DNA from: a candidate division Zixibacteria bacterium HGW-Zixibacteria-1
GTDB taxonomy: Bacteria > Zixibacteria > MSB-5A5 > GN15 > PGXB01
Length of the DNA: 33,687 nt
Direction of reading: 5' to 3'
NCBI GenBank assembly: GCA_002838945.1
Contig: PGXB01000040.1
Span: 1 to 33,687 of the forward strand
This document shows, one piece after another, positions 1-33,687 of this stretch. The position numbers and the translations under genes are program-made. Position 1 is the stretch's first letter. Every line of letters begins with the position of its first letter. Below the pieces are notes generated by a model that worked only from the letters and a program-made list of their open reading frames with translations, was not told where the DNA came from and searched no databases.

Positions 1-69
1 GAGAAAATGTCTGGACTTTCAAACACCGTCTGAAGTATTTTTAGAGCAATTGTTGCACTTCAAATGTGA
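1..69 (+). pseudogene. IS30-family-like transposase, C-terminal remnant (frameshifted)
   Basis: The window opens inside a coding remnant. Frame 2 reads RKCLDFQTPSEVF, which resembles the conserved C-terminus of IS30-family transposases (PRK-LGF-TP-EVF). The usual ending, a short VAL-containing tail, appears in frame 1 as AIVALQM followed by TGA at 67-69. The two halves join if one T is added to the T5 run at 38-42, so the gene appears to carry a single-base deletion there. The 5' part lies outside the window. I infer a decayed insertion sequence; the family assignment rests on about 20 residues and is tentative. Confidence 0.55.
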
Positions 70-150
70 ATCCACCTTCCCGCCTGCGCGGGAATGACAG
101 GAAATTTTGCAAGTCAGGAGTCAAAATTCCGCCGTTGGCGGGGAAAGCGA
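70..150. repeat. Pair of REP-like palindromes
   Basis: Two hairpins lie just after the IS30-like remnant. The first pairs TTCCCGC (77-83) with GCGGGAA (88-94) around a 4-base loop and is followed by TGACAGG. The second, imperfect copy pairs CCGCC (129-133) with GGCGG (137-141) and is also followed by GGAA. A similar palindrome occurs at 33024-33068. Short palindromes of this kind are the known substrates of REP-associated tyrosine transposases, and one such gene lies at 391-937. The rest of 151-302 holds nothing I can recognise. Confidence 0.6.
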
Positions 151-302
151 TCTTGCCTATTTTCCTTATGATAAACAAATCCGTAATCCCCAATTTTGAC
201 GCACATGTAGCCATAATGATATTCTATCTCCTCTATAATACCCCCCGGATGGATTTACCATCAAAGTGGTAGCGTTTTTGAAATGTGATATGGTTCAAGA
301 AA

Positions 303-322
303 CCCGGAGCAGAACCTCCGGG
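303..322. repeat. Palindrome, 7-bp perfect stem
   Basis: CCCGGAG (303-309) pairs perfectly with CTCCGGG (316-322) around the loop CAGAAC. It lies downstream of the broken transposase gene and is probably another REP-type element or a remnant terminator. Confidence 0.5.
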
Positions 323-367
323 CCACGAGGGGCCGCTGACAGACTTTGTTTGGAATTGGGGTGGCCG

Positions 368-388
368 CGCCAAACTTGTTTGGGGCGG
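368..388. repeat. REP-like palindrome next to the transposase stop
   Basis: CCAAAC (370-375) and GTTTGG (378-383) form an inverted repeat inside a longer GC-rich imperfect palindrome. It sits directly after the transposase stop codon at 391-393 (minus strand). Its core (CAAAC-TTG-TTTG) resembles the palindrome on the other side of the gene at 962-977, so the gene is bracketed by related palindromes, as expected for a REP transposase unit. Confidence 0.5.
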
Positions 389-390
389 GG

Positions 391-937
391 TCACAAAATA
401 GGGAAACTGGATCTTTCAATTTTAATTGGCCCGTTATCAGCACCAATCCAGTCTTTTGCACTCGACCATTTCCATGCTAACGGTGTATTTACCAAGCCTT
501 TTCTTACAGGATTGTTATGCATATAATCAATTGTTTTTGCCAATGCATCGTGAGAAAATATGTTACGATCATATCCGCCGCCATCCTGCCAGAATCTATA
601 AGGAACATTTTTTTTGACCTGTCACCATTAACTGCAATCCAATGGGATAATATCTTTTTAAATAATTTACCATTTTTCTTGATACTGGTTGCTTGATTGA
701 AGTCAGTATCCTGGCTATTGAATATTTCTTCGTATTGGGATAAATAAGTAAATGAACATGATTTGGCATGAACACATAGGCCCATAGGTCAAAAGAATGT
801 TTCTCTCTGGCTTTTATGATCGAGAATACTAAATTTTGGCACGCTCTTTCACTCAAGAGAAAAGGTCGGTTTTTAAAACATGTGAAAGTTAATTCATGGG
901 CATGTCCGACAAAATTGAATTCTTTTCTTTTTCCCAT
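391..937 (-). pseudogene. REP-associated tyrosine transposase (RAYT, HUH/Y1), frameshifted
   Basis: This is a single-strand DNA transposase of the Y1/TnpA-REP family, which acts on REP palindromes. The N-terminal 113 residues (937 to 596) contain HELTFTCFKNRPFL and the HUH motif in FMPNHVHLLIYP (His60, His62). That frame ends at TAG soon after a run of eight A (plus-strand T8, 608-615). Removing one A gives a continuous frame through YRFWQDGGGYDRNIF and TIDYMHNNPVRKGL to a TGA at 391-393. This makes a 181-residue protein of normal family length. The expected catalytic Tyr (in IDYMHNNPV) lies after the shift, so the unshifted product would be inactive. The cause could be decay, a homopolymer sequencing error, or slippage on A8 that makes full-length protein at low level. 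No convincing ribosome binding site is seen. Confidence 0.85.
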
Positions 938-960
938 ATATAGAAGATTTCAAAGAACAT

Positions 961-979
961 CCCCAAGCAAGCTTGGGAA
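961..979. repeat. REP-like palindrome upstream of the transposase
   Basis: CCCAAGC (962-968) pairs with GCTTGGG (971-977), followed by AATGCC. It lies about 24 bp upstream of the transposase start, in what would be its leader. Nothing else is recognisable between 980 and the promoter at 1089. Confidence 0.55.
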
Positions 980-1088
980 TGCCACCCTTTCTTCCTGACT
1001 TTTGCTTTATAAATGATAATTATCTCCGCTGTCAATCAGTGTCAGTGAAAGACAAGTTATGGATTAAAAGGATAAAATTATGCCCCAC

Positions 1089-1117
1089 TTGATAATTTCC
1101 CTTCTTTATATTATAAT
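1089..1117 (+). promoter_or_regulatory. Sigma-70-type promoter of the predicted selenoprotein gene
   Basis: A TTGATA -35 box (1089-1094) and a perfect TATAAT -10 box (1112-1117) are separated by exactly 17 bp. Transcription would start near 1124, about 30 bases before the ATG at 1156. Confidence 0.6.
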
Positions 1118-1155
1118 TAAACATTACAAATAACCTCTCAATTGTATAAAGATAT

Positions 1156-2322
1156 ATGAAACATGCGGTTATAATCTTATTGGCAATTCTGGTGTTAATC
1201 GCCGCCAATGCCTTTGCCCAGGAAGTCGAGTCTCTCGAGCATGCGTGGTCCATCTCGGCCACATCCGGGAAGCCGGTCCTGATGGAGTTTGTCCACACCG
1301 ACTGAGAATTCTGCCAGCAGGCCGCCCGTGAGGCGGAAACGGAAGACATCATCATCGAGGCGCTCAAGGCGGTGGTGCATGTGCCGCTCAATGTCACGAC
1401 CGATGAAGGGAAGAAGCTCAAGGATGAATACCAGGTCGGCACGACCTACCCGGTCTATATCCTGACCGATCAGAAGGGCGATATCATCACCCGCTGGACC
1501 GGCTATACCGGCGGCGGCAAGGCCCTTGTCAATACCCTGCAATCAAAACTGCGCGATCTGACCACGGTCAGCGCGCGAGAGAATCGTTTCAAGACGGCGC
1601 CGACTTTCGATGACGCCGTCATCCTGGCCCGATATTACACCGACATTTATGAAAATCTCAAGGCGCTCGAATATTTTCGCCAGGCCGAGGAATTGAAAAC
1701 CATCAAGGCTTATGATTTCAGCTATGATATATTCCGTAATTTCGCCAATGCCGCCTGGCTCGATCAGATACCATTCGATTCGGTTCTCCCAGCCGCCGAT
1801 AACGCCCTTATCAATCCCGCCAAAAACCTGAGCAACACGGTCAAAGTGGGGCAGATGATGGCGCGCCTGGCCCGCAAGCTGGGCAAAAATGTCCGGATTG
1901 CCAAGTATCTTCAGACCGGTATCGACGCCACCGCCGGAAGCGCGCAATACAAGGAACTGCATGAGCTTCTGAAGGCAGACTATGCTTTGCAGGTCGAGAA
2001 TGACACCACCAAAGCGATCTCCATCAAAAAAGCCACTATGGGTGCGGACTGGATGAATGAGCGCGACAAGTATTACGAGTTTTCCAAGTGGTGCCTGGAG
2101 CGGGAAATCGATCTGGAAGAAGCCGAGCTTTATGCCCGTCGCGCGGTCGATATGGTTTATCCGGGAAAATACCGCGCCAAAGTGCTCAACACGGTGGCCG
2201 AGATTTGCTATGCCCGTGGCGATAAAGTCGAAGCGGTCAGGATGATCAAACTGGCCATCGACGAGGAGCCGGGAAACGAATTTTATCAGACACAGCTGGA
2301 TAAATTCAGTTCGGATAATTAG
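1156..2322 (+). CDS. Predicted selenoprotein: exported thioredoxin-fold protein with UxxC active site and TPR-like C-terminus
   Basis: Translation from ATG 1156 gives a signal peptide (residues 1-21, ending ANAFA). A thioredoxin-like domain follows: residues 41-49 are VLMEFVHTD, then an in-frame TGA at codon 50 (1303-1305), then EFCQQAA. The TGA stands where the first Cys of CxxC belongs, so reading it as selenocysteine gives U-E-F-C. The same frame continues openly to TAG at 2320-2322 (388 residues), with a strand/cis-Pro region GTTYPVYILTD (Pro99) typical of the fold and a helical TPR-like part (about 140-388, clearest in the last 65 residues). A hairpin suited to a bacterial SECIS follows the TGA. 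An in-frame TAA at 1147 fixes ATG 1156 as the first possible start; the ribosome binding site is weak. Ordinary gene callers would start at GTG 1372 and lose the signal peptide and active site. Probable role: periplasmic or surface disulfide reductase/isomerase. The alternative is a nonsense mutation. Confidence 0.8.
1303..1336 (+). promoter_or_regulatory. UGA codon with SECIS-like hairpin
   Basis: After the in-frame UGA (1303-1305), CCGCC (1322-1326) pairs with GGCGG (1332-1336) around the 5-base loop CGUGA (1327-1331). The loop starts 21 bases after the UGA, inside the spacing known for bacterial SECIS elements (roughly 16-37). It carries a G within its first two bases, a property of SelB-recognised loops. 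The identification as a SECIS is inferred from position and shape. Confidence 0.65.
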
Positions 2323-2330
2323 TACATCAG

Positions 2331-2972
2331 CTAACGAAACTTCAAAGTCTGCAAAAGATCGTAAAGAGCCTGATGCTGATCTTCAGATGTATATGAAATG
2401 ATTATGCACAGGGCGTAACTCTTTATGATTGCCGCAAAATATTCCTGCGAGATCGATTTGTCCTGATAAGTCATAACCACGCCCATATTGTCGAAATCGA
2501 GACCGCCGAAATTCATTGACCTAAAATTCCCATCAAAACTGACCTCTATATCGCTCATGTTCAGGATTTCGACGACACTGGCAAGATAATCCTTTCCGGA
2601 CAGGACGCCCGAAATCGGATCTATTTTCTCCGCCACGATGGCAACATTTGGATTAAAGGCGACTTCGGCGCCCATCGGATGCCGGGTAGCCAGCAGCAGA
2701 TTGACGGTGGATAAATCGCCCAGGTCAAGCGCCGCCTGCATATTTTTGTCATCACCCGAGAGCAGTTTTTTGCCCCTCTCACGCATCATCTGGATGGTCT
2801 GGTTTTCCTGAATCTGCCAATCCTTCGACAGATCAAGGGCAAAACCGAAATATTTGTTGCTGTAAATGGAATTTTCGACTGTCCCGATATCGATCTTTTC
2901 CGGAGCCTTTTTGCTGCAGGCCGGCGATAATATCAGGAATAAACCTGTCAGACATATTATAAAGTTTTTCAT
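2331..2972 (-). CDS. Putative lipoprotein of unknown function
   Basis: The 213-residue product begins with a lipoprotein signal (MKNFIICLTGLFLILSPAC, Cys19), so it is probably anchored in the envelope. I chose the ATG at 2972 because GAGGTG lies just upstream and the signal peptide starts there; a longer frame reaches 3011. The mature part starts YFGFALDLSKDWQIQ, a pattern seen in small alpha/beta proteins of the PsbP/Mog1 type, but this is only a resemblance. It is convergent with the predicted selenoprotein, with 8 bp between the stops, and divergent from the dockerin protein at 3147. No function is assigned. Confidence 0.75.
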   Translation of the reverse strand: MKNFIICLTGLFLILSPACSKKAPEKIDIGTVENSIYSNKYFGFALDLSKDWQIQENQTIQMMRERGKKLLSGDDKNMQAALDLGDLSTVNLLLATRHPMGAEVAFNPNVAIVAEKIDPISGVLSGKDYLASVVEILNMSDIEVSFDGNFRSMNFGGLDFDNMGVVMTYQDKSISQEYFAAIIKSYALCIIISYTSEDQHQALYDLLQTLKFR

Positions 2973-3057
2973 CCGCACACCTCGATGTTGACTTAATTTT
3001 ATAAGACTCAATACTAATCATTTCGGGTGATAAGTCAACTTCAAAAAATCATATTCC

Positions 3058-3085
3058 TTGACAAAGATGGTATAGGCTGTATATT
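3058..3085 (+). promoter_or_regulatory. Sigma-70-type promoter for the dockerin protein
   Basis: TTGACA (3058-3063) and TATATT (3080-3085) are separated by 16 bp. The start codon at 3147 lies about 55 bases downstream of the expected transcription start. Confidence 0.55.
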
Positions 3086-3146
3086 TATATAAATACTGCT
3101 AACGGTCCGAAACATTATTATCAATCTCTAAATGGAGGGACGAGCC

Positions 3147-4265
3147 ATGAGAGTCTCTGGCAAGTCTTTGTGCGTCTTTTTTGGGTCGATTACCGGTCTG
3201 CTATTGCTGGTCATCCTGATCGCCCTGGCATCGGCACCGTTAGCGGCGCAAACCTGCCAACTGAAGGTGGAAGGGGAAGATTCTTACGCATTATCGGGAC
3301 AGAATAATGCCATTATTGATGTCTATTTGGTAAATCAAGTGGACACTGTGGCCGGTTTTGAGTTATGGCTGGTTCTTAATCGGCCCGATATCATGGAATT
3401 TGTCCGCGATACCGTTCTAAAGGCCGATATGTTATATTGGCGGTGTCTGGAATGGGATGGCCTGCTATGTGTCGATTCCAATGATATTACCGATTCAGTT
3501 TTATTATTCGGGGTCGATTATGACTGGCTGACCGCCGATACCCATTATGTCCAGGTCGGAGTTGTTGACACCACCGGGACCCTGATCTCCGGGTGGAACT
3601 ATGTGGCAGCCAGATCGTTTTCTCCGGGTGGGTATGATTTAAAAATAACCGCTATGGCCCATGATTTTACTCCTCCATATAATCCCGGGATTTTGCCGCA
3701 AGATGGAAGCGTCCCCCTGATAAAGCTTCTGGTCAATGTCTATGACCTTCCGGAAGAGATTCAGGATCGCACTGTCGACATATTAATTCAAAGAGATAAT
3801 CTTGACAACTTCTCATTTTCGGATATGCATGGGTTCAGCATCGGCGTTGTCACAGATACTGTGTCTATAGAGAGATGCTTCACCTGCGGACCCGGAATCG
3901 ATCCTCCCTGTGATTTTATGTGGCAGGTTCCCTGCGAAAGTCCCGAGGTCGATTCGGTCTGGTGTTGCGATACGATTCTAACCGGGCGCCTCGATACCAG
4001 CTATGTTTGTATCGTAAATGGTTCTCTCACGTCCGTCACGACGTTCGTTTGCGGCGATGTTGACGGCGGCGGAACGGTGAATATTCTGGATGTCACGCGG
4101 CTGATAAGCTACCTTTACAAGGAAGGGGCGGGGCCGGATGATTTCCGGGCCGCCGATGTCAACGGAAGCTGCTCCACGAATATTCTCGACGTCACAGCCT
4201 TGATATCCTATTTATATAAGCTAGGTTTTCCGATGGCCTGTCCGTATTTCTGGCCCTGCCTGTAA
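3147..4265 (+). CDS. Secreted protein with cohesin-like N-terminal domain and C-terminal dockerin-like repeats
   Basis: A 372-residue exported protein. GGAGG at 3134-3138 fits ATG 3147 better than the ATG at 3132. The N-terminus has a signal/transmembrane segment ending near LAAQT. Residues from about 38 read as a beta-sandwich beginning CQLKVEGED and GFELWLVLNRPDIMEF, reminiscent of cohesin-like domains; this is a fold guess. Residues 302-361 hold two dockerin-like repeats, CGDVDGGGTVNILDVTRLI and DVNGSCSTNILDVTALI, each followed by YLYK. Calcium ligand positions are partly degenerate (Gly and Ser at the fifth position). The same tail ends the protease at 18635-21925. Probable role: cell-surface or matrix protein whose tail binds a partner or the cell surface. 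The partner is not in the window. Confidence 0.8.
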   Translation: MRVSGKSLCVFFGSITGLLLLVILIALASAPLAAQTCQLKVEGEDSYALSGQNNAIIDVYLVNQVDTVAGFELWLVLNRPDIMEFVRDTVLKADMLYWRCLEWDGLLCVDSNDITDSVLLFGVDYDWLTADTHYVQVGVVDTTGTLISGWNYVAARSFSPGGYDLKITAMAHDFTPPYNPGILPQDGSVPLIKLLVNVYDLPEEIQDRTVDILIQRDNLDNFSFSDMHGFSIGVVTDTVSIERCFTCGPGIDPPCDFMWQVPCESPEVDSVWCCDTILTGRLDTSYVCIVNGSLTSVTTFVCGDVDGGGTVNILDVTRLISYLYKEGAGPDDFRAADVNGSCSTNILDVTALISYLYKLGFPMACPYFWPCL

Positions 4266-4290
4266 TTCAGATCTTTCCCCAAAAAATCTA

Positions 4291-4325
4291 CGGCCCGGCG
4301 GTATTTCCACCGGGCCGAATTATTT
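4291..4325. terminator. Bidirectional rho-independent terminator
   Basis: CGGCCCGG (4291-4298) pairs with CCGGGCCG (4310-4317). AATTATTTT follows on the plus strand, and an A6 run at 4281-4286 gives a T tract on the minus strand. It separates two convergent genes. Confidence 0.75.
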
Positions 4326-4353
4326 TAATATCGAGAGAAATAATAGAAGAGAA

Positions 4354-4959
4354 TTAATGATTTATTTTCACGTTCTCTTTCGGCACCCAGCCGCTGCGGC
4401 CATTCTGCCCAAGGCACCAGTACCAGCCGACTTCTTCATTTATAATTATTAATTCGTCGTCCGGATTAACCGTCAATTCGGTGGCATCATAATCATAAAT
4501 AACAATTGCCTCGGCGCCGTTCATCCGGACATAGCTCTCCGGAACCCAGCCGCTTATATCACTTTTATCGGTACACCAGACCCAGCCGGGCCATTCGCTT
4601 TCTTTTTCACCGGTTCGGATTCTATCGTCTTTTTTCAACTTTAACGGATTCGGATAGGCCGATCTATACGGCTTGATTACCCGGCCTATCTCGAATTGCG
4701 ATCTGGCCGATTTATCCCTCCCGCCTTTGATACCTCGACGAATCAGCCAGTATCCCAGCAGGATCAAGCCCATGCCGAAAAACAAAATGACCGTGGAACC
4801 GATCAAATATCCGACATGATAAATGAACCCCTCTTGCTCGACCTCGATCACCTTATCGAGAGCAAGATTAAAAATATTCTCGCCGGCGGATATGGCCAGA
4901 AGCAAACCTATAAGTATGACAATCAGTCCGACTATTATAAAAACTATTTTCTTCAGCAT
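4354..4959 (-). CDS. Membrane protein with two C-terminal SH3 domains
   Basis: A 201-residue protein with two membrane helices (about 4-25 and 48-73), a short basic linker, and two consecutive SH3-type domains. The first (91-146) ends SGWVPESYV. The second (150-199) reads AIVIYDYDATELTVNPDDEL, then WYWC and SGWVPKENV. The second domain closely follows the pattern of eukaryotic SH3 (ALYDY, acidic RT loop, WW-like core, G-WVP-NYV). Bacterial SH3 domains often bind peptidoglycan peptides, but this variant type can also bind proteins. Whether the SH3 part faces the cytoplasm or the periplasm is not settled by the sequence; the basic RR-KGGRDK after helix 2 suggests cytoplasm. It is the last gene of a likely operon with 4994-5515 and 5540-6748 (gaps of 34 and 24 bases). 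Confidence 0.75.
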   Translation of the reverse strand: MLKKIVFIIVGLIVILIGLLLAISAGENIFNLALDKVIEVEQEGFIYHVGYLIGSTVILFFGMGLILLGYWLIRRGIKGGRDKSARSQFEIGRVIKPYRSAYPNPLKLKKDDRIRTGEKESEWPGWVWCTDKSDISGWVPESYVRMNGAEAIVIYDYDATELTVNPDDELIIINEEVGWYWCLGQNGRSGWVPKENVKINH

Positions 4960-4993
4960 GCTTAAATCATTCGAATAAAACAGGAATCAAAAT

Positions 4994-5515
4994 TCATCCT
5001 AATTCAACCTTTTCAAATGTCATCACTTTTCCCGGTTCAAATATCGTCAGATCGAGTTTTGTAACGGTCCCGCCGATTTGAAAGTTTCGCTCATTGAATT
5101 CATCGGTCACCTTTTTGCATACGCCGGCTTCCTTTGATTGGGCCATCGTTATATGAGGTATATACGGAATTTCCAGTATTAATTCATCGGCTAATATTCC
5201 GGTGTAGAGTCGGTCATGAAGCTTGACGATATGACTGAAGCCTTCATCCGGGACCAGGAAGGCAAACCATTTATCTCCGCGGGTGAATTTGTTGACGAGG
5301 GCGCATCGTATGAGAATCGAGAAGGGTCGAAAATCGCTGCAAACCCGCCGACAGTGATCGACAAATTGCTGACGGTCGATAGCGGCCGTGGGAAAAATAA
5401 GTGTAAAATGCGGCCCGATCATCGGGTAGTTTTCATCATATTTTTTCCGGATAGACTGAATAAAATCATGGTCCTTTTCTCTCAGTTCCGGATAGCAAAC
5501 CGCGATTAATTCCAT
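4994..5515 (-). CDS. 2H phosphoesterase / 2'-5' RNA ligase-like protein
   Basis: A 173-residue protein with the two HxT motifs that define the 2H phosphoesterase superfamily: PHFTLIFP (His36, Thr38) and PHITMAQS (His121, Thr123). The spacing and length match LigT/ThpR-like RNA 2',3'-cyclic phosphodiesterases, which open cyclic phosphates at RNA ends. The precise substrate cannot be told from sequence. It lies in the middle of a minus-strand gene set, 24 bases after the upstream lipoprotein gene. No good ribosome binding site is seen before the ATG, which suggests translational coupling. Confidence 0.8.
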   Translation of the reverse strand: MELIAVCYPELREKDHDFIQSIRKKYDENYPMIGPHFTLIFPTAAIDRQQFVDHCRRVCSDFRPFSILIRCALVNKFTRGDKWFAFLVPDEGFSHIVKLHDRLYTGILADELILEIPYIPHITMAQSKEAGVCKKVTDEFNERNFQIGGTVTKLDLTIFEPGKVMTFEKVELG

Positions 5516-5539
5516 TTAATTAATGCCGCAATTAAAAGA

Positions 5540-6748
5540 TTACTCCAGAGGGTGCAGCGAGATGCTTACCTCGCCCTTGGTTACTTTAATTAAGATTTCA
5601 TCCCCTTTGGGAGAAAAGGTCCTTTTTTCGTAACCATATTCTTTTTTCATGACAAAAGTGCGATAACTTTCGGGGCCGATTAAATCACCGGCCAATTCTT
5701 TGCCGTTCATGAGAAAAGTCAATATACAGCTTGACTCCCCCTTGGAGATATTGACCATTCGAACATCAATCTTTTTCCCTGGAACGATCTTCTTGCGCAA
5801 TACATTCCCGGCCGAAACGGTTTCACCCTCCGGCATTTCGAACTGAGTCACCTTCACATGGGCCGCGCCTTCACGGGTGCGGATAATGATTTCGTCCGCC
5901 TCAAGCGGGCTCTCTTCGAAAACCAGACTGCCGGTTCGCCCCTGCGTCAAATTAAGTGTTCGGGCCTCGGGATCGATGGTCGGCATGTTGTCTCTGACAG
6001 GCACGACCGTCAGCGCCGTGTAACCGTCATTGATTCCCTGCCCGAAGACATTTACGGCCTTGCCGGGTTCGACTTTAACCCGCACCATCTCACCCTGGGT
6101 AAGTTCCATTTCGAACGGTGGCGCCTGGATTTGCGCCGTTTCGATCTGGTCCACCCAGGTGGGGATCTCGATCGCCTGGTCATTGGGCCCCTTCATCTTT
6201 TTGTAATCGGCGGGGATTTCGAACAGGGCCGGGTCTATTTTTTCGCGTTTTATTTTCTTCAGTTCGAGGGTCAGGCTGTTGGCCGTATGGTTGATGATTT
6301 TCAGCGGAAAATTAAGTTCCGGTGAGATCCAGTATGATAAAAGCTCCTGGTCGCTCTTTTTCAGCAGGTATCCGTCACACCGGAAGCCGCTGATCATATC
6401 CGGTTCCAGATCGGTTTTCTCGGCGATTGTCATGGTGAATTTCAGGCCCTGAAAGGGGTCATTGGTCAGGCTGATCGGGTCGGTGGTGGAGACTTCCAGA
6501 TATTCTTTTCGCGAAGGCACCAGCGCCCGCGTGATACCGCTGCGCTCGTCCACAATAACCACAATCTTTTCCTCTCCTTGTTCCTGCTCCATTCGATACA
6601 GCGAATCGGCGACGTATATTTTTGTAATGACCGTCTGTTCATTATCGCTGACCTCCATATCGGCCGAAAATTCCCCCTCCGGCGTCTTACTGCAGGCAAG
6701 GATAACAAGAAAAAGCAATACTACACCAAAAGCTTTTTTTATAAACAT
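5540..6748 (-). CDS. Lipoprotein with DUF4412-like N-terminal domain
   Basis: A 402-residue predicted lipoprotein (MFIKKAFGVVLLFLVILAC, Cys19). The ATG at 6748 was chosen over a start at 6838 because GAGGAAG precedes it and the signal peptide begins there. Residues about 22-190 resemble DUF4412/LolA-like beta-sheet domains (GEFSADMEVSDNEQTVIT, then a YLE-S segment and a Leu-rich edge strand), which in known families bind lipids or act in envelope sorting. The C-terminal half (about 200-402) consists of beta-rich segments with recurring phrases such as GEMVRVKVEPGKAVNVFGQG and GETVSAGNVLRKKIVPGKKI, an internal repeat suggesting tandem sandwich domains. It probably heads the operon with the 2H phosphoesterase and SH3 genes. 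Confidence 0.7.
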   Translation of the reverse strand: MFIKKAFGVVLLFLVILACSKTPEGEFSADMEVSDNEQTVITKIYVADSLYRMEQEQGEEKIVVIVDERSGITRALVPSRKEYLEVSTTDPISLTNDPFQGLKFTMTIAEKTDLEPDMISGFRCDGYLLKKSDQELLSYWISPELNFPLKIINHTANSLTLELKKIKREKIDPALFEIPADYKKMKGPNDQAIEIPTWVDQIETAQIQAPPFEMELTQGEMVRVKVEPGKAVNVFGQGINDGYTALTVVPVRDNMPTIDPEARTLNLTQGRTGSLVFEESPLEADEIIIRTREGAAHVKVTQFEMPEGETVSAGNVLRKKIVPGKKIDVRMVNISKGESSCILTFLMNGKELAGDLIGPESYRTFVMKKEYGYEKRTFSPKGDEILIKVTKGEVSISLHPLE

Positions 6749-7044
6749 TTCTTCCTCAATATGGTAATCGTTAAAATTTCCCCCAAATTTGCGCCGACCG
6801 GGGCCTAAAGTCAATTCAAAAAGTTTTATATTTTTCAATAAAATGGTTCCCGGCTTCGAATAATTTCCGGCCAGATTGGTATATCACATAGAATAAGACC
6901 GAAACCGGTCAACAGAAATAGAGAACACTCCTTTCACGAAGTCCGGAAGAACCGGCAGTGGCGGCGCTATATTCCTGTTCTCCCCACTGCCGGAATTATT
7001 TTTAAACATGTTCATGTTTGACCGCCGTTCGCGCATCTGAACCT
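6749..7044. other. Intergenic region with a 10-bp perfect inverted repeat
   Basis: No convincing gene lies here. The notable structure is CCGGCAGTGG (6952-6961) pairing with CCACTGCCGG (6984-6993) across a 22-base spacer, followed by AATTATTTTT. It could be a terminator on the plus strand, an operator-like site, or a small-RNA hairpin upstream of the promoter at 7045. Confidence 0.5.
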
Positions 7045-7073
7045 TTGACAATTCCCCCTGCTTGATGTATATT
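7045..7073 (+). promoter_or_regulatory. Strong sigma-70-type promoter very close to the start codon
   Basis: A consensus TTGACA (7045-7050) and TATATT (7068-7073) are separated by 17 bp. The transcription start would fall near 7080, only about 4 bases before the ATG at 7084, which implies an almost leaderless mRNA. Confidence 0.65.
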
Positions 7074-7083
7074 CTCCGGTAAA

Positions 7084-8436
7084 ATGACGAATAATTATAT
7101 GGCATACTTCCTGACGCCGCGCATCAGGTTGGGGGATCTGTTCCTGACCGTTTTGATGGGCGCTTTTTTACTTATGTCGGGCTGCTCCAAAAACAGCTCC
7201 GGGCCGGATAACAACCCGCCACTTATAGACTCAATAGTCACTTACCCGACATCCGTTCACCCCGGTTCCGATGTTGTCCTGACCGCCTATGTGACCGATC
7301 CGGAAGGGGACAGCATAAGCGTGAAATGGTCCACCTATCCTAAGGCGGGGCGTTTTTCCGATACCCTGGCGTCCCTTTGTACGCTGACCGTAACCCCGGT
7401 TCTTGAGGGCGGCATGTCTTTGAAAGTGATGCTGAATGTTTCCGACGGCCATGCGGATAGAGATACCGGCATCTGGATACCTTTAATCGAAGGGGAGACC
7501 GTTTCGGGACATGCCTATTATGCCGGGACTCGAATCCCCGTTCCCGGCGCCCTCGTTTCGGTCGGGCGGCTGGTCGATACGGCCAGTTTCAGTGGAGCTT
7601 ATGAAATAAGACATCTTTCACCCGGCCCGTTTACCATTGAGCTGTCCAAAGATGGGTGTACCGATTATTCGGAACAACTGACCATTGATACCGGTTTGAT
7701 TCATGATGTCTTGCTGGAATGTGACGGACTCACCAATACCGTAACCGGCACGATCACCGCCTATAATGATCTCGGCCTCGAAAATGTTAAAGTCACCATC
7801 CTCAATGATGAAGGGACACCGACCGGGTTGGTCGATGTGACCGATTTGTCGGGCGGTTTTACCATCGATAATGTCCCGCCGGGAAACCGGCTGATTGCCG
7901 TTGAAGATGTCGGCAATCCGGTCTATCAGGTCCTTTCGGATACTTTTATTGTCAAAATTGTGAACGATACCGCCATTGTGCTTCAGGGTCAGATCAAAAA
8001 TGTTCTTTTTATTTCACAGGGCGTGACCAATCCCGATGACTGGATCCTTGAGGATCTTGCTTTCTGGAAAAGCTGGCTTATGAATTCGGAAAATCAGTGT
8101 TATTATTATAATTCGTGCGAGATTAACGGATTCGGACTGATGACCATGGCCGACACGGTGCTGGTTCCGGCCGATGCCGAGAATGTGACATGGTTTATTA
8201 ATGTCACCCTGAATGACGCCACCCTCGTCATCGGGTACATCGTCGATGGCGTTTCTATCTATACCGAAAATGTTTCATCGCAGACCGGCGATTTGCTTAT
8301 ATCGAAAAAGATAAATATTCCGAATGTCGATATCGCCGGGCATGAGCTGGCTGTTGAGCTATACGTCTGGAGCAATCAAGTCCAAGACTGCGCCTCGGCC
8401 TGCCTGCGCCGCTTCGAATTGTCATATTATAAATAA
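7084..8436 (+). CDS. Lipoprotein with carboxypeptidase-regulatory-like beta-sandwich domains
   Basis: A 450-residue predicted lipoprotein; the signal ends LLMSGC with Cys34, which is long because of about 15 extra residues before the hydrophobic stretch. The ATG at 7099 would shorten the signal. Residues about 45-130 look like an Ig-like domain (DPEGDSISVKWSTYP). Residues about 136-290 form two CarboxypepD_reg-like domains (VSGHAYYAGTRIPVPGALVS and GTITAYNDLGLENVKVTI). The C-terminal 150 residues form another probable beta-sandwich without a recognised family. No catalytic motif is seen, so a structural or binding role on the cell surface is likely. It is monocistronic, closed by a terminator. 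Confidence 0.75.
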   Translation: MTNNYMAYFLTPRIRLGDLFLTVLMGAFLLMSGCSKNSSGPDNNPPLIDSIVTYPTSVHPGSDVVLTAYVTDPEGDSISVKWSTYPKAGRFSDTLASLCTLTVTPVLEGGMSLKVMLNVSDGHADRDTGIWIPLIEGETVSGHAYYAGTRIPVPGALVSVGRLVDTASFSGAYEIRHLSPGPFTIELSKDGCTDYSEQLTIDTGLIHDVLLECDGLTNTVTGTITAYNDLGLENVKVTILNDEGTPTGLVDVTDLSGGFTIDNVPPGNRLIAVEDVGNPVYQVLSDTFIVKIVNDTAIVLQGQIKNVLFISQGVTNPDDWILEDLAFWKSWLMNSENQCYYYNSCEINGFGLMTMADTVLVPADAENVTWFINVTLNDATLVIGYIVDGVSIYTENVSSQTGDLLISKKINIPNVDIAGHELAVELYVWSNQVQDCASACLRRFELSYYK

Positions 8437-8450
8437 CAATTCGTTTAAAT

Positions 8451-8481
8451 AAAAAACTCCCGCAGTCACGCGGGAGTCTTT
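8451..8481. terminator. Bidirectional rho-independent terminator
   Basis: CTCCCGC (8457-8463) pairs with GCGGGAG (8470-8476) around a 6-base loop. TCTTT follows on the plus strand, and A6 on the other side serves the minus-strand hpf gene. Confidence 0.8.
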
Positions 8482-8502
8482 AAAATTCTATACTTGATTC
8501 AA

Positions 8503-8862
8503 TTACATATCGACGGCATCGACGTCGGTTTCAGGCTTCGTGGCCCGCTCGACGGTTTCGGTTATTTCCTCAGGACGTCTTTCTTTGAGCTTTTCCTTGT
8601 ATTTTTTAAGCTGGCTCTTGACCTTATCTATGGCCATTTCAATCGATGCATACATATCGTCGGAATCAGCCTTGCCGGTAATTACTTCTTTATATACCCT
8701 GGCCTTGACTTCCGCCGTCTGGCGGTATTTTTCAACATCCAGAATAACTTCCGAATAAATAATATTTTCAAAGTACCTTGTAAGCCCGGCGACCTCCTTT
8801 TCGACATGCTCTTTCAACTCCGGAGTCAAGTCAAAATGCCTTGCGGTGATTTCGATATTCAT
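8503..8862 (-). CDS. hpf: Ribosome hibernation promoting factor, short form
   Basis: A 119-residue protein of the HPF/YfiA family, which binds the 30S decoding region and inactivates ribosomes in stationary phase. The sequence starts MNIEITARHFDLTPELKEHV and shows the family's beta-alpha-beta order with DDMYASIEMAIDKVKSQLKK. It lacks the C-terminal dimerisation domain of long HPF, so it is the short type with a brief acidic tail. AAGGAG precedes the ATG. It is 14 bases downstream of glpX and shares the neighbourhood with rpoN and lptB, a gene order conserved in many Gram-negative bacteria. Confidence 0.92.
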   Translation of the reverse strand: MNIEITARHFDLTPELKEHVEKEVAGLTRYFENIIYSEVILDVEKYRQTAEVKARVYKEVITGKADSDDMYASIEMAIDKVKSQLKKYKEKLKERRPEEITETVERATKPETDVDAVDM

Positions 8863-8876
8863 TTCTCTACTCCTTT

Positions 8877-9848
8877 CTATTGGTCCAAGATTCTGACCGG
8901 GTGGCCTTCTTTGAAATAATGTTCTGATTCGATAATTCTCCGGGTTCCGGAGCGTTGCCTGAGCACCAGGGAGTAGGTCGTCGCCCCGTCTTTGCGAAAG
9001 AGGACCCCTTTTAGCAGGTCGCCGTTGGTGACGCCGGTGGCCGCAAACATGATATCATCACCCTGGGCCAGTTCGTTTAATGTGAAAATTTTGTCGATGT
9101 CCTTAATGCCCATTTTGCGGGCACGATCGCGCTCTTCCTGGTTGCGAGGGACAAGCCGCCCCTGCATGGCGCCCCCGATACATCTTAAGGCCGCGGCGGC
9201 CAGGACACCTTCCGGCGCGCCGCCGATACCAATCAGCATATTTACACCCGTTTCCGGCATGGCGGCCGCAATAGCCGAGGAGACATCGCCGTCCGATATC
9301 AGGTTGATTCGGGCGCCTGTTTTTCTCACTCGTTCAATAAGATTTTCATGGCGTTCGCGATCAAGAATCACCACGGTCATGTCGGGGATTTTATAACCAA
9401 GACATTCCGCAACCCGCCCGATATTTTCCTCCGGCGAGAGATTCAGATCGATCGCTTCGGCCGCCTCCGGGCCGGCTGCTATTTTTTCCATATATGTGTC
9501 GGGTGCATGAAGAAGTTTACCTTTGGGCGCAATGGCAATTACCGCCAGGGCATTGGGCCGCCCAAAAGCAACCGAATTGGTACATTCGAGGGGATCGACG
9601 GCAATATCGACTTCCGGTGAATCATCATTGCCGACATGCTCACCGATATAAAGCATCGGGGCCTCATCGCGTTCCCCTTCGCCGATAACTACTGTTCCTT
9701 TAAATGAGATACCTTCCAGACATTCCCGCATAGCACTGACCGCAGCCTGATCAGCCCCCTTGCCATTGCCGCGCCCGACCCACTCGGCACTGGCCAGAGC
9801 CGCCGCCTCCGTAACCCTAACGATTTCTAAAGCGAGATTCCGATCCAT
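8877..9848 (-). CDS. glpX: Class II fructose-1,6-bisphosphatase
   Basis: A 323-residue GlpX-type phosphatase converting fructose 1,6-bisphosphate to fructose 6-phosphate in gluconeogenesis; some homologues also act on sedoheptulose bisphosphate. Metal-binding residues are present: Asp33, Glu57 (in VVIGEGERDEAPM), Asp85 and Glu88, followed by the catalytic Thr90. The phosphatase motif reads DPLECT, with Cys89 where Gly is usual. GGAGGCTG precedes the ATG. The gene sits between rpoN (89 bases upstream) and hpf (14 bases downstream), an insertion into the usual rpoN-hpf pair. A class II aldolase is encoded at 14615-15538. Confidence 0.92.
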   Translation of the reverse strand: MDRNLALEIVRVTEAAALASAEWVGRGNGKGADQAAVSAMRECLEGISFKGTVVIGEGERDEAPMLYIGEHVGNDDSPEVDIAVDPLECTNSVAFGRPNALAVIAIAPKGKLLHAPDTYMEKIAAGPEAAEAIDLNLSPEENIGRVAECLGYKIPDMTVVILDRERHENLIERVRKTGARINLISDGDVSSAIAAAMPETGVNMLIGIGGAPEGVLAAAALRCIGGAMQGRLVPRNQEERDRARKMGIKDIDKIFTLNELAQGDDIMFAATGVTNGDLLKGVLFRKDGATTYSLVLRQRSGTRRIIESEHYFKEGHPVRILDQ

Positions 9849-9937
9849 TGAATAAACAGCCTCCTATGTTATACGAATCCATCTCCGCGCCGATGGGCGG
9901 CGGGCAAAAATATAAATGAGAATTTATATTCAAATGC

Positions 9938-11344
9938 TCAAGCCTTTCGCTTGCGAAATCGAGCCGGCAGTATTTTTGACTCTTCACGATATTTCGTAAC
10001 CGTCCGCCGGGCCAGTTTAATTCCCTCCTCCTGGAGTTTCTGGAATATTTCCTGGTCGGACAGCGGTTTTTCGGGATCTTCAGCCCTGATTATCTCTTCA
10101 ATCTTGTTTTTGACATGCCGTTTTGACATCTCATTGCCGTCTTCATTGGCAATACCGGAATTGAAAAAATATTTTATTTCATAAACACCCTGCGGCGTCT
10201 GGACATATTTCCCGTTGGACACGCGGCTGATCGTGGCCACGTTCATCTCGACCTTGCGGGCGATATCCTCCATAATCAGCGGTTTCAGGAAGGCCGGACC
10301 CTTTTCGAAAAAGTCACTCTGCTCTTCGACAATCGCCTCCATGACCCGAATCATGGTGGATCGACGCTGATTGATGGAATTAAGCAGCCAGCGAGCCTGT
10401 TCCAGTTTTTCCCGGACATATTTTTTGGTGTCTTTTGAGGTTTTATTGCCGGCTTTAAGCAATTGCCGGTATCCCGGGCTGATTCTCAGATGGGGGGTAT
10501 GGCGATCATTATGATACACAACATATTCATCACCGATTTTATCCACAATCAGGTCGGGAATAATCGGTATGGCCGATGATTCAAAACCGCCGTGAGCCGG
10601 AAAAGGAGATAATGTCTTAATCAGGTCCATTGCCTGCTGGACCTTTTCGAAAGGAAGGCCCATTGATCGGGAAATCTGCAGAATCGATTTTTTGTCAAGT
10701 TCGTTAACATGCTGATCCACTACACGATAGGCAATGGAGTCTTTGTAACCTTTATCCTCGAGCTGTATCAAAAGCGACTCTCTAAGATTACGGGATCCGA
10801 CGCCGGTCGGATCGAAACGCTGAATCATCTTCAGAATTCTGTCAATCTTTTCGACCGGGATCTCCAATTCTTCCGACATTTCTTCGGGCGAAACCACCAG
10901 ATACCCTTTGGGCGAAATATTGCCAAGAATATATTCACCAATCAATTGCTCTTCTTCATCAAGTTTGAGATAGGAAAGTTGCTCGGTCAAATGATCATAA
11001 AGGGTTTTTTCGGTGATGGGAACTCTTTCGTAAGGCTCTTCTTCAGCCGAAACAAGGTTTTTGACTTTGTATTCATCGAACTCGTTGACACTCCAGCTCT
11101 CCCAATCGATCTTGTCCAACTGGGGATCGATTTTGTCTTCGCCTTCCTTGAGATTAATTTCATCAGGAGTTTCAACCTGATCCTGGGAAAGCTCCGGCTC
11201 CGTTTCCTCGAGCATCGGATTTACGGAAAGCTCGTGTCTTAAGGTCTGTTCAAGCTTCAGGATAGGCATCTGAAGCATTTTGAGCGACTGGATAAGCTGG
11301 GGAGCCAGCGTTTGTTTAAGTCTTAATTGTAATCCGAGTTTCAT
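9938..11344 (-). CDS. rpoN: RNA polymerase sigma-54 factor
   Basis: A 468-residue protein with the full RpoN layout. The Gln/Leu-rich activator-interacting region I starts MKLGLQLRLKQTLAPQLIQS. An acidic region II follows (about 50-110), then the core-binding domain, and a C-terminal DNA-binding domain with a helix-turn-helix and the RpoN box ARRTVTKYRE near the end. It directs RNA polymerase to -24/-12 promoters, which need AAA+ activators; I found neither such activators nor a clear -24/-12 site in this window. The frame also allows TTG at 11350, but the ATG at 11344 matches homologue starts. It lies 154 bases after lptB. Confidence 0.96.
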   Translation of the reverse strand: MKLGLQLRLKQTLAPQLIQSLKMLQMPILKLEQTLRHELSVNPMLEETEPELSQDQVETPDEINLKEGEDKIDPQLDKIDWESWSVNEFDEYKVKNLVSAEEEPYERVPITEKTLYDHLTEQLSYLKLDEEEQLIGEYILGNISPKGYLVVSPEEMSEELEIPVEKIDRILKMIQRFDPTGVGSRNLRESLLIQLEDKGYKDSIAYRVVDQHVNELDKKSILQISRSMGLPFEKVQQAMDLIKTLSPFPAHGGFESSAIPIIPDLIVDKIGDEYVVYHNDRHTPHLRISPGYRQLLKAGNKTSKDTKKYVREKLEQARWLLNSINQRRSTMIRVMEAIVEEQSDFFEKGPAFLKPLIMEDIARKVEMNVATISRVSNGKYVQTPQGVYEIKYFFNSGIANEDGNEMSKRHVKNKIEEIIRAEDPEKPLSDQEIFQKLQEEGIKLARRTVTKYREESKILPARFRKRKA

Positions 11345-11498
11345 GTGCAAGCCATTGTTTTAATAGAGTTTATCCTTTTACGCTACCTGTCGTCATTCAT
11401 ATTCATATTATCGGTTCATTATTCTGTCATATTTAGAATTGGCTTGTGTCCAAAGTCATCTCTCTATCTATTTTACAAAGATTGTTCAGAATTTACAT

Positions 11499-12230
11499 TT
11501 AATTTAGCCTAAATTTTTCTCCCAAATAGATTTTTCGGGCTTCCGGGTCCTCCGCCAGGAATTGCGAGGTTCCCGCCTTCAAAATCTTCCCGTCACACAT
11601 TATATACGCACGATCGCAGATTGACAAAGTCTCCCTGACATTATGGTCGGTAATAAGAACCCCCAGCCCCTGTTCCGTCAGTCTCGATATTATCTTCTGT
11701 ATATCTTCTACGGCAATCGGGTCAATTCCAGCAAAGGGTTCATCAAGCAGGATGAATTGCGGTTCGGTTACCAGCACCCGGGTAATTTCAACCCGGCGCC
11801 GCTCACCACCCGACAGCGAATATGCTTTCCGCTTTCTAAGGTGTTTAATGTCAAGATGTTCGAGCAACAGCTCCAGCCGCCGGGCGCGTTCTTTTCGGGA
11901 TATCCCGTGCATTTGCAATATGGCCTTGATATTTTGCTCCACCGTGAGTTTTCTAAAGACCGAAGTTTCCTGGGCAAGATAGCCGATACCCATCCGGGCC
12001 CGTTTATACATAGGGAAATTGGTAATATCCTTATCGCCGATATTAACATGGCCCCCGTTGGGGCGAATAAAGCCGATTATCATATAAAAGGTGGTGGTCT
12101 TGCCGGCGCCGTTGGGTCCAAGTAAACCGACCACTTCGCCGGGGTTTACCTCGACCGAAACACCATTGACGACAGCCCGCCCCTTGTATTTTTTTATCAG
12201 ATTTGTCGAACTCAATTTGTTCATAGGCAT
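11499..12230 (-). CDS. lptB: LPS export ABC transporter ATP-binding protein
   Basis: A 243-residue ABC ATPase that powers extraction of LPS by LptFG at the inner membrane. Walker A is [10 protein letters not shown], the Q-loop region is [20 protein letters not shown], the signature is LSGGERRR, Walker B is [12 protein letters not shown] and the switch His is in LITDHNVRE. The phrases [13 protein letters not shown] and [11 protein letters not shown] are characteristic of LptB rather than amino-acid transporters. It heads the lptB-rpoN-glpX-hpf set on the minus strand and is divergent from the TPR lipoprotein gene. A second ATG lies two codons in. Its presence indicates an outer membrane with LPS. 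Confidence 0.95.
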
Positions 12231-12290
12231 ATATAATATATATGTTGAAACAGCCTCAAAACAACCAAATTTTTAAGACTCGCATAATAT

Positions 12291-12319
12291 TTGCTTAAGG
12301 AATAGGAAATTTGTATTTT
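12291..12319 (+). promoter_or_regulatory. Possible promoter of the TPR lipoprotein
   Basis: TTGCTT (12291-12296) and TATTTT (12314-12319) are separated by 17 bp, about 40 bases before the ATG. The match is weak. Confidence 0.35.
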
Positions 12320-12358
12320 GGGAAACGATAATTTTCGAAACTAATAGAGGAAGAGGTT

Positions 12359-14545
12359 ATGAAGAAGATTGCTGCTATTATTGTAATGTCAATGCTGGCG
12401 TTGTTGATGATTTCCTGCACCGAATCCGGCAAGGCTGGAAAATCACAATTTGAAAAAGGCCTGAAGGCTCTGCAGGCGGGCGAAACGGCCCGCGCCCTGG
12501 AAATTTTTCAGAAAGCGGCGAACGACAATCCTGATGCGTCGTACGGACGGCTCGGCCTGGCCGTTTATTTTGAAAAGGAAGGATTTCATTACGAAGCGCT
12601 TGACGCCTGCAGTTATATTATCAGAAAGGACCCCGAATTCGCTCCGGCTCTTCTGCTCAGCGCCCGGCTATGCATGAAAATTGATCGTCCCGAATTGACA
12701 TTTTTCTTCGCCTCGCTTTACCGTGACGCCGGTGGTGACATCGACAGCGCCGCTGTAATGGAAGCCGACGCCATGATTGCGGCCGGCAAGATTGATGAAG
12801 CTTCGAAGGGACTGGATGAAGCTTTGTCCGAACTGCCCGGAAATCCCCGGCTGCTTATTGCCAGAGCCCGCTGCGATATTCATTCCGGCCTTATTGATGA
12901 TGGCCTGACCAGATGCCGGGAAGCCCTGAACGCAGGAAACCTTTCGTCGGGGATCTATCGCGCCGCCGGCGATTTTTTCAGGGAACTGGGGTTGTTTGAT
13001 TCGGCCATGGTCTATTATGAAAAGGGAATCGAATTGCCCGGCAATGATTATTATTATAAGGCCGGGATCGCCGCGGCCTGTATCGATATGAATTACCTGC
13101 ATCGCGCCGACCAGCTGATGGCTCCGTATCTGGCAAATTTCCCGGCTTCGAATGTTTACTGGGATCTGAGAAGCAAGTACTATCAAAAGCAGAAGAAATA
13201 TATCAAGTCCGATGAAAGCTATGGAATGATCGTTCCCAATCATTCCAAATCCCCAAGCGTTTTGAGCAGATTCTCGTGGACACGAATGAGAATCGGTGAT
13301 GATTTTGCCTCGGAGCGATATTTCGAAACGGCGGTGACGCTGGCTCAGATCGATACTCTCGCGAACATTGCCGATGTGGCTCTGCGGATGGAGTTCGCTG
13401 ATTTGCTTTTTGCCCTGGGACAGTTTCGAAATGCCGACCCGGTCGTGACTTCTCTGGTCGATTCTCTTCCCAACGATTTCAGGGCCATATATAATAGTTG
13501 TTTCCTGGCCATGATGTCCAATGATCGTGCTCGGGTGCACAATTTACTTCAGGTAATCCGGCCGACCATCAAGAATAATCCGGCTTTCAAGATTCGCCTT
13601 GCGGAAATTTATACCCGCCTTGATTCCCTAAATATCGCGCGTAATCTGCTGATGGATGCGGTCGGCTCCGATAAGTTGAACACCAACGCCATTCTGGCCC
13701 TGATCAAAACAGCCAAAAAACAGGATAACCTGCCCGAGGCCGTGGCCATTATAAACAGTTTTGATGAATATGCCTCATATGATCCCCGCATCGCCGAAGA
13801 AAAATTGGCCCTGTATGATTCCCTGGGCGAATACGATTCCGGATTGCAGTACACCGAACAACTAATCAAGGTTGCCCGCAAGGATCTTAACCGATATTAC
13901 CGGGCCGCCGAATTCGCCTTGAAACTCGGCGACAGGAAAAAGGTGGAAGAAATATACCAGATGAGCCTCGATAATAGCCCCGATAATCCGGCCGCCTTCA
14001 CCTTTGTCGGCAAATATTACCTTTCCCGCAAGGATTTCGATAAAGCATCATCCAATATGGAAAAGGCCCTGTCGCTCGATTCCCTCTGGATCGATGCCCT
14101 TGTTCTGAAAGGCGATCTCGCCGCCGCACGGGGAGAGACCGACAACGCCATCGCCATTTATCAAAAAGTCGTCGATATGGATCAGTACGCTTCCGATGCC
14201 GTCGGCGGACTGGCCCTGCAGGAGCTTCTTCGCGGAGATAATCCCCTGATTGCGATTAATCGGGCCATGAAAGCTATCTCGTATGACGGCGGCAACGCCT
14301 GGCACCGCAATACTCTCGGTCGAGCCTACTTCGCGCAAAATAAATATAAGCTCGCTTTCAACAGCTTTAAAGTGGCGCTGGAACTCGACCCCGAGAATCC
14401 CCTGATAAATTATTACGCCGGTCTCAACATGGTAAAGATGGACACCATGAAATTCGAAGCCAAATTGCACCTTCAGAAAGCCATCAAAGACGGAATCCCG
14501 AAGGACCTTGAAAATGAGGCCAAAAAAGCCCTCAAAGGACTGTAA
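12359..14545 (+). CDS. Large TPR-repeat lipoprotein
   Basis: A 728-residue predicted lipoprotein (signal ending LLMISC, Cys20). The rest is almost entirely helical tetratricopeptide-like repeats. Clear units include KGLKALQAGETARALEIF near residue 35, YYLSRKDFDKASSNMEKA near 555 and GRAYFAQNKYKLAFNSFKVA near 650. AGAGGAAGAGG precedes the ATG. Such proteins act as scaffolds in outer-membrane assembly, secretion or polysaccharide export; nothing here identifies the partner. It is a single gene closed by a terminator and divergent from lptB, which weakly suggests an envelope role. Confidence 0.85.
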   Translation: MKKIAAIIVMSMLALLMISCTESGKAGKSQFEKGLKALQAGETARALEIFQKAANDNPDASYGRLGLAVYFEKEGFHYEALDACSYIIRKDPEFAPALLLSARLCMKIDRPELTFFFASLYRDAGGDIDSAAVMEADAMIAAGKIDEASKGLDEALSELPGNPRLLIARARCDIHSGLIDDGLTRCREALNAGNLSSGIYRAAGDFFRELGLFDSAMVYYEKGIELPGNDYYYKAGIAAACIDMNYLHRADQLMAPYLANFPASNVYWDLRSKYYQKQKKYIKSDESYGMIVPNHSKSPSVLSRFSWTRMRIGDDFASERYFETAVTLAQIDTLANIADVALRMEFADLLFALGQFRNADPVVTSLVDSLPNDFRAIYNSCFLAMMSNDRARVHNLLQVIRPTIKNNPAFKIRLAEIYTRLDSLNIARNLLMDAVGSDKLNTNAILALIKTAKKQDNLPEAVAIINSFDEYASYDPRIAEEKLALYDSLGEYDSGLQYTEQLIKVARKDLNRYYRAAEFALKLGDRKKVEEIYQMSLDNSPDNPAAFTFVGKYYLSRKDFDKASSNMEKALSLDSLWIDALVLKGDLAAARGETDNAIAIYQKVVDMDQYASDAVGGLALQELLRGDNPLIAINRAMKAISYDGGNAWHRNTLGRAYFAQNKYKLAFNSFKVALELDPENPLINYYAGLNMVKMDTMKFEAKLHLQKAIKDGIPKDLENEAKKALKGL

Positions 14546-14554
14546 GATTCTCAA

Positions 14555-14598
14555 ATAAAAAAACGCGCGGGGAGTGTCTAATTCCCCGCCCGTTTTAT
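14555..14598. terminator. Bidirectional rho-independent terminator
   Basis: GCGGGG (14567-14572) pairs with CCCCGC (14584-14589), followed by CGTTTTATTTT. An A-rich run at 14555-14563 serves the converging aldolase gene on the minus strand. Confidence 0.7.
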
Positions 14599-14614
14599 TT
14601 TCTGCAAAGTTAAA

Positions 14615-15538
14615 TCAACCTTTACCCGCCGAACCGAACAGCATCATTTTTTCCTTAATGATTTCCTTAACAGTGTCGCGCGCGGGGCCGAGAACTTTTC
14701 TCGGGTCGATATTTTTCTTATTGGTCGCCAGCAGTTCCCTGACCGTTCCCAGCCAGCCGAGGCGAAGATCGGTGTCGATATTTATCTTGTTTATACCGAG
14801 CTTGATCGCTTCCTTGTATGCCTCGTCGGGAACACCTTTGGCGCCGGGCAGTTCCGCGCCGTATTTCTGAGCCTTTTCGACCAGGGCCGGGCTGACACCG
14901 CTAGCGCCGTGCAGAACCAGGGGGATACCGGTTTTCTTCTTGATCTCTTCGATCCGCTCAAAAGCCAGTTTGGCTTCGGCTTTGAACTTATAAGCGCCGT
15001 GACTAGTCCCGACCGCCACCGCCAGAGCATCGCACATCGTTCTCTCGACAAACTCCATAGCCTGTTTCGGATCGGTCAGAAAAGCGTCGCGTTCATCGAC
15101 GTTGATGCCGTCTTCGATACCGCCCAGCCGTCCCAGTTCCGCTTCGACCGCGATGTTTTTGGGATGCGCCATTTTTACGACTTCTTTGGTGATGCGGATA
15201 TTCTCTTCGAAATCTTCATGTGAAGCGTCAATCATTACGGATGTAAAACCGGCATTGATACACTTTTCGGCATCCTCGATATTCTCGCCGTGATCAAGGT
15301 GCAGCGCAATCGGAACCGACACCAGCCTGGCGCCGGTTTTTACAAGGTCAATCAGATAATCATACCCGCCGTATTTCAGCGCCGACGTGGATGCGGCCAG
15401 AATTGCGGGCGATTTCAACTCCTGGGCGGCTTCCATAACCGCCTGGACAAATTCCATATTATTGACATTAAACTGCCCGATGGCATATCTCTGCTTATTG
15501 GCAGGCTTATACATCTCTATTAGTGATATCAGCGGCAT
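14615..15538 (-). CDS. fba: Class II fructose-bisphosphate aldolase
   Basis: A 307-residue zinc-dependent aldolase that interconverts fructose 1,6-bisphosphate with glyceraldehyde 3-phosphate and dihydroxyacetone phosphate. Family signatures are the zinc site ALHLDHGENIEDAEKCINAG, EAELGRLGG, GTSHGAYKF with a zinc His, LVLHGASGVS with the third zinc His, and the phosphate-binding NKINIDTDLR. The length fits the class IIB/FbaA-like short group. AAAGGAG precedes the ATG. It stands alone between terminator-bounded neighbours. Together with GlpX, both directions of this step of glycolysis/gluconeogenesis are covered in the window. Confidence 0.95.
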   Translation of the reverse strand: MPLISLIEMYKPANKQRYAIGQFNVNNMEFVQAVMEAAQELKSPAILAASTSALKYGGYDYLIDLVKTGARLVSVPIALHLDHGENIEDAEKCINAGFTSVMIDASHEDFEENIRITKEVVKMAHPKNIAVEAELGRLGGIEDGINVDERDAFLTDPKQAMEFVERTMCDALAVAVGTSHGAYKFKAEAKLAFERIEEIKKKTGIPLVLHGASGVSPALVEKAQKYGAELPGAKGVPDEAYKEAIKLGINKINIDTDLRLGWLGTVRELLATNKKNIDPRKVLGPARDTVKEIIKEKMMLFGSAGKG

Positions 15539-15696
15539 ATTAAAAACTCCTTTCCGCTTTCATAATTTATCGGGGAAATTAAACATTTTATCACAATAAT
15601 CAAGACCATTTTAACAAGATATACGCCCTCCGCCCCTCTTTCATTGATTCACAACGAATTATAACCTGTCCTAATTGGTAATACCTGAACCGGCCG

Positions 15697-16431
15697 TTAT
15701 TTTTCCTGGACTTCGCCCGTCATCGGAACAAACCGAACCGGAATGATATTCGTCTTAATGATCTTGTCTTCATCTTTGGTAATCAGCATCAGTTCCTGAC
15801 TGTAGTCGCCGACCGGAATAACCATCCGTCCGCCGACCTTAAGCTGGTCGATTAGCGGCTGAGGAATTTTGGGCGCCGCCGCCGTAACAATAATGCCGTC
15901 AAACGGGGCCGCTTCAGGCCAGCCCAGATAGCCGTCACCGGCACGAATATTGACCGAAGTGTAGCCGAGTGAATCAAGAAGTGAGTCGGCGTGCCGGGCC
16001 AATTTGGAGATGATCTCAATACTGTAAACCGAATCCGAAATTTCCGCCAGCACCGCCGCCTGGTATCCGGAACCGGTCCCTATTTCCAGGACCTTCGATG
16101 TTGAGTCGATTCGGAGCAGTTCGGTCATGATGGCCACTATAAACGGCTGGGAGATGGTCTGCCCCTGGCCGATCGACAGCGGCCCGTCATGATACGCCTG
16201 GGAGCGATAATCTTCCGGCACGAACAGGTGCCGGGGGACCTTTCGCATCGCCTCCAGAACATCTTTGTCGGTAATGTCGCGGCGAATGATCTGCTGATCC
16301 ACCATTTGCTGCCGAAGCCGCGCGTATTGCGATTCGTTGCCGCCGGATTCAGACTGTCCGGAACATGAAAATAGTATCATCATAGTAATCAAATAAATCT
16401 GAATTATGCTTATGGTTTGATTCTTGAACAT
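15697..16431 (-). CDS. pcm: Protein-L-isoaspartate O-methyltransferase with lipoprotein-type signal
   Basis: A 244-residue PIMT, which methylates L-isoaspartyl residues in damaged proteins using S-adenosylmethionine. The sequence contains MRKVPRHLFVPEDYRSQAY, the substrate/SAM region GQGQTISQPFIVAIM, motif I VLEIGTGSGYQAAVLAE and the late VGGRMVIPVGD. The first 23 residues (IYLITMMILFSC, then SGQSESGG) look like a lipoprotein signal with Cys23 and a slightly atypical lipobox. This would place the enzyme outside the cytoplasm, where SAM is not expected. An internal ATG before VDQQIIRR matches the start of ordinary cytoplasmic PIMTs, so a second start is possible. It lies 39 bases after the small gene 16471-16758. 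Confidence 0.9.
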   Translation of the reverse strand: MFKNQTISIIQIYLITMMILFSCSGQSESGGNESQYARLRQQMVDQQIIRRDITDKDVLEAMRKVPRHLFVPEDYRSQAYHDGPLSIGQGQTISQPFIVAIMTELLRIDSTSKVLEIGTGSGYQAAVLAEISDSVYSIEIISKLARHADSLLDSLGYTSVNIRAGDGYLGWPEAAPFDGIIVTAAAPKIPQPLIDQLKVGGRMVIPVGDYSQELMLITKDEDKIIKTNIIPVRFVPMTGEVQEK

Positions 16432-16470
16432 CTCTGCAAAATATACTGCGCCAGTTGACCATTTAGTAGC

Positions 16471-16758
16471 CTAAAAATGCATTTCATTTATTTTTTTGAG
16501 CCAGAGCCTGACCAAACCGTCTATTTTTGCGTCAAGATTGTCCGGGATCACTTTGGTTCTCATGACACTTTCATATATTTCAAGTGCCCTTTTGGTCTCA
16601 TCAACCGTCAGGATTTCATCTTTTTCCGCTTTCCATTTGTCCCGGTATTCGATGGTCAGCCTTATAAGATGACCGAATGTTGCAAAGGCTTCGGAATCGA
16701 GATACCCCGCCTCCTGAAGCATCATCCCCAGAAATCTTCTTAAATCGTCCTGACTCAT
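16471..16758 (-). CDS. Small helical protein of unknown function
   Basis: A 95-residue protein, predicted mostly helical and charged, with MSQDDLRRFLGMMLQEAGYL at the start and no signal peptide or cysteine cluster. I do not recognise a family. It probably forms a transcription unit with the pcm gene 39 bases downstream, and is divergent from the symporter gene across about 50 bases that must contain both promoters. No strong ribosome binding site is visible. It is kept because the reading frame fills the gap, overlaps no other gene and has normal codon use; it remains the least certain gene in this stretch. Confidence 0.55.
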   Translation of the reverse strand: MSQDDLRRFLGMMLQEAGYLDSEAFATFGHLIRLTIEYRDKWKAEKDEILTVDETKRALEIYESVMRTKVIPDNLDAKIDGLVRLWLKKINEMHF

Positions 16759-16810
16759 GATTTGGTTTTTTTTGTTGCGCCTTTATAACCATTATATTAA
16801 ATAAAATTTG

Positions 16811-18196
16811 ATGGATCAATTATTAAATATTCTGGATAAAATCGACAACGCCGTCTGGGGACTCCCTCTTATTCTCATTCTGGTCGGCACCGGCGTCTTA
16901 TTGACCGTCCGCAATTATCTGGTTCAGATACGCGGCTTCAAGCACGGCATCGAGCTGATTTCCGGTAAATATGACAAGCCCGAATATAAGGGAGAGATCT
17001 CGCACTTCCAGGCGCTCTCGGCGGCGCTTTCGGCGACGATCGGGACCGGAAATATCGCGGGGGTGGCGACCGCTATCGCGGTCGGGGGGCCGGGTGCCCT
17101 TTTCTGGATGTGGGTAACGGCCGCCTTCGGAATGGCCGTAAAATTTACGTCATGTACGCTGGCGGTCATGTATCGCCGGATAGACCCTGACGGATATGTC
17201 CGCGGCGGCCCCATGTATTTTATTGAACTGGGCATGGGGACGAACTGGCGCTTTCTGGCCTATATGTTTGCCGGTTTTACCGCGGTGGCCGCGCTCGGTA
17301 TCGGCAATATGGTTCAGGCGAATTCGGTGGCCGACGGACTCGTGAACCTGATCGGATACAAAGGCACCGCGACCGGGCAGTTGTTCCGGCTCGGCGTCGG
17401 TGTCGTCATTGCGGCCGCAGTCGGCATGGTCATTGTCGGCGGTATCAAGCGAATCGGCAAAGTGGCCAGCCGCCTGGTGCCGTTTATGGTTATTGTCTAT
17501 ATCGGGTCGGCGCTGATCGTTCTGGTCATGTCATATGAGATGATATTGCCGGCTCTCAAACTGATCATTACCGAAGCCTTCACACCGACCTCGGAGATCG
17601 GCGGGTTCGCCGGATCAACCGTTTGGCTGACCATGCAGCAGGGATTCCGGCGCGGTGTCTTCTCCAACGAATCCGGCCTGGGTTCGGCCCCGATGGCTCA
17701 TGCCGCCGCCAAAGTGAATGAACCGGTGAGGGAGGGACTGGTGGCGATGCTTGGGCCGTTCATCGATACGCTCGTTATCTGCACCATGACCGGCCTGGTG
17801 ATTGTCGTTTCGGGACAGTGGATGAGCGGCCTTGATGGAACCCCCCTGACGGCGGAATCGTTCGAGATCCTGCTACCGTCATGGGGAAAATCGATGGTCT
17901 CACTGGGGCTGATCCTGTTTGCTTTTTCGACAATTATAAGCTGGTCGTATTATGGAGAGAAGGGAATCGAATACATTCTGGGCCGCAAGTCGGCCCTTCC
18001 GTATAAATGGGTTTATCTGATTTTTCTCCCGATCGGGGCGTCGCTTCAGTTGAAAATTGTCTGGACCTTTGCCGACATTGCCAACGGTCTGATGGCCCTG
18101 CCCAACCTGATCGCTCTGGTCGCTCTCTCCGGTGTTGTTGCCGCCGCCACCAAAAAATATTTCCGTGAACTGCGGGCCGGCAAGCAACGCGATTAA
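16811..18196 (+). CDS. Sodium:alanine/glycine symporter (AGCS family)
   Basis: A 461-residue inner-membrane protein with about 10-11 hydrophobic segments. The AGCS signature region is clear: ALSATIGTGNIAGVATAIAV followed by GGPGALFWMW. YVRGGPMYFIELGMG and FRRGVFSNESGLGSAPMAHA are also strongly conserved in this family, which imports alanine or glycine with sodium. The frame also allows TTG at 16808, but the ATG at 16811 directly follows. The substrate is inferred from the family only. It is a single gene with a terminator directly after it. Confidence 0.93.
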   Translation: MDQLLNILDKIDNAVWGLPLILILVGTGVLLTVRNYLVQIRGFKHGIELISGKYDKPEYKGEISHFQALSAALSATIGTGNIAGVATAIAVGGPGALFWMWVTAAFGMAVKFTSCTLAVMYRRIDPDGYVRGGPMYFIELGMGTNWRFLAYMFAGFTAVAALGIGNMVQANSVADGLVNLIGYKGTATGQLFRLGVGVVIAAAVGMVIVGGIKRIGKVASRLVPFMVIVYIGSALIVLVMSYEMILPALKLIITEAFTPTSEIGGFAGSTVWLTMQQGFRRGVFSNESGLGSAPMAHAAAKVNEPVREGLVAMLGPFIDTLVICTMTGLVIVVSGQWMSGLDGTPLTAESFEILLPSWGKSMVSLGLILFAFSTIISWSYYGEKGIEYILGRKSALPYKWVYLIFLPIGASLQLKIVWTFADIANGLMALPNLIALVALSGVVAAATKKYFRELRAGKQRD

Positions 18197-18211
18197 CTTA
18201 TTCCGGAAGCG

Positions 18212-18250
18212 TACAAAAAAAAACGGCGGCCTCTTGGCCGCCGCTATTTC
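18212..18250. terminator. Bidirectional rho-independent terminator
   Basis: CGGCGGCC (18224-18231) pairs perfectly with GGCCGCCG (18236-18243) around the loop TCTT. The A-rich run at 18215-18223 becomes a T tract for the minus-strand gene 18256-18438. Confidence 0.8.
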
Positions 18251-18255
18251 ATGGC

Positions 18256-18438
18256 TTATTTCTTTTTCTTCGAGTGAAGATGACAGAACTTCGCCGGTGG
18301 GGCAACCATCCGCTTGCACACCTTGCCGTCCTTGGTTTTGCCGGCGCAGCGAACTTTCTTTACGACTTTCTTAGCAGCTTTCTTCGCAACTTTCTTCTTG
18401 GCGACCTTTTTCACTGCTTTCTTCTTAGCTGTTGCCAT
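18256..18438 (-). CDS. Histone H1-like lysine-rich protein with small zinc-finger-like motif
   Basis: A 60-residue very basic protein. Residues 1-29 are Lys/Ala/Val repeats like the tails of bacterial histone H1 homologues. Residues 30-55 form a possible zinc knuckle with Cys31, Cys41, Cys52 and His55 (C-x9-C-x10-C-x2-H) and the phrase TKDGKVCKRM. It ends KKKK. GGAGGAGG is a strong ribosome binding site, and the gene has its own terminator, so high expression is likely. The function is inferred as binding of nucleic acid, perhaps DNA compaction or RNA binding. The zinc ligands are a guess from spacing. Short domains with C-G-TK-G-xC-xxx-C-xH occur in other bacteria, usually uncharacterised. 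Confidence 0.8.
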   Translation of the reverse strand: MATAKKKAVKKVAKKKVAKKAAKKVVKKVRCAGKTKDGKVCKRMVAPPAKFCHLHSKKKK

Positions 18439-18579
18439 TGGCAGCCTCCTCCGATTGAGTGGATCATGATGCTGTATTGCATCATGGATATGTTATGGGT
18501 TAGGTAACATTAACATATATGTATGAAACGATTATATACATGTCAATAAAAAAATAATGTTAAAATGAAATAAAATTGA

Positions 18580-18616
18580 AAATAAAGAAGAGGATGGGGG
18601 CAACCCATCCTCTTTT
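18580..18616 (-). terminator. Rho-independent terminator of the protease gene
   Basis: A perfect 11-bp stem, AAGAGGATGGG (18588-18598) with CCCATCCTCTT (18604-18614), is followed on the minus strand by CTTTATTTTC. The other 18439-18579 bases are AT-rich with no feature I can name. Confidence 0.85.
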
Positions 18617-18634
18617 AATTTGATGATCGTCATC

Positions 18635-21600
18635 TCAGCAGATCGGCGCCGCGCCCCCTTTATAGAGATAATTGATAAGATAAGTGACATCGAGTATATT
18701 AATGCTGCCGCTGCCGTTGGCATCGGCAGCTATAGTCGGATCAGGAGCCGGCCCTCCTTTATAGAGGTAACCGATCAGAAATGTTGCATCCAGGATGTTG
18801 ATATTGCCGTCGCCGTTGGCATCTCCGCAGACAAAATCGCAGATATCGCCTACATTATTTTGATTGGCGTCGGCCTGATCCGGATTATAATCCAGGGGGC
18901 AATTGTCGCAGACGTCACCGACGCCATCCGCATCACCATCCACCTGATCCTGATTGTCCGCCTCGGGACAGTTATCGCAGGCATCGCCCAGTTCATCGCT
19001 GTCGTTATTGGCCTGAGACAGATTCGGCATATCCGGGCAGTTATCGCAGATATCGCCCACATTGTCATGATCGGAATCGAACTGCTGTAGATTCCCGACG
19101 GCAGGGCAGTTGTCACAGGCGTTGCCGATGCCGTCACCGTCATCGTCGGCCTGGCTCGTGTTGGCGACCACGGGGCAATTGTCGATATCGCCGCAGACTC
19201 CGTCATTATCCCAGTCATTGTAAGGGTCATTCGGGCAATTGTCGCAGGCATCGCCCAGCCCGTCGGCATCGGAATCGACCTGGTCAGGATTATAAGTACC
19301 GGGACAATTATCCGGGCGGCAGGTGTTGGTTGTCTGTTCGGGATCGCCGAAACCATCGCCGTCACCATCGATACAAACATCGCAGATATCGAGGATATAA
19401 TTTCCGTCAACGTCATCGGCCGAACCGGAACGGACCGCAATACCCGTCGGTGTCGGCAGATCGGCATCACCCCGGATAATCTTGCGGACACTGACCCCGG
19501 CCGGATAGGTGTATTCCATAATACCGACCGACTCATAGGTCTGGATCACGGCAATATTGCCGTTTCCCATAACAGCCAGTCCATAGACATTGAGCGGCGA
19601 GTCTTCGTCATTGAAGACACCCAGAAACGCCCCGGTCGTACCATCATATTTCAATACCTGGCTGGTCGAATAGCTGGCCACAAGCAAATGACCGTCGGGG
19701 GCGAAAATTATGTCTTTCGGCGAGGACAAGCCGCCGCTTCCCTGACCAACAAAATCACTCATATATGATCCATCGGTCCCCGAAAATTTCAACACCTTGT
19801 TATTGTTGCTGGCGACATACAAATTATCGTCAGAGCCGAATGCCAACCCGTATGGCTTCAATAATGTGCCCGACCCGGGTGTCACGAACGTATCGATAAA
19901 CGCCCCGGTGCCGCCGTCATACCGAAGAATGCAGTCGTTGGTCCAGCTCCCAACATATAGATTATTATCCGGTCCGAAGACGAGAGACATGGGCAGATCC
20001 AGACCGCCGCTTCCCGCCGTGACAAAGGTGCTCACACCGCCCGAATCGACATCAAGTCGGACAATACGGCTGTCGGCGCCGCTGGCGGCGTACAACCGGT
20101 TGTCCGGCCCGAAAACGCAGTCTGTCGGGAAAGCCAGGTTTCCCTGCCCCAGTTTGCGGATCGGCATCCCGCTTTTCTGGTGAAATTCACGGACATATCC
20201 GACGGCATCGGCCACGAAATAGTTAAACTCGCGGTCCAGATCGAGCCAGTCGGTGATACCGTTGCCGTCACAATCCTGGCAGATATCAGGAATATTGTTG
20301 TTGTCGAAGTCCTCTTTGGTCCCGTTCTTTATCTCCTTAAAATCGGCAATGCTGTTATTGTCGCAGTCGGGATCGCAGTTGTCCGGGACGCAGTTGCCGT
20401 TAACATCATTATATTCATACATCCATGTTTCATATTCATCGGGATAAATATCCCCGTCGCAGTTGAGCTGGCACTCGTCCGGGATGCCGTTGTAATCCCG
20501 GTCCGGCATGCCCCCGGAGATATCGATATTATCGAGAATTCCGTTATTATTGCAATCCTCGCATTCATCGGGGATGCCGTCGCCGTTGATATCGAGACTG
20601 GCACCGACGGCGATATCATAACCGTCATCATAACCGTTATTATTGCAGTCGAACCAGTGGCAGCCGCCCCAGTTAATCATGTCCTCGATAATGTATTGGA
20701 TTTGCCGATGAAACCGCAGTTCGATATTGCTCTGGCCGCCCAGGGTCGTGTGACAGTAACTCATGATGGTCCCGCGGGAACGATAACCCTCGGCACAACT
20801 GTCAATCGGAATATAGAACCATTCGCGGTCGTGAGTGTGCGGCGAGCCGAAATTGTGCCCCATTTCATGCGCCACCACGTTGACATCCCAGTTGTAGGCG
20901 CTTGACATTTCCACCGGCAGGGGAAAGGAGCCGTTGATATAACCGCCGATCGAATAGGCCCAGCCCCAGCAGGTTCCCGACCGATACCCGACTCCACCGT
21001 AATCCATGTTCCTCTGCCCGCTGAGCATGTGAATTATGTGATATGGGCCCGGATCTTCATGAGTCATCCAGTAATCCCTGAAACCGGCCAGATCGTTGGG
21101 ATCGAAGGGCTCTCCGCCGGCCGGCCACAGCCGTAAAAATGACAGCATCAGCTTGATATGACAATCACGCAGATAGATATTACTGATGGCGCCCAATAAT
21201 TGTACCGCATAGTTCTGCGCCGCCGTGACGTCCGAAAAAAGATTAACAAACGCCTCATCGCAGTCGAAAGCCACATCGCAGACATAAGGCCCGGCAATCG
21301 TATCGGTGAAAAACTTCACATCCTTGAGCGATGGAACCTCGATTCCCTCGGGAATCAATTCGCGACAGAATTCTTCAATCTCATCCGGATAGCCGAATGA
21401 TTCCGCCTTGTGAATGACGATCCCGGTGCCGTCTATTTTGCCGATCTCGCCGGGAGCCTGCGACATATAGTAACATTCCCCCGATTCGGTTTGTATATAT
21501 CCGTTGCCGGAATTCTGGACGGTGAAGGCCAGGTAAACGCTGGAATGAGGCTGGCCGGAAATTTTGCCGCGAAACATGACCACCTCCGGTTTGGCCATCG

Positions 21601-21925
21601 GCTGACCGTTGCCGGAAAGAAACTTGGCATTAGGTCCGACAATATTCATTTTCTCCAGTTCAAGAGTCAGTTGTTCCCGGGGCGAAACGGGAAATTCGAG
21701 CAGCCGGGAATCCGGGCCGGTCTGAAGTGACGAAAATGCCAGCGGATCAAGTCTTACACTCAGCGCTCCTTCGGGCATAGCTCGGTTTTGTATTTCGAAC
21801 GGCTTGATAAATGTTGCTTCGGTGCCTGTTGATGATTGGGTCATTGCCACGAGTATTACCAATGACAATGATATTAAGAATCCGTATCTTTTTAATGTTC
21901 TTGAGATGTTTCGAACGCTGAACAT
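18635..21925 (-). CDS. Secreted metzincin protease with beta-propeller, TSP3 repeats and dockerin-like tail
   Basis: A 1096-residue multidomain exported protein. The ATG at 21925 has GGGAGG upstream; a GTG at 21940 would lie inside that ribosome binding site. After a signal peptide (about 5-35) comes a propeptide-like region (to about 205), then a reprolysin-like zinc protease domain with HEMGHNFGSPHTH (353-365) and the Met-turn GTIMSYCH. Residues about 425-565 have short Asp/Asn calcium repeats (DINGDGIPDEC). Residues about 590-840 are NHL-like propeller repeats (FGPDNNLYVGSW and similar). Residues about 855-1030 are thrombospondin type 3 repeats (DNCP-x-DxDGxGDxCD). Residues 1033-1096 are two dockerin-like repeats. 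The likely role is digestion or processing of extracellular protein while attached via the tail. The substrate is unknown. Confidence 0.9.
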   Translation of the reverse strand: MFSVRNISRTLKRYGFLISLSLVILVAMTQSSTGTEATFIKPFEIQNRAMPEGALSVRLDPLAFSSLQTGPDSRLLEFPVSPREQLTLELEKMNIVGPNAKFLSGNGQPMAKPEVVMFRGKISGQPHSSVYLAFTVQNSGNGYIQTESGECYYMSQAPGEIGKIDGTGIVIHKAESFGYPDEIEEFCRELIPEGIEVPSLKDVKFFTDTIAGPYVCDVAFDCDEAFVNLFSDVTAAQNYAVQLLGAISNIYLRDCHIKLMLSFLRLWPAGGEPFDPNDLAGFRDYWMTHEDPGPYHIIHMLSGQRNMDYGGVGYRSGTCWGWAYSIGGYINGSFPLPVEMSSAYNWDVNVVAHEMGHNFGSPHTHDREWFYIPIDSCAEGYRSRGTIMSYCHTTLGGQSNIELRFHRQIQYIIEDMINWGGCHWFDCNNNGYDDGYDIAVGASLDINGDGIPDECEDCNNNGILDNIDISGGMPDRDYNGIPDECQLNCDGDIYPDEYETWMYEYNDVNGNCVPDNCDPDCDNNSIADFKEIKNGTKEDFDNNNIPDICQDCDGNGITDWLDLDREFNYFVADAVGYVREFHQKSGMPIRKLGQGNLAFPTDCVFGPDNRLYAASGADSRIVRLDVDSGGVSTFVTAGSGGLDLPMSLVFGPDNNLYVGSWTNDCILRYDGGTGAFIDTFVTPGSGTLLKPYGLAFGSDDNLYVASNNNKVLKFSGTDGSYMSDFVGQGSGGLSSPKDIIFAPDGHLLVASYSTSQVLKYDGTTGAFLGVFNDEDSPLNVYGLAVMGNGNIAVIQTYESVGIMEYTYPAGVSVRKIIRGDADLPTPTGIAVRSGSADDVDGNYILDICDVCIDGDGDGFGDPEQTTNTCRPDNCPGTYNPDQVDSDADGLGDACDNCPNDPYNDWDNDGVCGDIDNCPVVANTSQADDDGDGIGNACDNCPAVGNLQQFDSDHDNVGDICDNCPDMPNLSQANNDSDELGDACDNCPEADNQDQVDGDADGVGDVCDNCPLDYNPDQADANQNNVGDICDFVCGDANGDGNINILDATFLIGYLYKGGPAPDPTIAADANGSGSINILDVTYLINYLYKGGAAPIC

Positions 21926-21974
21926 TGAATTTCCTCCCACTTTTGTATTCGATGTTGCCTTTTTATTGAGACGT

Positions 21975-22002
21975 TTTATAGATGTCTGCTTGTTTACTGC
22001 AA
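21975..22002 (-). promoter_or_regulatory. Probable promoter of the metzincin gene
   Basis: Read on the minus strand, TTGCAG (22002-21997) and TATAAA (21980-21975) are separated by 16 bp, giving a leader of about 45 bases. Confidence 0.5.
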
Positions 22003-22244
22003 ATACTCATTTTATCCTTCGGCAGGAAATCAAAAATTATTCTGTCTGTAATCTAATGAAACAAAACGGCATTAATCTGCTGTAAGTTACAATGTTAATA
22101 TAATAAAAACGGGTTTTTATACAACCACTTTTTGACATTAACTCCAATTTCGGCAATGTATTACAAAGTTTGTCCGGACCGCCTGATATCCGTTCAGGCA
22201 AACCATCATCAGGTAAGATAATTGCCCCATATCTATTCAACCGG
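22003..22244. other. AT-rich divergent intergenic region
   Basis: No gene is supported. A small hairpin, GCCTGA with TCAGGC near 22180-22200, is flanked by TTTG and CAAA, but no T tract follows. A lone TTGACA near 22132 lacks a matching -10 box. Confidence 0.4.
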
Positions 22245-22273
22245 TTGCCGAATTCGGGCCGATTGCTTATATT
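22245..22273 (+). promoter_or_regulatory. Promoter of the hbd-crotonase operon
   Basis: TTGCCG (22245-22250) and TATATT (22268-22273) are separated by 17 bp. Transcription would start near 22280, about 50 bases before the ATG at 22329. Confidence 0.55.
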
Positions 22274-22328
22274 GTAAATTCATTTTGAATTAGTAAATTA
22301 ATCTTGAACTATAAAAATGGAGAATCCC

Positions 22329-23180
22329 ATGTTTAAGAAAATCGGCATCATCGGATGCGGCCAGATGGGTTCCGGTATCGCGCAAGTAGCGGCCCAGGCC
22401 GGATATCCGGTTCTCAGCCATGAGATGAGTGAGGAACTTTTTGAAAAGGGCCTCCGCAATATCACCAAGCTGCTCGATCGGGCCATCGAAAAAGGCAAAC
22501 TCGACAGTCCCACCAGGGATAAGATTCTCGGCAATATTTCCGGCACCACCGAGCTCTCGGATATGGCCGACTGCGACATTATCATCGAAGCGGTCACCGA
22601 AGATATGACCACCAAGCAGGAAATATTCAGGGAACTGGATGCGGCCTGCAAACCGGAGACAATATTCGCCAGCAATACTTCATCGCTGCCGATCGGTGAT
22701 CTGGCGGCGGTGACCAAGCGGCGCGACAAATTTATCGGTCTGCATTTCTTCAACCCGGTCCCGATTATGAAACTGGTCGAACTGGTCCGGACCATCGACT
22801 CTTCGGACTCATCACTCAGTGCCGCCAAAGAGTTCGCCGAATCGGTCGGCAAGACGGTGGTGATGGCCAAAGACACGCCCGGCTTTATCGTCAATGTCCT
22901 GCTGGTTCCTTATCTGCTCGATGCCATCCGGCAGTTGGAAAACGGGCTGGCCACCCGTGATGATATCGATAATGGCATGAAATTCGGCTGCGGGCATCCC
23001 ATGGGACCCCTGACCCTGACCGACTTCATCGGCCTCGATACGATTCTTTATATCGCCGATATCATGTTCGACGAATTCAAAAACGGCCACTATGCCGCTC
23101 CGCCGCTTTTGCGCCGCATGGTCAATGCCGGCTATCTGGGCAAAAAATCCGGGCGCGGCTTCTATGATTACAATCAATAA
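22329..23180 (+). CDS. hbd: 3-hydroxybutyryl-CoA (3-hydroxyacyl-CoA) dehydrogenase
   Basis: A 283-residue NAD-dependent enzyme that oxidises or reduces 3-hydroxyacyl-CoA. The N-terminal nucleotide fold reads IGIIGCGQMGSGIAQVAAQA, followed by the NTSSLPI segment and the catalytic-His signature FIGLHFFNPVPIMKLVELV. The C-terminal helical domain has DTPGFIVN and GPLTLTDFIGLD. The length matches short-chain Hbd enzymes (about 282). The ATG at 22329 has GGAG seven bases upstream and is preferred to 22317. It is 17 bases upstream of a crotonase gene, so the pair performs two consecutive steps of beta-oxidation or crotonyl/butyryl-CoA formation. Confidence 0.94.
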   Translation: MFKKIGIIGCGQMGSGIAQVAAQAGYPVLSHEMSEELFEKGLRNITKLLDRAIEKGKLDSPTRDKILGNISGTTELSDMADCDIIIEAVTEDMTTKQEIFRELDAACKPETIFASNTSSLPIGDLAAVTKRRDKFIGLHFFNPVPIMKLVELVRTIDSSDSSLSAAKEFAESVGKTVVMAKDTPGFIVNVLLVPYLLDAIRQLENGLATRDDIDNGMKFGCGHPMGPLTLTDFIGLDTILYIADIMFDEFKNGHYAAPPLLRRMVNAGYLGKKSGRGFYDYNQ

Positions 23181-23197
23181 AATGTGGAGTGAATGGA

Positions 23198-23977
23198 ATG
23201 GAGTATAAAAATATTATCGTCGCCAGGGAAGACAATATCGTTATTGTCACCATCAATCGCGAAAAAGCGCTGAATGCGCTGAATGATGAAACCATCGGCG
23301 AATTGCAGCACTTCTTCGGTCATGCCTGGAATGAAAAGGGTATCGGGTGCATCGTTATTACCGGGGCCGGCAAAGCCTTCGTGGCCGGGGCCGATATCAG
23401 CGAACTGGTCCAATGTGATGTCAAATCGGGCATTAAAAAATCGATGCTGGGCCTTTACCTGATGAAGACCATCGAAAATTTCCCCCGCCCGGTAATTGCC
23501 GCAATTAACGGTTTTGCCTTGGGCGGCGGTTGTGAACTGGCCATGGCCTGTGATATAAGACTGGTGTCCGAGAAGGCCAAATTCGGACAGCCCGAAGTCA
23601 ACCTTGGCCTGATTCCCGGTTATGGCGGAACGCAGCGTCTGGCCCGACTGGTCGGGCGCGGCAAAGCCAAGCAGTTGATTTTCTCGGGTGAGATGATCGA
23701 CGCCGCCGAGGCCCGCCGCATCGGCCTGGCCGATGAAGTCTATCCGCCGGAAGAATTAATGGACAAGGCTAAGACGATGGCGAAACTTATTGCCTCGAAG
23801 GCGCCCATCGCCGTCGCCATCGCCAAAGAGTGCATCAACCGCGGGCTCGATGTGAACCTGTCGGCCGGATGTGACTATGAAAAGAACTGTTTCGGCACTA
23901 TCTACGGGACCACTGATGCCAAAGAAGGCATGACCGCTTTTCTGGAAAAACGCAAAGCCGAATTCAAGGGAGAATAA
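23198..23977 (+). CDS. Enoyl-CoA hydratase / crotonase
   Basis: A 259-residue crotonase-superfamily enzyme, most likely hydrating crotonyl-CoA or other short enoyl-CoA. Both oxyanion-hole segments are visible: GAGKAFVAGADISEL and INGFALGGGCELAMACDI. The two catalytic Glu are in GGGCELA and FGQPEVNLGLIPGYGGTQ, as in true hydratases rather than isomerases. GTGGAGTG precedes the ATG at 23198; a GTG at 23189 is also in frame. It is the second gene of the operon with hbd, so the product of one enzyme feeds the other. A hairpin follows the stop. Confidence 0.94.
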   Translation: MEYKNIIVAREDNIVIVTINREKALNALNDETIGELQHFFGHAWNEKGIGCIVITGAGKAFVAGADISELVQCDVKSGIKKSMLGLYLMKTIENFPRPVIAAINGFALGGGCELAMACDIRLVSEKAKFGQPEVNLGLIPGYGGTQRLARLVGRGKAKQLIFSGEMIDAAEARRIGLADEVYPPEELMDKAKTMAKLIASKAPIAVAIAKECINRGLDVNLSAGCDYEKNCFGTIYGTTDAKEGMTAFLEKRKAEFKGE

Positions 23978-23988
23978 TATAATCTAAA

Positions 23989-24011
23989 GGGCAGGCCGAT
24001 TCGGCCTGCCC
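23989..24011 (+). terminator. Strong hairpin without a T tract
   Basis: GGGCAGGCC (23989-23997) pairs perfectly with GGCCTGCCC (24003-24011) around GATTC. There is no T run, so it may stabilise the 3' end rather than terminate on its own. Confidence 0.55.
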
Positions 24012-24053
24012 TGTCGCTTGGTCATTCCACCTGCAATTTTGCCGAAGGGGTAT

Positions 24054-26267
24054 ATGTCTCAGATTGTCTCAGTGATAGCCATCGTTTTTCTGCTGTCAGT
24101 GTCATCATTATTCGGCACGGATTTCAAGACCGCTATTGATTCCCTGAATAATTATTCACTTGACAGTCTGGGCGAAATCGAAGTGAATAATCTCGAACTG
24201 GAATTCAGGAACGTCACTGTTAATCTATATCAGGGGAAATTGTATCTTGGCGGACATATAAATGAACATCCGACTGCCGCGTTTTTTCTGGGTGAGGGGC
24301 GCTTTATCTTCAAGAGCAATGACCCGGCCGAAAAGCAGCAAATAGAAAGGTTTTATCGAAGCGATTCAGCCGATGTCGAGTTTGATCAACTATACATGGT
24401 CTTCCCGGCCAATTCCAAGGTGTCGAATCTATTTCCGGAGGGAGCCGAAAGAGTCGATCCCTCATATCGCGTCAAGACCCTGCTGAAAAAGATACGCTCG
24501 ATTCCCGACAGTAAATTTAAATACAATCTCGGGTTCCATCTTAACCGGGCCATTCTCGAAAACCGGCCGGATTTTCTGTGGGTTGATGTGCTGAAGGATG
24601 CTTACCAGCACACCATATATTTCTATGACCCATACGCCCGTGAACAAATAACGCTGTATAAATACACGTCGAACTTCAAAGAACCGCAGATTGTATCTTC
24701 AACCATGGACAGCCTGGCGGACGGATCTAATGACTATCCGATCGGGTATGACAATTTCCGTTATTACATCAATGTCGATATTTCGACTTATGCGAAATCC
24801 GAGATATCCTGTGATATTTACTGCCGAATCGAAACCGACAGCCTCAAGCAGCTTTCCTATATTATCCCGCCGGATTATAAAATCGATACGGTTTATGGCG
24901 ATGTGATCGATTTCATCAAGGATAAAGACCGGCCCGAACTGCTGTTTGACCTGTCGCGATTCTATTACCGGGGCGATACGGTAGAAGTTTCCATGAAATA
25001 CCGTTCCAATCTGTTTCGACATTATATGCAGCATGGTATCGTTCAATCCGACCTCACCCACTGGTATCCTTCCGTGGGTTATCGCAAACTCTCTGATTAT
25101 AATCTCCGGTTTACGATTGATCGGGGTTTCCATTTTATATGCGTCGGGGAGAAAGTCAAAGATACAATTGTCGGCGGACGGCAGATTCTGGAATATAAGA
25201 CACCCGGCCCGGTAGCATATGTCAGTTTTAATTATGGAAAGTTCGATTCGGTCGCGATTGACAACGCTCCGGTACCGATTACCATCGAGTATTATGACGG
25301 AATAAAGAAATCGCCGGTTTTTGGCAGCCCGGCGCTGGATAAGGTGACCGAAGATGTTTCGAGGGCGTTTACCTTTTTCTATGACAATTTCGGCCCCTAT
25401 CCGTACGATGACCTCGACGTGGCGGCCATGGCGGTCGGTTTCGGGCAGGGCTCGCCCGGATTGGTGCATCTATCCGAGATAACTTTCCAGCGTTCGCTGA
25501 AGGGCTTTGATGATAAATTCCGCGCCCATGAAATCGCTCATCAGTGGTGGGGGCATCTGGTCAACCCCGACAGCTATCGGGATATCTGGCTGTCCGAAGG
25601 GCTGTCGGAATATTCGGCGGCCCTGTATGTTCTTCTTGGGCGCCATGATGAAAAAACATTTCGGGAGATTTTGAAGGACTGGAAGAATAAAGTCATCCAG
25701 AGCGGTATGATAAACGACAAAAAATCGGTCGGTTACAAGGCCGGCCCGATCAGCCTTGGGTCGCGACTGGGTTCCGAACTGTCGCCGGGCGACTTCGAGG
25801 CCATTATCTATGATAAAGCGGCCTATGTGCTGCACATGCTGCGCTTCGAATTGGAACTGGAAGAATCGAGTCATGGCAGGTTTATTAAAATGCTGGCCGA
25901 TTATGCCGCCCGATATGCCGGCGGAAAAGCATCGACCGAGGATTTTATCAGTGTCGTATCACCATATCTCGGAGATCGAACCGGGCAATTTTTTGCCCAA
26001 TGGCTGTATGACTGGCGCCTTCCCAAAATAAAGAGCCAGTCGAAAATCAATAGTGAAGGTTCTTCGGAAATCGATATCGATGTTCATGAGGTGGGCGATA
26101 ATTTCGCCACGCCATATCCGGTCCGGTTTATTTTAAGCGATGGATCGAAAAATACGGTCGTATATAATATTCAAAAAGGGGAAAATCATTTTATCTACGA
26201 GGCGGGGAACGGATTAAAAGTCAAGGCGGTTAATTTTAATCAGGACCACGACATTCTGGAAAGATAA
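24054..26267 (+). CDS. Exported M1-family-type zinc metallopeptidase
   Basis: A 738-residue protein. I chose the ATG at 24054 because AAGGGG lies just upstream and a signal peptide starts there (MSQIVSVIAIVFLLSV); a TTG at 24018 is unlikely. The N-terminal 400 residues are beta-rich, as in M1 peptidases. The zinc site is HEIAHQWWGH (His492, Glu493, His496) with Glu515 eighteen residues later in LSEGLSE, the gluzincin pattern. A Tyr in IIYDKAAYVLHML matches the catalytic YEKG position. The canonical GAMEN aminopeptidase motif is absent: the equivalent place reads GFGQGSPGLVHLSE. It may be an altered aminopeptidase or an endopeptidase in the periplasm. LysE-type transporter gene 26283 follows after 15 bases. 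Confidence 0.88.
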   Translation: MSQIVSVIAIVFLLSVSSLFGTDFKTAIDSLNNYSLDSLGEIEVNNLELEFRNVTVNLYQGKLYLGGHINEHPTAAFFLGEGRFIFKSNDPAEKQQIERFYRSDSADVEFDQLYMVFPANSKVSNLFPEGAERVDPSYRVKTLLKKIRSIPDSKFKYNLGFHLNRAILENRPDFLWVDVLKDAYQHTIYFYDPYAREQITLYKYTSNFKEPQIVSSTMDSLADGSNDYPIGYDNFRYYINVDISTYAKSEISCDIYCRIETDSLKQLSYIIPPDYKIDTVYGDVIDFIKDKDRPELLFDLSRFYYRGDTVEVSMKYRSNLFRHYMQHGIVQSDLTHWYPSVGYRKLSDYNLRFTIDRGFHFICVGEKVKDTIVGGRQILEYKTPGPVAYVSFNYGKFDSVAIDNAPVPITIEYYDGIKKSPVFGSPALDKVTEDVSRAFTFFYDNFGPYPYDDLDVAAMAVGFGQGSPGLVHLSEITFQRSLKGFDDKFRAHEIAHQWWGHLVNPDSYRDIWLSEGLSEYSAALYVLLGRHDEKTFREILKDWKNKVIQSGMINDKKSVGYKAGPISLGSRLGSELSPGDFEAIIYDKAAYVLHMLRFELELEESSHGRFIKMLADYAARYAGGKASTEDFISVVSPYLGDRTGQFFAQWLYDWRLPKIKSQSKINSEGSSEIDIDVHEVGDNFATPYPVRFILSDGSKNTVVYNIQKGENHFIYEAGNGLKVKAVNFNQDHDILER

Positions 26268-26282
26268 AGGGTTTAATCAGAC

Positions 26283-26921
26283 ATGGAATTATGGTCGCTG
26301 TTTCTTTCGGCCTTTATCGTCGGATTTTCGGGCGCCTTGATGCCGGGGCCGCTGCTGGCGGTCGATATTGCCGAAACACCGCGCAGGGGCATGATAACCG
26401 GGCCGATAATTGTGCTCGGCCATGCCATCGCCGAACTGGCCGTGGTGATCTTGCTGTCGGTGGGCCTGGCCGCCCTGGCCAAGGATCAAGTCGTTAGTAA
26501 TGTGATCGGCATTGTCGGCGGGGCCATGTTGATCCTGATGGCCATCGGCATGTTTCGCCAGCTTAAAAAAGCCGGAATTGAAACAGCCATCGAATCCGGT
26601 GATGCCAAAAAGACCGGACGACTGGTTCTTGATGGAATCATAACCTCGCTATCGAATCCCTTCTGGTTTGTCTGGTGGGCCACGACCGGGTCCGCTTTTC
26701 TGGTGCAGTCATTACGGCATGGCATTGTCGGTCCGCCGGTTTTTTATATCGGGCATATTCTCTCCGACCTGGTCTGGTACAGCCTGGTCAGTATTCTTAT
26801 CTGGAAAGGGCGAAAAATGATTGTCGGAACCGGATACAAAATTCTTATCGCGGTCTGTGCCCTTTTTCTTCTTTATCTTGGCGGAATGTTCATTTATTCC
26901 GGAATTACCGGTTCCATCTGA
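26283..26921 (+). CDS. LysE/RhtB-family amino-acid exporter
   Basis: A 212-residue inner-membrane protein with about six hydrophobic segments. The N-terminal family motif is visible as GFSGALMPGPLLAV, and SNPFWFVWWATTG matches the conserved NP-region of LysE-type exporters. These proteins export amino acids or related small molecules; the substrate cannot be told. It starts 15 bases after the M1 peptidase stop and may be co-transcribed with it. If so, a link of peptide breakdown with amino-acid efflux is conceivable, but that is only inference. The ribosome binding site is weak, consistent with coupling to the upstream gene. Confidence 0.85.
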   Translation: MELWSLFLSAFIVGFSGALMPGPLLAVDIAETPRRGMITGPIIVLGHAIAELAVVILLSVGLAALAKDQVVSNVIGIVGGAMLILMAIGMFRQLKKAGIETAIESGDAKKTGRLVLDGIITSLSNPFWFVWWATTGSAFLVQSLRHGIVGPPVFYIGHILSDLVWYSLVSILIWKGRKMIVGTGYKILIAVCALFLLYLGGMFIYSGITGSI

Positions 26922-27080
26922 ATCTGCCGGCGACTTGTAACTGTAAGTGAAACAACATGAATCCGGGGGGCTGAAAAAAACATTGGTGATGCCCGTTTTT
27001 TGAGTTTTATACCGGCCGAAAATTTGTTAAAATGAACAGGCAACTTGTACGACTGAAAATTTAACTGCTGATGATATAAA

Positions 27081-30000
27081 ATGAAATTTTCCAATTTTGT
27101 CCACCTGCATACGCACAGCCAATACTCGCTTCTGGACGGGGCCTGCAAAATTGACCCGTTGATAGAACTGGCCAAAAAACACCGCATGCCGGCGCTGGCT
27201 ATCACCGACCACGGCAACCTCTTCGGCGCCGCCGAATTCTACAAAAAGGCCACCCGGGCCGGGATCAAACCGATTATCGGCACCGAAGCTTATGTCGCCG
27301 CCGGGTCACGCTTCGACAAAAAACCCTCCGGCAAATATCCCGATGGCGGCTTTCATCTGGTTCTGCTGGCCAAAAACCGAACCGGTTACAAGAACTTAAT
27401 CAAGCTGTCATCGGCCGGTTTTCTCGAAGGCTTCTATCATCGGCCCCGCATTGATAAAGAGCTTCTGCGCGAACATTCCGAAGGGCTCTTCGCCCTCACC
27501 GCCTGCCTGAAGGGCGAAGTCAACTGGAACCTGCTTCATAGCAATGTCGATGCCGCCGTGCAGGCGGCGCTGGAACTCCGGGATATCTTCGGCGAAGGTA
27601 ATTTTTTCCTCGAAATGCAGAATCATGGCCTGGAAAAGGAAGAGATGCTGATTCCCATGATTAATACTATCCACCGCCAGACCGGGATTCCGCTGGTGGC
27701 CACCAACGACTGCCATTACCTGAATCGCGAGGATTGGGAGGCACATGACGCCCTCCTCTGTATTCAGACCGGTAAGCTTGTCTCCGACCGCGAACGAATG
27801 CGCTATAACACCGACCAGATTTATTTCAAATCGGCCGAGGAAATGACGGAATTGTTTACCGAATTCCCCGAGGCGCTCGAAAATACGATCAAAATCGCCG
27901 AAGCCTGTAACCTCGAGATGGAAATGGGCCATTTACATCTGCCGCATTTCCCGATTCCGGAACCTCATAAGGATGCCGATGAGTATGTCCGCTACCTGGC
28001 CGAGCAGGGACTCACTGAGCGTTATAAAAAAACAACCGACGAATTAAAAAAACGGCTCGATTATGAATTGGGAATTATCAACCAGATGGGTTTTGCCGGG
28101 TATTTCCTGATTGTCAAAGACTTTATCGACTATGCCCGGACCGTCAATGTGCCGGTCGGACCGGGAAGAGGTTCCGCCGCCGGATCGCTGGTTTCCTACT
28201 GCCTCGGTATTACCAATATCGACCCCATTAAATATTCGCTGCTCTTTGAACGCTTTCTCAATCCCGAACGAATTTCCATGCCGGATATCGATATTGATTT
28301 CGCCGACCGCGGCCGGGACAAAATTATCGAGTACGTCGTCAAAAAGTACAAGGAAGAAAATGTCTGCCAGATCATCACCTTCGGCACGATGGCGGCGCGC
28401 GGGGTCATTCGTGATGTCGGACGCGTTCTGGGGGTTCCGTATTCGGATGTGGACAAGATTGCCAAGATGGTGCCGTTCGCGGTCAAAATGACCCTGGAGC
28501 AGGCCCTGGTCGATAATCCTGATCTCAAGGATCTTTATGAAAAGGATGTCCGTGTCAAAAAGCTGATTGACCTGTCGAAGACGCTTGAGGGACTGGCGCG
28601 TCATGCCTCGACCCATGCCGCCGGTGTAGTTATCGCACCGTCAAACCTGACCGACTTTATACCGCTTTTCAAAGGATCCAAGGGCGAAATAACGACTCAG
28701 TTCGATATGAAGATGACCGAAGAAATCGGCCTTCTGAAGATGGATTTTCTCGGCCTCCGAACCCTGACCGTTATACAGGATTGCCTGAAAATGATCAGTG
28801 AGAACGATGACAAGGAAATCGACATCGATGCCATTGATCTGGGCGATAAAAAGGTTTACAAGCTGTTCACCCGCGGCGATACCGTCGGCATTTTCCAGTT
28901 CGAATCCCCCGGCATGCGTGACTATCTTCGGAAACTGAAACCGGAGAATCTGACCGACCTCACCGTCATGAATGCTCTCTATCGTCCGGGTCCGCTCGAT
29001 TCCGGTATGATCGATGTTTATATCGATCGCAAGCATGGTCGTCAGAAGGTTGAGTTCCTGCATCCCAAACTGGAAAAAATTCTGAAGGACACCTATGGCG
29101 TCATCGTCTTCCAGGAACAGGTGCTTCAAATCGCCAATTCGCTGGCCGGCTACTCGATGGGCAAGGCCGATTTCCTTCGCAAGGCCATGGGCAAAAAAGT
29201 GGCCGAATTGATGGCGGTGCAGAAAAAAGAATTCCTGGATGGCTGCGACAAGCAAAAAATCGACCCTAAAATAGCTTCGGCGGTATTCGATCAGATCGAG
29301 ACCTTCGCCCGCTACGGCTTTAATAAGGCCCACGCGACCGGATATGCTTATGTAGCTTATCAATGCGCCTACCTGAAAGCGCATTACCCGCTCGAATTCA
29401 TGGCCGCCAATATGACCTCCGAAATGGATTCTTCCGACAGAATTTATGTTCTGATGGAAGAATGTCGGAAGATGAATATTGTCGTCCTGCCGCCCGACGT
29501 GAATGAATCCGAAAAGGGTTTCAGTGTCAGCGACAAGAAAATCAGATTCGGCCTGTGGGCGGTCAAGAATGTTGGCGAGGCGGCGGTCGAGGCCATTGTC
29601 GAGGCCCGTGCCGAAGGCGGCCCGTTCGTCAGCTTCGCCGATTTTGTCAGCCGCGTCAGTCTCAAAAGTCTTAACCGCCGAACCGTGGAATCATTGATCG
29701 CCGCCGGTGCCATGGACACTATTCCGGGTAACCGGGCCCAGAAAACGACCGCAGTCGAGGCTATGCTGGAATTCGGCCAGAAGGTCCAGACCCGATCCAA
29801 CACCGCCGACCTGTTTGCCGGCGTGGGTGAAGCGGTCGTTCGCAAAGAACCGGAATTACCCCCTGATCCGGACTGGTCCATCTCGAAAAAACTGGCCTCC
29901 GAAAAAGAGATGCTGGGATTCTATGTGTCGGGACATCCGCTCGATCGTTTCCGCTCCGAACTGATTGCTTTCGGAACCGCCGATACCGAACGAATGCAGG

Positions 30001-30518
30001 CGGTCAAAGACGGACGTGAGGTCCGCCTGGGCGGCATCATTTCAACCATCAAGCTGATGAATGATAAACGCGGCAATCGGATGGCCTTCGTTACGCTTGA
30101 AGATTTCAAGGGAACCACCGAGATGATTATTTTCTCGGATTGTTACGATAAGGGAAAAGAGCATATTTTCGAAGACAATATTGTCATGATGCAGGGACGT
30201 GTCTCCACCAGGGAAGGCGAAGCTCCCAAAGTGATCGTCAATGATTTGTATCCGCTGGATTCACTTTCTGAACGATTCGACTGTCAGTTGGTCATCAAAC
30301 TGGATGAGGACACGCCCGAGCGAAAGCTGACTGCCGTCGAAACGGCTCTGAGTAAAAATGAGGGAAAGACGCCGGTCATTTTTGCCGCCCGCCGAAACGG
30401 CGATGAATATTTTATTCGATCAAAACGTTTTTTGGTCGCACCCAATCAAAAATTACTGCTTAAGCTTAAAGAGATTCTCGGCGATTCTTCCGTTTATTTA
30501 CAGCCGCCGAACAAATAA
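27081..30518 (+). CDS. dnaE: DNA polymerase III alpha subunit
   Basis: A 1145-residue replicative polymerase. The PHP domain opens with FVHLHTHSQYSLLDGAC and LAITDHGNLFGAAEFY, with its metal-ligand residues largely present. The polymerase active site has PGRGSAAGSLVSYCLGI, and PDIDIDFADRGRD with Asp402 and Asp404, close to E. coli numbering. Further conserved stretches are RHASTHAAGVVIAP, FQFESPGMRDYLRKL, ALYRPGPLDSGMI and KAHATGYAYVAYQ. Near 935-950 is GFYVSGHPLDRF. The OB domain (about 980-1060) reads VRLGGIISTIKLMNDKRGN. This is the DnaE1 type and lacks an internal exonuclease. About 158 bases without a recognised gene precede it. Confidence 0.97.
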   Translation: MKFSNFVHLHTHSQYSLLDGACKIDPLIELAKKHRMPALAITDHGNLFGAAEFYKKATRAGIKPIIGTEAYVAAGSRFDKKPSGKYPDGGFHLVLLAKNRTGYKNLIKLSSAGFLEGFYHRPRIDKELLREHSEGLFALTACLKGEVNWNLLHSNVDAAVQAALELRDIFGEGNFFLEMQNHGLEKEEMLIPMINTIHRQTGIPLVATNDCHYLNREDWEAHDALLCIQTGKLVSDRERMRYNTDQIYFKSAEEMTELFTEFPEALENTIKIAEACNLEMEMGHLHLPHFPIPEPHKDADEYVRYLAEQGLTERYKKTTDELKKRLDYELGIINQMGFAGYFLIVKDFIDYARTVNVPVGPGRGSAAGSLVSYCLGITNIDPIKYSLLFERFLNPERISMPDIDIDFADRGRDKIIEYVVKKYKEENVCQIITFGTMAARGVIRDVGRVLGVPYSDVDKIAKMVPFAVKMTLEQALVDNPDLKDLYEKDVRVKKLIDLSKTLEGLARHASTHAAGVVIAPSNLTDFIPLFKGSKGEITTQFDMKMTEEIGLLKMDFLGLRTLTVIQDCLKMISENDDKEIDIDAIDLGDKKVYKLFTRGDTVGIFQFESPGMRDYLRKLKPENLTDLTVMNALYRPGPLDSGMIDVYIDRKHGRQKVEFLHPKLEKILKDTYGVIVFQEQVLQIANSLAGYSMGKADFLRKAMGKKVAELMAVQKKEFLDGCDKQKIDPKIASAVFDQIETFARYGFNKAHATGYAYVAYQCAYLKAHYPLEFMAANMTSEMDSSDRIYVLMEECRKMNIVVLPPDVNESEKGFSVSDKKIRFGLWAVKNVGEAAVEAIVEARAEGGPFVSFADFVSRVSLKSLNRRTVESLIAAGAMDTIPGNRAQKTTAVEAMLEFGQKVQTRSNTADLFAGVGEAVVRKEPELPPDPDWSISKKLASEKEMLGFYVSGHPLDRFRSELIAFGTADTERMQAVKDGREVRLGGIISTIKLMNDKRGNRMAFVTLEDFKGTTEMIIFSDCYDKGKEHIFEDNIVMMQGRVSTREGEAPKVIVNDLYPLDSLSERFDCQLVIKLDEDTPERKLTAVETALSKNEGKTPVIFAARRNGDEYFIRSKRFLVAPNQKLLLKLKEILGDSSVYLQPPNK

Positions 30519-30593
30519 AAAGAACTTTTATAAATCGAATTTTGTTTTATATTGTAAAATTGGATAGAAATTGTTCAAAATAAGGTGGTCGAT

Positions 30594-31151
30594 ATGAAAA
30601 GACTTCTTGGCCTGTTGTTGGTATTCGCGTTGGTTTTTGCGGTTACGGCGGCGGGAGAAAACGACAAAAAGGAATCCGATAATAACCAGAAGGCGCCCGA
30701 AAAGGCCAAAGAGATTAACTGGGTCCGTTATGATGAAGGTTTGAAAACCGCCAAAGCGGCGGGCAAACATGTCCTGGTTAATTTTACCACAGCCTGGTGC
30801 GGTTACTGCAAAAAAATGAATGCGACAACTTTCAAGGAGCCGGATATTATCGATATGCTGACCGACAACTTTGTCGCGATTAAAGTGGATGGCGATTCCA
30901 AACAGGAACTGGATATCGATGGATATAAAATCACCGAACGCGACCTGAGCCGCGCCGAGTACCGGGTTCAGGGATACCCCGCTTACTGGTTTTTGAAACC
31001 CAATGGCGAACGCCTGGGGGTTCTGCCCGGTTATCAGGAGGCCGGCACTTTTATGGATGTCCTCTATTTTATGAAAGAGGCTCTCTATGATAAGATGAGC
31101 TTCGAAGATTATATTAAGAACGGCGGCCGAAAGGCTTTTGCCAAAAAGTAA
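30594..31151 (+). CDS. Exported thioredoxin-like protein
   Basis: A 185-residue protein with a signal peptide (MKRLLGLLLVFALVFAVTAA) and a single thioredoxin-fold domain. The active site is VNFTTAWCGYCKKMNATTF (CxxC), followed by FVAIKVDGDSKQELD and a cis-Pro region YPAYWFLKPNGE. It resembles the thioredoxin_7/DUF255-like exported group, and likely reduces or forms disulfides outside the cytoplasm. The ATG at 30594 has GGTGG upstream; a GTG at 30585 lies inside that site. It is followed after 12 bases by a TlpA-like gene, so both are probably one operon, closed by a terminator. Confidence 0.9.
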   Translation: MKRLLGLLLVFALVFAVTAAGENDKKESDNNQKAPEKAKEINWVRYDEGLKTAKAAGKHVLVNFTTAWCGYCKKMNATTFKEPDIIDMLTDNFVAIKVDGDSKQELDIDGYKITERDLSRAEYRVQGYPAYWFLKPNGERLGVLPGYQEAGTFMDVLYFMKEALYDKMSFEDYIKNGGRKAFAKK

Positions 31152-31163
31152 ACAGGAGGATTG

Positions 31164-31682
31164 ATGAAAAAAGATATTATTGCAATTTTTAGTTTTGCAT
31201 TACTGGTATTGTTCATGATTTCATGTTCATCTTCATCGGATAAAGGAAGCGGCGCCAATTCTGCCGTAAAATCCGAACTGGCCAATCTGACCGCCTATGA
31301 TATCGACGGCAATGCCCGCTCGTTTGGCGAATTTGTCGGCAAAAAAGCTTTAATTATCAATTTCTGGGGCACCTGGTGCCCGCCCTGCAAACGTGAAATG
31401 CCCGATTTGAAAAAAATATACGATGAATATAAGGGCCAGGGACTCGAAATTATCGGTCTGGTCGTCAGAAGCACCCCGCAACAGGTTAAGGATTTTTCCG
31501 CGCAGTACGGCTATGACTGGGTGATGATGATGGCCGATGCCAATAACAGCAAAGTGCTCAAACTGGGTTCCGGAGTTCCCTATACTGTCTTTATTGATCG
31601 CAAGGGGAACGTCCTCAGCGAAACCTTTACCGGTATGCGCAACTATAATGATTTCAAGCGGATGGTCGAACAGATTATATGA
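31164..31682 (+). CDS. TlpA/ResA-like thioredoxin lipoprotein
   Basis: A 172-residue predicted lipoprotein (signal ending LFMISC, Cys21) of the AhpC-TSA/Redoxin type. The active site is LIINFWGTWCPPCKREMPDL (CPPC), typical of TlpA/ResA proteins that keep envelope thiols reduced, for example for cytochrome c maturation. The cis-Pro region is GVPYTVFIDRKGNV. AGGAGG precedes the ATG at 31164. It is the second gene of a pair with 30594-31151, two membrane-side redox proteins that may pass electrons between partners. No cytochrome biogenesis gene is in the window to confirm the job. Confidence 0.92.
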   Translation: MKKDIIAIFSFALLVLFMISCSSSSDKGSGANSAVKSELANLTAYDIDGNARSFGEFVGKKALIINFWGTWCPPCKREMPDLKKIYDEYKGQGLEIIGLVVRSTPQQVKDFSAQYGYDWVMMMADANNSKVLKLGSGVPYTVFIDRKGNVLSETFTGMRNYNDFKRMVEQII

Positions 31683-31701
31683 TAATCGATATATAAAATA
31701 T

Positions 31702-31730
31702 AAGCGGCGTCATCTGACGCCGCTTTTTTT
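31702..31730 (+). terminator. Rho-independent terminator
   Basis: AAGCGGCGTCA (31702-31712) pairs with TGACGCCGCTT (31715-31725), and T7 follows. It ends the thioredoxin operon and may also serve the converging porin gene. Confidence 0.9.
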
Positions 31731-31749
31731 ATACCTTGTGTCCCAAAGA

Positions 31750-32799
31750 TTACAATGCTATCTGGCAGAGAACCTGAAAGATATAATCCATGTCGTCGTT
31801 TTCATCGTCGATTATTTCATAATTGATCCGGATCATCTGGTCCCTGGCGAAACTGTAGCCAAACATAAGCGTCGCTCTTTTCCAATTATCGACTTCCGGC
31901 GCCAGCGCATCGGGATTATAAAAATCATAGCGCAGCCCGAGCTCGATTTCTCTGGTGAAGAAATAGGAGCCGTAAAGGTAATATCCCCACGGCTCGGGGT
32001 CGCGGCCCGGCGCTTCATAGATAGCCGTGATCAGCTCGCCCTGAAGCCTGAAATCCCTGTCGTTGATCTTGTTGACCCAGACGAAATCGAATCCGAAAGC
32101 GCTTTCCGAGAGCCCCCGGTCGTCGGTCGCACTGACCGATTTACCCTGAAAATATGATACCCCCAGTTTCAGCCCCGACGGGGTGTTGAGGTTGCCGTGC
32201 ACGACGACATCCTTATGATCGTTGTCATCGGTGGTGTTGATTCCGTTACCGTTCATCAGCATGAAATTATAATTCGCCGAGTAATCACGGTCGAACTCAT
32301 GCCGGCCGGCCGCCTCGATACCGATATCCCGATAAACGCCGCTTTCTTCATCGACACCCTTGCGCCCCATCTCTTTGACAATGGCCTCGGTTACATAACT
32401 GGGGTTGATAAATTTCCAGTACACGATCCCCGGGTATGCCTCGATACCGAAGGGGTACTTGAACTGGCCGACCCGGATCCCGAATTCTTTGCCGATCTTA
32501 TATCCGATCCAGGCCTGATACAGTTTGGGGTCGAAAGTGGAGCCCTGCAATGCTTCGATCATCAAATGATATTCGATGTCGGTAGTTGCCTCACCGAAAA
32601 ATCCAAAGCGGGCGCTCCTGAAAATAAATGAGGGACTGGTATCATTGTCATCCTCGGTCAATAGACCGGTCTGCAGCCAGACAAACGGCTTGATATCCGA
32701 AGTCGTCGAGCCGCGTTTCTGGGCATTAACCGCCAGACCGCCCGTCAGCAATATGATAACGGCCAGAATGACGGCGGTTCTGAGAACGTGGTTTTTCAT
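31750..32799 (-). CDS. OprO/OprP-like outer-membrane porin
   Basis: A 349-residue beta-barrel protein with a signal peptide (about 1-27, ending AVNAQ) and GGGAGG upstream of the ATG. The barrel has alternating strands typical of the phosphate-selective porin O/P family: FIFRSARFGFFGEATTDIEY, AWIGYKIGKEFGIRVGQFKY, and long Tyr/Phe-rich strands such as EIELGLRYDFYNPDA and LMFGYSFARDQMIRINYEII. It ends in CQIAL rather than the usual aromatic residue, a small oddity. The family passes phosphate or anions, but many members outside Pseudomonas have other substrates, so the specificity is open. Confidence 0.8.
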   Translation of the reverse strand: MKNHVLRTAVILAVIILLTGGLAVNAQKRGSTTSDIKPFVWLQTGLLTEDDNDTSPSFIFRSARFGFFGEATTDIEYHLMIEALQGSTFDPKLYQAWIGYKIGKEFGIRVGQFKYPFGIEAYPGIVYWKFINPSYVTEAIVKEMGRKGVDEESGVYRDIGIEAAGRHEFDRDYSANYNFMLMNGNGINTTDDNDHKDVVVHGNLNTPSGLKLGVSYFQGKSVSATDDRGLSESAFGFDFVWVNKINDRDFRLQGELITAIYEAPGRDPEPWGYYLYGSYFFTREIELGLRYDFYNPDALAPEVDNWKRATLMFGYSFARDQMIRINYEIIDDENDDMDYIFQVLCQIAL

Positions 32800-33231
32800 A
32801 AAAACCTCCCGATTATAAAAGTTAGATTATTAGATATCTTTTCAAAAGAGCCGGGCCGGCCATAAACGATCCTCCCGCATTATTCAGCAAGTGCCGGCCA
32901 CATTTCCATAAATAAAATAAAAAACGACATTGTGCAATTCAACAAAAAATGTGAGTGCGCTTATGGCCCGGCCATTTAAGAAGCCATGTTGCCGGGTGCC
33001 CCACAGCCTGCTATTTGATGTCTTGTCAGGTCCTGTTTCCCGCTTTCGGCGGGGAATGTGACCTGACAGCCCCAATTTTCCCCTTGCTATTTCCTCAAAA
33101 TTTCATATCTTCCTTAAGTGGATTACCCCATCTTTGAATGGCGGCCCGGCAAAAAATCGAAGGGAAAAGAGGGACGGGCGGATGTGGACAGGTTTCATGT
33201 GCCATAAAGGGTCTGCCGCGCACAAAATAGG
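32800..33231. other. Intergenic region with a large REP-like palindrome
   Basis: No gene is supported. TGTCAGGTC (33024-33032) pairs perfectly with GACCTGACA (33060-33068), and inside it TTCCCGC and GCGGGGAA pair with a one-base bulge. The inner part matches the palindromes at 70-150. GGCCGGCCATAA (about 32855) and TTATGGCCCGGCC (about 32961) form an imperfect inverted repeat. A weak TTGCTA-N16-TATCTT (33084-33111) could be a promoter for 33232. Confidence 0.55.
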
Positions 33232-33585
33232 ATGATGAAACACAAGAAATTAACTAAAATTGTTCTGGTTTTAGTAATATCTATTATGGTGTTTGTTATT
33301 ATTGGTATAGTAATACACCGCAAGAGAGCATACTATTATGAGGATCTATTTTCAAGAATTACGCCTGGAATGTCGAAAAAGGAAATTGTGGCAATTATTG
33401 GTGAACCGGCTTATGCTGATACAAGTGGCTCGGAATATGATATTTGGTATTATGATGTACCATCCTTATTTTCAGAAATGCCCAGTTGTTATTTTGAAAA
33501 GAAAGATAGTGTTCTGGCAAGGTTTTGGTGGGAAAATATAGACATCTCGTTACCGATTGACAGCATGCGCATTCTGGGTAGGTAG
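33232..33585 (+). CDS. Small membrane-anchored protein with BamE/SmpA-like motif
   Basis: A 117-residue protein with one N-terminal transmembrane helix (about 8-27) and a soluble part. ITPGMSKKEIVAIIGEPAYAD followed by WYYD resembles the conserved core of SmpA/BamE and related lipoprotein domains (GMSKxxVxxLLGxP), but there is no lipobox Cys. The gene is visibly more AT-rich than its neighbours, hinting at recent acquisition. The ATG at 33232 is followed by a second ATG. An IS3-type element end begins 4 bases after the stop, so the natural 3' end may have been altered. Confidence 0.65.
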   Translation: MMKHKKLTKIVLVLVISIMVFVIIGIVIHRKRAYYYEDLFSRITPGMSKKEIVAIIGEPAYADTSGSEYDIWYYDVPSLFSEMPSCYFEKKDSVLARFWWENIDISLPIDSMRILGR

Positions 33586-33589
33586 AAAC

Positions 33590-33687
33590 TGATCTTGCCC
33601 TGTTTTATTGGACAATTAAATAAGGTTGTTGGTTTAACCGTTCGAAGTCAACCGGGCTGAGATAATTCAGCGTAGAATGACGACGAA
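33590..33687 (-). mobile_element. End of an IS3-family insertion sequence (truncated by window)
   Basis: On the minus strand, codons from 33685 to the TAA at 33605-33607 read RRHSTLNYLSPVDFERLN, then QQPYLIVQ, the typical C-terminus of an IS3-family OrfB (DDE integrase-type) transposase. The sequence from 33590 starts TGATCTTGCCC, which fits an IS3-type terminal inverted repeat beginning TG. Most of the element lies beyond the window, so whether it is intact is unknown. Confidence 0.8.

Follow-up and report, generated by a model that had tools for sequence, protein, structure and literature searches.

A predicted exported selenoprotein family combining a thioredoxin fold with TPR-like repeats in Candidatus Zixiibacteriota

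The window, that is, the whole stretch of 33,687 nucleotides that was analysed, belongs to a genome assembly of 3.83 Mb in 82 contigs. It contains a gene whose frame is open apart from one in-frame TGA, the sole one between positions 1156 and 2322, in the context HTD-U-EFC (Table 1). The original prediction, which placed this codon at the first Cys of a CxxC motif, was accurate on both the frame and the position. A promoter named in the same prediction is present, with 11 of 12 consensus matches; it was the best of 6 sites in the region in a consensus scan, with 2.6 expected per shuffle. The proposed signal peptide in front of the UGA looks cleavable when judged by eye, and the orthologues also have hydrophobic N-termini, while the N-terminal helix is of low confidence in the AlphaFold model; from the signal peptide, we infer that the protein is exported. 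Standard annotation had been expected to begin at 1372, and the ORF list indeed gives a 316-aa product from this GTG, without both active-site residues. Orthologues of the complete product are full-length across the phylum, with identities of up to 55%. A scan of the window found 22 TGAs interrupting comparable frames, among which UxxC together with a bSECIS-like hairpin (≤ −7.5 kcal/mol) occurred only at 1303.

Table 1. Features of the predicted selenoprotein gene, in window coordinates.
Feature	Position	Strand	Basis or remark
Sigma-70-type promoter-like site, TTGATA-17-TATAAT	1089–1117	+	TTGATA 1089–1094, TATAAT 1112–1117; consensus only
Complete selenoprotein gene	1156–2322	+	388 aa, TAG stop 2320–2322; frame open apart from single TGA
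Predicted signal peptide MKHAVIILLAILVLIAANAFA, cleavage between A-F-A and QE	1156–1218	+	Judged by eye from a charged start, a hydrophobic core, and AxA
Thioredoxin-fold domain, residues 22–135	1219–1560	+	AlphaFold model; structural match DsbH; Pfam in family
UGA codon read as selenocysteine (predicted), residue 50, first position of UxxC	1303–1305	+	TGA 39, Cys 12 of 51 homologous genes
Resolving Cys53 of U-E-F-C	1312–1314	+	Invariant in family
Bacterial SECIS hairpin CCGCC[CGUGA]GGCGG	1322–1336	+	Loop 1327–1331; −7.7 kcal/mol; comparative support
Truncated ORF by table-11 annotation	1372–2322	+	GTG start, 316 aa; artefact of UGA taken as stop
cis-Pro candidate P99	1450–1452	+	Invariant; position of Trx-fold cis-Pro
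TPR-like helical superhelix, residues 136–388	1561–2319	+	About 14 helices in model; TPR superhelix matches; TPR_2 in family

The AlphaFold model of the protein (pLDDT 90) consists of a thioredoxin (Trx) part followed by a helical superhelix. Among the single-domain matches listed, DsbH of Chlamydia (PDB 2ju5; VIA-align: Z 14.8, rmsd 2.4, 112 aligned, 22% identity) was structurally the best for the Trx part, which also matched a DsbD-C-terminal-like domain and other proteins of the disulfide isomerase-like kind. The Pfam models Thioredoxin_2/7 fell just below their cut-off in the protein itself (26.7 bits for PF13098 vs a cut-off of 27) and were found at E ≤ 0.01 in 35 of 36 family members. 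The TPR-like repeats of the original prediction are supported by the model, by a structural search in which residues 136–388 matched TPR superhelices, and by Pfam TPR_2 in 29 of the 36 members. No NCBIfam model scored above its cut-off for the protein, and a PDB sequence search gave best E-values of only 0.04 and 0.15. Throughout the family, F45, residue 50, C53, and P99 are invariant. Overall, the gene probably encodes an exported selenoprotein composed of a signal peptide, a Trx fold with U-E-F-C at its active site, and a TPR-like superhelix.

The read-through protein was searched against 132 Candidatus Zixiibacteriota genomes, and 51 homologous genes, each scoring >100 bits, were aligned. 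At the column of residue 50, 39 genes have TGA and 12 have TGC or TGT, with no third state, which settles the question, raised with the original prediction, of whether homologues carry Cys here: all 51 have either Cys or UGA. Sequencing error had been another concern, but 38 other genes have a UGA in this place as well; thus, the TGA at 1303 is no read error. The 39 UGA genes are spread over 35 genomes, and two genomes hold one Sec and one Cys paralogue each, the other 10 of the 12 Cys-form genomes being Cys-only. Each UGA gene has a single internal in-frame TGA in its aligned body, and several of them terminate in TGA as an ordinary stop, which argues that UGA is not generally recoded. A reading of UGA as another amino acid, through a general code change or read-through, has nothing beyond the open frame in its favour and seems exceedingly improbable, given that all 12 genes without the UGA have Cys in its place, that homologues terminate normally with TGA, and that a full Sec system is present (see below). 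Equally far-fetched is a true stop, by which the gene would be a pseudogene or would yield the 316-aa TPR protein from the GTG at 1372. This product is what standard ORF calling returns, but the same UGA stands in 39 genes with the frame conserved on both sides, the invariant C53 lies between the UGA and the GTG, Cys is the sole alternative, and the SECIS element is conserved.

The hairpin behind the UGA has a 5-nt loop (CGUGA) on a 5-bp stem, with G at loop position 2 and the loop 21 nt from the UGA. These values lie within the bSECIS criteria of PMC13188914, namely a loop of 3–9 nt, a stem of 4–16 bp, a G within the first two loop nucleotides, a distance of 16–37 nt from the UGA, and an MFE of ≤ −7.5 kcal/mol; the energy of −7.7 kcal/mol is that of the hairpin by itself, and the 51-nt stretch as a whole has another MFE fold. 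A hairpin with a loop G was found in all 39 UGA genes, with the loop starting 21 nt after the UGA. The loop is of the CGUGA/CGGGA type and 5 nt long in all but one of these genes, where the best pairing leaves a 3-nt loop; most family members have a CCGCY/RGCGG stem, and a second subfamily has one of the GTTCGCT/GGCGAAT type. When third-position entropy was compared over the 108 four-fold-type columns of the gene, its four lowest values (0.00, 0.20, 0.48, and 0.56 bits vs a median of 1.75) fell on codons +6, +7, +8, and +10 after the UGA, exactly where the SECIS lies. For the Arg of the loop, 38 of the 39 UGA genes use CGT or CGG, two codons with a share of 33% elsewhere in the same genes. Both sides of the stem change in five of seven pairs, and its covariation score is 0.278 vs 0.179 after shuffling (0 of 500 as high), with slid controls at ≤ 0.092. 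The claim of a SECIS-like hairpin 21 bases after the UGA is thus upheld by conservation and covariation and not by single-sequence folding: the isolated 51-nt RNA (1300–1350) shows no folding advantage over shuffled versions (z = −0.01), and its MFE structure differs from the hairpin. Among the tests of the hairpin, folding was the only one that gave no support, and the case for it rests on comparative evidence.

The machinery for Sec insertion, which the original prediction had proposed as a check, is present in the genome that contains the window: a tRNA-Sec with a UCA anticodon (75 bits, above the Rfam cut-off), SelB with SelA adjoining, and two SelD proteins. The SelD at L020 (1450–2523, plus strand) has an in-frame UGA at the canonical GUxxK site and represents a second selenoprotein of this genome. 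At L019 (1396–3597, minus strand), SelD stands behind an aminotransferase class V (cysteine desulfurase-like) domain in one 733-aa fusion. Across the phylum, tRNA-Sec was detected in 105 and SelB in 113 of the 132 genomes. Strict thresholds were passed by SelB or tRNA-Sec in 31 of the 35 genomes with a UGA form, and SelA was found in a 32nd. Neither SelA, SelB, nor tRNA-Sec was found at the thresholds used in G069, G094, and G097, which also carry UGA genes. The selA, selB, and selC genes are often close together, and these three genomes are incomplete MAGs; a missing contig is therefore the likely explanation. As far as sequence comparison can tell, it is nearly certain that the UGA at 1303–1305 is decoded as Sec.

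All ten Cys-only genomes retain the Sec machinery, so the Cys forms do not track its loss. On a maximum-likelihood tree built without the Sec and SECIS columns, parsimony counts 9 changes between Sec and Cys (8–10 in bootstraps), at least five of them forced by well-supported branches, a count that gives no direction of change. Of the 12 Cys genes, one (L066, in G112) keeps an intact hairpin and another (L060, in G038) a half-preserved one, as if a change from Sec to Cys had been recent in these two. A scan of genome contigs with the single protein gave no match, and an alignment-based scan returned 22 loci, all in records named Candidatus Zixiibacteriota or, in a few cases, just ‘bacterium’. 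The latter scan recovered some but not all of the known members, and Cys codons are required by one of its two patterns; hence, the family may extend beyond this phylum.

No conserved neighbours were found around the homologues, and no substrate is indicated by their surroundings; within the window, the genes next to the selenoprotein gene are unrelated to redox. Just upstream lies a fragment of an IS200-like transposase (Y1_Tnp; 596–937, minus strand). Downstream, a Dockerin type I domain protein is encoded at 3132–4265 (plus strand), with relatives near two other homologues.

A second exported family of Trx-TPR proteins, of about 290 aa and with UxWC or CxWC, is present in 121 of the 132 Zixiibacteriota genomes, many of them with TGA. 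The TGA stands at the UxWC site in at least 11 of 32 loci checked, most of the others having Cys, and by its codons this family is predicted to carry Sec as well. Its loci are L105–L134 and L076–L078, with a Cys copy in the genome of the window (L079, G000:C3:42388-43167). In some loci, no simple hairpin of the usual bSECIS shape was detected in the region that the scan could reach. One member, L123 (G010:C1:1677154-1677966), has Ser at both active-site positions (SKWS) and may be redox-inactive; a paralogue with UGA is present in G010 as well.

Regarding function, we favour, with some confidence, an envelope thiol-disulfide reductase in which the TPR part serves as a docking domain. DsbH, the best of the single-domain matches listed for the Trx part, is described as a periplasmic dithiol oxidoreductase of the reducing type that resembles Trx and DsbD-gamma (PMC5193440). 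It differs from the present protein in having Cys rather than Sec and no TPR domain, and the protein scores 16.7 of the 190 bits of the NCBIfam DsbH equivalog, far below the cut-off, so the likeness is one of fold only. In the proposed mechanism, SelB with Sec-tRNA would bind the hairpin just past the UGA, and Sec would be inserted as the attacking residue of UxxC. After export, the targets would be disulfides (or sulfenic acids) in envelope proteins, which the selenol of Sec50 would reduce or rearrange; the mixed selenenylsulfide would be resolved by Cys53. The C-terminal superhelix would most likely hold substrates or a partner complex. Recharging from the cytoplasm would probably run through DsbD: a full-length DsbD with a Trx_7 end is encoded in the same genome and is a plausible electron donor. 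We infer the reductive direction, the role of the TPR part, and the donor. To this explanation as a whole, we assign a probability of about 0.75.

The main rival to this reading is a chaperedoxin with Sec that would correspond, in the envelope, to CnoX/YbbN: the TPR part would act as a holdase on unfolded clients, and the Trx domain would protect the thiols of these clients. CnoX (PDB 3QOU), which is not among the 50 structural matches listed, likewise has an N-terminal Trx domain followed by TPR, and this common domain order speaks for the comparison. However, CnoX is a cytoplasmic partner of GroEL with SxxC or WCGPC and is no selenoprotein, whereas the present protein has a signal peptide and UEFC; passing substrates to GroEL would be out of reach for an exported protein. 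In addition, the Trx fold is nearer to DsbH, and no YbbN model in NCBIfam matched. We regard a chaperedoxin as rather unlikely. A similarly low likelihood is assigned to other chemistry at the UxxC, such as peroxide turnover, selenium or metal handling, or the passing of electrons to a bound partner. For many selenoproteins with UxxC or CxxU, the redox role is unknown (PMC13188914), and no conserved neighbour names a substrate, both of which leave room for such activities; the resemblance of the Trx domain to disulfide reductases and DsbD-gamma-type domains, in turn, favours thiol-disulfide exchange. The protein may also form part of a phylum-wide selenium-based thiol-disulfide system of the envelope, comprising at least two exported Trx-TPR selenoprotein families whose TPR parts would dock clients onto the selenol; this wider proposal is tentative, with odds slightly short of even.

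The closest described selenoproteins are found in a catalogue of 119 prokaryotic selenoprotein families and subfamilies (PMC13188914, published in 2026), which includes a PF13098 UxxC thiol:disulfide interchange protein (its Table 1), a Trx7/PDZ protein, and several Trx-like families. The PF13098 selenoprotein has in common with the present protein the UxxC and, at a score just under the Pfam cut-off, the class of Trx-like domain; as described in the catalogue, it is defined by PF13098 and UxxC alone. The selenoprotein thioredoxin (PF00085, UxxC) has the same arrangement of Sec first and a resolving Cys but is a stand-alone Trx, in contrast to an exported fusion with a TPR superhelix. The original prediction did not recognise a Trx-TPR protein with Sec as described, in agreement with the catalogue, where no TPR selenoprotein is listed among the 119 families and subfamilies; open-licence papers on selenoproteins with Zixibacteria/Zixiibacteriota or TPR contained no report of the family either. 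Given this absence and the lack of an NCBIfam model above its cut-off, the family therefore represents a new selenoprotein family and architecture made from known parts.

The family adds an unlisted member and an unlisted domain combination to the known prokaryotic selenoprotein set, and the distribution of SelB (113 of 132 genomes) indicates wide use of Sec in an almost uncultured phylum. The active site of the protein is lost under standard annotation, and metagenome catalogues are thus likely to hold such proteins as truncated TPR proteins. The repeated exchange of Sec and Cys, accompanied by a missing or broken SECIS in all but one of the 12 Cys genes, constitutes a natural experiment on the purpose of Sec.
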